DNA of 64,000 nt. Origin: Candidatus Accumulibacter contiguus (GTDB lineage: Bacteria > Pseudomonadota > Gammaproteobacteria > Burkholderiales > Rhodocyclaceae). Where the stretch lies: the NCBI RefSeq assembly GCF_012940005.1, contig NZ_SPMX01000018.1, positions 80,902-144,901 of the forward strand, read 5' to 3'. The stretch's first letter is position 1; every line of letters starts with the position of its first letter. The translations under genes and the position numbers were made by a program. Shown here piece after piece: positions 1-64,000 of this stretch. Under the pieces are notes generated by a model. It made no database searches. It had not been told where the DNA came from and saw only the letters and a list, made by a program, of their open reading frames with translations.

Positions 1-11
1 GGTAGGGAAAT

Positions 12-263
12 TCATGCGGCCTCCTGGAAGGGGTTGGTTTGAAAGCGGATGGGATCGAGCCGAAGCTCGGGGTAACGGCCGGGCCAGGTCAGGGCCGGGT
101 CCAGGCCGGTGAGTTCGCAGATGCGGCGGGCGATGCGGAGGGAGCGAAACCTTCCGCGGATTACACAAGACACCGCTTGATGGCTGACGCCCAGTTCGCG
201 CGCTAGACAACTGGCGGTGGTGCCAGTCTTACGGAGCGTCGATTTGATGTCTTCTGGGTGCAA
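12..263 (-). CDS. Ner/Nlp-like winged-helix regulator of the prophage
   Basis: An 83-aa basic protein with the pattern HPEDIKSTLRKTG, then a helix-turn-helix (ARELGVSHQAVSCVIRG) and the ITGL/WPGRYPEL-type tail seen in the Nlp/Ner family. In phage Mu, Ner is a small DNA-binding protein that shuts down early and repressor transcription. The start is TTG at 261-263 with GGAG about ten bases upstream; no ATG or GTG fits the conserved N-terminus. It is divergent from the XRE gene, so early genes, including a transposase if present, would be read leftward out of the window. Confidence 0.75.
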   Translation of the reverse strand: MHPEDIKSTLRKTGTTASCLARELGVSHQAVSCVIRGRFRSLRIARRICELTGLDPALTWPGRYPELRLDPIRFQTNPFQEAA

Positions 264-369
264 GGTCTGAAGGCTCCAACGGTCGATTTATGTTGCGTGT
301 GCAAGCGAACCAATGAGGCGAATTATGAGGAACGAACGTACCCCTTGTCAAGCACAATGAGGAACAAAT
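264..369. promoter_or_regulatory. Divergent regulatory spacer with repeated ATGAGGAAC operators
   Basis: This 106-bp spacer separates the two divergent regulators. It is AT-richer than its surroundings and carries ATGAGGAAC at 325-333 and again at 357-365, 32 bp apart (three helical turns), with a related ATGAGGCGA at 313-321. The second copy lies just before the XRE start codon, so occupancy could block its translation start or promoter. The repeats are seen directly; their role as Ner or repressor sites is inference. Confidence 0.45.
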
Positions 370-717
370 ATGTCTTCTATCGGGAATCGTTTGCGTGAAG
401 AGCGTGAGCGGCTTGGCATGAGCCAGCCGGCCATGGCAGCGGTATGCGGAGTAACCATGCGGTCGCAGCGCAATTATGAAAAGGACGAACGTCTGCCAGA
501 CGCGAGCTATCTAGCTTCAGCGACGAAGGTCAACGTGGACGTCCTCTTTGTACTGACCGGCCAGCGATCCCCCGGCGTGCCATCCCTCACCCCCGAAGAA
601 TCCGCGCTCCTCGACAACTTCCGCCATTCCCCGCCGGCGGCGCGGCAAGCCCTCAAGACGACGAGCGATCTCTTCGCGAAACACGACTGCCCCGGCGGCA
701 TCGCCGAAAGCGCATGA
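370..717 (+). CDS. XRE-family helix-turn-helix repressor of the prophage
   Basis: A 115-aa protein whose first 60 residues form an XRE/Cro-CI HTH: GNRLREERERLGMSQPAMA, then a VCGVTMRSQRNYEKDER recognition region. The C-terminal half is short and lacks a LexA-like peptidase domain, so induction by RecA-stimulated self-cleavage is unlikely. The length resembles small phage repressors. It is divergent from the Ner-like gene across a spacer with repeated ATGAGGAAC. It most likely controls the lysis/lysogeny choice of this prophage, though target and polarity are inferred. Confidence 0.75.
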   Translation: MSSIGNRLREERERLGMSQPAMAAVCGVTMRSQRNYEKDERLPDASYLASATKVNVDVLFVLTGQRSPGVPSLTPEESALLDNFRHSPPAARQALKTTSDLFAKHDCPGGIAESA

Positions 718-747
718 GCCACTCTGACCTTCCCAGCAACGTTCTGC

Positions 748-927
748 ATGATCCTGGTGGCCGCTTGGCTCCTCTCGGCGGAACGGGTCAGTGCCGAAAC
801 GCTTGCTGGCAAGGTCATTGGCGTGACCGACGCCAATGTATGCCCCCGCCGGGAAATGCCGTTTATAAACGCACCGCGCCCCTTTGCCGGGCAGGTTTTT
901 GCCTATCTCACAGGGTTAGGAGATTCG
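748..927 (+). pseudogene. Possible remnant of a secreted thermonuclease-like (SNase) gene
   Basis: In frame with the following DUF2513 gene is a leader-like stretch: a hydrophobic segment (MILVAAWLLSAERVSAE) and then TLAGKVIGVTD, which looks like the mature start of secreted SNase-fold nucleases (usually ...GKVIGVTDGDT). After TD the similarity stops and the frame runs without a stop into DUF2513. I read it as a decayed nuclease N-terminus or a chance run-on; DUF2513 has its own ribosome site at 917-921. The identification rests on about 25 residues. Confidence 0.3.
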
Positions 928-1296
928 ATGCACCGCGACATGGATATCATCCGAAAAATAGTGCTCGCCGTTCGTGATGCACAGGCGGAGTACGTCAATT
1001 CCGTTGAGGGCCTTCCCCAGGAGGATTTCGCATTCCACGCACAACTGCTCGAAGAGGCTGGCCTGGTCGCAGCGGCGATACAGGGCGAGGGAAAGCGCAT
1101 CGCTCGGGTTGCCGTCATTTACCGTCTCACTTGGGCGGGGCAGGATTTTGCAGACTCCATCAGGGATGACACCCTCTGGAGTAAAGCAAAGAAAACTATC
1201 CTCAAGCCCTCCGCGTCATGGACGTTCGGTATCTTGCTCGAGTATCTGAAGTTCGAGATCAAGCGAACCGTTCCGGGACTCGATCAGATCCCGTAA
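928..1296 (+). CDS. DUF2513 family protein (phage accessory)
   Basis: A 122-aa protein starting MHRDMDIIRKIVLAVRDAQ, the characteristic opening of DUF2513 proteins, and containing a winged-helix-like middle (FHAQLLEEAGLVAAAI) and WTFGILLEYLKFEIKR near the end. Members are common in prophages and genomic islands and their biochemical role is unknown. The start at 928 is preferred over 748 because AGGAG sits seven bases upstream and the family begins here. Its 3' end overlaps the convergent gene at 1216-1548 by 81 bp. Confidence 0.75.
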   Translation: MHRDMDIIRKIVLAVRDAQAEYVNSVEGLPQEDFAFHAQLLEEAGLVAAAIQGEGKRIARVAVIYRLTWAGQDFADSIRDDTLWSKAKKTILKPSASWTFGILLEYLKFEIKRTVPGLDQIP

Positions 1297-1548
1297 TTGC
1301 CGCGCGCAGTTGAAATAACAGACCGCTCCATGCTCGATGAACCGTCTCGGAAAATCTTCCGGTTCTTGCGCTGCGCAACGAAACTTTGATCGTACGGTCG
1401 CTTCCCATTGGTTGACCAGTTTTAGGAGTGCCGTTACGTCCGGCGGATGTGGCGACGGCAGGGGGCTGGCGTCGTCGACTGTTCTGTTTTCGTTCATGGT
1501 GTTCTGGGGGATAGTGTCTTGTTCGGTCATGATGGTTACCTCGATCAC
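1216..1548 (-). CDS. Hypothetical phage protein, leftward cassette
   Basis: A 110-aa acidic protein with no recognised domain; it has a disordered N-terminus and a conserved-looking core (VNQWEATVRSKFRCAAQEP, then FNCARQLRDLIES). The GTG start at 1546-1548 overlaps the TGA of the upstream membrane gene (GTGA), implying translational coupling; an ATG at 1528-1530 behind GAGGT is an equally good start (104 aa). It is the last gene of a three-gene leftward cassette with a spanin-like lipoprotein, so a part in late or lysis functions is possible but unproven. Confidence 0.6.
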   Translation of the reverse strand: MIEVTIMTEQDTIPQNTMNENRTVDDASPLPSPHPPDVTALLKLVNQWEATVRSKFRCAAQEPEDFPRRFIEHGAVCYFNCARQLRDLIESRNGSLDLELQILEQDTERP

Positions 1549-1766
1549 GGTTCACTCCCTTCCTTCAGCTTGATCGCCGCCCCCACCGCGACGAACAGCA
1601 GGCCGATCCCCGTGCCAAAATCCTGCAGGACAAACGGCTGCCCGCGGACGGTCACGTAGATCGTCAATCCCAGGCCGACGGCAAACGACACGACCGCCAG
1701 CCAGCGGGCGACATCGTGCGTCTGGTTGTCCCGGCCGGTCAGCAACTGGCGCAGGATCGCGGGCAT
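1545..1766 (-). CDS. Small membrane protein of the leftward phage cassette
   Basis: A 73-aa protein with two predicted membrane spans (residues about 20-39 VARWLAVVSFAVGLGLTIYV and 46-66 FVLQDFGTGIGLLFVAVGAA) and a charged C-terminus. Size and topology fit a class II holin-like or lysis accessory protein, and it lies between a spanin-like lipoprotein gene and a coupled small gene, but there is no diagnostic motif. The ATG at 1764-1766 is chosen because upstream in-frame residues resemble out-of-frame noise over the neighbouring gene. Its stop overlaps the next start. Confidence 0.6.
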   Translation of the reverse strand: MPAILRQLLTGRDNQTHDVARWLAVVSFAVGLGLTIYVTVRGQPFVLQDFGTGIGLLFVAVGAAIKLKEGSEP

Positions 1767-1771
1767 CGCGG

Positions 1772-2032
1772 TTATTTTCCGAGCGCCGGCGTCGCCACCG
1801 GGTGGGTGCACAGTTTCTGCCAGCCGTCCAGCCGTTCGGCGCTCGCGCCGTAGAGGCGCAACCAGGTGCCGATGGGCAGGTCTCGGCAAATCGTCCGCTC
1901 GGCGCTGGCGACGATCGTCTGGGCGAGGTTTTCTTCGATCTGGCTGACGTGGGCAGGAACCAGCGCACAGCCCGAGGTGGCCAGGAGGGCGGCGCCAATG
2001 AGCAAGGGCTTGCAGGCAAAGCGGGCGGACAT
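1772..2032 (-). CDS. Phage lipoprotein, possible outer-membrane spanin
   Basis: An 86-aa protein with a typical lipoprotein signal: KPLLIGAALLATSGC, with the lipobox cysteine at residue 22. After it comes a conserved CRDLPIGTWLRLYGASAER segment that I associate with small lipoproteins of Mu-like phages in Betaproteobacteria. A role as an Rz1-like outer-membrane spanin is possible from size, lipobox and position beside a small membrane protein, but no endolysin or inner-membrane spanin is seen in the window. It is encoded leftward, opposite to the head and tail operon. Confidence 0.6.
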   Translation of the reverse strand: MSARFACKPLLIGAALLATSGCALVPAHVSQIEENLAQTIVASAERTICRDLPIGTWLRLYGASAERLDGWQKLCTHPVATPALGK

Positions 2033-2148
2033 GACGTTTCCTTTCGGCGAGGAGGTGGGTGGCCGAATTGTCGCGCGCGCGTGATCACGTGACCATGCCG
2101 AAGCGCTTCCCCCTGCCGCCCTGGGCGCCGGCCAGAGACAATCTCCTC

Positions 2149-3267
2149 ATGCCGCGTCCCATTCGCCCCTCTGCTGCCCACCCGCCCCCCGTCATCGCCA
2201 CGCTGGCGGTCGCCCTCGAGGTCGATCCCGCCGGGTCCGCGCCTTCGGTGGTGCGCCTGATCCCGGCCGGAGCCTTCCGCTCGGTCGACGGCCGGCCGGT
2301 CGATGCCCCCGCCTGGCGGCTCGATGCCGCGCTGGCCGCGCCAATCGTCGCCGCCGCTGCGCAACGCCAGTCCGACTACGTGATCGACTACGAACACCAG
2401 ACCCTGCTCGCTCGCGAGAACGGCAAACCCGCGCCGGCTGCCGGCTGGTATCACGATCTGGAATGGCGGGAAGATGGCCTCTACGCCACCGACGTCTGCT
2501 GGACGCCCGCGGCCGCGCGGATGATCCAGGCGCAGGAGTATCGCTATGTCAGCCCGGTCTTCGGGTACGACAGAGAGACCGGCGACGTGCGGCACCTGGC
2601 CTGTGCCGCGCTGGTCAGCAACCCCGGCCTCGATGGCCTGACCGACCTGAGCGGGAGTCTCGAACGCCTCGCCGCGAAACTTTTTACCCCGTTGGAGAAT
2701 TCCATGAATGACGAATTGCTCGAGCCGTTGCGCTGGCTCCTGAATCTGCCCTTAGGCGCCACGGTGGACGAGATCACCATTAAGCTCGAAAAGCTGACCG
2801 CGCAGATCAAGGCCGAGGTCCCGGAAGCCGCGACCTCGGCGCACTTCGACCTGAGCGCCCACCTGCGCTGGTCGCAGCAGCCGGACCCCTCGCAGTACGT
2901 CGCCATCGCCGCGCTGCACGCCGTGCAGCAGGAGCTATCGACCGTCCGGCAGGAGCAGGCCGAGGTCCGCCTCCAGGCGATGATCGAAGCGGGCCTGGCG
3001 CAGCACAAGCTGGTTCCTTCGCTGCTCGCCTGGGCGCGTGAACTCGGTTCCAGGGACTATGCGGCACTCGCCACGTACCTCGAAGCAGCCGTTCCGGTCG
3101 TCCCGCCGGGCACGACACAGACGGGAGGGAAGTCCCCTGGCACAGGCATCAATCTCCAGGACCCGAACGCCATTGCCCGCGCGGCGCAGGATTTTCAGGC
3201 CGCGGAAGAAGCGGCCGGTCGCCATCTTTCCATCGCAGACGCGGTGGCCCACATCATTTCTCGATAA
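2149..3267 (+). CDS. Mu gpI-like head maturation protease (with nested scaffold)
   Basis: A 372-aa homologue of Mu protein I, the protease that processes the prohead scaffold. The N-terminal half has the family landmarks: VVRLIPAGAFRSVDGRP, DYVIDYEHQTLLA, AAGWYHDLEWREDGLYA and EYRYVSPVFGYDRETG. The C-terminal half (from residue 186) is helical scaffold. An in-frame ORF extends upstream to 2059, but ATG 2149 gives the expected start; the ribosome site is weak for either. It opens the rightward head operon directly after a leftward cassette, without portal or minor head genes in between. Confidence 0.85.
   Translation: MPRPIRPSAAHPPPVIATLAVALEVDPAGSAPSVVRLIPAGAFRSVDGRPVDAPAWRLDAALAAPIVAAAAQRQSDYVIDYEHQTLLARENGKPAPAAGWYHDLEWREDGLYATDVCWTPAAARMIQAQEYRYVSPVFGYDRETGDVRHLACAALVSNPGLDGLTDLSGSLERLAAKLFTPLENSMNDELLEPLRWLLNLPLGATVDEITIKLEKLTAQIKAEVPEAATSAHFDLSAHLRWSQQPDPSQYVAIAALHAVQQELSTVRQEQAEVRLQAMIEAGLAQHKLVPSLLAWARELGSRDYAALATYLEAAVPVVPPGTTQTGGKSPGTGINLQDPNAIARAAQDFQAAEEAAGRHLSIADAVAHIISR
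2704..3267 (+). CDS. Nested in-frame head scaffold protein (Mu gpZ-like)
   Basis: Within the protease gene, ATG at 2704 follows GGAG (2695-2698) at good spacing and begins MNDELLEPLRWLLNLPLGAT. The 187-residue product is acidic and helical (HAVQQELSTVRQEQAEVRLQ), as expected of a scaffold. In phage Mu the scaffold Z is made from an internal start of gene I in the same frame, so the arrangement is conserved. Overproduction relative to protease would come from this second initiation site. Confidence 0.65.
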   Translation: MNDELLEPLRWLLNLPLGATVDEITIKLEKLTAQIKAEVPEAATSAHFDLSAHLRWSQQPDPSQYVAIAALHAVQQELSTVRQEQAEVRLQAMIEAGLAQHKLVPSLLAWARELGSRDYAALATYLEAAVPVVPPGTTQTGGKSPGTGINLQDPNAIARAAQDFQAAEEAAGRHLSIADAVAHIISR

Positions 3268-3276
3268 GAGGACCCC

Positions 3277-3651
3277 ATGAGCAATCCCTCCCTGATCAAG
3301 AATTTTTCCGCCGGCGCTGCGATTTCGCCGTTTCGCCAGGTCAAGTTTTCCGCTGCGGAAACGGTCATCCAGGGCGCCGCGGCTACGGACGCCACGATCG
3401 GCGTGGCCAATGAGGTCGGCGCCGCTTCCGGCGAACGGCAGGACGTGGTGCTCGACGGGATCGCCTATATCGAGGCCGGCGCCGCCGTCACCATCGGCAC
3501 CCTGATCACCAGCGACGCCACCGGGCGGGCTGTGACCGCCGCCCCCGCCGCCGGCACCAACAACCGAATCGTAGGCATCGCGCTCGATGCGGCCACCGCG
3601 GCCGGCGATGTCATCCGCGTGCTGCTCGCTCCTGGTAGCGTCCAAGGTTAA
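3277..3651 (+). CDS. Head decoration protein (DUF2190 family)
   Basis: A 124-aa small beta-rich protein: AISPFRQVKFSAAETVIQ, then VVLDGIAYIEAGAAVTIGT and a C-terminal VGIALDAATAAGDVIRVLL. This is the pattern of DUF2190 capsid-decorating proteins, which bind the outside of the shell to stabilise it. It lies between protease/scaffold and major capsid as in other Mu-like head operons. Ribosome site AGAGGA precedes ATG 3277. Its TAA stop lies inside the first bases of the dispersed repeat that follows. Confidence 0.8.
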   Translation: MSNPSLIKNFSAGAAISPFRQVKFSAAETVIQGAAATDATIGVANEVGAASGERQDVVLDGIAYIEAGAAVTIGTLITSDATGRAVTAAPAAGTNNRIVGIALDAATAAGDVIRVLLAPGSVQG

Positions 3652-3812
3652 CGGTCATGACCGTTTCCCCGCCCCTCTCCCCCAACCCCTCCCCACGGCC
3701 CATGCTGCATCGCGGGCGGGCTGCGGCGGCGCGGAGCAGTGCTCCGCGAAACCCCGCCTTCGCCCCCGCGAGGGGGGAGGGAAATTCGTGAGTCGCTGAC
3801 GCGACTTTCACA
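3649..3812. repeat. Dispersed repeat, copy A, inside the prophage head operon
   Basis: The gap between decoration and capsid genes starts with TAACGGTCATGACCGTT (containing the 16-bp palindrome AACGGTCATGACCGTT, 3650-3665) and ends with AGTCGCTGACGCGACTTTCAC (3791-3811), in which AGTCGC and GCGACT form a hairpin. In between is a very GC-rich stretch. The same end sequences occur at several non-phage intergenic sites in this window, so it appears to be a host mobile repeat that entered the prophage. Confidence 0.7.
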
Positions 3813-3837
3813 GTAGCCTTTCTTACGGAGATTGCTC

Positions 3838-4788
3838 ATGTCGACCACCGCTTTCCCGGTCAATCCGGAACTCACCGCCGTCGCGATCGGGTACAAGAAC
3901 CGCGACATGGATTTGATCGCTGACGCGGTATTGCCGCGCGTCCTCTCGGCGAAGAAGTTTTCCTACACCAAGTACACGGCCGCGGACGCCTACACCATCC
4001 CCTCGACTCGCGTCGGCCGTAAGTCGGCCATGACCATGGTCGATTTCGGCGGCACGATCGTCAACGACGAGTGCGTGGATTGGGGCCTCAAGTGTCCGGT
4101 TCCCAACGACGAGATCGAAGCCTTCAACGCCATGCAGAATTCCGGCGCGATCGCCTCGCCGATGGCCAAGAGCGTTTCACTGGTCACCGGTCTGGTCCTG
4201 CTGGATCGCGAGATCCGCGTCGCCAACCTCGTGACGACGCTCGGCACGTATCCGGCGGCCAACCGGGCAACGCTCTCGGGCACCTCGCAATGGAGCGACT
4301 TCACTAACTCGAACCCGCTCGATGCCCTGCTGGTGGCGCTCGACGTGCCGCTGGTCCGGCCGAATACCGTGGTGATGGGGCAGGCGGTGTGGACCAAGAT
4401 GCGCCAGCATCCGCGCCTGATCCAGGCGGCCAATGCCTCGGCCCAGACCGGCGGCGCGATCACCCGTCAGGACCTGGCCGACCTGCTCGAAGTCAGGAAC
4501 ATCCTGATCGGCGCCGGCTTCGGCAACACCGCGCTGAAGGGTCAGACGCCGAGCTATTCGCGGGTCTGGGGAAAGCACTGCGCGCTGCTCTTCATTTCGG
4601 AAGAGCAGGCCAATGCCGATCAGCCCACCTTCGGATTCACAGCGCAGTTCGGCAACCGCATCGCCTCGGACATCGCAGACCCGGATATCGGGATGCGGGG
4701 CGGCGTCATGGTGCGTGTCGGCGAGTCCGTCAAGGAAGTGATCAGCGCCAACGACGCCGGATACTTCTTTCAGAACGCAGTGGCGTAA
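3838..4788 (+). CDS. Major capsid protein
   Basis: A 316-aa protein in the position of Mu gpT. It begins MSTTAFPVNPELTAVAIGYK and includes MDLIADAVLPRV and a C-terminal MRGGVMVRVGESVKEVISAN segment, matching capsid proteins of Mu-like phages with HK97-type folds. ATG 3838 has CGGAG ten bases upstream; an in-frame TTG at 3832 is less likely. It forms the icosahedral shell around the scaffold encoded upstream. Confidence 0.85.
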   Translation: MSTTAFPVNPELTAVAIGYKNRDMDLIADAVLPRVLSAKKFSYTKYTAADAYTIPSTRVGRKSAMTMVDFGGTIVNDECVDWGLKCPVPNDEIEAFNAMQNSGAIASPMAKSVSLVTGLVLLDREIRVANLVTTLGTYPAANRATLSGTSQWSDFTNSNPLDALLVALDVPLVRPNTVVMGQAVWTKMRQHPRLIQAANASAQTGGAITRQDLADLLEVRNILIGAGFGNTALKGQTPSYSRVWGKHCALLFISEEQANADQPTFGFTAQFGNRIASDIADPDIGMRGGVMVRVGESVKEVISANDAGYFFQNAVA

Positions 4789-4865
4789 GGACAAGCCGCC
4801 ATTGCGGGAAGCGGGTGGGCGCGGGGAACCGCGTCCTCCTTCTACGACCAGGAATTTCCACGCTC

Positions 4866-5360
4866 ATGTATATCACCGTGTCCGACCTCATCGCGCGCTT
4901 CGGCGTCGAAGAAATCGCGCAGATATCCGACCGCACCATCCCGCGCGAGTTGACGCCGGAGATCCTGGAACTGGCCGTGACGAGCGATTCCCGTACGGGC
5001 TGGCCCGCGCGCCAGGTGGAGGCGATGACGGCGGCCCTGGCCCGGATCGATGCCGCGATCGGCGACGCTCAGTCAGCGGTCGATAGCTATCTGGCGGGCC
5101 GCTATACCACGCCCCTGGGCACCGTCCCTCAAATCATCCGACGCCTGGTCTGCGATATCGCCCGCTTTTATCTGCACGGGGATCTCGCCAGTGATCCGAT
5201 CGTCAAGGCCAACGAGGTCGCCATGGCCTTGTGTCGGGACATCTCGGCAGGCAAGATCACCCTCCCCGGCGAGTTGTCTGCCAGCCCCGGCAGCAGCAGC
5301 AGCGTCGCGGTAGTCTGCGGCAACCGACGCTGGACCCGTGAACAGCGGGGACTGGAATGA
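4866..5360 (+). CDS. gp36-like head-tail connector protein (DUF1320)
   Basis: A 164-aa protein starting MYITVSDLIARFGVEEIAQ, with AIGDAQSAVDSYLAGRYTTPL and PQIIRRLVCDIARFYLHGD, the hallmarks of Mu gp36/DUF1320. These are neck or head-completion proteins placed after the capsid gene. The C-terminus is serine-rich. The start ATG at 4866 is the only one fitting the family; the 77-bp leader after the capsid gene shows no other gene. Its TGA overlaps the start of the next gene (ATGA). Confidence 0.85.
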   Translation: MYITVSDLIARFGVEEIAQISDRTIPRELTPEILELAVTSDSRTGWPARQVEAMTAALARIDAAIGDAQSAVDSYLAGRYTTPLGTVPQIIRRLVCDIARFYLHGDLASDPIVKANEVAMALCRDISAGKITLPGELSASPGSSSSVAVVCGNRRWTREQRGLE

Positions 5361-5815
5361 CGCTGATGGACATCGAGCAGGGCCTCGTCGACTGGCTGAA
5401 AGCCTCGGTACTGGCCAGTCGACTGCGGGTCATCGGTACCATGCCGACCCTCGATAATGAGCGGCTGGTCCTGCAGTTTGCCAGCGAATCGCCCGCGGTC
5501 TATGTGTCGCTGATGTCTGGGACCGTCTCTTCCCGTGGAATGAGCGAGCAGATCGTGGGACTGGCCTGTGTGACCAGCATCTCTGGAGGCCCATATACGT
5601 CGCGCCACGGTGGCGGCGGGTCCATCGGGCTGCTCGAACTGGTGGAATCCGTCCAGTCGATCGTCGACGGCGCGGTGATCGACGGGCAGGAATATGACGT
5701 CTTCCGCTGGGACATGTTCAGCAGTGACCCTTTGTATCGCAAAGGCCTCTGCGTGGCCGTGGTGCAAGCGAAAACGGCCTTCTCCCTCGAATATCCGGAA
5801 GCGGTCGGATGCTAG
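5357..5815 (+). CDS. gp37-like phage protein (DUF1834)
   Basis: A 152-aa protein whose N-terminus (MDIEQGLVDWLKASVLAS) and SPAVYVSLMSG segment match the Mu gp37/DUF1834 family, presumed tail-completion or connector proteins. It is coupled to gp36 by a 4-bp ATGA overlap, and its last codons overlap the next gene by 7 bp. No catalytic motif. Synteny gp36-gp37 supports the call. Confidence 0.75.
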   Translation: MTLMDIEQGLVDWLKASVLASRLRVIGTMPTLDNERLVLQFASESPAVYVSLMSGTVSSRGMSEQIVGLACVTSISGGPYTSRHGGGGSIGLLELVESVQSIVDGAVIDGQEYDVFRWDMFSSDPLYRKGLCVAVVQAKTAFSLEYPEAVGC

Positions 5816-6234
5816 GGCTGGAGCCCCTGCTGCGCGCGCGGTTGGCCGAGATCCCTGGGCTGACTGGCGTCTATGGCGCGCCCGACGAGGTGGAAAGTGG
5901 CTCGGCACGGAAGGTTCCCCCGTGTCTATTCGTCCGTTGGGGGGGATACCACGTCATCGAGCGGGCGCATGGCCATAAATCGGTGCGGGTGGATAGCCGC
6001 TGGCATGTCGTCCTGGTCCTCCATAACAACCTCGACCCGGCCGACGGTTCCCCCGCACGGGCGGACGCGGCCACGCTGCTCGATGCCGTACTGGCCAAGC
6101 TGCTCGGCTGGCGACCTGGGAGTGGATACGGCCCACTGGCGCTGGCCGATGAAGCCAAGCCCCCGACCTACCGCGCCGGCGTGCTGCGGTTCCCGATTGC
6201 CGTGACCTCCCAGCTCGTGGTGTCTGGCAGTTAA
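5809..6234 (+). CDS. Tail terminator-like phage protein
   Basis: A 141-aa alpha/beta protein: LEPLLRARLAEIPGLTGVYGA at the start, a central beta region (SRWHVVLVLHNNLD), and FPIAVTSQLVVSGS at the end. Small proteins of this size just before the tail tube gene usually close the tail tube. I see no sequence signature strong enough to name a family, so the function rests on position and size. Confidence 0.6.
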   Translation: MLGLEPLLRARLAEIPGLTGVYGAPDEVESGSARKVPPCLFVRWGGYHVIERAHGHKSVRVDSRWHVVLVLHNNLDPADGSPARADAATLLDAVLAKLLGWRPGSGYGPLALADEAKPPTYRAGVLRFPIAVTSQLVVSGS

Positions 6235-6260
6235 CGCGTTTCCCACTAGGAGATTTTGAT

Positions 6261-7019
6261 ATGGCATCTCGTGCATTCCTCGGTTCCGGCGACCTCTACA
6301 TCAATCGCATGGACCCCAACACCGGCCTGTACCTCGGCCTGGCTGGCCCGTTTGAAGTCAGCAAATTTGAAATCAAGCCCAACAGCGATCTGAAGGAAAA
6401 GGTCTCGAAGGGAAAATCCACCTACGGTCAGGTCATTGAATCGGTCGCCATCCAGAAGCCGGCCGACCTGACGGTGACGCTCTCCGAGCTGGACAAGGAC
6501 GGCGTGACGCTGGCCCTGCTCGGCACCCAGAGCGCGGTCACCCAGGGGTCCGGGACGATCACCGCCGAGTCGATTATCGCCGCGCATGGATTCTGGGTTC
6601 AACTCAGCAAAACCAATTTCGCCGTTGCCGGATTCTCGGTCACGCATACCTCGGGAACGCCGACCTACGTGCTCGGCACCGATTACCTGGTGAACTACCG
6701 GCTGGGATTGGTCAAGGTGCTGCCCACCGGCGCGATCGCCAACGGTGCGACGATCAAGGTCTCCGGAACCTACCAGGCCAGTGCCGGCACGCGCATCGCC
6801 GGCGCGACCCAGGCCCAGGTACGCGCCCGCTTCGTTCTCGACGGGATCAACTACGCCGACAGCCTGCCGTGTATCTGCACTGTATGGGAAGCGATCCTGT
6901 CGCCTGACTCCGGTTTCGACTTCGTTCCCAACGACTTTGGGGACATCCAGTTGAAAGGCCGGCTCAAGACACCCAGCGGACAGACCAGCCCGTTCCAGGT
7001 CGATTTGCTGACCTCCTGA
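6261..7019 (+). CDS. Major tail tube protein
   Basis: A 252-aa beta-rich protein beginning MASRAFLGSGDLYINRMDP, with IQKPADLTVTLSELDKDG and a C-terminal FGDIQLKGRLKTPSG, typical of tail tube proteins of long, non-contractile tails. AGGAG lies eight bases before ATG 6261. It stands immediately before the tape measure gene; the 23-bp gap leaves no space for tail-assembly chaperones. Confidence 0.75.
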   Translation: MASRAFLGSGDLYINRMDPNTGLYLGLAGPFEVSKFEIKPNSDLKEKVSKGKSTYGQVIESVAIQKPADLTVTLSELDKDGVTLALLGTQSAVTQGSGTITAESIIAAHGFWVQLSKTNFAVAGFSVTHTSGTPTYVLGTDYLVNYRLGLVKVLPTGAIANGATIKVSGTYQASAGTRIAGATQAQVRARFVLDGINYADSLPCICTVWEAILSPDSGFDFVPNDFGDIQLKGRLKTPSGQTSPFQVDLLTS

Positions 7020-7042
7020 TCAGCGTGATGGATTTTTGACCC

Positions 7043-10000
7043 ATGGCGGATGACCTCCATTTTCGTGTCGACATCGCGGCTGCGGTGGCGGGCCAGGAGG
7101 ACGTCAACCGCTTAGCCACTGCGATTGACCACCTGGGCACGGAAGCGACCCAGGCCGGCGCCGGGGCGAGAACGGCCGGCGCCGGCATCGATTCGGTCGG
7201 CGCGGCCGCGCAATCGGCCGGCCGGGGTGCCCAGTCCGCCGGGTCGAGTCTCGACAGCCTGGCGGACGATGTCGCGCATCTGGGCACGAACAGTCAGACC
7301 ACGGCCCGGTCGCTGGATACCGTCACTGCCGCCGAGCAACGGACCCGCAGCGGCTCCGAGCAACTGCAGGCCGCGTTCAATACGCTCGGGATTCGATCCG
7401 CTGCGAGAATCGAAGCCGACATCCTGGCCGTCCATCAGGCGCTGCAAACCCTGGCGCGCAGTACCACGACCTCGGGCGAGCAGTTCGATCGGGCATTTGC
7501 CGCGGGGCAATCCCGGATCCAGTCGCTGCGAACCGAGCTGAATGGCGTTCCGGGACCAATCGATCAGGTCTCCCGCCGCGCTGAAGGGCTATCCAGCATG
7601 CTGGGCAGGCTCGGCGCGGTATTCTCCGGCGTCGCGCTGGCGCAGGAATTCCTCAAGGTCAATGTCGAGCTGGAGAACCTCGATCGCACGTTCACCGCAA
7701 TCAGCGGTTCGAGCAAGGCATCGGCCGACGAAATGGCCTATGTGCACGACGTTGCCGCCCAGCTCGGCTTGCCGATTACCGAGGTGGGCAAGGCCTATGC
7801 CTCGCTGTCTGCGGCGACCAAGGGGACCGCCGTCGAAGGGCAGGCCACGCGCGAGGTCTTTGAGTCCGTCGCCGGTGCGATGTCGCGAGCCGGAAAAACC
7901 TCGGCGGAAACGCAAAACGCCCTGCTGGCGCTGTCGCAAATGGCGTCCAAAGGCGTGATTCAAATGGAGGAGCTGCGTGGCCAGCTGGGCGAGGCGCTCC
8001 CCGGCGCGCTGAACGCTACGGCCAAGGGATTCGGAATCACCACCGAGCAACTGATCAAACTGACCGAGTCGGGAAAGTTGACGGCGGAAGAGCTTTTCCC
8101 GGCGCTCAAGAAAGGCCTGGACGAGCTGTATCAGTCGGGCCAGCAGACCGAGACGCTGACGCAAAGATGGAACCACTTCAAGAATAGCGTCGCCGAGGTG
8201 TTCCAGACGATCGGCGACGCGGGCGCGGTGACCAGCTTAAAGAACGGCCTGGAAGTCCTTGAAGCCATCCTCATCGGCACATCCATCTCTCTCGTCGTCG
8301 TGGGCAAGGAGATCGGGATATTTTTCGCCGCGCTTCGAAACGGCGAGATCGGCCTTAAGGGATTCAGTGAGGCTACGAAAAAGGCGTTCGGCGAAGTCCA
8401 GGAAGAAGCCTATGACAAACTCCGCAAAGCGGCCCAACACAACCGATATTTTGTCGACTCGCTCAGTGACGCCGATCAGGCGGCGATCAAATTCAAGATG
8501 TCGAATAAGGAAGCCGCCGCGGCCGTCGCCCAGACCGGCACTGCCGCACAGTCCGCGGCAATCGGCGTGACCAAGCTCAAAGCGGTTTATGCCGACCTCG
8601 CGGACGCCGGAGAAAAGCTCACCAAGCAGACGGTCGCCGACGCCGAGGCCAAGAAAGCCCAGACCGCGGCCTCGGTCAATCTGGCCAATGCCTTCGGGAC
8701 CGAAGTCGAAAAACTTCAGGCGCGAGTAGAAGCCAGCAAAGACAATGCCGAAGCCGACCGCCAGGTCGCCGTCCAGAAGGCCGCCGACCTATCGATGGCG
8801 CAGCGGCAGTTGGCGGCGATCGAAGCCGAGATCGGGGGGAAGGAAAAGGCCACCGAACAGCAGAAAAAGCAGATCGAAGAGCTCGAGAAGAGCATCCAGG
8901 CGCGCCAGTCCGACGCCGACAAAGCCGAGGGGCAGGCCCGCGCGTCGGCGGTGGTGGCGGCGCAGGCCCAGGCCGAGGCCGCGGCGCACGCCAACAACAG
9001 CAGCCGCGTTACCGAACTCCGGGTGGCGTACGAGGCCGCCACGCAAGCGCTCGAAACCCTGCGCGACCGCAAGTCGGCCGGCGCCGACGTCACCCGGCAA
9101 CTCGCCGATGCCGAGATCCAGGCCGGGCAGGCGAGCCGGCTCTATCGCGACGCCCTGGCCGATGTGACGCAACAGATCCAGGTTAACAACGCGGTCAAGC
9201 AAGCGCAGTCCACCCTGGCCCAGGCCGGCGTCCGCCTGGCGATCGAGCAGCAACGGACGATTCTCGACGTGGCGCGGGCGCACGGCGACGAGCGCGGCGC
9301 GATCACAGCGCTGCTGGAAATCAAACGCCTCGAAGTCCGGCTCTCCGAACTGGTCGCCGAGGCCAAAGCCGCCGAGGCCAAAGCGGCGCTGCTGGCCGTT
9401 CAGGCCAAGCGCGAGGAAGCGATCGCCTCGGGAACCCTGACCGAAGCGAAGAAAGCCGAGCTGGACGCCGCCGAAGCCGGCGCCCGCGTCAAGCAGGTGG
9501 AAGCCGAGATTGCCAGCGAGGTCGCTAGGCGCACGCGCGATCTGGCGGACGCCATGCAATTCTCGGGCAGCGCTGCGGACGGGATGGGCAACAGCCTCCG
9601 CGGCGCGACGCGGGACATGGAACAACTGGGGCAGGCCTCGGGGCTCACCGCGGACCAGATCCAGCGCCTGCGGGATCAGCAGAACCGGCCGTCGTCGCCT
9701 GGCGGCGGTGGCGGATCCAGCCCGGAGCTGACCGTCCAGCAGTTGCAGGCTTTGAATTTCACGCAGCCCCAAATCGCGGATTACTACGCGAACCGCCGGA
9801 CCTCGCAAGCCGATCAGGCGGCCGGCAACATCACCCGCTCGGTGAGTACGCAGGGCATCGACAATGACACCGTGGCGCGATCGATGGGACTGACCGGCGC
9901 CGCAGTCAAGACCTTCTCCGAGGTCTATTCCGATCTGTTTGCCGAAGAAATGGCCGCATTGAAAAACAAACTGCTGGGAGTCTCGGCGATTTCCACCGAG

Positions 10001-10249
10001 GGTTATTTAACCGAGTATGCCGGGGCGGTAGATCGGGCCAAGGCGCGCGCCAAGGAGCAGGCGGAACGTAGCGCGGCGGCCGCTTCGCCGGGCTCCGCGA
10101 TAGCTTCTTCATCGGCTGCCTCCTCGGTCCATCGCGTCGACATCAGCATCAACGGGACGACCACTCCGGTCACCACTGCCAGCCCGAATGATTCCCGTGC
10201 ACTGGTCGGCGCCCTGATCTCTCTCCGGGAACGGTTCATTTCGGGATGA
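7043..10249 (+). CDS. Tape measure protein
   Basis: A 1068-aa protein. Residues about 180-380 contain the tape measure core (AYVHDVAAQLGLPITEVGKA; TQNALLALSQMASKGVIQME; LRGQLGEALPGALNATAKG), followed by a hydrophobic stretch around 405-430 and a long Ala/Glu/Lys/Gln coiled coil (about 560-840). The C-terminal 200 residues are glycine- and serine-rich. It sets tail length and helps DNA passage. By the usual 1.5 angstrom per residue rule, the tail would be about 150 nm, an estimate only. Its TGA overlaps the next ATG. Confidence 0.9.
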   Translation: MADDLHFRVDIAAAVAGQEDVNRLATAIDHLGTEATQAGAGARTAGAGIDSVGAAAQSAGRGAQSAGSSLDSLADDVAHLGTNSQTTARSLDTVTAAEQRTRSGSEQLQAAFNTLGIRSAARIEADILAVHQALQTLARSTTTSGEQFDRAFAAGQSRIQSLRTELNGVPGPIDQVSRRAEGLSSMLGRLGAVFSGVALAQEFLKVNVELENLDRTFTAISGSSKASADEMAYVHDVAAQLGLPITEVGKAYASLSAATKGTAVEGQATREVFESVAGAMSRAGKTSAETQNALLALSQMASKGVIQMEELRGQLGEALPGALNATAKGFGITTEQLIKLTESGKLTAEELFPALKKGLDELYQSGQQTETLTQRWNHFKNSVAEVFQTIGDAGAVTSLKNGLEVLEAILIGTSISLVVVGKEIGIFFAALRNGEIGLKGFSEATKKAFGEVQEEAYDKLRKAAQHNRYFVDSLSDADQAAIKFKMSNKEAAAAVAQTGTAAQSAAIGVTKLKAVYADLADAGEKLTKQTVADAEAKKAQTAASVNLANAFGTEVEKLQARVEASKDNAEADRQVAVQKAADLSMAQRQLAAIEAEIGGKEKATEQQKKQIEELEKSIQARQSDADKAEGQARASAVVAAQAQAEAAAHANNSSRVTELRVAYEAATQALETLRDRKSAGADVTRQLADAEIQAGQASRLYRDALADVTQQIQVNNAVKQAQSTLAQAGVRLAIEQQRTILDVARAHGDERGAITALLEIKRLEVRLSELVAEAKAAEAKAALLAVQAKREEAIASGTLTEAKKAELDAAEAGARVKQVEAEIASEVARRTRDLADAMQFSGSAADGMGNSLRGATRDMEQLGQASGLTADQIQRLRDQQNRPSSPGGGGGSSPELTVQQLQALNFTQPQIADYYANRRTSQADQAAGNITRSVSTQGIDNDTVARSMGLTGAAVKTFSEVYSDLFAEEMAALKNKLLGVSAISTEGYLTEYAGAVDRAKARAKEQAERSAAAASPGSAIASSSAASSVHRVDISINGTTTPVTTASPNDSRALVGALISLRERFISG

Positions 10250-10626
10250 GTGAGCACCTCCTCGATACCGTCTCGCTGCCGTCCGACCTGGTGTGGACCG
10301 ACGAATTCACCTGGCCGACGGTGGTGCGCAGAACTGAATACGCCCTGACCGGCGCGATGATCGTCGATGTCGGGCAGCGCCTGGCGGGGCGGCCGATCAC
10401 GCTGGCCGGCGACGCCAGTACCTGGGTGCCGCGCGCCACGGTCGATGCACTGCGCGTGTTGGCCTGCGAGGTGCCGGGGCAGTTCGTTCTGGCGCTGGCC
10501 GACGGGCGCAGCTTTAACGTCACCTTCGCGGCGGATTCCGCGATTGCGGCGGCGCCGCTGTATCCGATTGCCGACCCCGGTGCGGATTTTCCCTATGTGG
10601 TCACGATCAAATTGATTGAGGTGTAA
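10246..10626 (+). CDS. Phage tail-region protein of unknown function
   Basis: A 126-aa protein starting MSEHLLDTVSLPSDLVWTDE, with mostly beta-strand pattern (FTWPTVVRRTEYALTGAMIV; FVLALADGRSFNVTF). It is coupled to the tape measure by ATGA and followed after three bases by a 1197-aa tail protein. Position suggests a tail-tip adaptor (distal-tail-like), but no motif proves this. Confidence 0.65.
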   Translation: MSEHLLDTVSLPSDLVWTDEFTWPTVVRRTEYALTGAMIVDVGQRLAGRPITLAGDASTWVPRATVDALRVLACEVPGQFVLALADGRSFNVTFAADSAIAAAPLYPIADPGADFPYVVTIKLIEV

Positions 10627-10629
10627 CGC

Positions 10630-13600
10630 ATGCCCATTCTGGATGGCGATATCGTGCTGCTCAAATCGTCGGTACTCGATGATGTACCCGAGGGTGGCGG
10701 CATGGCGACCGGACTCGCGGTGGTCGACGGGGTCAGCAACAACCTGTTCCCGGACATCTCCGAACTGGACCGCACCTATGGCCGCACCTCCCTGCGCAAA
10801 GTATTTCCGGCCGTGCTGACGGATACCGTGGACGCGTACTATGGCGCGCATGTGATCGTCGCCGAGGGGCCGGCCGATCCGCGCGTGTCCGCCGCGCTTT
10901 TCACGACCCGGTCGTGGTCGGATGTGCGCACCAGCGCGCAGAACAAGCTGGAGAGCTATCTCGCGCTGGGTAGCGAATCGCGCTATGTGCTGTACAGCAA
11001 TCACCTGATCGGGCAGCGCAGTGTGCAGGTCCACTGCGCCCGGTCGGTGGCGACGCCGGGGATTGGCGACGTATTCGCCCTGGTGCAGCGCGATGCGACC
11101 GCCAATCAGCAGTTCGTGCGCGTGACCCGCATCGTCTCGCGCGTCGTCGATCAGGTGTTCACCGATCAGTATGGCGATTATCTGCGCGATGTGATCGTGC
11201 TCGAAATCTCCGACCCGCTGCGCCTGGCGTTTACCGGCGCGCCGGTGACGCGCTATTCGTACGATTATTACAACCCGCCGACTCGCCTGCACACCACCTT
11301 CGCGGCCGATGCGACGAGCTATTACGGCGTGGCGCCGCTGGCGCAGGCGGCCAATCTTGGCGCCCTGACGCTGCGAGCCGAATCGGTGTACACGCAACTG
11401 GTGCCCTCGGCACTGTCCGAAGCACCCATCATCGACGCCCGTGGCGTGGGGGATCGGGAGCTGATCGTGCCGATCCAGAATGCGCCCTACCTCGGCTTTA
11501 CGACGACGGTGACGACGGCGCCCGGCGTGACGGCCACCCGGTACTTCGGCCGGGCGGTAAAGCGCGGGTCGGTCAGTGTGGCGATCGGCGGGGTCTCGCT
11601 GGTCGACGACGGCAACGGGAATCTGGTGGCGCAGTCCGGGTTCACCGGGACAGTTGACTATGCCAGCGGCGCCGTCAGCCTGGCGAAGAATGTGGGGACC
11701 AGCGGCAGCGCGACCTATAGCGCCGCGCAGGCCGTGGCGATCGCCGCCGCCGGGCACACCGAGAGTACCGCCGTCAGTATCGGCAACCGTGGATACAACT
11801 ACGTCAAAAGCCTCTCGCCAGCGCCGGCGCCGGGATCGGTCTCGGTCGATTACCTGGCGCTCGGCAAGTGGTATCGGCTGGTCGACGACGGCGCGGGCGG
11901 ACTGACGGGCGATGATGGCGTCGGGTCGGGCCAGGTCAACTACGCGACCGGTTCGCTGGTCGTGACCCTGGGCGCACTGCCCGATGTCAATACGCAGATC
12001 CTGTTTGCCTGGGGTACGACCGCGCATTACCGTGCGCAGATCGGTTCGGAAGTGTTCGCGGTACCGGCGATCGAATGCAGTCTGCCGGGCGGCGCGGTCG
12101 AACCGGGATCGGTGTCGATTACCTACCAGTCCGGCGGCATCGGGCATTTGTACGTGGTCTCTGATAACGGGGCCGCCGGATTTCTGGGCGGGGTCGCTGG
12201 CTGGATCGATTACGCCAACGGCCTGGCCGTGATCCTGCCGCCCACGCTCCCGGACGGGGATTCTGATCTGCTGATCGAGTATCGCCAAGGCGGGATCGTG
12301 ACGGAGCTGCATCCGGCCGGCGGCGCCTCGTCGAACTTCAGTTTGAGCCATGCGGTACTGCCCAAAAGCCTTTCTCTCAGCTTTCAGGATGACCGGAAGA
12401 CAGAGCACATCGTAATCGACGATGGCCTGGGCGGTCTGCATTTGCTGCGCGCTGTGCCCAGGGTCACTGCGGACCGGACCTGGACCGAGGAGGACGGGGT
12501 CAGCGCCAGCAATTCGTCGTCGATCAATTCCTTGACCGGTATCAGCGGGTCGATCAACTACACGACCGGGGCGATTGCCTTGGGTGTGATGGTGACAATG
12601 CTCGACACCTCGCAGTCGCGCACGCTCACCGGCTCCGGCGAAGATACCACCGAACAACGGACCTGGGTCGAGACCTTCGCGAGTGCGGTGGCGACCGGGG
12701 TGATCACCGCCCGTTATCGTCCGGCGACGGACAGCGCCGGGGGGCTGCTCTCGGTGTCGCAGCCCATTGGCCCCTTGCAGATCGATCTGCTGCCGACCAT
12801 CTCCAATACGCTGGTACCGGGCAGCCTGAAATTCACCCTCGGCGGCCGGGAGTACATCGACCGCTCCGGCCTGTTGCTCTACGGTGTGTCGACGACGACC
12901 AACGCCGGGACAGTGGCCGGGGCGGTCGACTATCGCACCGGCCGGGTGACGATCACCGATTACGCCGGCGGCGCCGGCAATCCCGCGGTGTCCGTGGTCT
13001 GCCTGACGCGCAAGGGATTCTGGGATGACTGGCAGTTCCGCTTCCGGGTATCGGGGGCGCCGCTGCAGCCCGCGAGCCTGGCCATCCGGGTCGTGCGCGC
13101 GTCGGATAGCGTGCAGATCAGCGCCAGCAGCGACCTCACGGGGGCGATCGAGACGGGCGCGATCGAGGGGAATGTCGATGTGCAATTCGGCATCGTGACC
13201 TTGTCTTTCGGCGCCTGGGTGGCGGACGCCGGGCTATCGCCCGCGGAGAAAAATGAGTGGTGGTATTCGACCGATCGGCTGGTGTCCGGACAGATTTTCC
13301 GGCCGTTACTGGTGATGCCGGAAACTTTGCTGTTCAACGCGGTCGCGGTCTCCAATCTGCCGCTGTCGGCCGAGGTGCTGGGGCTCGATCCGGTACGCCT
13401 GCCGGTCGATGGGCGCGTGCCGGTGCTGCGCAAGGGGGATGTGCTTGTCGTCCATCACACCGCGACGACGGCCCCGGCAACAGTCAGCAACAGTCAGACG
13501 GTTTCGCTCGGGCGCGTGCGGGTCGCGCGCGTGCGGGTGGTGGGAGCAGACGGCGAGACGATCCCCACCGGTTATAGCCATGATCTGGACGCCGGAACGG

Positions 13601-14223
13601 TGACGTTTACCGATGTCACGGGCTACTCGCAGCCGGTGACCATCGAGCATCGCATCGAGGACATGGCCCTCTGCTCGGATGCCCAGATCAATGGTGAGCT
13701 GACGCTGACCCGGCCCTTGACGCATGATTTCCCGCTCGGCTCGCTGGTCAGTTCCGCGTTGATCGTCGGGGATCTGCATGCGCGGGTCTCGCATTGGTTT
13801 GACCAGGCGACCTGGACCGGCGTGTGGTCGGATGCGCTGATCGGCAGTGCGGCGAGTGCGAGCTACAACACGGTCCAGTATCCGGTCGTCGTGACCAATC
13901 GTGGCGCAATTCAGGAGCGCTGGGAAATCATTTTCACAAACACAACGACGGTCAATGTGATCGGGGAAACGGTCGGACAGATCGTCACCGGCCATGCCAT
14001 CGCCAACCCGCTGGCGCCGATCAATCCGGCGACCGAGGTGCCCTATTTCACGGTCAGTCCACTAGGCTGGGGAGCGGGCTGGAGCGCCGGCAACCTGGTG
14101 CGCATGAACACCGTGGCGGCGAATTTTCCGGTCTGGGTGGCGCGGACCGTGCTGCAAGGGCCGCCGGCGGAGACCAGCGACCAATTCATCATCGGCATCC
14201 GCGGCGATGTCGACACCCCCTGA
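10630..14223 (+). CDS. Large tail protein with tandem beta repeats
   Basis: A 1197-aa protein. The N-terminal 300 residues are non-repetitive. From about residue 308 to 860 there are at least six diverged copies of a roughly 60-90-residue unit with the pattern PGSVSV...LVDDGxGxL...G.VNYATGxLxV (units begin near residues 308, 400, 490, 577, 727 and 811). The remaining C-terminal part is again unique. No signal peptide. The repeats look like beta-sandwich modules of a tail-tip or fibre protein. It sits two genes after the tape measure, where tail hub and fibre genes are expected. Confidence 0.7.
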   Translation: MPILDGDIVLLKSSVLDDVPEGGGMATGLAVVDGVSNNLFPDISELDRTYGRTSLRKVFPAVLTDTVDAYYGAHVIVAEGPADPRVSAALFTTRSWSDVRTSAQNKLESYLALGSESRYVLYSNHLIGQRSVQVHCARSVATPGIGDVFALVQRDATANQQFVRVTRIVSRVVDQVFTDQYGDYLRDVIVLEISDPLRLAFTGAPVTRYSYDYYNPPTRLHTTFAADATSYYGVAPLAQAANLGALTLRAESVYTQLVPSALSEAPIIDARGVGDRELIVPIQNAPYLGFTTTVTTAPGVTATRYFGRAVKRGSVSVAIGGVSLVDDGNGNLVAQSGFTGTVDYASGAVSLAKNVGTSGSATYSAAQAVAIAAAGHTESTAVSIGNRGYNYVKSLSPAPAPGSVSVDYLALGKWYRLVDDGAGGLTGDDGVGSGQVNYATGSLVVTLGALPDVNTQILFAWGTTAHYRAQIGSEVFAVPAIECSLPGGAVEPGSVSITYQSGGIGHLYVVSDNGAAGFLGGVAGWIDYANGLAVILPPTLPDGDSDLLIEYRQGGIVTELHPAGGASSNFSLSHAVLPKSLSLSFQDDRKTEHIVIDDGLGGLHLLRAVPRVTADRTWTEEDGVSASNSSSINSLTGISGSINYTTGAIALGVMVTMLDTSQSRTLTGSGEDTTEQRTWVETFASAVATGVITARYRPATDSAGGLLSVSQPIGPLQIDLLPTISNTLVPGSLKFTLGGREYIDRSGLLLYGVSTTTNAGTVAGAVDYRTGRVTITDYAGGAGNPAVSVVCLTRKGFWDDWQFRFRVSGAPLQPASLAIRVVRASDSVQISASSDLTGAIETGAIEGNVDVQFGIVTLSFGAWVADAGLSPAEKNEWWYSTDRLVSGQIFRPLLVMPETLLFNAVAVSNLPLSAEVLGLDPVRLPVDGRVPVLRKGDVLVVHHTATTAPATVSNSQTVSLGRVRVARVRVVGADGETIPTGYSHDLDAGTVTFTDVTGYSQPVTIEHRIEDMALCSDAQINGELTLTRPLTHDFPLGSLVSSALIVGDLHARVSHWFDQATWTGVWSDALIGSAASASYNTVQYPVVVTNRGAIQERWEIIFTNTTTVNVIGETVGQIVTGHAIANPLAPINPATEVPYFTVSPLGWGAGWSAGNLVRMNTVAANFPVWVARTVLQGPPAETSDQFIIGIRGDVDTP

Positions 14224-14238
14224 TCCTGGACGGACAAA

Positions 14239-15414
14239 ATGACGGATACCAGCGTTAAATATTTCCATTCCGGGCTGACCGGAGCGCCTGTTTTGTCGGG
14301 CACTGCGGGGTCTTTGATCGCGGTCCTCGATGCCTGCCTGGTCAACGGGTTCGCCGTCTCGGCCGTGGCCAGCCTCGTCGTCTCCGGCGCCATCGCCACG
14401 GCCACGGTCAGCGCCGGCCATAGCGCCGAAGTCGGCAGCGTGGTGCTCGTCTCCGGGGCGACGCCGAGCGGGCTCAATGGCGATAAAAAAGTCCTGTCGG
14501 TCGGCGCGGGAAACACCACGCTGACCTTTGACGCTACCGGGATCAGCGATCAGACGGCGAGCGGGACGATTTCGCTGAAGCTGGCCGGGGCGGGGTGGAC
14601 CAAGGATTTTACCGGCACCAATCTGGCCGCGTACAAGAGTGGCGACGTGGCGGCGACGCAGTGTCTGCTGCGCGTCGACGATACGGCCGGCAAGACCGCG
14701 CGCGTGGTCGGCTACGAGACGATGACCGCGATCAGCACCGGCAGCGGGCCGTTTCCGACGAGCACGCAGCGCAGCGGCGGGTCCTGGTGGACCAAGAGCA
14801 CGGTGGCGGATGGCAGCTCGCGGGCCTGGACGCTGGTGGCTGATGACCGGATGTGCTATCTGATCACCGCCTATCATCCGACCTATCCGGCTGGTGGCGC
14901 TTTCATGGCCTTCGGCGATTTTTTGCCGGTCAAGTCGGGCGATGCCTGGGGCTGCGTGCTCTCGGGCTACGCCAGCGACAAGAGCGGGGCGGCGCCAGGC
15001 GATACCAACGATTTCGGCGTGCTGCGCAATGCCGCCGATGAACTGTATTTCGCGCGGTCGTATGGCGGGGTCGGCAGTGCGGCGACGGCATACAAGGCCT
15101 TCAGCCTGCTGACGCCCTCGACCAGCACGGGCTTTGCCAGCGGCGCCGGGCCGATGCCCTACCCGAATGGGCCGGATCAGGGGCTGTATCTGTCCAATCT
15201 GAACCTGTTCGAATCGTTCGCGGGTGCGTTTCGGGGGGTGGCGCCTGGGGTCTACTGCTGCCCGCAGACGGTCCCGCTCGGGCTTTTCGCCTCGAACGCG
15301 GTAATCACCGATGTGGCCAATCTGATAGGGCGACAGGTGCGGATCATGCCGTTCGGTGCGGGAGTGACGACCGCGGCGTTCGCTTTCTTCGACACCACGG
15401 GGCCATGGCGGTAA
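14239..15414 (+). CDS. Phage tail-tip protein of unknown function
   Basis: A 391-aa protein. The N-terminal 120 residues look like beta modules rich in Ala, Thr and Ser (VSGAIATATVSAGHSAEVGS). The rest is rich in Trp, Tyr and Gly (SGGSWWTKSTVADGSSRAWT; YLITAYHPTYPAGGAF), compatible with a surface-exposed tail component. It lies in the tail-tip operon, three bases before the next gene. No known family recognised. Confidence 0.6.
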   Translation: MTDTSVKYFHSGLTGAPVLSGTAGSLIAVLDACLVNGFAVSAVASLVVSGAIATATVSAGHSAEVGSVVLVSGATPSGLNGDKKVLSVGAGNTTLTFDATGISDQTASGTISLKLAGAGWTKDFTGTNLAAYKSGDVAATQCLLRVDDTAGKTARVVGYETMTAISTGSGPFPTSTQRSGGSWWTKSTVADGSSRAWTLVADDRMCYLITAYHPTYPAGGAFMAFGDFLPVKSGDAWGCVLSGYASDKSGAAPGDTNDFGVLRNAADELYFARSYGGVGSAATAYKAFSLLTPSTSTGFASGAGPMPYPNGPDQGLYLSNLNLFESFAGAFRGVAPGVYCCPQTVPLGLFASNAVITDVANLIGRQVRIMPFGAGVTTAAFAFFDTTGPWR

Positions 15415-15417
15415 TCG

Positions 15418-16467
15418 ATGGGTGATCCGCTCTGGCCTCTCCTGAATGCCGGGCTGCATCTGTCCGGCAGCCACGGGGCGACATCCTTCCCGGATGTCAA
15501 AGGACACACCTTCACGCGATCCGGGGCGGTCGTCATCTCGACGGCGCAGAGCCGGTTTTCGGGCGGCGAGGGTTCAGCCTACTTTCCGGGCGGGGCCAGC
15601 GACCGGCTGAGCTGCGCGGCGAGTTCAGATTTTCTGTTCAACGGCGCGTCGCTATCCATTTCGTTTTCGCTCTACCTGCTCGCCTATCCGGCCGCGGGGA
15701 CCGGGTGCAGGCTGATCAATATCGGCACCAATGGCGCCGGCAGCTCCTTCTGCGTACAGGTCGACGAATGGCACAATCTCGATGCGTATGTACCATCCGC
15801 CGGTAAGAATTACTTGGGAAGCAGCAGTGGCGAGGTTTCTCTGAACGTCTGGCAGGATTTCCAGGTCTCGGTTTTCAACCGCAATGCGCTGATTTTCAAA
15901 AACGGGGGGATCATCGCATCACGCCCGGACCTGGACATGCCCACCGGCGGCGCCAGCAATATCGTACGCATCGGCGGCGATCAATCCGGATACCCATCGG
16001 TCGACGCACCGTTGTACGGGTATCTGAGCCAGCTACGGATCATGTGCAAATCCGGGCGCAACGATAGCGCCTATGTCCCGGACAGCGGGCCGTTCGAGGA
16101 AGGGTTTTCCCTGAATTATGCGCGGGCGGCGCCCGTCGTGCCGCTGGTCCAGCCCGCGCTGCCGGCCTGGACGTCCGTCCGGCAAAGCCCGCCTGCATTG
16201 CTGCTGGACGCCGAGCACGGCGGCCGTGGGCGGATCGTCGGAACGACCAAGGCTGCCGGCACCCCGGATTACCCGGTTTCTCGCCGTGTGCGATTATTGC
16301 GCAAGCGGGACGGCGTTCTGGCGCGCGAGACCTGGAGCGATGCCGCCGGCAACTACGTTTTTGACCGCATCCGGCACGACCTCACGTATGTGGTGATGTC
16401 GCACGATCATACCGGGCTCTACAACGCGGTCATCGACGATGCGATCACTCCGGATCTGATTCCATGA
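15418..16467 (+). CDS. Tail protein with LamG/concanavalin-like domain
   Basis: A 349-aa protein. Residues about 30-205 resemble a LamG-like jelly roll: SRFSGGEGSAYFPGGASDRL, then LFNGASLSISFSLYL, and YLSQLRIMCKSGRND near its end. Such folds bind sugars and occur in tail fibres. Residues 260-345 are a separate beta domain with transthyretin/carboxypeptidase-regulatory-like character (SRRVRLLRKRDGVLARETWS; YVFDRIRHDLTYVVMSHD). It may contact the host surface, an inference from fold and position. Confidence 0.6.
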   Translation: MGDPLWPLLNAGLHLSGSHGATSFPDVKGHTFTRSGAVVISTAQSRFSGGEGSAYFPGGASDRLSCAASSDFLFNGASLSISFSLYLLAYPAAGTGCRLINIGTNGAGSSFCVQVDEWHNLDAYVPSAGKNYLGSSSGEVSLNVWQDFQVSVFNRNALIFKNGGIIASRPDLDMPTGGASNIVRIGGDQSGYPSVDAPLYGYLSQLRIMCKSGRNDSAYVPDSGPFEEGFSLNYARAAPVVPLVQPALPAWTSVRQSPPALLLDAEHGGRGRIVGTTKAAGTPDYPVSRRVRLLRKRDGVLARETWSDAAGNYVFDRIRHDLTYVVMSHDHTGLYNAVIDDAITPDLIP

Positions 16468-16865
16468 GCCTGGACTTCTCCGATTTCGTGCGCAACGCGC
16501 GCGCCAATGCCATCGTCGCCCAACTGGACCGGGCCGAGACGCCGGGTACGCTGGAGTTGTACTACACGACCAAGCCGGCTGCTGGGGCGGCTCCTGGCGG
16601 TAGTCCTGCGACGATCATCACCCTGCAAAAGCCCTGCGGGACGGTTTCCGCGGGGGTGATTGCCTTCACGACGACGCAGCCGGCGCAGTTGCTGACGGGC
16701 GGTACCGTCCTGTGGGCGCGCGTGCGCGACGGGGATGGCTACTGGATGCTGGATGGCAATGTGGCCGTCACCGGCACGCCCGGCGCGGCCTTTACGTTGC
16801 CGGATGTGGTGATGTATGCCGGCGCTTTCGTATTCCTGTTCGGCGCCACACTGACCGAGCCGTGA
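16464..16865 (+). CDS. Small phage tail-region protein
   Basis: A 133-aa protein starting MSLDFSDFVRNARANAIVAQ and containing a compact beta region (TLELYYTTKPAAGAAPGGSP; VNGAAF-like LPDVVMYAGAFVFLFG end). It overlaps the upstream gene by ATGA and precedes the hub-like gene by seven bases, so it belongs to the same transcript. Function not recognisable. Confidence 0.6.
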   Translation: MSLDFSDFVRNARANAIVAQLDRAETPGTLELYYTTKPAAGAAPGGSPATIITLQKPCGTVSAGVIAFTTTQPAQLLTGGTVLWARVRDGDGYWMLDGNVAVTGTPGAAFTLPDVVMYAGAFVFLFGATLTEP

Positions 16866-16872
16866 GCCCCTC

Positions 16873-18756
16873 GTGAGCGCGGATCTGCTTTTTGCCGACG
16901 CGCGGCCGGGGGTCCATCTGGTCTTTGGCGACTCCGGCAACCCCCCGGATGTTCGCCAGCTCGGCAGTGCGCTGGTGCTGCCTCTGCCGCTTTTCGATGG
17001 TTCCCTGGTGGCCGGCGCCGTGCCGATGGGGATGGCCGTGATGCCGGATGGGCATATTCTGGCGATGGTCATCGCGCGTGTACCCGCGCTGACCAGTGCG
17101 GCCGCGCTTTCAGGTCCTTCCCCGGCACTGTCCCTGAGCTACGACAACGCGGTCAATAGGGCGCCCTTCCGCTGGGCGGATACCCTTTGGCAGCGGGCGC
17201 CGGCTCGGGTTCACCGGTGCCGGATGGGGCATCGTGCGCCGCGGGTGAGTCAGGCCGATGCCCCGATCGGCGTCGGCCAGGCCGCACATCAAGCGAGGAT
17301 GGTTGAGAGCCCATGGCAATTGCCGCGTAGTGATCGTCGGCCGCGGGTGCGTGCTCTCTGGGCCGAAGGCCAGCCCCGCACAGCCGCGGTGCAGGAGGAA
17401 TTCAGCCCTCTGTCGATGGTTGTGCGGCCGGCGCTCGATGTCCGGTTTACAGGCGCCTCGGCGCAACCGCAGCAAACGTCCGCGCGATGGATCGATCTGT
17501 TTCACCGGGCGCGCCCCGCTCTTGCTGTCCCGTGGGGGGATGGGGTGACGATGACGATCGACATCGATCTGGCGTCTGGCGCCGGCTCACCGAGTCGTCT
17601 GCTCGTGCGTCACCCCTGGCAAATCGGTCGATGGCCTTTGCCTGGTCGATCCCCCCTTCCGCCTGGGCCGGAACCCGATCCGCCGCCCTATGTCGGGGAC
17701 CCGGACCTGCTCTTCCCGTGGCTGGGGAAGGGCGCGCGGGTCATCATCCCTATCCTGAGGACCTATCTTGTGCACAACGATGTCACGCTGACCCGCGTGT
17801 CCAATTCGCTGGAATTGCCTGCGCTGTCCTTGTCCCTATCGATCGATTCCAGCTCGTGGGTCTGGGGGTGGAGTGCGAGCCTGCCGGCCCATTGTCTCGG
17901 CGATGTCCTGCCCGCCGGGCCGGGGGAACCAGTCGAGATTGAGGCGATCGTCAACGGTGTCAATTTCCGGTTGCTGGCGGAAAATATCACGCGTGACCGG
18001 CGGTTTGCCCAGGCCCGTATCACGGTCTCCGGCCGCGGCATCGCCGCCGAACTGGGGGCGCCGTATGCGCCGGTGATCAGCCGCCACAACGATGCAGACC
18101 GCACCGCGCAGCAGTTGATGGGGGACGCGCTGACGTTCAACGCGGTGAGCCTCGGCTGGGATCTGGACTGGCATCTGACCGACTGGCTGGTGCCGGCCGG
18201 CGTGTGGTCCCACACCGGCACCAGCATCGACGCTTGCGCGCGCATCGCGGCCGCTGCCGGCGGCTACGTCCAGGCCAGCCGCCATAGCAAAACCCTCTTC
18301 GTCCTGCCGCGATACCCGGTGGCGCCATGGGACTGGTCTGGCATTGTCCCTGACTTCTCCCTGCCCTCTGCGGCGACCACGCGCGAGTCCGTCCGCTGGC
18401 TGGAGAAGCCCGCCTACAACTCGGTGTATATCAGTGGCGAAGGAGGGGGAATTCTGGCGCATGTGACCCGTGCCGGGAGTGCGGGCGATCTGCTCGCGCC
18501 GATGGTCGTCGACGCCCTGACTACCCACACCGAGGCCGCCCGGCAGCGGGGGATTTCGGTGCTGTCCGACACCGGTCCGAAGCAACATCTGGTGCTGGAA
18601 ACGCCAGTGTTTTCTGGCGTTGGAATCTACCCTGTTGGCGCCTTCGTCGCCTTCTCCGACGGTGCCGATTCCCGGCGCGGCATCGTGCGCAGCGTCTCTC
18701 TCAACGCCACCTTTCCAACCGTCCGGCAGACCATCGAAATCGAGTGCCATGAGTAA
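16873..18756 (+). CDS. Tail hub-like phage protein
   Basis: A 627-aa protein with a GTG start. Residues 1-280 are low-similarity and Pro/Arg-rich. Residues about 290-620 look like a tail hub: VTLTRVSNSLELPALSLSLS, VEIEAIVNGVNFRLLAENIT, and ARITVSGRGIAAELGAPYAP, followed by TAQQLMGDALTFNAVSLGWD and a C-terminal beta domain (GIVRSVSLNATFPTVRQTIE). This pattern resembles gp44/gp27-type hub proteins that cap the tube. The family is inferred from pattern, not a diagnostic motif. Confidence 0.6.
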   Translation: MSADLLFADARPGVHLVFGDSGNPPDVRQLGSALVLPLPLFDGSLVAGAVPMGMAVMPDGHILAMVIARVPALTSAAALSGPSPALSLSYDNAVNRAPFRWADTLWQRAPARVHRCRMGHRAPRVSQADAPIGVGQAAHQARMVESPWQLPRSDRRPRVRALWAEGQPRTAAVQEEFSPLSMVVRPALDVRFTGASAQPQQTSARWIDLFHRARPALAVPWGDGVTMTIDIDLASGAGSPSRLLVRHPWQIGRWPLPGRSPLPPGPEPDPPPYVGDPDLLFPWLGKGARVIIPILRTYLVHNDVTLTRVSNSLELPALSLSLSIDSSSWVWGWSASLPAHCLGDVLPAGPGEPVEIEAIVNGVNFRLLAENITRDRRFAQARITVSGRGIAAELGAPYAPVISRHNDADRTAQQLMGDALTFNAVSLGWDLDWHLTDWLVPAGVWSHTGTSIDACARIAAAAGGYVQASRHSKTLFVLPRYPVAPWDWSGIVPDFSLPSAATTRESVRWLEKPAYNSVYISGEGGGILAHVTRAGSAGDLLAPMVVDALTTHTEAARQRGISVLSDTGPKQHLVLETPVFSGVGIYPVGAFVAFSDGADSRRGIVRSVSLNATFPTVRQTIEIECHE

Positions 18757-18970
18757 CCTGCTGAGCGATTTTCTGAGCCTGTTGCCGGGTGATCCTCTGC
18801 TGGTCGGAGAGGTCTCCAGCATCGCCGACGAGATCAGGATAGTGACCCTTCCCGATGGCTCCACGATCACCGCCAAAGGCGTCGCGGCGGTGGGTCAAAG
18901 GGTGTTTATTCGAGGGGGTGTAATTGACGGTATCGCGCCCGCTTTGACCGTCGTTGAGATCCTCGTTTAA
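18749..18970 (+). CDS. Small beta-barrel-like phage protein at the end of the tail operon
   Basis: A 73-aa protein (MSNLLSDFLSLLPGDPLLVG start; VTLPDGSTITAKG and GQRVFIRGGVIDGIAPALT) overlapping the hub-like gene by eight bases. Its composition suggests an OB-like small barrel. It is the last phage gene before the right end, 82 bp from the proposed terminus. A longer ORF in the same frame starts at 18620, but that part lies over the hub gene and looks like noise. Confidence 0.6.
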   Translation: MSNLLSDFLSLLPGDPLLVGEVSSIADEIRIVTLPDGSTITAKGVAAVGQRVFIRGGVIDGIAPALTVVEILV

Positions 18971-19052
18971 CGGTAAGTTTGTAACTTTATTGCGCTTCGA
19001 GCAACTTCTGATCTGTCCAAATATCGCGCATTTTGCTTCCAAATATCGCGCA
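18971..19052. repeat. Prophage right end with twin transposase-site-like repeats
   Basis: After the last phage gene, TCCAAATATCGCGCA occurs at 19016-19030 and again at 19038-19052, spaced 22 bp (two helical turns), with a weaker relative (TTTATTGCGC) at 18986-18995. Mu-type ends carry several transposase binding sites and finish in CA; the second repeat ends in CA at 19052, directly next to sequence that reads as host DUF1631. If correct, 19053-19057 (CCGTT) is the 5-bp target duplication. Confidence 0.6.
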
Positions 19053-20799
19053 CCGTTACATCTGTGGTCAGACGGAAAGTCAAGGGCTCATCGAGGATCT
19101 CATCGCCCAGGCGCTGGACAAGGCACTCGTGGACGCAGGCGTGGTCGGAATGGCGCAACTTGAGCTCCTGCATGCCATGGAGAATCATGCAGTCGACCTC
19201 TTTGGTCCAACGATCCATGATCTGAACCTCTTCCTGGCTGGCCGTGGCGTACTTCCGAAGCTACGCCGCAGTTACTCGGCATCGACTGCCGACAAGAAGC
19301 AGTCGAACGAGAAAGATACCGAAAACACTACCGAATCTGCCGATCTGTTTGCTCTCCTGCAAAAACTTGTGGCTCCGCCGTCCACAGATGGCGGAGGTAC
19401 TGCCGTTGCCTTGCCAATGCCGGCTACCCAGAGCGGCGGTCCAGCCGCCGGCGTATCTCCGCAGGGAGGCACCCCTGGCCAGATGGCCGTGGCGATGGAG
19501 CAGGTCATGGCTGCTCTGCATACCCTGCAAGGGGCGGTACCGGCCCCGAGCGCAGACGTTTTGATGCCCAACGTGCTGCGGGATTTTCGCGCCAGTGACA
19601 CCGGCCAGAGTCTTGGCTATCTGCAAGCGGTGACGGTCGATATCATCGCCACCCTGTTCGACTTCATTTTCGACGATGCTTCCGTCGCCGATCCGATCAA
19701 GGCGCTGGTTGGACGCTTACAGATTCCCGTGCTGAAGGTTGCGATGCTCGACAGGACCTTCTTTTCCAGCAAAGCACATCCGGCCCGGCGTCTGCTGGAC
19801 GGCATTTCGCGGGCAGCCGTTCGCTGCGGTCCACAGGCGGGTCACGATGATCCGCTGTACGCGCGTATCGCGGAAATCGTCGAACGGCTGCAAAACGAGT
19901 TCACTCAGGATACCAGTCTGTTCGATCTGCTCTGTGTTGAACTGGACGCTTTCCTCGAAGGACAGGAAACCGCCGCCGATGACCGTGCAGTCCAGGCGGC
20001 TCCACTCGTCGCTGAACAGGAGCAGCGCGAACTGGCCGCCCTGGCCGCCGATCAGGTTCTCGCGAACTGGCTGGCCACGCCGCTGCCTTCTGCCGTGACC
20101 GATCTGCTGAATCATGAATGGCGCAAGCTGCTCATTCGGCACCATCTGAGCGGCGACGACATCGCCTGGGGGGTGGCCATGAGTACCGTTGGAGAATTGG
20201 TGGCAAGCGTGCAACCCCAACCGGATGTGCAGAGCCGGAAACGTCTCGCGGCGCGCTTGCCGACCCTGGTTCGCAGAATCTGTGAGGGCCTGGACAAGTT
20301 GCATGTGACTGACGATCGCCGTCTTGCCCTCACTGACCAATTGTTCACTCTCCATGCTGCGGTACTGCGCGGCGCAGCACCACCGGCGGCGAGCACGCGA
20401 CCGATTGTCCCGGCAGCGGCTCCGGTCCCGGCACAGATCGCCAGCGAACATATCGACTGCGGCGAAACCCATCTGGAACGGGTTTTCCTCTCCCCAGGCA
20501 CGGCGCCTCCACGCTCGGAGCGCAGTGACCACGCCCAGTCCTTGGTGGAAGGGCTGCAGCGCGGCGATTGGCTTGAGTTTGCGAACCCCGAGAGCGGGCC
20601 GGTACGTTATCGACTGTCCTGGATCAGTCCGCAGCGGGGCATCCTGCTATTGACCAACCCCCAGTCACCACGGGCGATGTCGGTGTCGCCAGACGCACTG
20701 GCAGTACAGATCGAGCGTGGCGAGGCGACCATTCTGGCGGCCGAACCGATGTTCGATCGTGCCGTTAACCGCGCACTGGAGACGCTGAAGGCGGCTTAG
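19053..20799 (+). pseudogene. DUF1631 gene, 5' part removed by the prophage
   Basis: About 582 codons of a DUF1631 protein are open from RYICGQTESQGLIEDLIAQA through NLFLAGRGVLPKLRRS, a variable linker, DILMPNVLRDFRAS-like and VDIIATLFDFIFDDASVADP cores, to the C-terminal WLEFANPESGPVRYRLSWIS/ILLLTNPQSPRAMSVS beta domain. Full-length relatives usually have around 150-200 more residues at the N-terminus. The only nearby starts (TTG 19033) lie inside the phage end repeat, so the gene is cut. DUF1631 proteins are cytoplasmic and of unclear function, sometimes mislabelled thymidine phosphorylase. It is convergent with rng, one base apart. Confidence 0.75.
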
Positions 20800-20800
20800 G

Positions 20801-22255
20801 CTACATCAGAACGATGTCGTATTGCTCCTGCGAGTAGCTGGGCTCCGCCTGCAGTGAAATCGGTTTGCCGATGAAGTCGGAGAGCATGGCCAGACCTTGC
20901 GATTCTTCGTCGAGAAAACGGTCGATCACCGCCTGGTTGCCGAGCACGCGATATTCGCGCGCGTTGAACTGGCGGGCTTCGCGCAGCAGTTCACGCAGGA
21001 TTTCGTAGCACACGGTGCGCGCCGTCTTGACCTCGCCACGCCCGCCACAGGTCGGGCACTCCTCACACAACACATGCGCGAGTGATTCGCGCGTCCGCTT
21101 GCGAGTCATCTCGACCAGGCCGAGCGCGGTGAAACCATTGACCGTCAGACGCGTATGGTCTCGCGCCAGCGCCTTGTTGAACTCACAGAGGACTGCGCTG
21201 CGATGCTCATCGTTCTCCATGTCGATGAAGTCGATGATGATGATGCCGCCGAGGTTGCGCAGGCGCAGTTGACGGGCGATCGTCTGTGCGGCTTCGAGAT
21301 TGGTCTTGAAGATGGTGTCGTCGAAGTTGCGCACGCCGACGAAGCCGCCGGTATTGACGTCGATGGTGGTCATTGCCTCGGTCTGGTCGATGATCAGGTA
21401 ACCCCCGGACTTCAGATCGACACGGCGCGCGAGGGCTTTCTGAAGTTCGTCTTCGACACCATGCAGGTCGAACAGCGGCCGTTCGCCGACGTAGTGTTCC
21501 AGCAAGGGAGCGACCGTCGGAGTGTACTCGGCGGCAAAACTGGTGAGCCGCTGGAAGTTTTCGCGCGAGTCGATGACGATACGCGCAGTCTCGGGGTTGA
21601 CGAAATCGCGCAATACCCGCTGTGCCAGCGATAATTCCTGGTAGAGCAATGAAGGGGGTGCGGCGGTGGTCGATTGCGTCAGGATGTCGCGCCAGAGTTT
21701 GCGCAAGTACTCGATATCCTTGGCGAGTTCGGCCTCGCTCGCGCTCTCTGCCATGGTGCGGACGATGAAGCCACCAGCTTCGTCACCGGGTACCAGGCGA
21801 CCCAGTTTCTCGCGCAGCGCTTCACGTTCGGACTCCCTCTCGATACGCTGCGAGATCCCGATGTGCTTGTCCTGCGGCAGGTAGACCAGCATGCGCCCGG
21901 CGATCGATACCTGCGTAGACAGGCGTGCCCCCTTGCTGCCCATCGGGTCCTTGATCACCTGCACGAGGATGCTCTGCCCCTCGAACAACAGGCGCTCGAT
22001 CGGTCGCAGCGGTTCGTCACTCGGACGCGGCTCACGGATGTCGGCAACGTGCAGAAAGGCGGTACGGCCGAGGCCAATGTCGATGAACGCCGATTGCATG
22101 CCCGGCAGGATGCGAACGATGCGTCCCACGTAGACATTGCCAACGAAGCCACGACTGGCGCTGCGTTCGATGTGCAATTCCTGCACGACGCCCTGATGCA
22201 TGACAGCGACGCGCGTTTCCTGCGGAGTAAAGTTGATCAGGATCTCTTCGGACAT
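20801..22255 (-). CDS. rng: Ribonuclease G
   Basis: A 484-aa endoribonuclease of the RNase E/G family, used in 16S rRNA 5' maturation and mRNA decay. The S1 RNA-binding domain is at about 35-125 (GNVYVGRIVRILPGMQSAFI). The catalytic domain carries the metal-binding IDVNTGGFVG and IIIIDFIDMENDEHR segments, and the Zn-link cysteines are in CPTCGGRG near residue 405. The length equals E. coli RNase G; there is no RNase E scaffold tail. The ATG 22255 start (MSEEILINFTPQETRVAV) fits the family. It is divergent from trhP with only 29 bp between starts. Confidence 0.95.
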   Translation of the reverse strand: MSEEILINFTPQETRVAVMHQGVVQELHIERSASRGFVGNVYVGRIVRILPGMQSAFIDIGLGRTAFLHVADIREPRPSDEPLRPIERLLFEGQSILVQVIKDPMGSKGARLSTQVSIAGRMLVYLPQDKHIGISQRIERESEREALREKLGRLVPGDEAGGFIVRTMAESASEAELAKDIEYLRKLWRDILTQSTTAAPPSLLYQELSLAQRVLRDFVNPETARIVIDSRENFQRLTSFAAEYTPTVAPLLEHYVGERPLFDLHGVEDELQKALARRVDLKSGGYLIIDQTEAMTTIDVNTGGFVGVRNFDDTIFKTNLEAAQTIARQLRLRNLGGIIIIDFIDMENDEHRSAVLCEFNKALARDHTRLTVNGFTALGLVEMTRKRTRESLAHVLCEECPTCGGRGEVKTARTVCYEILRELLREARQFNAREYRVLGNQAVIDRFLDEESQGLAMLSDFIGKPISLQAEPSYSQEQYDIVLM

Positions 22256-22284
22256 GGCGGAGCAATCTGGAGAATGAGAGTAAG

Positions 22285-23673
22285 ATGAGGTTTTCCACAT
22301 TCTACCCCGTGACGAAGCTCTCCCGGATGCCTGTCTCCGCAGCCTTGACCTCTCGCGACTTGCCGATCCCTGAATTGCTCGCTCCCGCAGGTTCGTTGAC
22401 GATGTTGCGCACCGCCCTGGCTTTCGGTGCCGACGCCGTCTATGCGGGCCAGCCGCGCTACAGCCTGCGGGTACGCAACAACGATTTCGGAGACCTCGCC
22501 ATCCTCGGCACGGCCATCGGCGAGGCACACGCTGCCGGCAGGAAGCTCTATGTGGTCAGCAACGTCCTGCCGCACAATCGCAAGGTCCACAGCTACCTGA
22601 ACGACATGGCGCCGGTCGTCGCGCTCCAGCCTGACGCCCTGATCATGGCCGACCCCGGGTTGATCGACCTGGTGCGCGAGACCTGGCCGCAGATGGCGGT
22701 CCATCTCTCGGTGCAGGCCAATACCGTCAACTTTGCGGCGGTTCGTTTCTGGCAGAAGCTCGGCATCCAGCGGATCATCCTTTCTCGCGAGCTGTCGCTC
22801 GACGAAATCGCCGAGATTCGTCAGGAATGTCCCGACATCGAGCTCGAAGTCTTCGTGCACGGCGCGCTCTGCGTCGCATATTCAGGGCGATGCCTGCTTT
22901 CCGGATACTTCAACCATCGTGACCCCAATCAGGGCACCTGCACCAACTCGTGTCGCTGGGATTACCAGCTCAAGGCGGGCAAGGCGGATGCGGCCGGCGA
23001 TGTGCATGCCGCCCAGCCACCCAATTCAGCGAATTTTCCAGATCAACGACCAGGGAAGGGTGTCTGGCTGCTCGAGGAGAAAGAGCGGCCGGGCGAACTG
23101 ATGCCGATCGAAGAGGATGAGCATGGTACCTACCTCATGAACTCGAAGGATCTGCGGGCCGTCGAGCATGTCCGGCGCCTGACCGAGATCGGTGTCGACT
23201 CGCTGAAGATCGAGGGGCGCACCAAGTCTCCCTACTATGTGGCGCGCACCGTACAGGTCTATCGCCGCGCCATCGATGATGCCCTTGCCGGGCGGCCATT
23301 CGACCCCGGACTGCTCGGCGAACTCGAGGGACTGGCCAATCGCGGCTACACCGACGGTTTCTACCAGCGTCACCACGAACACGAGATGCAGAACTACCTG
23401 CGCGGCCATTCCGAATCGGGGCGCAGTCTCTACGTCGGCGACGTCCTGGCATGGGATGCTCCGCACCAGTTGGCGCTGATCGACGTGAAAAACCGCTTTT
23501 CGGTGGGTGATCGCCTCGAGATCATCCATCCCTCGGGCAACCACCGGCTGACTCTCGAACGGATGCAGCACATCGACGGCAACGAAATTCGCGTCGCCCC
23601 CGGCAACGGCCATCGCGTGTGGATTCCCCTGCCGAGCGAATTGCCGGGAGCGCTGCTGGCGCGCTTCATCTAG
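22285..23673 (+). CDS. trhP: U32 peptidase-family tRNA hydroxylation protein TrhP (YegQ)
   Basis: A 462-aa protein closely matching E. coli YegQ/TrhP, which with prephenate-derived chemistry makes 5-hydroxyuridine at wobble position 34 of tRNA. Landmarks: ELLAPAGSLTMLRTALAFGA, VYAGQPRYSLRVRNNDF, the U32 signature EVFVHGALCVAYSGRCLLSG with conserved Cys, and YLMNSKDLRAVEHV. The C-terminal beta barrel is present. ATG 22285 gives a 20-residue extension; ATG 22327 is an alternative closer to the family length. Confidence 0.9.
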   Translation: MRFSTFYPVTKLSRMPVSAALTSRDLPIPELLAPAGSLTMLRTALAFGADAVYAGQPRYSLRVRNNDFGDLAILGTAIGEAHAAGRKLYVVSNVLPHNRKVHSYLNDMAPVVALQPDALIMADPGLIDLVRETWPQMAVHLSVQANTVNFAAVRFWQKLGIQRIILSRELSLDEIAEIRQECPDIELEVFVHGALCVAYSGRCLLSGYFNHRDPNQGTCTNSCRWDYQLKAGKADAAGDVHAAQPPNSANFPDQRPGKGVWLLEEKERPGELMPIEEDEHGTYLMNSKDLRAVEHVRRLTEIGVDSLKIEGRTKSPYYVARTVQVYRRAIDDALAGRPFDPGLLGELEGLANRGYTDGFYQRHHEHEMQNYLRGHSESGRSLYVGDVLAWDAPHQLALIDVKNRFSVGDRLEIIHPSGNHRLTLERMQHIDGNEIRVAPGNGHRVWIPLPSELPGALLARFI

Positions 23674-23684
23674 ATTCCACCACC

Positions 23685-24776
23685 ATGTCTGCTCCTCATC
23701 TCTTCGTCGACATCTCGGCACACGGCTTTGGCCACCTGGCGCAAACGGCACCGGTACTCAACCGCCTGCTGCAGCAGCTACCGGATCTCTGCATCACCAT
23801 CCGCAGCGATCTGCCCACAGCCAGAATGCAAGCCCGCCTTGTGGCTCCTTTCCAGCATCTGGCGGACAGCAGCGACTTCGGTTACGTAATGCATGACGCG
23901 ATGTGCGTCGACCTGGCCGCGACGGCCCGCGCCTACCGCAAACAGCATGCCGACTGGGAAGCCCGCGTGGACCGTGAAGCGCGTCTTCTCGCCGAACTAC
24001 AACCCCGACTGGTGCTCAGCGATGTCGCCTACCTGCCGCTGGCTGGCGCCGCACGCGCCGGTATCCCCGCGCTGGCGATGTGCTCACTCAACTGGGCCGG
24101 GCTGTTTGCCCATTTCTTCGCCAGCGAGCCCTGGGCGGCACCGATTCTTCATCAGATGCTGGCGGCGTACAACGGGGCCGAATGCTTCCTGCGACTGACT
24201 CCCGGCATGGCCATGAGCGAACTGTCGCGGGTCCGCCGCATCGGCCCGGTTGCCACTCTCGGCAATGACTGTCGCCAGGCCGTGCGTGCGCAACTGCGCT
24301 GTGCCAGTGACGAGCGACTGGTCCTGATCGCCTTCGGCGGCGTCAGCCAGCGGCTACCGCTTGCCGACTGGCCACAGATCGCCGGCGTACGCTGGCTGGT
24401 CCCGCAAGACTGGCAGGTGGCACAGTCCAACTGCAGCGATTTCGAGCCGCTCGACCGACCGATGACCGACCTCCTGTGCTCGGTCGACGCGGTGATCGCC
24501 AAACCCGGCTACGGCACATTCAGCGAAGCCGCCTGCAACGGCACACCGCTCCTCTACGTGCGGCGGCACGACTGGCCGGAACAGGATTGCCTGATCGACT
24601 GGCTGCACAAGCACGCCCGCTGCCGGGAAATCAGTGGAGCGGACCTGCTGGCTGGCCGTCTCCAGGAGGCGCTTGATCTCTTGTGGCAGCAAACGGCACC
24701 ACCACTGCCCTTGCCATCGGGCACGCAAGAAGCGGCTGCCGCACTACTGCCGTGGCTGACGGTGGATGACGGTTAA
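23685..24776 (+). CDS. Glycosyltransferase-like protein (MurG/GT1 fold)
   Basis: A 363-aa protein with a two-Rossmann layout. The N-terminus reads HLFVDISAHGFGHLAQTAPV, a GH-x-GH-like loop typical of GT-B enzymes; the C-terminal domain has LVLIAFGGVSQRLPLADWP and KPGYGTFSEAACNGTPLLYV, the nucleotide-sugar-binding region of MurG-like transferases. No signal peptide or membrane helix. Acceptor and sugar are unknown. It starts 11 bp after trhP, so they may share a transcript, though no functional link is evident. The start is ATG 23685; a longer ORF from 23619 overlaps trhP and is unlikely. Confidence 0.7.
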   Translation: MSAPHLFVDISAHGFGHLAQTAPVLNRLLQQLPDLCITIRSDLPTARMQARLVAPFQHLADSSDFGYVMHDAMCVDLAATARAYRKQHADWEARVDREARLLAELQPRLVLSDVAYLPLAGAARAGIPALAMCSLNWAGLFAHFFASEPWAAPILHQMLAAYNGAECFLRLTPGMAMSELSRVRRIGPVATLGNDCRQAVRAQLRCASDERLVLIAFGGVSQRLPLADWPQIAGVRWLVPQDWQVAQSNCSDFEPLDRPMTDLLCSVDAVIAKPGYGTFSEAACNGTPLLYVRRHDWPEQDCLIDWLHKHARCREISGADLLAGRLQEALDLLWQQTAPPLPLPSGTQEAAAALLPWLTVDDG

Positions 24777-24980
24777 GCATCCGGGCGGGACCAGGACTGT
24801 CCTTCGACGTAAGAAATGGCGTTAAATTGCCCGAATCTTGCACATGACCGAAATCTCGGGCATGATTCGTGCCCATGCTCGAGATGACATTCCACTTTCC
24901 ACTTGCCAAGCCGATCCGTGTTCACTGCCTAGAGGCCTCGCCAAAGACTCGCCGCCCCGCGGCGGGTAATCCGCGCTAGG

Positions 24981-26489
24981 ATGGGGCTCGGCTCGCTGTT
25001 TCGCGTCATCCGCGAGCTCCTGCACGAGGCGGCACGCGACCTCGCACCCACCCTGATCGTGGTCGTCCTGTTCCAGGTGTTTTTCATCCAGCGCATGCCC
25101 GACAGCCCGGCTGCGCTGATCGGCGGCTTTGCCATCGTCCTCCTCGGCCTGGCGCTTTTCGTCAAGGGGCTCGACGCGGCGATCTTTCCGGCCGGCGAGA
25201 CGATGGCTTTCGACTTTGCCCGCCGCGGTTCGTTTCTCTGGCTGGTCTTCTTTGCCTTCTTCGTTAGTTTTGCCTCGGTGGCCGCTGAACCGGCGCTGAT
25301 GGCTGTCGCCTACAAGGCGGAGGCGGTATCGGGGGGCAGCATGGGTGCGCTGACGCTGCGCATGGTGGCGGCGCTCGGTGTCGGCATTGCGGTGGTATTC
25401 GGCGTCTGGCGTATCGTCCTCGGCCACTCGATCGGCAATTACCTGATTCCGGGTTATCTGCTGGTCATCGCGCTGACCGTTTTCTCGCCGCCACAACTGG
25501 TCGGTCTGGCCTTTGATTCCGGCGGCGTCGTGGCCTCGACGGTCACCGCACCGCTGCTCACCGCGCTTGGGGTGGGTCTGGCGACCAGCATCCGAGGACG
25601 CAATCCGTTGCTCGACGGTTTTGGTCTGATTGCCTTCGGTGCGCTGGCACCGATGATCATCATTCAGCTCTACGGCATCCTGTTCTTTGTTCCCGCAGCG
25701 GCCGGCACGCCGGTGGTGGTGATGCCGAGCGACGATCAGCATCAGTATGCGCTTCTCGAGATGCTGATCGATTTCGGGATCATGGTCAGGAACCTGCTGC
25801 CGATCATCGCCGTCGTGCTGTTCTCGAGCTTCGTCATCCTGCGCCGCCCGCTGGCCGATCCCAGGGGCCTGGCGGTCGGCATGTTGCTGGTGGCGGTCGG
25901 CCTGTTCATGTTCGACGAGGGGCTGCAGGTCGGTCTCTTCCCGCTTGGTGACGAGATGACCAACGGCCTGATGCGCGACGGGGTCGCAATGTGGGCGGTC
26001 TACCTCTACGGCTTCCTGATCGGTTTTGCGACGACCATGGCCGAGCCGGCGCTGATCGCGCTATCGATCAAGGCCGACGAGGTCAGCCTCGGGCAGCTCA
26101 AGGGTTTCTGGCTGCGCTGTCTGGTCTCGGTGGGTGTGGGCATCGGCATCGTCATCGGCTGTGCACGCATCATCGACGGCACCAACATCGCCTACTGGCT
26201 GATTCCCGGCTACCTGCTGGTGCTGGCGATGACCAAATTTGCCCCCGACTTCATCGTGCCGATCGCCTATGACTGCGGTGGCGTGACCACCTCGACGGTG
26301 ACCGTGCCGCTGGTGACCGCACTCGGCGTCGGGCTGGCCGAGCGAACGCCGGGCCGCGACCCGATGATCGATGGTTTCGGTCTGATTGCTTTCGCCTCGC
26401 TGCTGCCAATGGTCATTGTCATGTCCTATGGCATGCTGGCCAGCTGGTTGCTGCGGTCGAGAAAATCTGTCAAGGAGAACGGCCAATGA
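24981..26489 (+). CDS. DUF1538 multi-spanning membrane protein
   Basis: A 502-aa integral membrane protein made of two homologous halves (about 15-245 and 255-490). Each has FAxFVSFASVAAEPALMAVA- or YGFLIGFATTMAEPALIALS-like and GNYLIPGYLLVIALT/AYWLIPGYLLVLAMT motifs, plus a repeated FDSGGVVASTVTAPL/YDCGGVTTSTVTVPL. The internal duplication with conserved polar GG(V)xxSTVT signatures suggests an inverted or tandem transporter fold; the substrate is unknown. Its stop overlaps the start of a PII-like gene (ATGA), suggesting the soluble partner regulates it, as GlnK does AmtB. Confidence 0.8.
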   Translation: MGLGSLFRVIRELLHEAARDLAPTLIVVVLFQVFFIQRMPDSPAALIGGFAIVLLGLALFVKGLDAAIFPAGETMAFDFARRGSFLWLVFFAFFVSFASVAAEPALMAVAYKAEAVSGGSMGALTLRMVAALGVGIAVVFGVWRIVLGHSIGNYLIPGYLLVIALTVFSPPQLVGLAFDSGGVVASTVTAPLLTALGVGLATSIRGRNPLLDGFGLIAFGALAPMIIIQLYGILFFVPAAAGTPVVVMPSDDQHQYALLEMLIDFGIMVRNLLPIIAVVLFSSFVILRRPLADPRGLAVGMLLVAVGLFMFDEGLQVGLFPLGDEMTNGLMRDGVAMWAVYLYGFLIGFATTMAEPALIALSIKADEVSLGQLKGFWLRCLVSVGVGIGIVIGCARIIDGTNIAYWLIPGYLLVLAMTKFAPDFIVPIAYDCGGVTTSTVTVPLVTALGVGLAERTPGRDPMIDGFGLIAFASLLPMVIVMSYGMLASWLLRSRKSVKENGQ

Positions 26490-26833
26490 AATTCTCTGCA
26501 GTGGTGCTGATCGTTCCGGACGAAGACGAAAACCGGGCGGTCGAAATTCTCAAGGAGGCCGGAGCCACCGGCATCACCATCCTCAAGGGCAAGGGTCTAC
26601 GGCACAACGAGCGCAAGACCTTTCTCGGTCTGGGTCTGGAGCGCAAAGAGTCCTTGCTGTTGAGTGTGGTCGAGAAGCAGCTCTCGATGCGCATCCTGAG
26701 GGCGGTCAAGATGCAGATGAAGATGGACCTGCCGGGAGGAGGACTGGCCTTTTCGCTGCCGCTGGGCAGCGTGGTCGGCATCGGCCTGGCGCAAATGCAG
26801 GCCTTCCAGCGCGAAGTCGAGGAAGATCTGTGA
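26486..26833 (+). CDS. PII-like regulatory protein
   Basis: A 115-aa protein with the ferredoxin-like PII fold pattern: MKFSAVVLIVPDEDENRAVE, ILKEAGATGITILKGKG at the start of the T-loop region, and a C-terminal LPLGSVVGIGLAQM. The canonical T-loop tyrosine and full 2-oxoglutarate signature of GlnB/GlnK are absent, so it belongs with PII-like proteins. It overlaps the DUF1538 gene by four bases, the arrangement of a membrane transporter and its soluble regulator. The ligand is unknown; adenine nucleotides are typical of the superfamily. Confidence 0.75.
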   Translation: MKFSAVVLIVPDEDENRAVEILKEAGATGITILKGKGLRHNERKTFLGLGLERKESLLLSVVEKQLSMRILRAVKMQMKMDLPGGGLAFSLPLGSVVGIGLAQMQAFQREVEEDL

Positions 26834-26897
26834 GCACCTCGCGGCCATCGGCCCGTCCCCTGGCTGATCACGATCATGGACTAAAGGAGAGTTTGCC

Positions 26898-27293
26898 ATG
26901 TTGGTTGCCGGAATCATGAAGACAAACGTTATCACCATCAGCCCGCTGGCCACCGTTCGGGAGGCACTGCTGCTGATGAAGAAGAGCGGCGTCAAGTCGC
27001 TGGTGGTCGACAAACGCCATTCGGGCGACGCCTACGGCCTGATCGCTTACCGCGACGTCGCCAGGGCGGTGATCGCCGAGGATGGCGACATCGATCTGCT
27101 CAATGTCTATGACATTGCCCAGAAACCGGCGCTGCAGGTTTCCCAGCATCTCGAAATCCGCTATCTGGCGCGACTGATGATCCAGTATGCGGTGAAAAAT
27201 GTGCTGGTCATCGACAACAACGAGTTGCAGGGCTTCGTCTCGGATACCGATGTGGTGAGTCATCTGATCGATCGCGCCAGCAGCGGCCGCTAA
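26898..27293 (+). CDS. CBS-domain pair protein
   Basis: A 131-aa protein that is essentially a Bateman module. CBS1 spans about residues 5-65 (IMKTNVITISPLATVREALL; VVDKRHSGDAYGLIAYRDV) and CBS2 about 72-128 (YLARLMIQYAVKNVLVIDNN; GFVSDTDVVSHLID). Such stand-alone modules bind adenosine nucleotides and regulate partners. AAAGGAGAG lies before the ATG. It lies 64 bp after the PII-like gene and likely belongs to the same transcript, giving a second possible nucleotide sensor in the cluster. Confidence 0.85.
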   Translation: MLVAGIMKTNVITISPLATVREALLLMKKSGVKSLVVDKRHSGDAYGLIAYRDVARAVIAEDGDIDLLNVYDIAQKPALQVSQHLEIRYLARLMIQYAVKNVLVIDNNELQGFVSDTDVVSHLIDRASSGR

Positions 27294-27306
27294 CACCCAG
27301 AGCGTG

Positions 27307-27744
27307 ATGGAAAAAATCATTCACCGCTATTCGGCTTTCTTTCCGCGCTGGTGCCAGGCTTTTGGTGACCATGTACCTGACCCCGGCGGCGAAGGGCGTG
27401 CGGTCGAGTGGCTGGTGGGCGCCGACTGCGTCGGCGTGATCGTCCTGCCCGAGATTCGGCACCTGTTGATGCACGAACTACTCGGCCAGCACCAGCCCGA
27501 ACTCGAGTTCCGCCAGAGGTCCGTGCGACTGAACCGGCGGGACTACGATGAGGTCGAGGTTCTCGGGCATCCCGGCTATACGGCCTTGCGCGAACTGCTG
27601 CTCGGCAGTGAAGCGGCGCACATGTTCCTGACCTACCATCTGATCTACCCACCCGGAACCCGGATCATCACCGTCTCACGCAAGCCGCCGCTCGGGCTGC
27701 TCTACAAGGAAATGGCCCCGCTGCCGATTACCGTTTGCGAGTGA
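27307..27744 (+). CDS. Hypothetical protein of the DUF1538/PII cluster
   Basis: A 145-aa soluble protein (MEKIIHRYSAFFPRWCQAFG; VEWLVGADCVGVIVLPEIRH; MFLTYHLIYPPGTRIITVSR). No domain recognised, no signal peptide. A GTG at 27304 just upstream could also initiate. Its 3' end overlaps the convergent antiporter gene by 43 bp. Position suggests co-transcription with the CBS gene 13 bp upstream. Confidence 0.6.
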   Translation: MEKIIHRYSAFFPRWCQAFGDHVPDPGGEGRAVEWLVGADCVGVIVLPEIRHLLMHELLGQHQPELEFRQRSVRLNRRDYDEVEVLGHPGYTALRELLLGSEAAHMFLTYHLIYPPGTRIITVSRKPPLGLLYKEMAPLPITVCE

Positions 27745-29072
27745 ATCACCGGCGGTGGATCGACCTGCGACCCCTGCTGAGCCGCGTGCGGTCGCCAGCC
27801 GAGAATCAGGAGCAGCGCGAAGAAGCCGGCGACGTAACCCAGCGGAACATGCCAGCCATGCAGCAGCCACTTGCCGGCCGACCTGGCCTCGGGGAAGAGA
27901 TTGGCCAGTGCCACCCCGGCCGACGATCCGAACCACAGCATCGAGCCACCGAAACCGACGGCGAAGGCAAGAATGCCCCAGTCGTAGCCCCCCTGCTTCA
28001 GGGCCAGCGCGGTGAGCGGGATGTTGTCGAACACCGCCGAAACGAAGCCCAGGCCCAGCGCCGTCTGCCACGAAGCCAGCGGCAACTTCTCGACCGGCAT
28101 CATCGACGCACAACTCACCAGCGCCAGCAGAAAAACGGATCCTTTGATGGCCTCCGGAAGCAGGCTCCATTCCGGCTTGCGCAGCGGCACCGCCAGCAGC
28201 AGTGCCACCCATACCGCCACGCCGAGAAAGGGAAAATGGTCAGCGGCCTCCGGGAACCGGATGTTGACCGTGACATTGGTGCCGATCGCGGTCCCCAGCA
28301 TGAAACCGACGATGCCGACCCGCGCCCAGTCGACATGTTGCGCACCCTGCAGGTTGCGCACGATCGGCTGGTGAGCGTGCTGTTGCAGCGCAGCCGGGAT
28401 GCCGGACACCACCAGCGCCACCGCCGACGCGAGAAAGGCATGCGTGACGTCGAGCGGGCTGACGCCGGCGATCCACATCATGGTGGTGGTCGTGTCACCG
28501 ATCACGCTCCAGGCGCCACCGGCGTTCGAAGCGGCAACGATGGCCGCCAGGTAGCCGACATGCAGCCGGCGCTTGAAGACGCTGGCCGCCACGGTGCCAC
28601 CGATCAGCGCTGCCGCGATGTTGTCCAGGAAGCTCGAAAGAAGCCAGATGATGGCGAGCAACACGAAAGGCCCCAGCCAGCTCTCGGGTAGCAGTCTCGG
28701 CAGCACTTCCGGCACGCCGCTGTCCTCGAAGTGACGCGCCAGCAGCGCGAAGCCAACCAGCAGGCAGAGCAGGTTGACCAGCAGCACCCATTCGTGCGCC
28801 ATGTGGCCGGCAAAGCCGCCGAGCCCCGCGCCGGTCCTGAAGCCGGTGACGGCGATCTTGTACAGGGCGATCACCACCAGCCCGGTCAAAGCCACCTGGA
28901 GCACCCGATGGTGGAACAACGCGACGCCCAAAAGCGTCGCCGCGAACAGGATGAACTCCACAGGGATGCCGAGCACCTCCGAGCCGTCGGCAGCCTGCAC
29001 CGGCAATGCCTGGCAGCAGACAGCCAAAGTCAGCCACTGCGTATTCATGAGTCCACCGAGCGTCCTGCGCAT
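27702..29072 (-). CDS. NhaD/ArsB-type ion transporter
   Basis: A 456-aa membrane protein of the ion transporter (IT) superfamily with about 12 spans and two internal signature regions: SSFLDNIAAALIGGTVAASV with SNAGGAWSVIGDTTTTMMWI in the first half, and SAVFDNIPLTALALKQGGYD with FGGSMLWFGSSAGVALANLF in the second. The DN(I) and G-D-T motifs are those of NhaD-type Na+/H+ antiporters and related carriers. Substrate (Na+ or a carboxylate) is not certain. The start at 29072 has an excellent GAGGAG site; ATG 29048 is weaker. It is transcribed away from the universal stress protein gene. Confidence 0.75.
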   Translation of the reverse strand: MRRTLGGLMNTQWLTLAVCCQALPVQAADGSEVLGIPVEFILFAATLLGVALFHHRVLQVALTGLVVIALYKIAVTGFRTGAGLGGFAGHMAHEWVLLVNLLCLLVGFALLARHFEDSGVPEVLPRLLPESWLGPFVLLAIIWLLSSFLDNIAAALIGGTVAASVFKRRLHVGYLAAIVAASNAGGAWSVIGDTTTTMMWIAGVSPLDVTHAFLASAVALVVSGIPAALQQHAHQPIVRNLQGAQHVDWARVGIVGFMLGTAIGTNVTVNIRFPEAADHFPFLGVAVWVALLLAVPLRKPEWSLLPEAIKGSVFLLALVSCASMMPVEKLPLASWQTALGLGFVSAVFDNIPLTALALKQGGYDWGILAFAVGFGGSMLWFGSSAGVALANLFPEARSAGKWLLHGWHVPLGYVAGFFALLLILGWRPHAAQQGSQVDPPPVIHSQTVIGSGAISL

Positions 29073-29222
29073 TACTCTCCTCTGTCGAGAAAAACCACTG
29101 TGGTAAGCTTGTCGCCTACACTCGGAACAGTCAAGCATTTTCAGGTCGCCTGCTGGCCTGTGCACCGTCAGTTGCCACGCCGTACTGGTTCCGACAGTCG
29201 CAAACCGCCTGAGGAATTCGCC

Positions 29223-29648
29223 ATGCGCAAGGTTCTTGTCCCAGTCGACGGTTCAGCCGCCGCCCATCACGCCGTGCGGCACATCATCGCACTGACTGGC
29301 ACCTGCCCCTCGATTGAGGTCGTCCTGCTCAATGTTCAACCGGAAATCGACGACTGGAGTGTACGCCGCCTCCTCAAGAAGGAAGAGGTCGAGGCAATGG
29401 AGGAATGCCGGGGTGGCGACACCTTGCAGCAGTACCGCGAGGTGCTCGATGCTGCCGGCGTCCGCTTTACGCCGCTGGTGGAGATCGGCCCTGCCGCCGA
29501 GATCATCGCCAGAGTCGCCAGGGAGCAGGGATGCGACGGCATCGTCATGGGCAGCCGCGGCCTGGGCGCAGTGTCCAGCGTACTGCTCGGCTCGGTCAGT
29601 AGCCGGGTGCTCGAGATCACCGACCTGCCGGTCACGCTGCTGAAATAG
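29223..29648 (+). CDS. Universal stress protein (UspA family)
   Basis: A 141-aa single Usp domain: KVLVPVDGSAAAHHAVRHII at the N-terminus and the ATP-binding loop GSRGLGAVSSVLLGSVSSRV (G-2x-G-9x-G-S) near residue 115. Proteins of this ATP-binding class respond to energy and osmotic stress. GAGGA precedes ATG 29223; a long ORF from 28731 in the same frame is antisense noise over the antiporter gene. It lies between two ion carriers, in keeping with a stress-linked cluster. Confidence 0.9.
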   Translation: MRKVLVPVDGSAAAHHAVRHIIALTGTCPSIEVVLLNVQPEIDDWSVRRLLKKEEVEAMEECRGGDTLQQYREVLDAAGVRFTPLVEIGPAAEIIARVAREQGCDGIVMGSRGLGAVSSVLLGSVSSRVLEITDLPVTLLK

Positions 29649-29965
29649 CCTTGAGACGGCTACGCTGATGCGCCGCCAGCCGCTCTGCGCAGGCAATCTT
29701 CATGTCATGTTTCTTGCCCTTAACAAGCCAAACCAGGCCAAATCCTTCAGCATCTCAGCAAAGTCGGAGAGAACGGCTCCGCAATCGCCGCAGGCCGTGA
29801 GCGCCCTGCAGATCGGGCGTTGATGCCCGGGTTGCAGGCAGCAAATTCGGGATTGACAGCGGCTTCCACGGCTCGGCATACTCCGGCCGTGCCGACGAAT
29901 CTCCTGTCCATGCCGGGCAGGCGGAAGAAGATTCGCGGCCTCCGTCTCTACCCAAAGGGGGTTTC
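29649..29965. other. Non-coding gap before the CBS-carrier operon
   Basis: 317 bp without a convincing gene. Small ORFs have no family likeness. The right third carries the promoter listed at 29853-29882. No hairpin followed by a T-run was found after the usp gene. Confidence 0.5.
29853..29882 (+). promoter_or_regulatory. Sigma-70-type promoter upstream of the CBS-carrier operon
   Basis: TTGACA at 29853-29858 (perfect -35) is followed after 18 bp by CATACT at 29877-29882 (four of six against TATAAT). The start codon of the CBS gene is 84 bp downstream. It is seen in sequence; activity is not tested. Confidence 0.5.
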
Positions 29966-30451
29966 ATGCACCACCATCCTGACGCCTTGTGCCGGTCGAT
30001 CATGTCGGCACCGCCGGCCGTGCTCAAGCCGACCGACTCCATGTCATTGGCCCTGCAGACCATGGTCGAACAACGGCTACCGGCACTGCCGGTCGTCGAC
30101 AGCGACTACCGCTACCTCGGCATGCTGCCACGCAGCCGGCTGATTGCACTCGCCATGCCGCGAGTCATCTCGCACCAGGACGAGCAACATCCCTTGAGCC
30201 ACCTCCTGCAGGTCGGCTTCATCCAGGATACGCTGGCCGACCTGCAGGAGCGGGTGGATGCCGTCGCCAACGATCCCGTGAGCCGCCACCTGGACACCGA
30301 GGTGCCGGTTCTTGATCCCGACACGCCGCTGATGAACGCCATGCTCTTCCTCCACCGGCAGCGAAACGTCCTGCCCGTCGTCGAGAACGGGAAACTGCTC
30401 GGTATCGTTTCAGTCTGGGATGTTCTCGCCCGCATCGGGAGGGTCAAGTAA
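29966..30451 (+). CDS. CBS-domain protein coupled to a carrier gene
   Basis: A 161-aa protein with two CBS motifs: residues about 10-60 (SIMSAPPAVLKPTDSMSLAL; LPVVDSDYRYLGMLPRSRL) and 105-158 (VPVLDPDTPLMNAMLFLHRQ; NVLPVVENGKLLGIVSVWDV). The stretch between them is longer than in the CBS protein at 26898. AAGGGGG sits six bases before the ATG. Its TAA overlaps the ATG of the carrier gene (TAATG), so it probably gates or senses for that transporter. Confidence 0.85.
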   Translation: MHHHPDALCRSIMSAPPAVLKPTDSMSLALQTMVEQRLPALPVVDSDYRYLGMLPRSRLIALAMPRVISHQDEQHPLSHLLQVGFIQDTLADLQERVDAVANDPVSRHLDTEVPVLDPDTPLMNAMLFLHRQRNVLPVVENGKLLGIVSVWDVLARIGRVK

Positions 30452-31786
30452 TGCACACAGCAGCTTCCGGGGTCATTTTCGGCCTCAATCCCTTGTGGCT
30501 GGCGACCGTGGTGATGATCGTCACCTATGGCGTAATCATCAGCGAACGGCTGAACCGCTCGATCATCGCATTGCTTGGTGCAATGCTGATGATCATGTTC
30601 GGCCTGCTGACTCAGGAGCAGGCCGTCGCCGGCGTCGATTTCAATACCATCGGCCTGCTCGTCGGGATGATGGTCATCGTCTCGATCACCCGCAAGTCGG
30701 GGGTTTTCGAGTATCTGGCGATCTGGTCGGCAAAACTGGTGAAGGCCAACCCGGCGGGCATCCTGGCCATGCTTGCCGTGGTCACCGCGGTCGTTTCCGC
30801 CTTGCTCGACAATGTCACCACCGTACTCCTCGTCGTTCCGGTGACGCTGGTCATCACCGAGGCGCTGAAAGTCAATCCCTATCCCTTCCTGTTCTCGCAG
30901 ATCCTGGCGTCGAACATCGGTGGTACAGCGACGCTGATCGGCGATCCACCGAACATCCTGATCGGCGGCCAGGTCGGTTTGTCGTTCAACGACTTCGTGA
31001 TTCACCTCTCGCCGGTGATCGTCGTGATCCTCCTCGTGCATGTCATCTCGATTCACCTCATCTGGGGACGCAGCATGGCCTCAACGGCCGAACTGCGCGC
31101 GCGGGTCATGGCCTTCGACGAAAGCGAGGCGATCACCGATTCGCGACTGCTGAAACGGGCTTCACTGGTGCTGGCCCTGGTGATCGTTGCCTTCGTCATG
31201 GCACGGTCGCTGGGGCTGGAATCGGGCACCATCGGCATGGCGGGTGCGGCGCTGCTGTTGATGCTCGACAACCTCGGCAAGTCGGCCGAGCACCAGTCGG
31301 AGAACGTCGTCAAGGTGTACAACGAGATCGAATGGATCACGATCTTTTTTTTTCGTCGGGTTGTTCATCGTGATTGCCGGTGTCGAGCACGCCGGTCTGC
31401 TGCGCCTTCTCGCCGACAAGCTGCTCGCCGCCACCGGCGGCGATTTCAAGGTCACGGGCTACAGCATCCTCTGGTCATCGGCGTTCCTGTCGGCGATTGT
31501 CGACAATATCCCGTTCGTGGCCACGATGATTCCCCTGATCAAATCGATGGCGCCTGCATTCGGCGGCGCGGACGCGCTGATGCCGCTCTGGTGGTGCCTT
31601 TCGCTGGGCGCCTGTCTCGGCGGCAACGGCACGCTGATCGGCGCCAGCGCCAACCTGACCGTCGCCGGCATCGCCGAGCGCAACGGCATTCCGTTCCGCT
31701 TCATGACCTACACCAGGATCGCCTTTCCGCTGATGCTGATCCATGTCGCGATCTGCAACGTCTACGTCTGGTGGCGGTATTTCTGA
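30451..31786 (+). pseudogene. NhaD/ArsB-type carrier, frameshifted at a T9 run
   Basis: The first frame (30451 to about 31350) encodes an IT-superfamily carrier: MIVTYGVIISERLNRSIIAL, SALLDNVTTVLLVVPVTLVI, SNIGGTATLIGDPPNILIGG, ending ...NEIEWITIFFF. The second frame (about 31355-31786) continues it as VGLFIVIAGVEHAGLLRLLA, SAIVDNIPFVATMIPLIKSM and GNGTLIGASANLTVAGIAER. The break is at T9 (31345-31353), where eight Ts would keep frame and give a 444-residue protein with both signature repeats. A sequencing or assembly error is likely; true mutation or slippage is possible. The gene is coupled to the CBS gene before it. Related carriers move Na+, arsenite or dicarboxylates. Confidence 0.8.
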
Positions 31787-31844
31787 ACCACCGGTTCCGC
31801 CGCCGGTCTGCAGCGAAAGACCGCGGTGGAATCGGTCACCAGGA

Positions 31845-33404
31845 TCAACCGGATCGGGCAGCGCTTCTTGGGATCACCGTATCTGAGGACGGCACGCCGG
31901 ACAGGGTGGTGTCGTCGATTCTGAAGAAGGCCATGAGATCCTGGAGCTGACTGGCCTGCCCCGCCATCTCCTCGGCGGTGGCAGCGAGTTGTTCGGATGC
32001 CGAAGCGTTCTGCTGTGTGGCCTGATTCAATTGTCCCAGGGCGCCGTTGATCTGCATCACGCCGCTGGATTGTTCCGAGGAGGCGGCGGCGATCTCCTGC
32101 ACCAGTTCCGAAGTCTGGCGAATAGTGGGCACCATCTGCGTCAGCAGATTCCCGGCGAGATCGGCCTGTTTCACCGAGGATTTGGCCAGGTTGCCGATTT
32201 CCTGCGCAGCGACTTGCGAACGTTCCGCCAGTTTACGCACTTCCGCGGCGACGACGGCAAAACCCTTGCCATGCTCGCCGGCACGGGCCGCCTCGATCGC
32301 AGCATTGAGGGCCAGCAGATTCGTCTGATAGGCAATATCGTCGATGATGCTGATCTTGCCGGCAATGCTCTTCATGTCCTCGACCGTGCAGCCGACAGCC
32401 GTGGCGCCTTCAGCCGCCTCACTGGCCGCCTTGGCGGCAAGCTTGCCGGTGAGTTGGGCATTTTCCTTGTTCTGCGCGATGGACGCGCTCATCTCCTGCA
32501 TGGACGCGGTGGTTTCCTCGACCGACGCGGCTTGCTCGCTGGACGAATGCGCAAGGGAACTGGCTGTCGCGGAGACCTGTCCCGCCGCGTTGCTCAGGCT
32601 GTCGGCCGCGGTGTGCACCTCGCCGATAATCTGTGTCAGCTTGCCCTGCATCTCCGCCAGCGCCCGCAGCAGATCCCCGGTTTCGTCCTGCGCGCCGGTC
32701 TGGATGGCAGTACCCAGCTCGCCGCCGGCAATCATGCTGGCCGTTCGCACGGCTTCGACCAGAGGAGCGACTATTCTGCCGGCCAATACCAGCGCGATCG
32801 ACACGGCCACGACCAGGCCCAGCAGAAACAGGCCGAGATTGGTGGCGATCAAACTCGACACGCGCTTGTTCGCTGCGGAAACCATTTCGTCCCCTTTGCT
32901 CTTCTGCTCTTCGAGAAACTTGCTGAGTGCAGCGTCGATTTCCAGGAAGCGCTTGTCTGCCGCCTGCATCATGCCGGTGCCCATGGCAATGTCGGATTGC
33001 GCCATGTCGATGGCCTGCACCACATTCTTGCGGTAACGCGCCAAGGGCTCCTCAAGTGCGGCAATCGCCTTCTTTTCGTCCTCATCGAGGTCGCTGCGTT
33101 CGCGGAATTTCTTGAGCAACTGTATCGCGCCATCGGCGTGACCCATGATTACAGCGGCGTCTTTGGCAATGCGCTCCTCATTGAAATTGCCCAACATGGT
33201 GAACAATCGGTAGGCCGCAATGTTCGCGTCGAGCAATCTGCCACGGCTGTCATTGACGGCGGCGAGGTGCTGCATGCCTTTTACCCCTATGGCATCGAGC
33301 GTTTGCTGCATCGAGCGCAGACCGAAGTAGCTGAAGATGCCCAGAAGCAGCATCATGGTCAGCGGCACGAGCGAGGAAACGACGATTTTTGCCTTGATCT
33401 TCAT
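31845..33404 (-). CDS. Methyl-accepting chemotaxis protein
   Basis: A 519-aa chemoreceptor. TM1 is at about residues 7-27 ([20 protein letters not shown]), a helical periplasmic bundle at 28-185 (4HB/HBM-like), TM2 at about 188-210 ([20 protein letters not shown]) and HAMP at 211-265. The signalling domain carries the hairpin tip [20 protein letters not shown] with [20 protein letters not shown]. No CheB/CheR-docking pentapeptide is seen at the C-terminus. The start ATG 33404 has GGAG upstream; a longer ORF from 33467 lacks one. It lies 80 bp downstream of a secreted Cache protein gene in the same direction. Confidence 0.9.
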
Positions 33405-33484
33405 GCTTTTCTCCGTGAAGGAAGAAGGCTTGCTGGCGGTGGCATCGGGGCCGTCGCGCAGCGCCATCAGCCCCGGCAGCCCGA

Positions 33485-33937
33485 TCAGCGCTTATAGACA
33501 CCGGCGCAAACGATGTTCTCGCCGGTTTTCTCGCAGTAGGCCGACTTCGGCAACACTTTCTTGCTGACCGGATCGGTGAACTTGTAGTCCTGCCAGAACT
33601 TGCCCTTGCTCGTGGCCAGAGACACCCGTTCCTTGATGAACTCCTTGCCGTCGGCGTCGGCCAGATCGATCAGGTCCTTGCCGACCTGTTTTTCGTTCTG
33701 ACCGTGGGCAATGCACTTCCCATGCATGTCATAGACAACCGGATAGAGATCCCGGTCGACCCATTTCTTGTCCTTGCCGGTGATTTCCTTCAAGGTCGCC
33801 GTGCGATCGGCGCCGAGTGCCTTGACCGCTTTGGCCACCATGGCCTCGGCTTCCTTTGGCGTGGCAAAGTTGTCGGCGGCACAGGCGACCGACGAAATGA
33901 CCGAAACCACGGCAGCCGCGAGCAATGACTTAAACAT
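33485..33937 (-). CDS. Secreted single-Cache domain protein
   Basis: A 150-aa protein with signal peptide [20 protein letters not shown] and a Cache-like core: [60 protein letters not shown] and a [20 protein letters not shown] ending. Such periplasmic Cache proteins bind small ligands. Two cysteines near the end could form a disulfide. The gene precedes a chemoreceptor gene in the same direction, so it may present a ligand to it; this partnership is inferred from position. Confidence 0.75.
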
Positions 33938-34468
33938 GATCTTTCCTTTCTGAAGTGCCAACAAAAACGGCGCAGACCTTTGTTGCGCCACCTGGCCTGT
34001 CACTACGGACAGCCATTACAGGGAAGAGGGAAGACCCATGTTTTCCCCCCGGAAACATGCCCTCTGCCCGCACGGGTACCGATCTGACATGGAAACGGCA
34101 AACAGAGATCAGGATCGGTCAGTGACTGCACGATCACTGCATACTTCGGGTATCGGCACACCAGCGGGGTTCTTTAGGCGAAGATCTCGAAAAGTTGCGA
34201 CATCTCCCTACATCGGGACTGCCGGTGTGCTAGAAAACCTACCCTTGTAAGGTCCTGGACACCCGCATTGCGATCTGAAGTATTCAGCGATGTGCCGAGG
34301 CGGTTATAATTGGCGCCAGCCTGGCAGCGCCACGGGTACTGCTGGCCGGTGCCACCAGGCACTGTTTGCTGGCAGGCGGGTGAGGGCTGCAGCGCAGCTC
34401 CGCCAATAATGATGAAGCCGGCCCCTCGCCGGTTTGTTCACCGTGTTCGTTGATGTTCGTGGAGTGCC
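33938..34468. other. 531-bp intergenic region before surE
   Basis: No convincing gene: the 70-aa ORF at 34038-34250 has no family-like features. The region is divergent, so promoters for the Cache gene (left) and surE operon (right) should be here. TATAAT at 34305-34310 is the clearest element. No tRNA-like or rho-independent terminator structure was recognised. Confidence 0.5.
34283..34310 (+). promoter_or_regulatory. Candidate promoter for the surE-pcm-nlpD-rpoS operon
   Basis: A perfect -10 hexamer TATAAT at 34305-34310 is preceded, with a 16-bp spacer, by TTCAGC at 34283-34288, which matches the -35 consensus at only three positions. It lies 159 bp before surE. In other Proteobacteria rpoS also has a promoter inside nlpD, which I could not recognise here. 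Confidence 0.35.
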
Positions 34469-35212
34469 ATGCGGATCCTGCTCTGTAACGATGACGGTTA
34501 TTTCGCTCCGGGGATCGAGCATCTGGCGCGCGTGCTGGCGGATGTCGCTGAAATTACCGTCGTGGCTCCCGAACGCGACCGCAGCGGGGCAAGCAACTCG
34601 CTGACGCTCGATCGCCCCTTGTCGCTCAAACGCGCGGCCAATGGTTTCTATCACGTCAATGGCACGCCCACCGACTGTGTTCATCTCGCCGTCACCGGCA
34701 TGCTCGACGGGCTTCCGGACATGGTGGTGTCGGGAATCAACATGGGTGCCAACATGGGCGACGACACGATCTATTCGGGTACCGTCGCGGCGGCGACCGA
34801 GGGGTTCTTGCTCGGCATTCCGTCCCTGGCAATTTCGCTGTGCGGAACTCCCGGCGAGCATTTCGCGAGTGCGGCGCGGGTGGCCCGCGAACTGGTCGAC
34901 CTGTTGCGGCGACAGGCGCTGCGCGAGCCGGTCTTGCTCAACGTCAATGTTCCCGATGTGCCCTACGCGCAACTGCGCGGCACCGTTGTCACCCGCCTCG
35001 GCAAGCGCCACAAGGCGGAGCCGGTGGTGCGCACGCTGTCGCCGCGCAATGAGACCGTGTTCTGGGTCGGTGCTGCCGGTGCCGCTGCGGATGCCGGCGA
35101 AGGCACCGATTTCCACGCGGTGCGCAACCATCAGGTGTCGGTGACACCACTGCAGGTCGATTTGACCCACAACACGCAGTTGCCGCTGTTGCGCGCGTGG
35201 CTGGCGCGATGA
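34469..35212 (+). CDS. surE: 5'/3'-nucleotidase SurE
   Basis: A 247-aa survival protein. It opens [20 protein letters not shown] with the metal-binding D8-D9 pair, followed by the phosphate-site SGASNSLTL and [20 protein letters not shown] carrying the conserved asparagine. SurE removes phosphate from nucleoside monophosphates and short polyphosphate and is linked to stationary-phase survival. It is first in the canonical surE-pcm-nlpD-rpoS order, and its TGA overlaps the pcm ATG. Confidence 0.96.
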
Positions 35213-35871
35213 ACACGCCAAGGGCCAATACCGGTTTTGGCATGACTTCGCAGCGCACGCGCACGCGCATGATCGAGCGCCTGCGTGAGCAGGGCATCGT
35301 TGACGAAGAGGTGCTGGCGGCGATCGCCGCCGTGCCGCGGCATGTGTTTGTCGAAGAAGCGCTGGCTTCAAGGGCTTACGAGGATACGGCACTGCCGCTC
35401 GGCTACTCACAGACGATCTCGCAACCCTATGTGGTGGCGCGCATGATCGAAGCGCTGCGCGCCGGCCGCGAACTCGGCAGGACGCTGGAGATCGGCGCCG
35501 GTTGCGGCTATCAGGCAGCGGTGCTCGCGCAACTGACCCAGGAGGTCTATGCGGTCGAGCGAATCGCGCCGCTGCTCGACAGGGCCAAGCTCAATCTGCG
35601 CGCGATCAAGGAGCTCAAGGTGCGCTTGAAGCACGCCGACGGCCAACTCGGCCTGCCCGAGGCCGCTCCTTTTGATTCGATCATTGTCGCAGCAGCGGCG
35701 GCGCGGGTGCCGCGTGCGCTTTTGCAGCAACTCGCACCTCATGGCAGGCTGATTCTGCCTTTGGGCGTGTCGGCACAGCAGCTTGCCCTGATCGAACTCA
35801 GACCGGAGGGTTTTGTCGAAACCCGCCTGGATGCTGTGCGTTTCGTTCCGTTGCTATCAGGAGTCGAATGA
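35209..35871 (+). CDS. pcm: Protein-L-isoaspartate O-methyltransferase
   Basis: A 220-aa repair enzyme that uses S-adenosylmethionine to methylate isoaspartyl residues in aged proteins. Landmarks are [39 protein letters not shown], the SAM loop [17 protein letters not shown] and [20 protein letters not shown]. The start is ATG 35209, coupled to surE through ATGA. The gene ends by overlapping nlpD. Confidence 0.95.
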
Positions 35872-36824
35872 AGGACCAAGGGATTTTCCGTTGCCACGCT
35901 GCTGCTCTGGCCTTGCTGCTCGTTCTCGCTGGTTGTGCCAGCATCACGCCAGCGCCGCTGGATGAACGCAGTGCGGCCGCCAAGCCAGCGGCAGCCATTG
36001 CCAGTAAGGACATGTACCTCGTCAAGAAGGGGGACACGCTGTATTCGATCGCTCTCGATCATGGACTGGATTACAAGGATCTGGTCGCCTGGAATGCCAT
36101 CGAGAATCCGAATCGCATCCTGATCGGACAGTCGCTGCGGGTCAGGGCGCCAGCTTCTGCAGTCGCCGGCGATGCCGTCGTGGTGCGGCCGATTGGCACC
36201 GGAGCAGCGGTCGAGCAGCGCCCGCTTTCTGGTGGCGCCGCTGCTGCGGGCGCTCCGGGTGGTGACCCCGTGCTGAAACGTGAACCGAAGGCGGGCAAGG
36301 AAGCGTACTCGGAGCAGGCGCTGGCGCGGGCGCAAGCACAGCCGAAAACGGCCGAGCCAGTCGTGGCCGCTGTGAGCAAGGCCGAAGCCAAGCCGGAACC
36401 CAAGCCAGAAGCTCCAGGTGAGGCAAAATCCGGTGATATGGCAGCAGCCGGCAGCGAGGAAATCCCCTGGATCTGGCCGGCCAGCGGCAAGTTGATCGGC
36501 ACTTTCAGCGAGGGCGGCAACAAGGGCATCGATATCAACGGCAAGGCCGGTGATGCCGTGCTTGCTGCCGGTGGCGGCAAGGTCGTGTATAGCGGTACCG
36601 GGCTGCGCGGTTACGGCAAGCTGGTGATCGTCAAGCACAACAATACTTACCTGACCGCGTACGCGCATAACCAGAATGTGCTGGTGAAGGAAGGCCAGAG
36701 TGTCAGCAAGGGACAGAAGATCGCCGAAATGGGCAATACCGACGCCGATCAGGTCAAGCTGCACTTCGAGATCCGGCGCCAGGGCAAGCCGGTCGACCCG
36801 CTCAAACACTTGCCGCAGCGTTGA
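35868..36824 (+). CDS. nlpD: NlpD-type murein hydrolase activator lipoprotein
   Basis: A 318-aa lipoprotein with lipobox LVLAGC (Cys23), a LysM peptidoglycan-binding domain at about 49-95 ([20 protein letters not shown]), a Pro/Ala/Lys linker and a C-terminal LytM/M23 domain (about 195-315: [60 protein letters not shown]). The first zinc ligand motif HxxxD is replaced (NKGID), so the domain is degenerate, as in NlpD that activates amidase AmiC for cell division. It overlaps pcm by four bases. Confidence 0.93.
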
Positions 36825-36826
36825 CC

Positions 36827-37783
36827 ATGTCCGGCGCTTTCGATCCTGATGCTGATTCCTTCGGCGACGATCTGGAGCAGCCGGATCTCTTTTTAGAGGA
36901 ACCGGTATTGGCGCCGGACTTCGCACCGGGCGGGGGCTCACCCGAGGCCGAGTTGCTCAATGACGTCACCCAGCATTACCTCAACGAGATCGGAGCCAAG
37001 CCCCTGTTTTCTCCGGCCGAAGAGGCGGTATGGGCGCGGCGGGCACGCGCCGGTGATTTCCTGGCCCGCCAGAAAATGATCGAGCACAATCTGCGCTTGG
37101 TGGTCAATATCGCCAAGCACTATTTCAACCGTGGCCTGCCCTTGCTCGACATGATCGAGGAGGGAAATCTCGGCCTGATCCACGCGATCGAAAAATTCGA
37201 CCCCGAGCGCGGCTTCCGTTTTTCGACTTATGCCACCTGGTGGATCCGGCAAAGCATCGAGCGCGCGATCATGAATCAGTCACGAACGATTCGCCTGCCG
37301 GTGCATGTAATCAAGGAAATCAACCTCGTGCTGCGCGCCATTCGCCATCTGGAGCTGGCCAACGGGCGGGAAATCTGCATCGACCAGATCGCCCATCTGA
37401 TCGATCGGCCGAGCGACGATGTGCGCCGCGTGATGGCCCTCAACGAGCGTATCGCTTCGCTCGACGCACCCTTGCAGGTCGACCCGAGCCGATCGTATGG
37501 CGATGCGCTGGCCGACGAGAGCCTGCTCGATCCGGATGAACTGTTGCAGTCCAACGAGCTTGGCGACTTGCTGAAAAAGTGGGTCGGGCAACTCTCCGAA
37601 AAGCAGCGGCAGGTTCTGCAACGTCGTTACGGTCTCGCGGGCAAGGAGGCCTGCACCCTGGAAGAAATTGCCTTCGACCTGAAACTGACACGCGAGCGGG
37701 TTCGTCAGATCCAGATCGAGGCGCTCGATCACCTGCGCCGTGTCATCCGGCGCGAAGGCGGCACCGCCGACAACCTGCTCTGA
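36827..37783 (+). CDS. rpoS: RNA polymerase sigma factor RpoS
   Basis: A 318-aa sigma-70 family factor for stationary phase and general stress. Region 1.2/2 is clear: VTQHYLNEIGAKPLFSPAEE, NLRLVVNIAKHYFNRGLPLL, DMIEEGNLGLIHAIEKFDPE, FSTYATWWIRQSIERAIMNQ. Region 4 has the HTH LEEIAFDLKLTRERVRQIQI. ATG 36827 is preferred over in-frame TTG 36821, which overlaps the nlpD stop. Length and location after nlpD identify it as RpoS rather than RpoD or RpoH. It is convergent with mltB 16 bp away. Confidence 0.96.
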   Translation: MSGAFDPDADSFGDDLEQPDLFLEEPVLAPDFAPGGGSPEAELLNDVTQHYLNEIGAKPLFSPAEEAVWARRARAGDFLARQKMIEHNLRLVVNIAKHYFNRGLPLLDMIEEGNLGLIHAIEKFDPERGFRFSTYATWWIRQSIERAIMNQSRTIRLPVHVIKEINLVLRAIRHLELANGREICIDQIAHLIDRPSDDVRRVMALNERIASLDAPLQVDPSRSYGDALADESLLDPDELLQSNELGDLLKKWVGQLSEKQRQVLQRRYGLAGKEACTLEEIAFDLKLTRERVRQIQIEALDHLRRVIRREGGTADNLL

Positions 37784-37799
37784 CGGCCACGGCAGTAGA

Positions 37800-38813
37800 T
37801 CAACGCGCTTCGGCAAGCCTGTTGTGCGCCGTGCGTAGCGCTTCGGCGAGTTGAAAGACCGACATCGCGTAGAAGCTTGATCGGTTGTAACGGGTGATTA
37901 CGTAGAAATTGTCGAAGCCGAGCCAGTATTCGGTGGCCGCTCCCGGCGTCACCAGGTCGATCAGGGCCGCTGTGCGATCGCCGTCAGCAGCGGCGACTGC
38001 GACCACCCCCTCGGCGGCCATCTCGCGCACCGTCAGCGCGGGCTTGATCCCGGCCGCGAGCAATCCCGCCGGATCGCCGCTGACACTTGCCGGTACGGCA
38101 ACCGGAGCGCCGCTCTGCCAGCCATGCTGCTGCAGAAAACGGGCAACGCTGCCGATGGCGTCGATGCTGCTGCTGCGCAGGTCAATGCGGTCGTCACCGT
38201 CGAAGTCGACGGCAAAGCGGCGCTGGCTGCTGGGCATGAACTGCGGGATGCCGATGGCACCGGCGTAGGAACCCTTGATCTCGAGCGGGCTGACGCCGTT
38301 TTCACGCGCCAGCAGCAGAAACTGCTCGAGTTCGCCGCGGAAGAACTCTGCGCGCGGTGGGTAATGGAAGGCGAGCGAAGCGAGCGCTTCGAGGACGCCA
38401 AAACTGCCCATGTTCTGGCCATACACGGTCTCGACGCCGATGATCGCCACGATCACTTCGGCCGGTACGCCGTAGATCGCCTGTGCGCGCTGCAGGGTAG
38501 CGGCATGTCTTTGCCAGAACGAGAGGCCGCCACCGATGCGCAGGCTGTTCACAAAGCGCTCGCGATAGCGTTGCCAGGAGCGCTGCTTTTCGGGAAAGGC
38601 CGGCGGGCGGATGGCGCGCAGCACCGTGGCGTTCGGGTGGATGGCGGCGAACTGCCGCGTCAGGTGGGCGACATCAAAGCCGTGCTGTTCGTGCATGCCG
38701 ATGATGAACGCCTGGACCTCCGGTTCCTGGCTGAAGCCGGCCCCCGGCTGACCGTGGCCAGGCAGGGACAGCAGACAGCCGAGCAGCCCGAGCGTCGCGA
38801 ATGATTTGTTCAA
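37800..38813 (-). CDS. mltB: Lytic murein transglycosylase B
   Basis: A 337-aa periplasmic transglycosylase that cleaves peptidoglycan glycan strands to anhydro-muropeptides. It has an N-terminal signal (SFATLGLLGCLLSLPGHGQP), the catalytic glutamate in VAIIGVETVYGQNMGSFGVL, and YAGAIGIPQFMPSSQRRFAV, the family signature. The likely start is TTG at 38811-38813, which overlaps the tgpA stop as TTGA and has GGAG eight bases upstream; the ATG at 38852 lies deep in tgpA. It is the last gene of the moxR-DUF58-tgpA-mltB run. Confidence 0.92.
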   Translation of the reverse strand: MNKSFATLGLLGCLLSLPGHGQPGAGFSQEPEVQAFIIGMHEQHGFDVAHLTRQFAAIHPNATVLRAIRPPAFPEKQRSWQRYRERFVNSLRIGGGLSFWQRHAATLQRAQAIYGVPAEVIVAIIGVETVYGQNMGSFGVLEALASLAFHYPPRAEFFRGELEQFLLLARENGVSPLEIKGSYAGAIGIPQFMPSSQRRFAVDFDGDDRIDLRSSSIDAIGSVARFLQQHGWQSGAPVAVPASVSGDPAGLLAAGIKPALTVREMAAEGVVAVAAADGDRTAALIDLVTPGAATEYWLGFDNFYVITRYNRSSFYAMSVFQLAEALRTAHNRLAEAR

Positions 38814-40777
38814 AGCTCTTTTCTCCTTGTCGGTGGCAGGCGGCGCATGCATTGTTGCAGCCGTCGCAGTGGCTCGTCGCCGCTGCGACCGTAGCGCAGT
38901 TGGGCATAGCAATCGGCGGCCTCGCTGGTGAGTGCAGCCAGTTCGGGTCGTTCGCGCGCGACCCTTTGCGCGAAAGCGAGTGGGCCTTCCCATGCGGCGC
39001 GGCAGACTCCCCGGCGTGCCAGTTGTGCGCAGTAGCGTTGCCAGGCACGCTGTACCGGATCGACGCGGCGACGTCGGGGTAGTGTCCACAGTGTGACGAT
39101 CAACAGCGCCAGTCCGCAGAGTATGGCCAGCGACGCGGTCATGCTCTGCCAGTCGGGGTCGCGCAAGCCGATCCGTGACAGCAGTTCGCGCTGGCGTTGC
39201 GGATTGTAACCGAGCACCCATTGATTCCAGCTGTTGTTTGCCGCCTCCCAGCGGTTGCGCAACTGGCGCAGCCAGTCCCTGTCGAGCCGGATGATGCTCG
39301 GCAAGGGCTCACCCTCGGGCAGCGCGGCAAGGATCCCCTGTTCGATGCGTGACGGGGCGACGGCAGCCGTCGGATCGATACGCACCCAGCCCTTGCCGGC
39401 AAGCCAGATTTCAGCCCAGGCGTGGGCGTCGGATTGGCGGACGACGAGGTAGCCATCGACCGGATTGAGCTCGCCGCCCTGGTAGCCGACGACCACTCGC
39501 GCCGGAACCCCGGCCGCGCGCATCAGGAAAACGAAAGCCGATGCGTAGTGTTCGCAGAAACCGCGCCGCGTGCCGAACAGGAATTCATCGACGGCGTCCA
39601 CGCCGAGCAGCGGCGGGCGCAGCGTGTAATGGAAATCTTCCTTGCGGAACATCGCCAGCGCTGTCGCGGCGATCTTTTCCGGCGGCAGCGACTGCCACTC
39701 GCTGGCCAGGGCGCGGGCGCGCGGATTGATTTTTTCCGGCAGCGTCAGTGCCTGTTGCAGGATACCTGGCGCCTCGATGCGGTTGGCACGGTAGTCTACT
39801 GCAGAGATGAAGGACACGCGGCTGCGAATGCGCAGCCGTTCGCGCGCCAGTGCTTCGAAGGTGGGCGCCAGGGAACTCTCGGGCGGCAGGCTGGTGACGA
39901 CGTCGAGCGCCAGCAGCCAACGCTGGTTGTGCGCTTCGAGAATGCTGGTGTAGGCATAGGAAGTGCCACTGGCCTCGATTACCGGTTCCGGTTTCGGCAG
40001 CCCGGCTGCTGGCGTTGCGGCTCGCCAGGTGATTCCGTCATAGCTGTCGAAGACCGGGCCGCGCCAGTAGAGATCGGCCTTTTCCGGCGTCTCGCCGGCG
40101 AAGCGGCTACGAAAGGCGATCGCGCCCGACTGGATCAGATTGCTGATCGAACCCGGCGACATCTGCTCGGACAGGCCACTCAGCCCGGCATGGGCGTCCT
40201 CCGGCAATCCCCAGAGCGGACCCGTGACGCGCGGGAAAAGCAGATAGAGAATCAACAGGAAAGGCAGGGCCTGCAGCAGCAACAGGGAGGCCTGCCGGGC
40301 AATCGCCGTGATCGGCTGGGCACCGCCATGCAGCCGGATCAGGGCGCCTGTCAGCAGGGTCATGGCGACCAGCAGCCAGAGACCGGTGGGAATGCTCTGC
40401 GAATAGAAATAGTGGGTCAGCAGGAGAAAATAACCGAGCATGACCATCACCAGGGCATCACGCCGGTGGTGCGTTTCCAACGGTTTGAGGGCCATGAACA
40501 GGACCAGCAGGGCGACGCCGGTATCCTTGCCGAAGAGGCTGTGGAATTGCCAGGCGACACCCGCGACGCCAGCGATCACCAGCAGGGCCAGCGACCAGCG
40601 CGGTGGCAGCGGGCGACGCCGTTGCCACAGCCAGACGCGCCAGAGCATGGCGCTGGCGACCAGCAGCGACAGCCACAGCGGTAGATGCCCGGCATGGGGT
40701 GCGGCGGTTGCCAGCGCACCGGCGAGCAGCCAGGGCACCGTGCCGTGTTCGAGCGCGTGCGACGGCTGGCTGCTCAT
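38810..40777 (-). CDS. TgpA-type transglutaminase-like membrane protein
   Basis: A 655-aa inner-membrane protein. N-terminal residues 1-180 hold about six spans (DUF3488), then a periplasmic transglutaminase-like domain with the triad Cys408 (RRGFCEHYASAF), His452 (DAHAWAEIW) and Asp468 (WVRIDPTAAV), one C-terminal span near 555-575, and a short DUF4129-like tail. TgpA of Pseudomonas is essential and thought to act on the envelope. It is coupled by ATGA to the DUF58 gene upstream and by TTGA to mltB. Confidence 0.9.
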   Translation of the reverse strand: MSSQPSHALEHGTVPWLLAGALATAAPHAGHLPLWLSLLVASAMLWRVWLWQRRRPLPPRWSLALLVIAGVAGVAWQFHSLFGKDTGVALLVLFMALKPLETHHRRDALVMVMLGYFLLLTHYFYSQSIPTGLWLLVAMTLLTGALIRLHGGAQPITAIARQASLLLLQALPFLLILYLLFPRVTGPLWGLPEDAHAGLSGLSEQMSPGSISNLIQSGAIAFRSRFAGETPEKADLYWRGPVFDSYDGITWRAATPAAGLPKPEPVIEASGTSYAYTSILEAHNQRWLLALDVVTSLPPESSLAPTFEALARERLRIRSRVSFISAVDYRANRIEAPGILQQALTLPEKINPRARALASEWQSLPPEKIAATALAMFRKEDFHYTLRPPLLGVDAVDEFLFGTRRGFCEHYASAFVFLMRAAGVPARVVVGYQGGELNPVDGYLVVRQSDAHAWAEIWLAGKGWVRIDPTAAVAPSRIEQGILAALPEGEPLPSIIRLDRDWLRQLRNRWEAANNSWNQWVLGYNPQRQRELLSRIGLRDPDWQSMTASLAILCGLALLIVTLWTLPRRRRVDPVQRAWQRYCAQLARRGVCRAAWEGPLAFAQRVARERPELAALTSEAADCYAQLRYGRSGDEPLRRLQQCMRRLPPTRRKEL

Positions 40778-41736
40778 GGCGCCGCACCGTACAGCGCCAG
40801 GGCCTGCAGGCAGTTCGTGCGATGTGCGCTGCCCTGCGCCGGCGCGATCTGCAGCCCCGGGAGCGTCAGACCGTAGCGCACCTGCTGTTCGTCGGCGGTC
40901 ATCACCCAGCCGGTCAGGATCGACAGGCGATCCTCCTGGCCGCACTCGGGCGGCGTCAGAGACCAGTCGAGCCACAATTCATCGCTGGCCCCGCCGGCAA
41001 ACTGCTTGACCAGCAGCAGTTGCTCATCGGAGCGGCGGGCCACCGCTTTCCAGGCGATGTGTCGGGTCGGGTCGCTGGGCTGGCGTGCTCGCAGACCAGC
41101 GAAGTCCTCCTGCCCGCTGTCGCCGTGGTGATGGTCGGCCTGCGCGCCCGCTGACGGGCCTGGCAGGGGTGTCCGCAACGGCCTGGGATAGACCATGCAC
41201 GACCACAGCGGGTGCGGGTAGCTCCAGGCGTGAAACAGACCCAGCGGGTAGCGCGTGGCAAGCGTCACACGCCCTGGATCGAGGCGGCCACGTCGGGCGG
41301 TGCTGTAGGGAACGGCCACGATCACGCGCCCTTCGGAGGGAACGTCAACCGTGACTCCCGGCTGCTCGCCAAAGGAAAACTCGAGGGCGCGCCGCGACTG
41401 CCTGCGGGCGTTATCCAGTTGCAGCGGGAAGCGTGCCAGATCGCCGGCAAAGACTGCTTCGGCGCGCCCCGGAGTCAATCGCAGGCCGAACAGATTGTGA
41501 AAGGTGTGCACCATCGCCACTACGCCGAGGCCGGCGAGCAGAAAAATCAGCGCGTGCCCGAGGCTCAGGTTGTAGTTGATGGCGCCGATCAGCATCACCG
41601 CGAGAACGCCGGCAAAAAGGACACCGGCGCGCGTTGGCACGATGAAGATTCGGCGTTGCCCGAGCACGATCGGCAACTGCTCGTCACGTGCCAGACGGAA
41701 CAACCAGCGCTGCAAGGCTGCAAGGCGGATGATCAT
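40774..41736 (-). CDS. DUF58 domain protein
   Basis: A 320-aa protein with two N-terminal membrane spans (about 32-52 and 57-78: AGVLFAGVLAVMLIGAINYN; LIFLLAGLGVVAMVHTFHN) and a C-terminal DUF58 domain with the signature RQPSDPTRHIAWKAVARRSD. DUF58 proteins are encoded next to MoxR ATPases and transglutaminases and are presumed to be chaperoned by MoxR. The spacing from moxR is five bases and its start codon lies inside a TAACGGTCATGAT sequence related to the dispersed repeat. Confidence 0.9.
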   Translation of the reverse strand: MIIRLAALQRWLFRLARDEQLPIVLGQRRIFIVPTRAGVLFAGVLAVMLIGAINYNLSLGHALIFLLAGLGVVAMVHTFHNLFGLRLTPGRAEAVFAGDLARFPLQLDNARRQSRRALEFSFGEQPGVTVDVPSEGRVIVAVPYSTARRGRLDPGRVTLATRYPLGLFHAWSYPHPLWSCMVYPRPLRTPLPGPSAGAQADHHHGDSGQEDFAGLRARQPSDPTRHIAWKAVARRSDEQLLLVKQFAGGASDELWLDWSLTPPECGQEDRLSILTGWVMTADEQQVRYGLTLPGLQIAPAQGSAHRTNCLQALALYGAAP

Positions 41737-41744
41737 GACCGTTA
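41732..41744. repeat. Partial dispersed repeat end (copy D)
   Basis: On the minus strand TAACGGTCATGAT spans the stop codon of moxR and the start codon of the DUF58 gene. It matches 12 of 13 bases of the repeat end found in copies A, C and E. No second end is nearby, so it may be a fragment or a chance match. Confidence 0.35.
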
Positions 41745-42689
41745 GGGGAGTGGCAGCGATCGAATCAGGGCGGCGATATCTTCGGCACCGGCGTGGCTGC
41801 CGCTGAGCAGCCGCAAGCGATGGCAGGCGACGGCGGGCAGCACCGCCTGCAGATCTTCCGGCAGGACCATCTGGCGACCGTCGCTGAATGCCCAGGCGCG
41901 TGCCACGGCGAGCAGTGACAGGGCAGCGCGCGGGCTCAGGCCATGCACCAGACGGGCGTCCTGGCGTGTCGCCTCGACCAGCGCCTGCAGGTAGTCAAGC
42001 AAGGCCGGCGAGCTGTAGACCGTGCTCACTCGTTGTTGCAGCGCAGCAAACTCGCCGGGGCCAAGGCAGGTCGACAGCGTCGGCAACTGTTCGCGGCGGC
42101 CACCGCTCTCGAGCAGCGCGCGTTCGGCGTCGTGGTCCGGATAGCCGAGTTCGATGCGCAACAGAAAGCGATCGAGCTGTGATTCGGGCAAGGGGAACGT
42201 GCCGATCTGGGTCGAAGGGTTTTGCGTGGCGATCACGAAGAACGGTTCCGGCAGCGGTCGCGTTTCTCCCTCGGTGGTCACCTGCCCTTCTTCCATGGCT
42301 TCGAGAAGGGCACTCTGCGTCTTTGGGGTGGCGCGATTGATTTCGTCGGCGAGCAGCACCTGTGAGAATACCGGGCCGGGGAGAAACCGGAAATTGCCGC
42401 TCTCTCGGTCGAAGATCGAGACGCCGAGGATGTCGGCCGGCAGCATGTCACTCGTGAACTGGATGCGCGCGAACTGGAATCCGAGCACCCGCGCCAGGGT
42501 GTGCGCCAGCGTCGTCTTGCCGACGCCCGGCAGATCTTCGATCAGCAAATGGCCTTTTGCCAGCAGGCAGCATAGAGCCAGGCGGGTTTGCGTGCTCTTG
42601 CCGAGGATCACCGCGTTGGCGGCGGCAAGGATTCTGGTGACCGGGGAGGGTCTCGTCGTCGGGAGGATGGGCTGCATGGTTTGTCGCAT
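41742..42689 (-). CDS. MoxR-family AAA+ ATPase
   Basis: A 315-aa ATPase: Walker A in IEDLPGVGKTTLAHTLA, Walker B in LLADEINRATPKTQSALLEA, sensor region FFVIATQNPSTQIGTFPLPE, and the lid HGLSPRAALSLLAVARAWAF. MoxR proteins act as chaperone-like factors for partner proteins of the VWA/DUF58 type. It is the first gene of the operon. ATG 42689 is used; ATG 42677 is an alternative. A 110-bp divergent spacer separates it from the deacetylase gene. Confidence 0.92.
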   Translation of the reverse strand: MRQTMQPILPTTRPSPVTRILAAANAVILGKSTQTRLALCCLLAKGHLLIEDLPGVGKTTLAHTLARVLGFQFARIQFTSDMLPADILGVSIFDRESGNFRFLPGPVFSQVLLADEINRATPKTQSALLEAMEEGQVTTEGETRPLPEPFFVIATQNPSTQIGTFPLPESQLDRFLLRIELGYPDHDAERALLESGGRREQLPTLSTCLGPGEFAALQQRVSTVYSSPALLDYLQALVEATRQDARLVHGLSPRAALSLLAVARAWAFSDGRQMVLPEDLQAVLPAVACHRLRLLSGSHAGAEDIAALIRSLPLP

Positions 42690-42799
42690 GGCTTGTCGTG
42701 GTGGCGCAATTGGGATGATAATAAACCATCAGCCGATAACTCGATTTCCCGCAGTTTCCACTGTTCCTGACAGTGACACTCTGCGATAGAAAGGCCATA

Positions 42800-43726
42800 G
42801 TGACCAGCACCGCATTCATCACCCATCGCGACTGCCAATTGCACGACATGGGTTCGTATCATCCGGAAGCTCCCGAGCGTCTGAACGCGATCAACGACCA
42901 TATGATTGCGCAAGGCCTGGATTCGTATTTCGTTTATCATGATGCTCCATTGGTCACTTTTCAGCAGCTCCATCGCGTCCATACCGCCGCGCATCTGGAA
43001 CGGCTGAAGCGGGCTTCACCCGAGTTGGGCATCGTACACCTCGACCCGGACACAGCCATGAACCGGCACACCTGGCAGGCGGCTTTGCGCGCTGCCGGGG
43101 CAGGGATCAAGGCGGTCGACCTGGTGATGGCCGGTGAAGTCGAGAACGCCTTCTGTGCGGTGCGTCCGCCGGGACACCACGCCGAGCGGGCGGCAGCGAT
43201 GGGCTTCTGCTTCTTCAACAATATTGCCGTGGCGGCAGCACATGCGCTGGGAGCACATCACTTGTCGCGCGTCGCGATCGTCGATTTCGACGTCCACCAC
43301 GGCAATGGTACCGAGGATTGCTTCAAGGGCGACCCGCGCGTACTGATGGTCGGCACCTTCCAGCATCCGTTTTACCCCTACAGCGGCACCGAACACCCGG
43401 CCTTCAACATGTTGAATGTGCCCCTCAGCCGGGGAACCGACGGAGAGGAATTCCGGAATGTGGTAAGCGACATCTGGATGCCGCGTCTACGCGAGTTCCA
43501 GCCCGAGATGATCCTGATTTCGGCAGGTTTTGACGGCCACTACGAGGACGAGATGGGTGGCTTGAAACTGCTCGAGAAAGACTACGCCTGGGTCACTGTA
43601 CAACTGAAGCAGCTTGCCGAAGAATTCGCACAGAAGCGGATCGTGTCGATACTCGAAGGGGGTTACTCACTGTCGGCTCTGGCGCGCAGCGTGGTCGCCC
43701 ATATTCGGGTGCTGGCCGAGATATGA
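42800..43726 (+). CDS. Histone deacetylase-family (HDAC/AcuC-like) amidohydrolase
   Basis: A 308-aa class II HDAC-type zinc hydrolase. It has CQLHDMGSYHPEAPERLNAI, the active-site pair RPPGHHAERAAAMGFCFFNN, the metal-binding VDFDVHHGNGTEDCFKGD, and LISAGFDGHYEDEMGGLKL followed by SILEGGYSLSALARSVVAHI. Bacterial members deacetylate acetyl-lysine proteins or acetylated polyamines; the substrate here is unknown. The GTG start at 42800 has an AAGG site upstream; an upstream GTG at 42773 is less likely. Confidence 0.9.
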   Translation: MTSTAFITHRDCQLHDMGSYHPEAPERLNAINDHMIAQGLDSYFVYHDAPLVTFQQLHRVHTAAHLERLKRASPELGIVHLDPDTAMNRHTWQAALRAAGAGIKAVDLVMAGEVENAFCAVRPPGHHAERAAAMGFCFFNNIAVAAAHALGAHHLSRVAIVDFDVHHGNGTEDCFKGDPRVLMVGTFQHPFYPYSGTEHPAFNMLNVPLSRGTDGEEFRNVVSDIWMPRLREFQPEMILISAGFDGHYEDEMGGLKLLEKDYAWVTVQLKQLAEEFAQKRIVSILEGGYSLSALARSVVAHIRVLAEI

Positions 43727-43733
43727 GCGTACC

Positions 43734-43750
43734 GTGAAAGTCGCGGAGCG
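43734..43750. repeat. Partial dispersed repeat end (copy G)
   Basis: GTGAAAGTCGCGGAGCG begins eight bases after the deacetylase stop codon and matches the other end of the repeat family (reverse complement of GCGACTTTCAC). No TAACGGTCATGAC end lies within 100 bp, so this copy is incomplete. Confidence 0.35.
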
Positions 43751-43878
43751 TTGCCGCTTCGCATTCTGCTGGCGGCCACCGTTTTTCATCGCCATGGCGG
43801 CGCCTTTCGGTTAGAATCCAGTGTTTCATTTCTACCGGGAAAACCCCCCGGTGAGTTTCCCAGGCTCCCTCCAAGACC

Positions 43879-44757
43879 ATGATTACTGGATCGATTGTAG
43901 CGATTGTCACACCCATGCACGCCGACGGGAGTCTCGACCTGCCCGGCCTGCGCCGTCTGGTCGATTTCCACGTACAGGAAGGTACCGACGCCATCGTCAT
44001 CGTCGGTACGACCGGCGAGTCACCGACGGTCAACCTCGAAGAACACTGCGAACTGATCCGTGTCGCCGTCGAGCAGGCGGCTGGTCGCATTCCGGTGATC
44101 GCCGGCACGGGTGCCAATTCGACTTCCGAAGCGGTCGAGCTGACGCGCTTTGCCCGACAGGCCGGCGCCGATGCTGCGCTGTCGGTAGTACCGTATTACA
44201 ACAAGCCGACACAGGAAGGACTGTATCGCCACTTCCGGACGATCGCCGAAGCCGTCGATATCCCGGTGATTCTCTATAACGTACCGGGCCGCACGGTCGC
44301 TGATCTGGGCAATGACACCGCGCTGCGTCTGGCGGAAATCCCGAACATTGTCGGCATCAAGGACGCCACCGGCAACATGGATCGCGGTATCGAGCTGATC
44401 GCGCGCGCGCCTGCCGGTTTTGCCGTGTATAGCGGTGATGATGCGAGTGCCTGTGCCTTGATTCTGATGGGTGCGAGCGGTGATATCTCGGTGGTCGCCA
44501 ATGTTGCGCCGCGCCTGATGCACGAAATGTGTGCCGCCGCGCTGGCTGGCGACGCCATCAAGGCGCGAGCATTGAATGCTCGCCTGCTCGGCCTGCATCG
44601 GCAAATGTTCTGCGAGGCGAACCCGATCCCCGTCAAGTGGGCGTGCCAGGAACTGGGTTTGATCGATGCTGGGCTGCGACTGCCACTGACGCCGTTGTCG
44701 CCGGATTGTCACGCCCGTGTCCGTGCCGCCATGGATCAGGCGGGCGTACTTGTCTAG
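43879..44757 (+). CDS. dapA: 4-hydroxy-tetrahydrodipicolinate synthase
   Basis: A 292-aa TIM-barrel enzyme that condenses pyruvate with aspartate semialdehyde in lysine and diaminopimelate synthesis. Active-site residues are in register with E. coli DapA: Thr44-Thr45 in GTTGES, Tyr133 in LYNVPGRT and the Schiff-base Lys161 in VGIKDATGN. The length is the family norm. It heads the conserved dapA-bamC-MBL order of Betaproteobacteria. Confidence 0.97.
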
Positions 44758-44778
44758 ATTTCAGTTCAGGGTGGTCAA

Positions 44779-45921
44779 ATGAGTCTTGCCGTATTGCGCT
44801 GTCGAGCCGCGCTTCTACTGCTGCTGCTCGCGGGTTGCGGTGGTTCCCTGCTCGAACCCAAGCGAATCGAGTACAAGACGGCTGCGGCCACCAATGTGCC
44901 GACGCTGGAAGTGCCTCCTGACCTGACCTCACCCACGCGCGATGACCGCTATGCCGTGCCGGACACCATTGGCAAAGGGACGGCCACCTACTCGGCGTAC
45001 ACCGCCGAGCGTTCGCCGCAGGCGCGGGCACAGCAGAAGAGCGAAGTCCTGCCCGAAGTAGACCGGGCGCACATCGAACGTTCCGGCAATCAGCGCTGGC
45101 TGGTGGCCGCTGGGGCGCCGGACAAGCTCTGGGGGCAGGTCAAGGACTTCTGGCAGGAAACCGGTTTTGTGATCAAGCTCGAACTGCCTGATGCCGGGGT
45201 GATGGAGACCGACTGGGCAGAGAACCGCGCCAAGATCGAGCAGGACTTCATCCGCAACCTGCTCGGCAAGCTGATCGACTCGGTCTACTCGACGGCCGAG
45301 CGTGACAAGTTCCGTACCCGTCTGGAACCGGGAAGTACGCCGGGGACCACCGACATCTTCATCAGTCATCGCGGAATGTACGAGATTTACGTCACCGAGG
45401 GCAGGGATCAAACCAAGTGGCAGCCACGTCCGGCCGACCCGGAACTCGAAGCCGAGATGCTGCGTCGTTTGATGATTCGCCTGGGAAGCGACGAGAAGCG
45501 CGCTGCCGAGGCCGTCCGGGCGGCGCAGGAAAAGCCCGTCGAGCGAGCACGGCTGACGCGAGGTGCCGACGGGGCAGGTACCCTAGAGGTCGAGGAATCG
45601 TTCGATAGAGCCTGGCGGCGAGTCGGTCTGGCGCTGGACCGTGTGGGTTTCACGGTCGAAGACCGGGATCGTTCCAGGGGCCTTTACTTCGTTCGTTATG
45701 TCGACCCCGAAAGCGACAACCAGAAGAAGGAAGACACCTTCTTGTCGAGGTTGAATCCCTTCAAGGGCAGTTCTGCCGACAAGGTACAGATTCAGTACCG
45801 CATCTTCGTGCGTGAGGCAGGCAGCCTGTCGACAGTCCAGGTGCTATCGACCGAGGGTGGTATTAGCCAGTCCGATACGGCAAGGAAGATCCTCAATCTG
45901 CTCTACGACCAGTTGAAGTGA
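44779..45921 (+). CDS. bamC: Outer membrane assembly lipoprotein BamC
   Basis: A 380-aa lipoprotein of the BAM complex. The signal ends at lipobox LLLAGC (Cys20), followed by the BamD-binding unstructured stretch with LEVPPDLTSPTRDDRYAVPD and two helix-grip domains: about 100-220 (HIERSGNQRWLVAAGAPDKL) and 265-375 (VEESFDRAWRRVGLALDRVG). Position directly after dapA supports the call. The stop overlaps the next gene's GTG. Confidence 0.93.
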   Translation: MSLAVLRCRAALLLLLLAGCGGSLLEPKRIEYKTAAATNVPTLEVPPDLTSPTRDDRYAVPDTIGKGTATYSAYTAERSPQARAQQKSEVLPEVDRAHIERSGNQRWLVAAGAPDKLWGQVKDFWQETGFVIKLELPDAGVMETDWAENRAKIEQDFIRNLLGKLIDSVYSTAERDKFRTRLEPGSTPGTTDIFISHRGMYEIYVTEGRDQTKWQPRPADPELEAEMLRRLMIRLGSDEKRAAEAVRAAQEKPVERARLTRGADGAGTLEVEESFDRAWRRVGLALDRVGFTVEDRDRSRGLYFVRYVDPESDNQKKEDTFLSRLNPFKGSSADKVQIQYRIFVREAGSLSTVQVLSTEGGISQSDTARKILNLLYDQLK

Positions 45922-46688
45922 TCCGTTTCGCGTCTCTGGGTAGCGGCAGTCAGGGTAACGCCCTGATTGTCGATGCCGGCGAGACGAAAGTGTTGCTCGA
46001 CTGCGGCTTTTCGGCACGCATGGCGACAGCCAGATTGGCCAGGCTGGGCACTGCCCCCGATGAGTTGACCGCGATCGTGGTGACGCACGAGCATGCCGAT
46101 CACCTGGAGGGGGTTTTCGCTTTTGCCCGCAGTTACCAACTCACGGTGTATCTTACGCACGGCACGCACGCCGCAGCATCCCAGGGCAAGACTGCCTTGC
46201 CCGAATGCCGGCTGATCGACGGTCAAACGCGCTTTGCCATCGGCGGCCTCGAAGTGCAGCCCTTCCCGGTGCCGCACGATGCGCGCGAACCCGTACAGTA
46301 TGCGTTCAGCAACGGTCAGCAGTGCCTTGGCGTTCTCACCGACAGCGGCTCGATCACGCCCCACATCGTGGAGGTTCTGGGTGCCTGCGACGGGCTGGTA
46401 CTGGAGTGCAACCACGATCAGGCGCTGCTCGCTGCGTCGAATTATCCGGCGCGGCTCAAGCAGCGAATCGGCGGGCGCTTCGGTCATCTGGAGAACGATC
46501 AGGCGGCAGACTTCCTGCGGCAGGTCGATACCCGGCGCTTGCAGCATGTGCTTGCGGCACACCTGAGCCAGCAGAATAATCGGCCGGAACTGGCCGCCAG
46601 GGCACTGGCGTCAGCGCTGGGCTGCAGCGAGAACTGGATCGGTATCGCCGACCAGGAAGGCGGCTTCGGCTGGCGGCAGCTGGTCTGA
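45918..46688 (+). CDS. Metallo-beta-lactamase fold hydrolase (YycJ-like)
   Basis: A 256-aa MBL-fold protein beginning IRFASLGSGSQGNALIVDAG with the metal motif THEHADHLEG and downstream VPHDAREPVQYAF and VLECNHDQALLAA. This is the short YycJ/WalJ-type group thought to act as a nuclease or phosphodiesterase. The GTG start at 45918 overlaps the bamC stop (GTGA), so translation is coupled. It is followed by a strong terminator. Confidence 0.88.
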   Translation: MIRFASLGSGSQGNALIVDAGETKVLLDCGFSARMATARLARLGTAPDELTAIVVTHEHADHLEGVFAFARSYQLTVYLTHGTHAAASQGKTALPECRLIDGQTRFAIGGLEVQPFPVPHDAREPVQYAFSNGQQCLGVLTDSGSITPHIVEVLGACDGLVLECNHDQALLAASNYPARLKQRIGGRFGHLENDQAADFLRQVDTRRLQHVLAAHLSQQNNRPELAARALASALGCSENWIGIADQEGGFGWRQLV

Positions 46689-46704
46689 ACGATGCGTCTC
46701 GTTT

Positions 46705-46750
46705 CCAGGCAATGAAAAAGCCGGCTTGCGCCGGCTTTTTCATTGCCTGG
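46705..46750. terminator. Bidirectional rho-independent terminator with a perfect 21-bp stem
   Basis: Bases 46705-46725 and 46730-46750 are perfect reverse complements around a TTGC loop. The stem has a GCCGGC core flanked by A5 on one side and T5 on the other, so it can terminate both the rightward MBL gene and the leftward Ala-rich lipoprotein gene, which converge here. It is among the clearest non-coding elements in the window. Confidence 0.9.
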
Positions 46751-46764
46751 AAAGGACAGACCGA

Positions 46765-47067
46765 TTACTTCTTCATTGCGTCTTTGGCTGCGTCGGCAGC
46801 ACCTTGGGCAGCAGCACCAGCAACTTCCTTGGCCTTGTCTGCGGCGGCTTCGGCGGGCTTGGCGGCTTCGGCGGGTTTGGCGGCATCGGCGGCCGGAGCA
46901 GCAGCCGGAGCAGCAGCCGGAGCGGCAGCAGGGGCAGCAGGAGGAGCGGCCGGAGCAGCGGCGGCAGGAGGAGCGGCCGGAGCAGCAGCCGGTTTGGCTT
47001 CTTCCTTCTTGCCACAAGCGGTAACGGCCAGAGCGATCAGCGCAGCAACGAGGAGAGAATTTTTCAT
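46765..47067 (-). CDS. Alanine/proline-rich small lipoprotein
   Basis: A 100-aa protein with a lipoprotein signal (SLLVAALIALAVTACGK, Cys18) followed by an Ala-Pro-rich low-complexity stretch (about 25-65, short runs of AAPAAPPA and PAAAPAA) and a helical AAKPAEAAKPAEAAADKAKE repeat ending KDAMKK. It probably spans or decorates the periplasm, but low complexity prevents family assignment. The opposite strand also reads as a long open frame because of the biased composition. It is convergent with the MBL gene across the terminator. Confidence 0.7.
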   Translation of the reverse strand: MKNSLLVAALIALAVTACGKKEEAKPAAAPAAPPAAAAPAAPPAAPAAAPAAAPAAAPAADAAKPAEAAKPAEAAADKAKEVAGAAAQGAADAAKDAMKK

Positions 47068-47265
47068 AATGGGGTTCCTTATCGACAATGGAATGATTAC
47101 AACGAGCCAAAAGCTTAATGGTTGACCGGCGAGCACGTCGACCAATTGTTAATTTTAGCACCGATCCGCCGGGCGGCGCCCATTCTCCTGAGAAAGGGGT
47201 GTGATTCAAAGTGATGCAAGCCCCATAATTTCAGCATTTTCTACTGATCCACCGGAGGGGACACC

Positions 47266-47420
47266 CATGCTAGCCATTGACCGCGACCTGATGTGGCTGG
47301 AGCGCCTGAATCGTCATCCGGTATTGCGTGCCCCTATGGAAAGCTTGCTGAGCGTAGTGGAAGACGCTGCCGGAGACTTGGAGAAGGCAGATGCAGCGGA
47401 ACGTGGAGTAGAGAACTTTG
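47266..47420 (+). pseudogene. N-terminal remnant of an IS transposase
   Basis: ATG 47266, behind GGAGGGG, opens LAIDRDLMWLERLNRHPVLR and then MESLLSVVEDAAGDLEKADA-AERGVENF, which I recognise as the N-terminus of a family of IS transposases that normally continues for several hundred residues. Similarity fades at about 47420, and the frame then runs over the 3' end of ligE. Only about 50 codons are left, so this is transposon debris. Confidence 0.5.
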
Positions 47421-47432
47421 TGCACGCGCAGC

Positions 47433-48278
47433 CTACAGATCACGCGGACGATGGTAGCTGGCGAATCTGGGCAGCCCGCGACCGGTCAGTTCGCGATAGC
47501 GGAAGGTAATCAAGGTGCCTACCGGTGGCGGCTGGCGACGGTCTGCGTCGCTGAGACCAGTGCCGAGCATGAACTCGACACCGCCAGCGGTCCGTACACG
47601 CAGGGCGCCCAGCATCCCGGCATACTTGCCGCGGCCGGGCTGATGGCCGATCACCGTCGCCTCGGCATCGTGCCACGCTTTCAGCTTGAGCAGGACATCG
47701 CTGCGACCGGTGACGTACGCGGCATCCGCGCGGTGCAGCATCAGTCCCTCGCCACCGCCTCGGACAATCTGTTCGAGCTTCTTTTCGAGCGCCTCGCGAG
47801 AGCCGAATTCCCATTGCTCCACCGCCTGCAACCAGGGCAGCGCCAGCCTGGCGGTCAACTCGCGCAGGGCCAGCGCCCGTTGACGAAAAGTGCCGGGCGA
47901 CTGCGGCAATTCGAAAACCAGATAGCGCACCTGCTGCCATTGCGAGTCATCCGGCGTTTGCCGACGGACGATACCAGAGAGCCGCTCGAAATCGCCGCGG
48001 CCAATCCATAACTCGCCGTCGAGCGGCTGCGCCGGGAACTGGGCGACAAACCAGGACGGAACCTGGATCGTATGGCCCTTGCGCGTGCGTAGCGCCTGCC
48101 CATCCCAGAATGCGCGCACACCGTCGAGTTTCTCGCTGACCAGATAGAGTGCGACATCGGCCTGACCTTGCTCGGTTTCAGCCAGCAACAGCGGCAGACT
48201 CTCCGCTGCCGGCAAGGGCAGTGCGGTGCCAAGCAGAGCAGCCCACGCCAATGACTGAACGATCGGATTACCACGCAT
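47433..48278 (-). CDS. Periplasmic ATP-dependent DNA ligase (LigE type)
   Basis: A 281-aa minimal ligase with a signal peptide (VQSLAWAALLGTALPLPAAE). Ligase motif I with the adenylated lysine is LVSEKLDGVRAFWDG (Lys50), motif III LDGELWIGRGDF, motif IV GGGEGLMLHRADA and motif V LLKLKAWHDAEA, followed by an OB domain (about 205-281). LigE-type ligases are exported and join nicks in DNA outside the cytoplasm, perhaps in biofilm or DNA-uptake contexts. It is separate from the NAD-dependent replicative ligase. The 3' end abuts a transposase remnant. Confidence 0.9.
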   Translation of the reverse strand: MRGNPIVQSLAWAALLGTALPLPAAESLPLLLAETEQGQADVALYLVSEKLDGVRAFWDGQALRTRKGHTIQVPSWFVAQFPAQPLDGELWIGRGDFERLSGIVRRQTPDDSQWQQVRYLVFELPQSPGTFRQRALALRELTARLALPWLQAVEQWEFGSREALEKKLEQIVRGGGEGLMLHRADAAYVTGRSDVLLKLKAWHDAEATVIGHQPGRGKYAGMLGALRVRTAGGVEFMLGTGLSDADRRQPPPVGTLITFRYRELTGRGLPRFASYHRPRDL

Positions 48279-48320
48279 GGCTTCATCCTCCTGTAAACGT
48301 CGTGACGAAAAATCGCGGCC

Positions 48321-49349
48321 TCAAGGCGCGACGGGACCCACCGGGATCTTCGACGCCGCGTGCGCGACCTCGCGCACGAAGCGTGGCACGAGATAGCCCG
48401 GCAAACGCGCGAGCAACGCTTCGTGCAGGCCATGCACGCTTTGCTCGGCGACCTCGAAATGCGCGGCGCCTTGCACGTGATCGAGCAGATGCAGGTAATA
48501 AGGCAGCACGCCGATTGCGAACAGGCGCTCCGACAGATCTGCGAGCACCTGCACGTCGTCATTGATTCCCGCCAGCAGCACCGTCTGATTGAGCAGCGTG
48601 ATCCCGGCATGGCGCAAGGGTTTGAGTGCGGCGGCCACCGAATCATCGAGTTCCTGTGCATGATTGACATGCAACACCAGACTCACCTGCAGGCGGGTAT
48701 CGGCCAGCAGGCTGAGCAGCGCGGGGGTGATGCGTTGTGGAATCACCACCGGCAAGCGGCTGTGAATACGCAGACGGCTGACCTGCGGGATCGCCTCGAT
48801 CTGGCCGACCATCCACTGCAAATGGCGGTCCGCCACCGCCAGCGGATCGCCACCCGACAGGATCACTTCGCTGATCGAGTCATCGTGGCGGATGTAGTCG
48901 AACGCCTTCGACCAGTCCGCCCGCGACGCTTGTTTTGCCGCGTAGGGGAAGTGGCGCCGGAAACAGTAGCGGCAATGGATGCCGCAATGGCCGGTCACGA
49001 TCAGCAGCACGCGTCCGTGGAACTTGTGGATCAGCCCCGGCACCTTGTTGGCTTCGGCCTCTGCCAGTGGGTCGCAGCCAAAGCCGGGTTGCGGCCTGCT
49101 TTCGGCGATCAGCGGCAGTACCTGCTTGAGTAGCGGATCGTCGGGCGTCGCCGGCTGCATGCGCGCGACGAAGGAACGCGGAACCCGCAGGGAGAAAGCC
49201 TGACGGCGGTCGATGGCCAGGGCCTGCGGAGAAAGGCCGAGCAGCTTCAGCAGTTCGTCGCCATCGCTGATCACCGTCTGCAGCGCCCCTTGCCAGGGCT
49301 CGGCCTGCGCATCCTCGCCCTGCCATTTGGCGAGGCTTCGCGCTATCAT
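48321..49349 (-). CDS. epmB: EF-P-(R)-beta-lysine 2,3-aminomutase EpmB
   Basis: A 342-aa radical SAM enzyme that turns L-lysine into (R)-beta-lysine for EF-P modification. The cluster motif CGIHCRYC (Cys122, Cys126, Cys129) is followed by [40 protein letters not shown] and a PLP lysine region. It is divergent from efp and works with EpmA encoded 3' of efp. The start could be ATG 49349 (AAGGG upstream), 49361 or an earlier codon at 49379. Confidence 0.93.
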
Positions 49350-49389
49350 GGCGCCCTTCATATTTATCGACGATCTCACGAGGGATGCA

Positions 49390-49960
49390 ATGGCGAGCTA
49401 TTCTACCAACGAATTCAAATCGGGTTTGAAGGTCATGCTGGACGGTGACCCCTGCATGATCCTCGAAAACGAATTCGTCAAACCCGGCAAGGGTCAGGCT
49501 TTCAACCGCGTCAAACTGCGTAACCTGAAGACCAACCGCGTCTCGGAAAAAAACCTTCAAGTCCGGCGACTCGGTGGAAAGCGCCGACGTCTTTGACTGC
49601 GAAATGCAATACCTCTACAACGACGGCGATTTCCACCACTTCATGGAACCGGAAAACTTCGAGCAGCATCAGGCCAGCAACAGCACCGTCGGTGACGCTG
49701 CACTCTGGCTCAAGGAACAGGACCTGTGCACCGTGACGCTGTACAACGGCACACCGCTGGCAGTGACCCCGCTCAACTTCGTCGAACTGGAAGTCGTCGA
49801 AACCGAGCCCGGCGTCCGTGGCGATACCGCCACCGGTGGCAACAAACCGGCGCGCCTGTCCACCGGCGCGACGGTCAAGGTGCCGCTGTTCGTCAACCAG
49901 GGGGAAATCATCAGATGCGATACGCGCTCGGGTGAATATGTGTCGCGCGTGAAAGCGTAA
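49390..49960 (+). pseudogene. efp: Elongation factor P, frameshifted at an A7 run
   Basis: EF-P relieves ribosome stalling at polyproline. Frame 1 (ATG 49390) encodes [20 protein letters not shown] with the modified Lys34 in KPGKGQAF up to KTNRVSEK; frame 2 resumes as [20 protein letters not shown] and runs through domains II and III to 49960. The break is at A7 (49547-49553); six As would restore a protein of about 189 residues. Since efp sits between intact epmB and epmA, an assembly error is more likely than loss. It overlaps epmA by one base (TAATG). Confidence 0.9.
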
Positions 49961-50994
49961 TGCTTTCGCGAATGCCAGCCCTCCCCCTGACGTCGATGTC
50001 AACGGTTGACTGGCGACCCGGCGCACCGCTCGCAAACCTGCGCCGCCGCGCGCAGATCGTGGCGCAGATTCGTGCCTACTTCGCACAACAGCATGTCCTC
50101 GAAGTGGAAACACCGCAACTCTGCCCGACCACGGTGACCGATCCGCACCTGCACAGTATGCAGGTGCCTGGCCACGGTTATCTGCAGACCTCGCCCGAAT
50201 ACGCGATGAAGCGCCTGCTGGCCGCGGGCAGCGGCTCGATCTACCAGATCGCCCGCGTGTTCCGCGCCGATGAAATGGGGCGCCGGCACCACCCCGAGTT
50301 CACGATGCTCGAGTGGTATCGCGTCGGCTTCACCCCGGATCAGCTCATCGACGATGTCGCCGCCGTTGCCTGCCTCGCGCTCGGTGAAACGCGCTGCGTG
50401 CGCCACCGCTATCGCGACCTGTTCCGCACCCGGCTCGGCCTCGACCCGCTGAGCTGCAGCGTCGATCAACTGCGTGCCGTCGCGAGACGGCATGTCGACC
50501 TGGCCTTCGACGAGGCCGACCGCGACACCTGGCTGGAATTGTTGATGAGCCAGGTCATCGAACCGACCCTCGGCATCGACACGCTGAGTTTTGTGGTTGA
50601 CTATCCGCCCTCGCAGGCCGCCCTCGCCCGTCTGCACCTGGACGACGAAGGCCAGGTCGTGGCATCGCGTTTCGAGCTGTATCATCGCGGTGTCGAACTG
50701 GCCAACGGCTATCACGAGCTGCTCGACGCCGACGAACAGCGCGCACGCTTTGCCGCCGACCTGCGCGAACGCGAGGCGCTGGGCCTGCCGGCCATCCCCA
50801 TCGACGAGCCACTCCTGGCGGCGCTGGCATCCGGCCTGCCCGATTGCAGCGGAGTCGCGCTCGGACTTGACCGCCTGATCATGCTCGCCGTCGGCAGCGA
50901 TTCTCTGCGGGAGGTGATCGCGTTTTCGCCCGCCTCGCCAGTCCGGTCGACACGGACGCAGCCGGAACGGACCCGTACCGAAAATCAGGGATGA
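49960..50994 (+). CDS. epmA: EF-P lysine ligase EpmA (PoxA/GenX)
   Basis: A 344-aa lysyl-tRNA synthetase paralogue without the anticodon-binding domain. It attaches (R)-beta-lysine to EF-P Lys34. Class II motif 2 is FRADEMGRRHHPEFTMLEWY and motif 3 is GVALGLDRLIMLAV; ETPQLCPTTVTDPHLHSM near the N-terminus is also typical. The length agrees with E. coli EpmA plus a short C-terminal tail. The start codon overlaps the efp stop as TAATG; ATG 49996 gives a shorter product. Confidence 0.95.
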   Translation: MLSRMPALPLTSMSTVDWRPGAPLANLRRRAQIVAQIRAYFAQQHVLEVETPQLCPTTVTDPHLHSMQVPGHGYLQTSPEYAMKRLLAAGSGSIYQIARVFRADEMGRRHHPEFTMLEWYRVGFTPDQLIDDVAAVACLALGETRCVRHRYRDLFRTRLGLDPLSCSVDQLRAVARRHVDLAFDEADRDTWLELLMSQVIEPTLGIDTLSFVVDYPPSQAALARLHLDDEGQVVASRFELYHRGVELANGYHELLDADEQRARFAADLREREALGLPAIPIDEPLLAALASGLPDCSGVALGLDRLIMLAVGSDSLREVIAFSPASPVRSTRTQPERTRTENQG

Positions 50995-51107
50995 CCACGG
51001 CCGCACCCAGGCCGTGCTCAATGTGATGGCAGCTATCTCTCCCGCTGACGCATTCGACGCTCCGAGCGTACGGTACAATTAGCCCGGTTCATATTCGGGA
51101 GGCCACC

Positions 51108-51401
51108 ATGCAGGTCACACTTGTCCATGTGCGCGTCCGGCCGGAGTCGGTCGATGCCTTCATTGCCGCCACGCGCGCCAACCACGAAGCCTCGGTCGGC
51201 GAAGCGGGCAACCGGCGCTTCGATGTCCTGCAGGCGCCCGACGATCCGGCGCGCTTCATCCTCTACGAGGCCTATGCCTCGGCCGCCGACGCAGCCGCAC
51301 ACAAGGAGACGGCGCATTATCTCGCCTGGCGAACGGCGGTCGCCGACATGATGGCCGAACCACGGCGGGGTGAGCCGATGAACGGGCTGTTTCCCGCATG
51401 A
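51108..51401 (+). CDS. Antibiotic biosynthesis monooxygenase (ABM) domain protein
   Basis: A 97-aa ferredoxin-like ABM domain protein: QVTLVHVRVRPESVDAFIAA, HEASVGEAGNRRFDVLQAPD, FILYEAYASAADAAAHKETA and HYLAWRTAVADMM are typical of the LsrG/YgiN group of cofactor-free monooxygenases or isomerases. GGGAGG lies before the ATG. It is coupled by ATGA to an iron alcohol dehydrogenase gene, so both may process one small quinone- or aldehyde-like compound; that is inference. Confidence 0.85.
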   Translation: MQVTLVHVRVRPESVDAFIAATRANHEASVGEAGNRRFDVLQAPDDPARFILYEAYASAADAAAHKETAHYLAWRTAVADMMAEPRRGEPMNGLFPA

Positions 51402-52600
51402 GCGACGCCTTCCCGGCTCTCCCGTCGATCCCGGGCTTCGCGATCGCCCGCCTGCCACGCATCGAATTCGGCAGCGGCGCCCTGGCCCGCTTGCCGGACA
51501 TCGCCGCCGGCTACGGCCGCAATCTTCTGCTCGTCACCGGCCTGCGCTCCCTGGCCGAATCCGTGGCGGGCAAAAGGCTGTTCGCGCAACTTGCGCAGCG
51601 CGGGCTGTCCTGGGAACAGGTGAGGGTATCCGGCGAGCCGTCGCCGGAATGGATCGACGCAACCGTCGCCGCCTGGCGGGAAAGACCCTTCGACTGCGTT
51701 GTCGGTATTGGCGGCGGCAGCGCGCTCGATGCGGCGAAAGCGATCGCCGGACTGTTGCGGCCCGGCAACTCGGTGATGGAGCATCTCGAAGGGGTCGGCC
51801 CGGAACTGCCCTACCTGGGACCGGCAATTCCCTTGATCGCCGTTCCGACCACTGCCGGCACCGGCTCGGAGGCAACGAAAAATGCCGTGTTGAGCGTGCC
51901 CGGCAGTTTCAAGAAGTCCTTCCGCGACGACCGGCTGGTCGCCGAATGGGCAATCGTCGATCCGGATCTACTAGCCGCCTGCCCGCCGGAACTGATCGCT
52001 GCCGACGGCCTCGACGCCTTCACACAGCTCCTCGAATCCTTCGTGTCGACACGTGCCAACCCGCTGACCGATGCGCTGGCCCGCTCGGGGATCATGGCCG
52101 CGCGCGCGGCGCTGCCGGCGCTGCATCGGCAGCAGTCCGCCGCGGCGCGCGCGCAGATGGCCTACGCCTCGCTGCTCTCGGGCATCTGCCTGGCACAGAC
52201 CGGGCTCGGTTCGGTACATGGCCTGGCCTCGCCGCTCGGTGCCTTCTTCCCGATTCCGCACGGTGTCGTCTGCGGCACGCTGGTGGCCAGCGCGACCGCC
52301 CGCAACATCACCGCCCTGGAAGCCCGGGAACCGGATAACCCGGCGCTGCCCAAATATGCCGAGGTCGGCCGTCGCTTCGCGATGCAGAAGGGTCTCAACG
52401 GCCCCGACGCACGCCGCTTTCTGGTCGACACCCTGCGCCGCTGGGAACTGGAACTGGCGCTTCCCCGTCTGTCGGCTTACGGCATCGGCCAGGACGATCT
52501 GCCGCGCATCGTCGCCGCCAGCCGCGGTTCCAGCATGAAGACCAATCCGATCGTGCTCAGCGACGCCGAGCTGACGGAGATTCTCGCCTCGCGGCTCTGA
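51398..52600 (+). CDS. Iron-containing alcohol dehydrogenase family protein
   Basis: A 400-aa group III alcohol dehydrogenase. The nucleotide-binding GIGGGSALDAAKAIAGLL, the TTAGTGSEATKNAVLSV loop and SVHGLASPLGAFFPIPHGVV with two metal histidines are present. In GLDAFTQLLESFVS the aspartate ligand is kept but the usual following histidine is glutamine, as in one subgroup of the family. Substrate unknown. It overlaps the ABM gene by four bases and is followed at once by dispersed repeat copy C. Confidence 0.88.
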   Translation: MSDAFPALPSIPGFAIARLPRIEFGSGALARLPDIAAGYGRNLLLVTGLRSLAESVAGKRLFAQLAQRGLSWEQVRVSGEPSPEWIDATVAAWRERPFDCVVGIGGGSALDAAKAIAGLLRPGNSVMEHLEGVGPELPYLGPAIPLIAVPTTAGTGSEATKNAVLSVPGSFKKSFRDDRLVAEWAIVDPDLLAACPPELIAADGLDAFTQLLESFVSTRANPLTDALARSGIMAARAALPALHRQQSAAARAQMAYASLLSGICLAQTGLGSVHGLASPLGAFFPIPHGVVCGTLVASATARNITALEAREPDNPALPKYAEVGRRFAMQKGLNGPDARRFLVDTLRRWELELALPRLSAYGIGQDDLPRIVAASRGSSMKTNPIVLSDAELTEILASRL

Positions 52601-52601
52601 C

Positions 52602-52668
52602 TAACGGTCATGACTTTTCCAGGCGCCCCCGACCATGAAAGCCATGCGTCGCTGACGCGACTTTCACA
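52602..52668. repeat. Dispersed repeat, copy C (compact, 67 bp)
   Basis: TAACGGTCATGACTTTTCC opens the element one base after the dehydrogenase stop region, and CGTCGCTGACGCGACTTTCAC (52647-52667) closes it; GTCGC and GCGAC make a hairpin with a TGA-containing loop. It is the shortest copy with both ends and best defines the family. Confidence 0.7.
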
Positions 52669-52693
52669 TGAATAGTGAGATAATGACAGTTAC

Positions 52694-52773
52694 GGCGGTC
52701 TGAGTTACCGCCATTCCATCGCGCCGGTCTTTGCACCGGCGCAACGTAAGTTGCGAGGGCTTCCGCCTCGCGA
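52694..52773 (+). other. Three consecutive hairpins upstream of the TlpA-like gene
   Basis: GGCGGT/ACCGCC (52694-52712), GCGCCGGT/ACCGGCGC (52721-52742) and GCGAGG/CCTCGC (52753-52771) form three perfect stems in 80 bp, with six- or seven-base loops, ending 28 bp before the proposed start of the TlpA-like gene. They could be a structured leader, a small RNA, or part of a palindromic repeat cluster next to copy C. No known riboswitch is recognised. Confidence 0.5.
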
Positions 52774-52800
52774 CGGTGATCCTGAAAACGGGAGAGACCG

Positions 52801-53337
52801 CTGAAAACGAATACGCACGCGCCGAACAGGCGTCTGTCGATTCGTCGTTTTGTCGCCATCCTGTTGCTGGCCTGCCCGCCCTGGGCATACCAGGCTTTGG
52901 TGCACGCCCATGCACTGGCACAGGTCGCCGCCAGACCGCTGCCGATCCCGGCCGATACTCCCCTGCATGCCCTGCTTGCCTCGCACCGGGGGCAGCCCGT
53001 GCTCATCAACTTCTGGGCGTCGTGGTGCGAACCATGCCGCCAGGAAATGCCGTCGCTGCAACGCCTCGCCGACCGCTGGCGGGCACGTGGCCTGGCGGTG
53101 ATCACCGTCGCCGTCGCCGATCAGCGCCAGCAGGTCGATACTTTCCTCTCCGAGAACGCCCTGCAACTCGTGGTCATCGACGATCGCGAGCAGTTCATCA
53201 GTCGCGCCTGGGGCGCGCGCATGCTCCCGAGCAGCCTCATCATCGATCGTCGCCATCGTATACGGCTGCGCGGCCAGGGTGCCATTGACTGGGATTCCCC
53301 GGCGATCGACAAAACCCTGCAAGCCCTGCTCAAATAA
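52801..53337 (+). CDS. TlpA-like periplasmic thioredoxin
   Basis: A protein of about 178 aa with a signal-like segment (RRLSIRRFVAILLLACPPWA) and a thioredoxin fold: PVLINFWASWCEPCRQEMPS holds the redox CEPC motif, and MLPSSLIIDRRHRIRLRGQG carries the cis-proline region. It probably reduces or matures periplasmic proteins. No ATG or GTG exists in frame after the upstream stop (52783-52785): CTG 52801 behind GGGAGAG keeps the whole signal peptide, while TTG 52864 would cut it. The start is therefore uncertain. Confidence 0.75.
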   Translation: MKTNTHAPNRRLSIRRFVAILLLACPPWAYQALVHAHALAQVAARPLPIPADTPLHALLASHRGQPVLINFWASWCEPCRQEMPSLQRLADRWRARGLAVITVAVADQRQQVDTFLSENALQLVVIDDREQFISRAWGARMLPSSLIIDRRHRIRLRGQGAIDWDSPAIDKTLQALLK

Positions 53338-53351
53338 CCGAGGATACCACC

Positions 53352-54455
53352 ATGGACCGTCGCCAATTCATCACCACCACCACCAGCTTGCTGACCGCCA
53401 GCGCGCTTGCCGGATGGCGCCCGGCAGCTGCCTCCGACAATCCCTTCCAGCCTTCGCCGACCCATGGCTGGCGCGTCTTCGAAGTCAGCACGCGTGCCGA
53501 ACTGGCCCCGACCGAGAGCAGCACAGGCGTCTGGCTGCCGCTGCCATCGATCGATGACCCGACCTGGATCAAGACCATGGGCAACGTCTGGCAAGGCAAT
53601 GCCGTGACTGTTCAGTTCGACCGCGATCCCGGCTACGGTGCGCAGATGCTGGCCGCTGTCTGGGAAGCCGGCGAAGCCGCGCCATTCGTCGAAGTGACCA
53701 GTCGCTTCGCGACCCGCGACCGTGCCATAGATCTCGCGCAAACCGGCAAGGTGGCGCCGCTCGACAAGACGGCGATGCGGCTGTATACCCGAGCGACCGA
53801 ACTGCTGCCGACAGACGGCATCGTCCGGAAAACCTCGGCAGAGATCACCCGTGGCGCCAATACCGACTTGGACAAGGCCAGGGCGATCTACGAATGGATC
53901 GTCGAGAATACCGCGCGCAACCCGAAAACGCGCGGCTGCGGCGTCGGCGACATTCGCGTGATGCTCGAGACCGGCAACCTCTCGGGCAAGTGTGCCGACC
54001 TCAACGCCTTGTATGTCGGCCTCGCCCGCGCCGCCGGGCTGCCGGCGCGCGACGTCTATGGCATCCGCGTTGCCGATTCGCGCTTTGGCTACAAGAGCCT
54101 CGGCAAGAGCAAGGACATCACCAGGGCGCAACACTGCCGCGCCGAAGTCTGGCTGACCGGTTTCGGCTGGTTGCCGGTCGATCCCGCCGACGTGCGCAAG
54201 GTCGTTCTCGAAGAAAGACCCGGCCTGACCCTCAAGGATGAGATCGTCGTCGCCACTCGCGAAAAACTGTTCGGCTCCTGGGAGATGAACTGGCTGGCCT
54301 ACAATTTTGCCCACGACCTTGCGCTGCCGGGGTCAAGCGGCCCGAAAATCCCCTTCCTGATGTATCCGCAGGGAGAAAATGCCGCCGGCCGCTTCGACAG
54401 CCTGGACCCGGACACTTTCCGCTACAAGATCAGCTCGCGCGAGATCGTCGCCTGA
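53352..54455 (+). CDS. Twin-arginine-exported transglutaminase-like protein
   Basis: A 367-aa protein with a Tat-like signal (MDRRQFITTTTSLLTASALA) and a transglutaminase-like core carrying Cys214 (SGKCADLNALYVGLARAAG), His261 (AQHCRAEVWL) and Asp277 (LPVDPADV). The N-terminal 130 residues are a beta domain (GVWLPLPSIDDPTWIKTMGN). Bacterial proteins of this class are protease-like or of unknown activity. It follows the TlpA-like gene by 14 bp, so the two exported proteins may be one transcription unit. Confidence 0.85.
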   Translation: MDRRQFITTTTSLLTASALAGWRPAAASDNPFQPSPTHGWRVFEVSTRAELAPTESSTGVWLPLPSIDDPTWIKTMGNVWQGNAVTVQFDRDPGYGAQMLAAVWEAGEAAPFVEVTSRFATRDRAIDLAQTGKVAPLDKTAMRLYTRATELLPTDGIVRKTSAEITRGANTDLDKARAIYEWIVENTARNPKTRGCGVGDIRVMLETGNLSGKCADLNALYVGLARAAGLPARDVYGIRVADSRFGYKSLGKSKDITRAQHCRAEVWLTGFGWLPVDPADVRKVVLEERPGLTLKDEIVVATREKLFGSWEMNWLAYNFAHDLALPGSSGPKIPFLMYPQGENAAGRFDSLDPDTFRYKISSREIVA

Positions 54456-54700
54456 GAAATGGGCCTCCCGAGGCTTCCCACTTAAGCCGGGACGATCTCC
54501 AACTTCAATGGGTTATGAAAGGCTCAGAGAATTGCGTTGGCCGAAGTCGGGCCCATGTAGCTGTCCGCATTGCACATCCGAGATGTCCTCAATACGCAAC
54601 ATGAGCCACTTCAGTTAGTCGATTGCGAGTTCTATACTCTTCTCTTCGAGGCAGGCACCGCCGTGGCCGCCAAAGCGGCGAGTAAACACGAGGGGTGACC
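54456..54700. other. Insertion-sequence debris before the diguanylate cyclase gene
   Basis: The gap carries CCCACTTAAGCCGGGAC (54478-54494), repeated at about 61309-61325, and a short frame reading YERLRELRWPKSGPCSCPHC that resembles the zinc-ribbon start of IS1595-type transposases. GATGTCCTCAATACGCAACATGAGCCA-like sequence at about 54582-54608 recurs, with one or two changes, near 62170-62197. I read it as decayed IS ends without a working gene. Confidence 0.45.
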
Positions 54701-55765
54701 ATGAGCAAGGGCGAGGGATGGAGAGTGGCGAGTGATTTGGCCGGGGCGGGCGGCAAGATTCTTGCCGGCGGGTTTTCGCAGCGGCTGTGCCGGCGGCTGA
54801 CGGAGTGTGTCGCTGCCCTGGCGACCCTGGAGAAGATTTCCTCGCCGATCGTCCCCTATATCTCCGCCTGGCACGAGCACGAGAAGATCCTCTGGTATGA
54901 ATATGTCGGAGCAGGCTTTCTCGCGCTTCTCGGCTGCGAGCGGAGAGAAGTCGACGAGGTTTTTCGGCAGAGTATCGTCGATCGGCGGCTGTACCGGTAC
55001 GCAGAGCGGGAAAGCAGAGTGGAAGAGGAGATCGTTACCCGGGCCGAGTTACAGGGCGATCAGGCCGGCTTGCGCGAGGAGGTGAAAAAGGCGGGGGTGG
55101 TGGAGTTCGTCTATCAACTCGCCTTGCCGGTGGGGAAGAGGATCTGGCTGAAGGATCAGGCCAACATCGAGATCTTTGTCGAGGACCAGATCTGCCTCTC
55201 CATTGGCTGTCTGACCGAGGTCACCAAGGAGATGGAGCAGAAGGATCTGCTGGAAAAAATCGGCTATTTCGACGAACTCACCAAGTTGCCGAAACGGACC
55301 ATCCTGCAACGGATTATCGAGATGAATATCGGTAATCTCCGGCGCGGCCACATCAACGATTTTGTTTTTCTGTTGTTGGACCTGGATCATTTCAAGGGAG
55401 TGAACGACACTTACGGCCATCAGGCCGGAGACCAGGTTTTGCTCGGCTTCGCGGAGGTGATGCGCGCCACCAAGCGGCATGAGGATGAAATCGGACGCTA
55501 TGGCGGCGAGGAGTTTTACGGATTCTCCATCGGCGACTTGAAGAACGGCCTCCAATTTGCCGAGCGATTGCGGCTGGCGGTGGCCAATACCGACTTTATC
55601 TTCAATCGGGAGCGGATCCCGGTCACCGTCTCCGTTGGCCTGGTAGCGGCGAGCCAACTGGCGGGGAAGGGGGAAATCAGTGTCGAGGAGTTGGTGCGAG
55701 TAGCGGATAGGCGGTTGTATGTGGCCAAGGAAGAGGGACGGAATCGGGTGGTTTATCAAGGCTGA
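54701..55765 (+). CDS. Diguanylate cyclase (GGDEF protein)
   Basis: A 354-aa soluble protein. The N-terminal 170 residues are an unclassified sensor-like domain (WHEHEKILWYEYVGAGFLAL). The C-terminal GGDEF domain starts at about 190 (IGYFDELTKLPKRTILQRII) and has an intact active site GGEEF (268-272) and an I-site RHED five residues upstream, so it should make c-di-GMP and be inhibited by it. The ATG at 54701 follows GAGGGG; GTG 54695 is an alternative. No EAL domain is attached. Confidence 0.9.
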   Translation: MSKGEGWRVASDLAGAGGKILAGGFSQRLCRRLTECVAALATLEKISSPIVPYISAWHEHEKILWYEYVGAGFLALLGCERREVDEVFRQSIVDRRLYRYAERESRVEEEIVTRAELQGDQAGLREEVKKAGVVEFVYQLALPVGKRIWLKDQANIEIFVEDQICLSIGCLTEVTKEMEQKDLLEKIGYFDELTKLPKRTILQRIIEMNIGNLRRGHINDFVFLLLDLDHFKGVNDTYGHQAGDQVLLGFAEVMRATKRHEDEIGRYGGEEFYGFSIGDLKNGLQFAERLRLAVANTDFIFNRERIPVTVSVGLVAASQLAGKGEISVEELVRVADRRLYVAKEEGRNRVVYQG

Positions 55766-55808
55766 CAGACAAGGGCCGTCCGGCAGTTCGGATCTGCAAC
55801 CGTATACT

Positions 55809-55894
55809 ATGAAAGTCGCGAGCGACTCTCGAATCTCCCCTCCCCACTCGCGGGGGAGGGGTTGGGGGAGAGGGGAAACGGTCATGACTTTCAT
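55809..55894. repeat. Dispersed repeat, copy B (inverted)
   Basis: ATGAAAGTCGCGAGCGACT (55809-55827) forms one end, with AGTCGC/GCGACT as a hairpin, and AACGGTCATGACTTTCAT (55877-55894) the other. Orientation is opposite to copies A and C. The middle is a C-rich then G-rich stretch that can fold on itself. It lies 43 bp after the diguanylate cyclase stop. Confidence 0.65.
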
Positions 55895-55911
55895 CATCGG
55901 GGGTGTCTTGC

Positions 55912-55926
55912 AAAGTCATGACCGTT
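55912..55926. repeat. Partial dispersed repeat end (copy H)
   Basis: AAAGTCATGACCGTT is the reverse complement of the repeat end AACGGTCATGACTTT and lies 18 bp after copy B in inverted orientation. It may be the remainder of a second element or the outer arm of a larger palindrome with copy B. Confidence 0.45.
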
Positions 55927-56062
55927 TGGTAGGAGGCGAAGATCTGGTACACGGCTTATCGCGAACAGCATCGAGGCCGTCATCCCCCGAAGAGCCATCG
56001 CGTCGTTCCGTGCGCATTTGACCTGCATCTGTACAAGAATCGTCACGATTCGACTCGCCCGG

Positions 56063-57310
56063 TCACAGCAGCATCGCCACCACGCTGCCGCACGAAAGGG
56101 TCGCCAGGGTGCCCGAGAGCAGCGTCAGCGGGCCGAGTTGTACGAGTTCGGCGCGACGTTGCGGCGCGATCGCGCACATACCGCCGAGGAGAATGCCGAG
56201 ACTGCCGAGATTGGCGAAACCACACAGCGCATAGGTCATGATCACCTTGCTGCGGGGCGCGAGCGTGTCCGGCGAGAGCTGGGCCAGGTCGATGTAGGCC
56301 AGCAGTTCGTTGAGCACCGTTTTGGTTCCCAGCAGCGAGCCGGCAACGGCGCACTCGCTCCAGGGGATGCCGGCCATCCAGGCCACCGGAGCCATCAGCC
56401 AACCCAGTAGACGCTGCAGCGAAAGCGGGCTGCCATCGACGCTGGGCAACAGGCCAAGCGCCTGATTGGCCAGGCTCACCAGGGCCACCAGCACGATCAG
56501 CATCGCGACGATGTTGATCAACAGGCTCACGCCCTCGCCGGTCCCGCGGGTCACCGCTTCCATGCTGCTGGTGTCGGTCTGCGGCAGGTCGAGATGCCGC
56601 CCGGTGGGCGGCCCCTCGGGCGGCTCCATGATCACCGCAAAAACGATTGCCGCGGGGGCGCTGATGAAGGAGGCGGCCAGGATATGGCCCAGCGCATCCG
56701 GGACGACCGGACCGAGAATGCTGGCGTACAAGGCCATGACTGTCCCCGCGACACCCGCCATGCCCCCGGTGAGAATGATGAACATCTCGCCGCGACTGAC
56801 GCTGGCCAGGTAGGGGCGGATCAACAGCGGCGCTTCGATCATGCCGACAAAGACATTGGCGGCAGTGGACATGCCGATCGCCCCGCCAACCCCAAGGGTT
56901 TTTTCGAGTACCAGCGAGAAGCCCTGCACCAGCAGCGGCAGCACCCGCCAGTGATAGAGCAGCGCCGACAGCGCACTCATCACCAGCACCACCGGCAAGG
57001 CCTGAAAGGCAAGAACAAAGCTGGCTCCGGGAGTGGTTTCCGCATAGGGCAGCGACGCCCCGCCCAGGAAACCGAATACCAGCTGGGTTCCTGCGCGGGT
57101 CGCCGCAGCAATGGCCAGCAAGGCGTCGTTGCCGGCAGCGAAGATCTCGCGCACGCCGGGCAGACGAAAGATCAGCAGCGCCAGCGCCAATTGCAGGCCG
57201 ATGCCGCCGATGACCGTCCGCCACGGGATGGCGCCGCGCCGGGAGGAGAGAGTCCAGGCCAGGCCGAGCAGCAGGAGATAGCCGGCGACTGCCTGCAGCA
57301 GCGGGTTCAA
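56063..57310 (-). CDS. CNT-family (NupC-like) concentrative nucleoside transporter
   Basis: A 415-aa membrane protein with about nine spans and CNT landmarks: GFLGGASLPYAETTPGASFV, PVVLVMSALSALLYHWRVLP, GMSTAANVFVGMIEAPLLIR, and SECAVAGSLLGTKTVLNELL with the FANLGSLGILLGGMCAIAPQ end. It imports nucleosides with Na+ or H+. The start is probably TTG at 57308-57310 (LNPLLQAVAGYLLLLGLAWT); the upstream part of a longer ORF overlaps the neighbouring gene and does not look like CNT. Confidence 0.88.
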   Translation of the reverse strand: MNPLLQAVAGYLLLLGLAWTLSSRRGAIPWRTVIGGIGLQLALALLIFRLPGVREIFAAGNDALLAIAAATRAGTQLVFGFLGGASLPYAETTPGASFVLAFQALPVVLVMSALSALLYHWRVLPLLVQGFSLVLEKTLGVGGAIGMSTAANVFVGMIEAPLLIRPYLASVSRGEMFIILTGGMAGVAGTVMALYASILGPVVPDALGHILAASFISAPAAIVFAVIMEPPEGPPTGRHLDLPQTDTSSMEAVTRGTGEGVSLLINIVAMLIVLVALVSLANQALGLLPSVDGSPLSLQRLLGWLMAPVAWMAGIPWSECAVAGSLLGTKTVLNELLAYIDLAQLSPDTLAPRSKVIMTYALCGFANLGSLGILLGGMCAIAPQRRAELVQLGPLTLLSGTLATLSCGSVVAMLL

Positions 57311-57335
57311 GGCCCCGGGCCTGCGGCCAGGTGGA

Positions 57336-57713
57336 TCACTGGTGGTAGACCGGCTTCCCGGCCTGCTCGAACTCCGGCCGAATCTGGCTTGCACCCCGGT
57401 AGCGCGGCTGGATGTGGGCTTCCGGGGTTGGCGGTACGTCGCGCGGCTGCACCGGCACGAGCAAGGCCGGGGGATTCGGCGCAAAGCGATGGCCGTAGTT
57501 GCGTTCGTAACGATCCAGGAAGCGCCGTAGCTGTTCGTAGTTCGGACAGCCCGCGGCGGAAAGACAATGACCGTACGAATCGTAAACGATCGACGGCGGT
57601 GGCACCGTCCATCCGAACGGCGCTCCGATCAGCAACTCGCCGCGCAGTACCACGCCGGTAGCGGCGGCATCGAGCGCGAGCGAGGCGCAGAGGGCAGCAA
57701 ACAGGATACGCAT
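57336..57713 (-). CDS. Hypothetical secreted protein
   Basis: A 125-aa protein with signal peptide (RILFAALCASLALDAAATG) and a Pro/Tyr-rich mature part (IVYDSYGHCLSAAGCPNYEQ; QLRRFLDRYERNYGHRFAP). Two cysteines in CLSAAGC may pair. No family recognised. ATG 57713 is preferred to 57731 because the shorter form starts with a proper signal. It precedes the CNT gene by 25 bp in the same direction. Confidence 0.6.
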   Translation of the reverse strand: MRILFAALCASLALDAAATGVVLRGELLIGAPFGWTVPPPSIVYDSYGHCLSAAGCPNYEQLRRFLDRYERNYGHRFAPNPPALLVPVQPRDVPPTPEAHIQPRYRGASQIRPEFEQAGKPVYHQ

Positions 57714-57737
57714 GGCACGCGAGTGTAGCACTTGCCC

Positions 57738-57750
57738 TAACGGTCATGAC
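57738..57750. repeat. Dispersed repeat end (copy E)
   Basis: TAACGGTCATGAC is a perfect copy of the repeat end, 24 bp upstream of the secreted-protein start. What follows (CTCCCGGCTCCCCCGATCAG) resembles the middle of copy C, but the closing GCGACTTTCAC end is missing or has decayed. Confidence 0.5.
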
Positions 57751-57914
57751 TGCTCCCGGCTCCCCCGATCAGGAAAGCACGGCAGACAGCGTAAGCAATG
57801 CCGGAAAACTGGGTTCCACTATACTGTGGGCTGAGAGGATGACCTTGCCGGCGCCAACTGGAATCGATACGCGGCGAAAGCGCTGGCCAACGCCCAAGTG
57901 ATGAAAGGCTTGCA

Positions 57915-58499
57915 TTGTCCCACTATATGCTCAAGCGAACCGCCATACCTTACCCGCGACTGCTCGCCGTTGCGCTGTTTCTCGGCGTGCTGTTTGCGAT
58001 CTTTGAATTGGCCGGCTGGCGCGATCACTTCAGTCGCCAGTTTCTGCACGATCAATTTCTGGAGAACCGGGTGAGCGGGGTACTGATCTTCGTCCTGCTG
58101 TTCTCTCTGGGCAACCTGATCCAGATCCCGGGGTGGATTTTTCTTGCTGCCGCCGTATTGGCCCTCGGACGAGTCTGGGGCGGCGTCGTCACTTACATCG
58201 CTGCGAGCACCTCGTGCGCGCTGACCTTCCTGAGCATACGCCTGGTCGGTGGCGATGCCCTGCGGCAGTTGAAGAGCCGGCTCGCACTCCGCCTGTTCGA
58301 GCAGCTCGATACCCATCCGATCCGCAGCGTCGTTTTCCTGCGCATCCTGTTTCAGACGGTGCCGGCACTCAATTACGCTCTCGCCATGTCCGGGATCGGG
58401 TTCCGCGAGTACATGATCGGCACACTGCTCGGCATGCCTCTGCCGATCGCCCTGTACTGTCTGTTCTTCGACTTTCTGGCCAGCCTGCTCGAACGATGA
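57915..58499 (+). CDS. VTT-domain (TVP38/TMEM64-like) membrane protein
   Basis: A 194-aa membrane protein with about five hydrophobic segments. It has the VTT/SNARE-associated core: SLGNLIQIPGWIFLAAAVLA, VTYIAASTSCALTFLSIRLV and RSVVFLRILFQTVPALNYAL. These relatives of DedA proteins are likely lipid scramblases or transporters. TTG 57915 has AAAGG upstream; ATG 57927 is a shorter alternative. Its TGA overlaps the start of a GH31 gene, an unusual pairing. Confidence 0.8.
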   Translation: MSHYMLKRTAIPYPRLLAVALFLGVLFAIFELAGWRDHFSRQFLHDQFLENRVSGVLIFVLLFSLGNLIQIPGWIFLAAAVLALGRVWGGVVTYIAASTSCALTFLSIRLVGGDALRQLKSRLALRLFEQLDTHPIRSVVFLRILFQTVPALNYALAMSGIGFREYMIGTLLGMPLPIALYCLFFDFLASLLER

Positions 58500-61156
58500 A
58501 ACAAGCCGGGCACTTGCGCGTTCACTGCCGTCCGGTGGCTGACTCGCGGGCCGTGCTGGCCTCGCAGCGGGCTCGCTTCACGGTGTTGACGTCCCGACTG
58601 TTGCGCCTCGAGTTCGCGGCCGACGGGCACTTCGAAGATCGGCCCAGCCGCACCTTCTGGCATCGCCGCCAACCCGTGCCCGCTTTCGAAGTTCTGCGCA
58701 ACGACGAGATCGTCGAGATCGCGACCGCGCACCTGCGTCTGCGTTACGATTCCCGGCTGGGCTTCAGCGGTGACGGACTGCAGGTGACGCTCATCGAGTC
58801 AGGCCTGGTCTGGCACTACGGCGACCGCGATGTCGGCAACCTTGGCGGGACGGCGCGCACCCTGGACAAGACTGACGGCCCGATCCCGCTCGATCCGGGT
58901 CTGCTGTCGACCAGCGGCTGGGCAGTCGTGGACGACTCGGACGCCCCACTCCTCGACGAGGGCTGGATTGCCCGGCGCGAGCCAGGGGCAGACGCGGTCG
59001 ATCTGTATTTCTTTGGCTATGGCCGGGATTTCACGGCCTGCCTGAGCGATTACCGGCGCCTGAGCGGCGCCGTTCCCCTGATTCCGCGCTGGGCGCTGGG
59101 CAATTGGTGGAGCCGCTACTGGCCCTATCGCCAGGACGAACTGCTTGAGCTGATGCGCGATTTCCTGGCGCATGCGCTGCCCTTGTCGGTATGCGTTATC
59201 GACATGGACTGGCATCGCACGCGTACCGGCAATGCGTCGCGTGGCTGGACCGGTTACACCTGGAACCGGGATCTCTTCCCCGACCCCCGCGCGCTGCTCG
59301 CCGATCTGCACTCACTGGGTTTGAAGACCGCCCTCAACCTGCACCCCGCCGATGGCGTCTGGCCGCACGAAGAGGCGTATCCGGCCATGCTCCGGAGGCT
59401 CGGCGGCGATCCGGCGACCGGCGAAGCAGTTGCTTTCAACATCACCGATCCCGCTTTCACGCAAGCCTACTTCGAAATCCTGCATCACCCCCTGGAAGCC
59501 GAAGGCGTCGATTTCTGGTGGATGGATTGGCAGCAGGGCAAGCGAACAGCCTTTTCCGACCTCGATCCGCTGTGGTGGCTCAATCACCTGCACTTCCTGG
59601 ACCTGGGCCGCGATCCGGCGCGGCGCGGGTTCGCGTTCTCGCGCTGGGGCGGGCTCGGCAGTCATCGCTATCCGGTCGGTTTTTCCGGAGACACTGTCGT
59701 TTCCTGGCGCTCGCTGGCCTTCCAGGTTCCTTTCACGGCGACGGCGGCCAATGTCGCTTTCGGCTGGTGGAGCCACGACATCGGCGGTCACATGGAGGGC
59801 ACCGAGGACGCCGAACTCTATGTGCGCTGGCTGCAGTTTGGCGTATTCAGCCCGATCCTGCGCCTGCACAGCACACAGAATCCCTTCCACGAGCGGCGAC
59901 CCTGGGGCTGGGACGCGCAAACCTTCGCGCTTGCCCGATCGGCCATGCAGTTGCGCCATGCCTTGATTCCCTATCTGTACAGCATGGCCTGGCAGGAACA
60001 CCAGGGCGGCGGTGCGCTGCTGCGGCCGATGTATCACCTGCACCCGGACGCACCCGAAGCGTACGCGTGTCCCGGCCAGTATGCCTTCGGCAGCGAGCTG
60101 ATCGCCGCGCCATTCACGTCCCCGCGCGATCCGGAAACGCGCCTGGGCCGGCAGGTCGTCTGGCTGCCCGCGGGGGACTGGTACGACTTCTTCAGCGGGC
60201 AGCACTACGCCGGAGCGGCGTGGCACAGCCGGTACGGCGAACTCGATGACATCCCCGTCTTTGCGCGCGCCGGCGCCATCGTCGTGCTGGCCGACCCAGG
60301 CCACGAGGGAGCGGCGGCAAGCCCTGTGGACAACCCGCGTGCCCTCACCGTGCATGTCTTCCCCGGCGCCGACAACCATTTCGATCTCTATGAAGACGAC
60401 GGGGAGAGCGAGCACTACCGGCACGGAGCGCGGGTGCTCACCCCGCTGCGGCAGCAGTGGTCGGACAGCGCGCTGCAACTGGGCATCGGCCCGGCCCAGG
60501 GGGACCTCGGCGTCGTCCCCGCCGCGCGCGGCTACACCCTGGTCTTCCATGCCATCGACGCGCCGGGGCAAACGCTTGTCACCTGCGACGGCAGGCGCGT
60601 GCCGATCGATGCTCGCCACGATCCGGAGAGCGGCAGCTTGACCATCCACCTGCCGCCGGCCGCGCCGAGCAGCAATTACCAGGTATTGCTGCAAGCCCGT
60701 CAGGGAAAGCTGCAGCGGCACGACGACACCAGGCCCCGAATCCTGATGAAACTGCTCAAGGCCTTCCGCTGCGGCAGCGAGGCGAAGCGCGGGCTGTGCG
60801 TGCGGCTGCACGAGATCCTCGCTGACTACGAAGTGCTGGGTGCCTACCGTACGGCGCTCTCCGACAGCCAACTGCGCGCACTCCTGGAAGTGCTTTTCGG
60901 TGCCGGCGTGCACGTCTGCGAGGACACCGGCGAGGCATTCGCCGTGCTCTGGAACAACCACGAAGATCAGCGAACCCTCGTCCGCTGGTCGCAGGAAAAC
61001 CGCAGCACCTGGGACCCGCAGTGTCGTTTCCGACAGGAGCATGGCCCTGCCCCGCGCTTTGCCCGCTTCGCGCTTGCACAGGCGGCAAGCCATGGCCCGT
61101 TCAGCCTGACGCTGAGCTATGCCTCCCTGCTCGCGGTCAACACGCTCGTACCATAG
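58496..61156 (+). CDS. Glycoside hydrolase family 31 (alpha-glucosidase-like)
   Basis: An 886-aa GH31 enzyme that hydrolyses alpha-linked glucosides. The N-terminal beta-sandwich spans about 1-190 and the barrel about 195-560. The catalytic nucleophile is probably Asp344 in DFWWMDWQQG, and Asp399 in GFSGDTVVSW is the acid/base; AFGWWSHDIGGHMEGTEDAE and HSTQNPFHERRPWGWD complete the substrate pocket. The C-terminal 180 residues after about 700 form an extra domain not essential to the family. No signal peptide, so it may act on cytoplasmic glucans such as glycogen. It overlaps the VTT gene by four bases. Confidence 0.9.
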   Translation: MKQAGHLRVHCRPVADSRAVLASQRARFTVLTSRLLRLEFAADGHFEDRPSRTFWHRRQPVPAFEVLRNDEIVEIATAHLRLRYDSRLGFSGDGLQVTLIESGLVWHYGDRDVGNLGGTARTLDKTDGPIPLDPGLLSTSGWAVVDDSDAPLLDEGWIARREPGADAVDLYFFGYGRDFTACLSDYRRLSGAVPLIPRWALGNWWSRYWPYRQDELLELMRDFLAHALPLSVCVIDMDWHRTRTGNASRGWTGYTWNRDLFPDPRALLADLHSLGLKTALNLHPADGVWPHEEAYPAMLRRLGGDPATGEAVAFNITDPAFTQAYFEILHHPLEAEGVDFWWMDWQQGKRTAFSDLDPLWWLNHLHFLDLGRDPARRGFAFSRWGGLGSHRYPVGFSGDTVVSWRSLAFQVPFTATAANVAFGWWSHDIGGHMEGTEDAELYVRWLQFGVFSPILRLHSTQNPFHERRPWGWDAQTFALARSAMQLRHALIPYLYSMAWQEHQGGGALLRPMYHLHPDAPEAYACPGQYAFGSELIAAPFTSPRDPETRLGRQVVWLPAGDWYDFFSGQHYAGAAWHSRYGELDDIPVFARAGAIVVLADPGHEGAAASPVDNPRALTVHVFPGADNHFDLYEDDGESEHYRHGARVLTPLRQQWSDSALQLGIGPAQGDLGVVPAARGYTLVFHAIDAPGQTLVTCDGRRVPIDARHDPESGSLTIHLPPAAPSSNYQVLLQARQGKLQRHDDTRPRILMKLLKAFRCGSEAKRGLCVRLHEILADYEVLGAYRTALSDSQLRALLEVLFGAGVHVCEDTGEAFAVLWNNHEDQRTLVRWSQENRSTWDPQCRFRQEHGPAPRFARFALAQAASHGPFSLTLSYASLLAVNTLVP

Positions 61157-61419
61157 CCCGCTGCCCGCGCCGGCCTGTTCCCGCCAGCGGTCGCGCACCT
61201 GCGGCCGATGGCGGTCGAAGTGGGATTCGTCGCGATCGCCGTGAGTTCAAGACCGGGAAGCACGCCAATCAGCGGTGCGTGAATAGTTGACTGGAATCAT
61301 GGCTACCCACTTAAGCCGGGACACTGATGTTGCCATAAGGTGATTTCCGCAAAACGCCATACCAAGAGTCATCGCGTTAGGCCGGGCTCAGGGGCTAGCA
61401 ACACAAGCCGCTGTGGTAG
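61157..61419. other. Gap with an IS-end sequence
   Basis: CCCACTTAAGCCGGGACA at about 61309-61326 repeats the element in the 54478 gap, and marks the left side of transposase debris. I see no gene, promoter or terminator of note in the rest. Confidence 0.4.
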
Positions 61420-61827
61420 TTGTTCGGGATCTTGATTCCCGGAAATCGCCTAACCGAAACATCACGCCACGCCTGGCTCTCCAGCCAGCCGCTCAGCCAA
61501 GACAATGTCCATGAGCGCTGCAACCTCGGAGCCCGCCATCGTTGGGGCATCGAAGCGGGCTTTCTCGTCGAGAAGCACCAGGGCTACCACTACGAGCATG
61601 CCTTTGCTCTGGACTGGAATGCCATGCAGGGCGATCACCTCCTCATGCGCCTGGCGTATGGGTTCAATACCCTGGCACGTTTCACCCGGCAGTTACGCAG
61701 CCTCTATCAAGAACTCGGTGTGCGCGGCGCTATTCGCTTCATCCGAAGCTCCTGCGCCGGCTCCAGGCTCGATCCGATGCGTATGCGTGTGCTCCTCGCC
61801 GAACCGTTCCTGCTGCAACTCAAATAA
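61420..61827 (+). pseudogene. C-terminal remnant of a DDE-type transposase
   Basis: About 110 codons match the end of a transposase: RHRWGIEAGFLVEKHQGYHY with the catalytic-region W/E, then HAFALDWNAMQGDHLLMRLA and LYQELGVRGAIRFIRSSC, ending PFLLQLK. The first 30 codons are unrelated. The N-terminal two thirds with the other catalytic residues are missing, so it cannot be active. It lies after the IS-end sequence at 61309. Confidence 0.6.
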
Positions 61828-62207
61828 CCTTGCCATGGCCTGCCCAACACATCCTCTCAAGCGCGGCGCATACCGCGCCGAGAAAGGCTCGCCTAGCGAT
61901 CGTACCGGAGCTCCCACACCCTCTTGCATCCCACTGACTGACCCCACACCCCCCCGCGCCGCAAGCGCTCCTTGATCGCTAGCCAACCGCTATCCGACCG
62001 CCTCGGCGGCGAAAGCGAGCGTTACCGGTAAACGGGCCCGAGTCGGATGGGTCATGCGTCAGGGCTGGAAAAATTACCCCTCTATTGATCTTCTTCGAGT
62101 TTGTGCACAATGTGAGGCGTCGCGGACGTGCCCTATTGGGATCTCTCGTCAGTCTCCTACTGCAACCTGAAACATGTCCTCAAAACGCAACATGAGCCAA
62201 CGAGTTT
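61828..62207. other. 380-bp gap with IS-end-like sequence
   Basis: No supported gene. Near the right side the ATGTCCTCAAAACGCAACAT sequence at about 62172-62191 and following GAGCCA repeats that in the 54582 gap. The rest is unremarkable. Together with the previous entries it marks a former insertion site. Confidence 0.4.
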
Positions 62208-62429
62208 ATGACATCCTGGAAATTTTACGGCCGTCGCGACGAGCTGGAGGCGATCAAGCTGCTCCTGACCCGGGGCCGCTGGTTCTTCTGTGACGAACTG
62301 CGCTACATCCTCGACCCCGCCGACGTCATGGGCGCCGATTACCCATCCGAAACCTACCGCGTCCTCAAGAACAACGAAACCCGCCAGTTCGGCGAATACC
62401 GCACCCGCCGCCTGGTGCTCGAGGCGTAG
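62208..62429 (+). CDS. Small protein, possibly an ATPase fragment
   Basis: A 73-aa ORF: MTSWKFYGRRDELEAIKLLL and TRGRWFFCDELRYILDPADV. The opening FYGRRDELEAIKLLLTRGRWFF resembles the N-terminus of archaeal-type AAA ATPases (FxGRxxEL...RWFF), but where the Walker A should follow the sequence changes to DELRYILDPADVMGADYPSE. It may be a gene joined by an internal deletion or a small unrelated protein. Function cannot be assigned. Confidence 0.4.
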   Translation: MTSWKFYGRRDELEAIKLLLTRGRWFFCDELRYILDPADVMGADYPSETYRVLKNNETRQFGEYRTRRLVLEA

Positions 62430-62510
62430 GACGCTCTGGCCGGACGGACCGCATCCGTGGACGCAGGGTTTCAATCCAAACAGCAAGATCGACTAGAAAG
62501 CCATCAAGCC

Positions 62511-64000
62511 ATGAACGATATCAAAAAGAATATAGCCCTGTTCGGCCTGCCAGATGACGTTCTGCAGCCGGACGGCAAGAGTATTGTGCTGATCAAGCTG
62601 TTGCAGGCCAAGGGTCTGAACCGGGACGTCAAGCGCCGGCTGAGCGAGCATTCAAAGGGCGACAGCGGTTTCGATGCAATGATTTCTGAGTTTCTCGGCG
62701 AACGGGTCGCTCACCTTCCAGAAGCGGACAAGCAACTCGTCCGCCGCTGGTCAAATCCTATACAGCGGATGGGTTCTTTCTGGGGAGTGCGCCGAGCCGG
62801 GCCCGCAGGGCGCGACCGGTTCACAGCGACGGACTATGCGCGCTCGGTGGACCTGGTCTTCCTCGAGGAATTCGACAGCGGCTGGACCAGCCTCGCGTTC
62901 GACGAGGAGACCCTGCTCGCCAACTGCACGGCATGGCCGGATATCCGGGTCGCTATTGAAGAACGCCTGCCCGTGTCAGGTATGAAGCTTTCGTTCAACG
63001 TTTTCATGCTCTGGCCGCAGATCGTCGACGAACTGGCCCGCTGGCCGGAACTTGACGACACCCGACGCCGCGCGGTGAGCCACGCGGTCTTCGCGCTCTG
63101 CTCAGCATCGGCGAACGAATGGTTCGCACGACGGGCTATCGAACTGTGCCCGGATTTGAGCAGTGACTTCCAGTTGGTCTATCAGGCCGTTGAACCGGAG
63201 GAATCCGAGCAGGCCCCTGTCGCCGAGGAATTGAGCCCGGCTGGGTTTCAGTCGAACTGGGACGCACTGCTGGAAAGGCTCGATCATCTCCGCGACGAAT
63301 TGCGTCGTCGCCCATCACGGCAGTCCGTCGCCCACTTGATGAGCATTGGCGAAGAGTTCGAGGTGTTGGCAGCGCACTTGCCTGCAGCGGAGGACACGCT
63401 ACGGGAGGAGATCAAGGCGAAAGTGGACGCGTTGATCGATCTTTGCCACGAGTGGAGTGGCAAGCCAGAGTTTGCCTGGCTCGACGAAGCAGTATTGCAG
63501 GCGCTAGACAAACGCTGGGAGGATGCGCTCGGCGAGCCGGAGGCAAGCCTCGAAGCACTGTCAGCCGATGTCGACGCCGCTCGTGAGCGGGCTGCGCACG
63601 CCGGCGCGACCTTCGAGTCCGAGGCAGGCGGTCGCCACGCCTTGCAGGATGAGCACGATACTCTGGATCGGCAGGTACGCGCGGCGAAATCGTCGCTCGA
63701 GCGCAAGCCGATCGAAAGGAAACGGCGCGAGCGGGAGAGAGCACTGCTGGACCTGGACGAGAAGCTCGAGTCACTGCAGGACGTCTTCCTGTCGGCCGCC
63801 AGCCCCTATCGCCGACCGTTTGAGACGCAGGGGAATGATTCTCCGGAGATCGAACCAGAAGAGGGCACTGGTGGGATCGATGCCTCGCCAGTTGAGCCGA
63901 CGCTTGTGGTGGCCACAGCGCAACCTGGCGAAGTGCTCCCGTCGTTGGTATCAGAGCCGGTGCACGCGCCAGAAGCAGAACCTCTGATCCTGCCACCACC
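62511..64000 (+). CDS. Unrecognised large protein, 3' end beyond the window
   Basis: From ATG 62511 an open frame of 496 codons reaches the window edge without a stop. It starts MNDIKKNIALFGLPDDVLQP. Residues about 1-225 are mixed helix and strand with Trp-rich patches (NPIQRMGSFWGVRRAG; EEFDSGWTSLAFDEETLLAN; SASANEWFARRAIELCPDLS). Residues about 245-430 are predicted long helices with a coiled-coil feel (ERLDHLRDELRRRP; RERERALLDLDEKLESLQDV), then a Pro/Glu linker (about 440-496). No signal peptide or membrane segment. It follows IS debris, so it may open an accessory island. Function unknown. Confidence 0.7.
   Translation, partial: MNDIKKNIALFGLPDDVLQPDGKSIVLIKLLQAKGLNRDVKRRLSEHSKGDSGFDAMISEFLGERVAHLPEADKQLVRRWSNPIQRMGSFWGVRRAGPAGRDRFTATDYARSVDLVFLEEFDSGWTSLAFDEETLLANCTAWPDIRVAIEERLPVSGMKLSFNVFMLWPQIVDELARWPELDDTRRRAVSHAVFALCSASANEWFARRAIELCPDLSSDFQLVYQAVEPEESEQAPVAEELSPAGFQSNWDALLERLDHLRDELRRRPSRQSVAHLMSIGEEFEVLAAHLPAAEDTLREEIKAKVDALIDLCHEWSGKPEFAWLDEAVLQALDKRWEDALGEPEASLEALSADVDAARERAAHAGATFESEAGGRHALQDEHDTLDRQVRAAKSSLERKPIERKRRERERALLDLDEKLESLQDVFLSAASPYRRPFETQGNDSPEIEPEEGTGGIDASPVEPTLVVATAQPGEVLPSLVSEPVHAPEAEPLILPP

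What the first reader, a model, noticed from the sequence alone, without database searches (positions are those of the whole stretch)
24981..27744. DUF1538 membrane protein paired with a PII-like protein and a CBS module
A duplicated membrane protein of unknown substrate is coupled by ATGA to a PII-like protein lacking the usual T-loop tyrosine, followed by a CBS pair and an unknown protein. The layout mirrors AmtB-GlnK and SbtA-SbtB, suggesting a nucleotide-gated transporter of unknown cargo.
Basis: inference. Interest (0 to 1): 0.7.

Follow-up and report, generated by a model that had tools for sequence, protein, structure and literature searches.

The report
PII-gated sodium/proton antiporter operon
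Next to a membrane protein whose family includes a known sodium-or-potassium-for-proton exchanger, this bacterium encodes a dedicated PII-like signalling protein, a pairing that recurs in many other bacteria, so the small protein likely switches the transporter on and off; if so, PII signalling would reach from nitrogen and carbon uptake into salt and pH balance.

Summary
DUF1538 (502 aa, two halves 48% identical), a PII-like protein (ATGA overlap, no tyrosine at all), a CBS pair and an orphan protein run in one direction. The four-gene block is in 24 of 28 genomes of the genus; two others carry a different DUF1538-PII set, two lack both. Across sampled Pseudomonadota a PII-like gene lies beside DUF1538 in 39 of 42 readable genera. 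Five of five opened plasmid records (Clostridia, Alphaproteobacteria) show the same pair. The cargo is not unknown for the family: DUF1538 proteins UmpA and UmpB of Halomonas form a Na+(Li+,K+)/H+ antiporter that works in E. coli from umpAB alone (PMC5484666). The window protein is a fused UmpA-UmpB relative keeping their six shared charged residues in both halves. I read this as an antiporter with its own PII-type regulator. Nucleotide gating is not shown: the canonical B-loop lysine and first C-loop arginine are missing in 174 of 174 PII-like sequences aligned, and the genome has no detected diadenylate cyclase. PII relatives also occur elsewhere (beside argB; once before a K+/H+ antiporter). 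My searches of held papers found no report linking PII to DUF1538.

The parts
24981..26489 (+). DUF1538 membrane protein, fused UmpA-UmpB relative, predicted Na+(K+)/H+ antiporter
   Evidence: PF07556 twice, 402 bits; UmpA 415 and UmpB 348 bits, below equivalog cut-offs 490 and 500; halves 48% identical; AlphaFold pLDDT 83.7, pTM 0.84
26486..26833 (+). PII-like protein with a short T-loop (KTFLGL motif), predicted regulator of the antiporter
   Evidence: P-II 27.6 bits against 25; PII fold, best Foldseek E 1.2e-07 to GlnK1; ATGA overlap with DUF1538
26898..27293 (+). CBS-domain pair, predicted adenosine-ligand sensor of the same operon
   Evidence: PF00571 twice, 65.9 bits; same position after PII in 24 of 24 genus blocks and in 75 of the 77 named loci with PII by the script's count
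27307..27744 (+). 145-aa protein of unknown family, genus-level addition to the block
   Evidence: in 24 of 24 genus blocks; no Pfam, NCBIfam or PADLOC match; one PDB hit at E 0.38

Best explanation
The genes at 24981-27744 form a conserved block, predicted to be one operon, whose DUF1538 protein is a fused relative of the UmpAB antiporter that likely exchanges Na+ (or Li+, K+) for protons and is likely switched by the PII-like protein encoded in overlap with it. Shown here: gene order, overlap, conservation, PII fold, duplicated transporter, retained charged residues (E103, R127, R144, D179, R207, D212 and their counterparts in the second half). Known from print: two DUF1538 proteins from Halomonas form a Na+(Li+,K+)/H+ antiporter, active in E. 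coli when umpAB alone is expressed. Inferred: the PII-like trimer docks on the cytoplasmic face and its shortened, hydrophobic T-loop (KTF[F/L]GL) blocks or locks the transporter, as GlnK does to AmtB and SbtB to SbtA; because umpAB alone is active, the PII-like protein is a regulator, most likely an inhibitor, not an essential subunit. Inferred: the signal is an adenosine ligand, read by the CBS pair and perhaps weakly by the PII-like protein, which in most relatives keeps pocket residues (T29, G37, G87, G89) but has lost the triphosphate clamp; this would shut antiport when energy or pH status demands it.
For: Same four-gene order in 24 of 28 same-genus genomes; two more carry another DUF1538-PII set; the two without the PII also lack DUF1538. 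PII beside DUF1538 in 39 of 42 readable genera, out of 43 with DUF1538 among 213 sampled. Named loci: 77 of 80 have PII downstream (at most 162 bases from the DUF1538 end); the other 3 are cut off by the locus end; 75 of 77 also show CBS. One is Vibrio xiamenensis (L090), a species that Meng et al. place in their UmpAB cluster. Plasmid search with the PII-like protein: 5 of 5 records also carry DUF1538. UmpAB antiport and activity of umpAB alone. Charged residues kept. A distant relative of this PII precedes a K+/H+ antiporter gene in G036, a single case.
Against: The window protein scores below both NCBIfam equivalog cut-offs. Fold search found no significant match for DUF1538, so antiport has no structural support. 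Three of 42 genera have DUF1538 without an adjacent PII (L194, L278, L153/L279); in two of them (G144, G175) a PII-CBS pair lies on another contig. PII relatives also sit in other contexts: of 41 places read in the converse test, 18 are beside DUF1538, 16 beside SH3 and argB-like genes, 2 beside a dusB-like gene, 3 are PII-CBS pairs without DUF1538, 2 have no recognised neighbour. Five genomes with a PII relative (G082, G176, G188, G204, G239) have no DUF1538 match. Canonical nucleotide contacts are missing. [quoted passage not shown]
Confidence: 0.6

Rival explanations
1. The DUF1538 protein of this clade carries another cargo than cations; the PII-like protein still gates it. The characterised UmpAB is the split, halophile type and the fused type may have changed substrate.
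For: Window protein below both equivalog cut-offs, although a whole-protein score adds both halves; fused and split types differ; the genus is known from wastewater (recalled), where Na+ export may press less.
Against: The six charged residues shared by UmpA and UmpB are kept in both halves, and E103, R144, D179, E355 and D431 are invariant in 41 of 41 sequences; split V. xiamenensis subunits, from a species inside the published UmpAB cluster, also fall below the cut-offs (367 and 336), while the fused L046 passes the UmpA one (507 of 490), so the cut-offs do not separate the types.
Confidence: 0.2
2. The PII-like and CBS proteins are a soluble signalling pair that is co-transcribed with the transporter but acts elsewhere, for example on metabolism.
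For: PII relatives beside SH3 and argB-like genes (16 places) and a PII-CBS pair away from DUF1538 (3 places); five genomes with a PII relative but no DUF1538 match.
Against: DUF1538 is the largest single context read (18 of 41), and seen from the DUF1538 side the pair is nearly constant (39 of 42 genera); two genus genomes lack both; five opened plasmid records keep the pair with no CBS or argB gene listed beside it (the plasmid gene table is incomplete).
Confidence: 0.15
3. The PII-like protein is an ordinary GlnB/GlnK that serves nitrogen control.
For: Pfam P-II above cut-off.
Against: The genome has two canonical PII genes elsewhere; the T-loop tyrosine, the B-loop GDGK and the C-loop arginines are absent from the window protein; none of the neighbouring genes scanned (20801-30451) is an ammonium transporter.
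Confidence: 0.03

Closest known systems
UmpAB Na+(Li+,K+)/H+ antiporter, Halomonas zhaodongensis (PMC5484666)
   Same: Two homologous DUF1538 units per system, same set of shared charged residues
   Different: Window form is one fused protein, below equivalog scores; the paper does not mention a PII (0 occurrences of 'PII' or 'P-II')
AmtB-GlnK
   Same: Transporter gene with a PII gene beside it; PII fold; best Foldseek hits are GlnK1 structures
   Different: No T-loop tyrosine, T region 20 instead of 25 residues in 164 of 174, no GDGK in 174, no arginine 101 in 174; transporter of another Pfam family
SbtA-SbtB
   Same: PII-like protein paired with a membrane transporter; Foldseek also hits SbtB structures
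   Different: SbtA is a Na+-dependent bicarbonate transporter; the CGPxGC R-loop described for SbtB (passage) is not in the window protein, which has no cysteine
PstA/DarA c-di-AMP PII-like proteins
   Same: PII-like fold tied to ion homeostasis (from print)
   Different: No diadenylate cyclase found in this genome; PstA has a long B-loop and a short T-loop (passage), whereas here the B-loop region is as long as in the genome's own GlnB
CPII of Thiomonas (5d4p)
   Same: PII-like, Foldseek E 3.1e-06
   Different: Carboxysome association (recalled); a DUF1538 partner was not looked for

Membership tests
DUF1538 (PF07556) | Pfam gathering score | tested here: met
   402.4 bits against 22.6, two domains
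UmpAB antiporter (NF041627, NF041628) | Score over NCBIfam equivalog cut-off | tested here: not met
   415.1 of 490 and 348.3 of 500; V. xiamenensis subunits also below, 367 and 336; fused L046 above for UmpA, 507
UmpAB antiporter (NF041627, NF041628) | Six charged residues shared by UmpA and UmpB (three R, two D, one E) | tested here: met
   Same make-up at matching places in both halves of the window protein; make-up from the paper, whose exact positions I did not see
UmpAB antiporter (NF041627, NF041628) | Na+(Li+,K+)/H+ antiport | not testable with these tools
   needs a vesicle assay
Canonical PII (GlnB/GlnK) | Pfam P-II score and PII fold | tested here: met
   27.6 bits against 25; Foldseek E 1.2e-07
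Canonical PII (GlnB/GlnK) | T-loop tyrosine 51 (uridylylation site, recalled) | tested here: not met
   no Y in the protein; column 51 is a gap in 174 of 174
Canonical PII (GlnB/GlnK) | B-loop GDGK and C-loop R101, R103 (phosphate contacts, recalled) | tested here: not met
   GDGK 0 of 174; position 90 I, L, V, M, F or gap in 174 of 174; R101 0 of 174; R103 3 of 174
PII-transporter pair (AmtB-GlnK, SbtA-SbtB type) | Conserved adjacency of transporter and PII | tested here: met
   39 of 42 readable genera
PII-transporter pair (AmtB-GlnK, SbtA-SbtB type) | Direct complex and ligand-dependent inhibition | not testable with these tools
   no multimer prediction or bench assay available
c-di-AMP-binding PII-like (PstA/DarA) | c-di-AMP made in the cell | tested here: not met
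   PF02457 in 0 of 1 own genome (98.68% complete); 11 of 14 controls ring
Known secondary-transporter folds | Significant structural match | tested here: inconclusive

The most novel reading that the evidence does not exclude
A separate branch of PII signalling governs cation/proton antiport: a PII subfamily with a KTF[F/L]GL T-loop that has given up the ATP phosphate clamp plugs UmpAB-type antiporters, while the CBS protein beside it supplies the adenosine-ligand sensing; this would make PII proteins controllers of Na+, K+ and pH balance across Pseudomonadota and in Clostridia.
Probability: 0.3. Interest if true: 0.8.

Novelty: new variant of a known kind. Interest (0 to 1): 0.62.

Why it matters
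PII proteins are known to control ammonium, nitrate, urea and bicarbonate transport; the passages I saw of a 2023 review list no cation/proton antiporter among their targets (PMC10710835). A PII-controlled antiporter would tie the cell's metabolic state to Na+, K+ and pH balance, and the E. coli KNabc assay already used for UmpAB makes the idea directly testable. It would also give a biological partner to many proteins now annotated only as 'P-II family nitrogen regulator', and would fit the listing of DUF1538 among genes that predict growth pH (PMC13255231, one passage).
Full report
What is there. The window lies in a 5.02-Mb genome of 167 contigs. Four genes run in one direction at 24981-27744: a 502-aa DUF1538 protein, a 115-aa PII-like protein that overlaps it by ATGA, a 131-aa CBS pair and a 145-aa protein without known family. 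The two halves of the DUF1538 protein are 48% identical over 218 residues. The PII-like protein passes the Pfam P-II cut-off narrowly (27.6 against 25 bits) and contains no tyrosine. Close relatives are named Accumulibacter.

The cargo is not unknown for the family. Meng et al. 2017 (PMC5484666; abstract, sections 5, 6 and 10 and passages read) found that two DUF1538 proteins of Halomonas zhaodongensis, UmpA and UmpB, form a heterodimer with Na+(Li+,K+)/H+ antiport activity and rescue E. coli KNabc when umpA and umpB alone are co-expressed. NCBIfam's UmpA and UmpB models are the only hits of the window protein at E up to 1, but it stays below both equivalog cut-offs (415 of 490, 348 of 500; for a fused protein the score adds both halves). 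The cut-offs are narrow: the subunits of Vibrio xiamenensis, a species the paper places inside its UmpAB cluster, score 367 and 336, while the fused L046 passes the UmpA one with 507. The paper counts six charged residues shared by UmpA and UmpB (three R, two D, one E); the window protein has that make-up at matching places in both halves, and E103, R144, D179, E355 and D431 are invariant in 41 of 41 aligned sequences, two Clostridia included.

Conservation within the genus. A PII-like search of 61 genomes (the window's own and 60 relatives) hit 29. Of 28 same-genus genomes, the window's own included, 24 have the block DUF1538-PII-CBS-fourth gene in this order (in L025 and L026 the DUF1538 or PII part is incomplete). 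G009 has separate umpA and umpB genes with PII and CBS (L028), G012 has a third type with PII (L030, L161), and G005 and G007 have neither DUF1538 nor the PII.

Conservation beyond. DUF1538 occurs in 126 of 398 sampled Pseudomonadota genomes and 43 of 213 genera; 0 of 14 control genomes. I read at least one DUF1538 neighbourhood for 42 of the 43 genera; in g177 it is cut off by a contig end (L164). A PII-like gene lies beside DUF1538 in 39 of 42: 30 of 30 loci L033-L062 (16 genera), 19 of 20 loci L180-L199 (20 further genera), and g1, g122, g129 and g181. The exceptions are g157 (L194), g167 (L278) and g197 (L153/L279). In G144 (g157) and G175 (g167) a PII-CBS pair lies on another contig (L265, L266); G303 (g197, 84% complete) is not among the genomes with a PII relative. 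Three genera outside that sample (g9, g10, g24) also have the pair. In 70 of the 75 the CBS start overlaps the PII end by 4 bases. CBS is an accessory: in the 19 PII-positive loci of L180-L199 it was found in 15, in L033-L062 within 23 of 30 short loci, and one DUF1538 type has two tandem PII genes and no CBS in the stretch read (L154-L158, L161).

Other phyla. On plasmids DUF1538 occurs in 9 records. I opened 5 of them, and in all 5 the next gene downstream is annotated 'P-II family nitrogen regulator': Chelativorans, Peptoclostridium, Methylocystis, Vescimonas and Paraclostridium. A search of the same collection with the window's PII-like protein hit 5 records, all 5 of which also carry DUF1538. 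The three Clostridial PII genes are about twice as long.

The converse is less exclusive. A search with a distant PII relative (L032) hit 104 of 398 genomes; five of these (G082, G176, G188, G204, G239) have no DUF1538 match. Of the 30 loci given, 17 lie beside DUF1538 (the window's own among them), 12 beside an SH3-domain gene and an amino-acid-kinase gene that looks like argB (often with an ETF-QO gene, or a dusB-like gene named by eye), and 1 beside the dusB-like gene at a contig edge. I fetched 11 more places, chosen by eye because their contigs were not DUF1538 contigs: 1 is beside a DUF1538 fragment, 4 are in the argB-SH3 context, 1 beside the dusB-like gene, 3 are PII-CBS pairs without DUF1538, 2 have no recognised neighbour (two further stretches, L276 and L277, re-read known places). 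I did not read the remaining places. The query itself, in G036, lies 133 bases before a K+/H+ antiporter gene (NCBIfam 646 bits against a cut-off of 309). This is a single case, and that PII has no Pfam P-II match of its own, though it was found from the window's PII at E 3.1e-10.

The PII-like protein. The AlphaFold model has the PII fold (pLDDT 83.4, T-loop tip under 50; best Foldseek E 1.2e-07 to GlnK1, further hits SbtB and CPII). On 174 distinct sequences aligned with the genome's own canonical PII, the GDGK motif is absent in all, position 90 is I, L, V, M, F or a gap in all, arginine 101 is absent in all and arginine 103 in 171, column 51 is empty in all, and the T region is 20 instead of 25 residues in 164; T29 (163), G37 (151), G87 (155) and G89 (169) are kept; 130 of 174 carry [KR]TF[FLM]G[LI]. 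The roles of these positions are recalled. So the pocket framework is largely kept and the phosphate clamp is lost: nucleotide gating in the canonical way is unlikely, and a smaller adenosine ligand, another ligand, or sensing by the CBS partner are open. Among the CBS relatives the second site keeps G in 125, S or T in 108 and D or N in 101 of 139 rows, gaps included; the full motif GhhS/TxxDh (recalled as adenosine-binding) was found by strict pattern in only 39 of 138 in the second half and 9 of 138 in the first, so adenosine binding by CBS is a guess too. The genome has two canonical PII genes elsewhere and no diadenylate cyclase match.

The transporter model. DUF1538 gave a confident model (pLDDT 83.7, pTM 0.84) with no significant match in the PDB. 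This neither supports nor excludes a known fold.

Mechanism. I commit to a cation/proton antiporter with a dedicated PII-type regulator. Steps shown: conserved pairing, PII fold, UmpAB relationship. Steps inferred: one transcript, antiport by the window protein, docking of PII on it, inhibition (because umpAB alone is active in E. coli), and adenosine-ligand sensing through CBS. [quoted passage not shown]

Novelty. Searches of the held PMC library for DUF1538 (5 papers), UmpAB with antiporter (7), PII-like with antiporter, CBS domain and operon (57 with three of four, 20 listed), PII-like with DUF1538 (0), PII-like with genomic context terms (21, 20 listed), PII-like, antiporter and SbtB (7), UmpA/UmpB (20), and PII-like with proton antiporter (13) gave no listed title or abstract start that links PII to DUF1538. 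In all 5 papers that hold the word DUF1538 I searched for PII and P-II: no mention of the protein (PMC5484666, PMC13255231, PMC5996927, PMC6055358, PMC7221264; the one 'PII' in PMC7221264 is part of a sequence motif); nor in two papers that name UmpAB homologues (PMC12093952, PMC10030654). A 2024 review of PII-like proteins (Selim and Alva) is not held, so prior mention there or in other papers not held cannot be excluded. I rate this a new variant of a known kind: a PII-transporter pair with a new class of transporter.

Noticed in passing
L277:1993-4267 (also L032:3-1800): A distant relative of this PII (KTFFGLTF loop) lies 133 bases upstream, same strand, of a CPA1-type K+/H+ antiporter gene in G036.
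   Followed up: partly
L235, L238-L240, L242-L246, L251, L253, L254, L268, L269, L273, L275: A PII-like paralogue sits beside an SH3-domain gene and an argB-like gene, often with an ETF-QO or dusB-like gene, in a set of Pseudomonadota, several of which also have the DUF1538-linked PII.
   Followed up: partly
L265-L267: PII-CBS pair without DUF1538 beside it; in L266 the upstream ORF looks like malic enzyme (by eye). G144 and G175 keep DUF1538 on another contig without PII; in G215 that place is cut off.
   Followed up: partly
L154-L158, L161: A third DUF1538 type is followed by two tandem PII-like genes, with no CBS in the stretch read.
   Followed up: no
window 30451-31950: CitMHS/ArsB/NhaB-like transporter ORF whose frame appears to break at a run of T near 31346-31355; may be a sequencing error. 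It follows a CBS pair (29966-30451) and a universal stress protein.
   Followed up: no
window 27702-29165: NhaD-like protein on the minus strand (73 bits, far below the NhaD cut-off of 577), convergent with the block; not found in the roughly 0.6 kb read beyond the block in other genus genomes.
   Followed up: partly
window 27307-27744: 145-aa protein strongly conserved in the genus (58 invariant columns of 145 in 15 sequences) but without any recognised family.
   Followed up: partly
phage records MT837261, MT835770, MT839021, MT835548, OR847559: DUF1538 reading frames in short unannotated records labelled phage, perhaps bacterial DNA.
   Followed up: no
L121 (G452): Record labelled Polarisedimenticolaceae draws what look like the Pseudomonadota genomes as its phylum, so the label may be wrong.
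   Followed up: no
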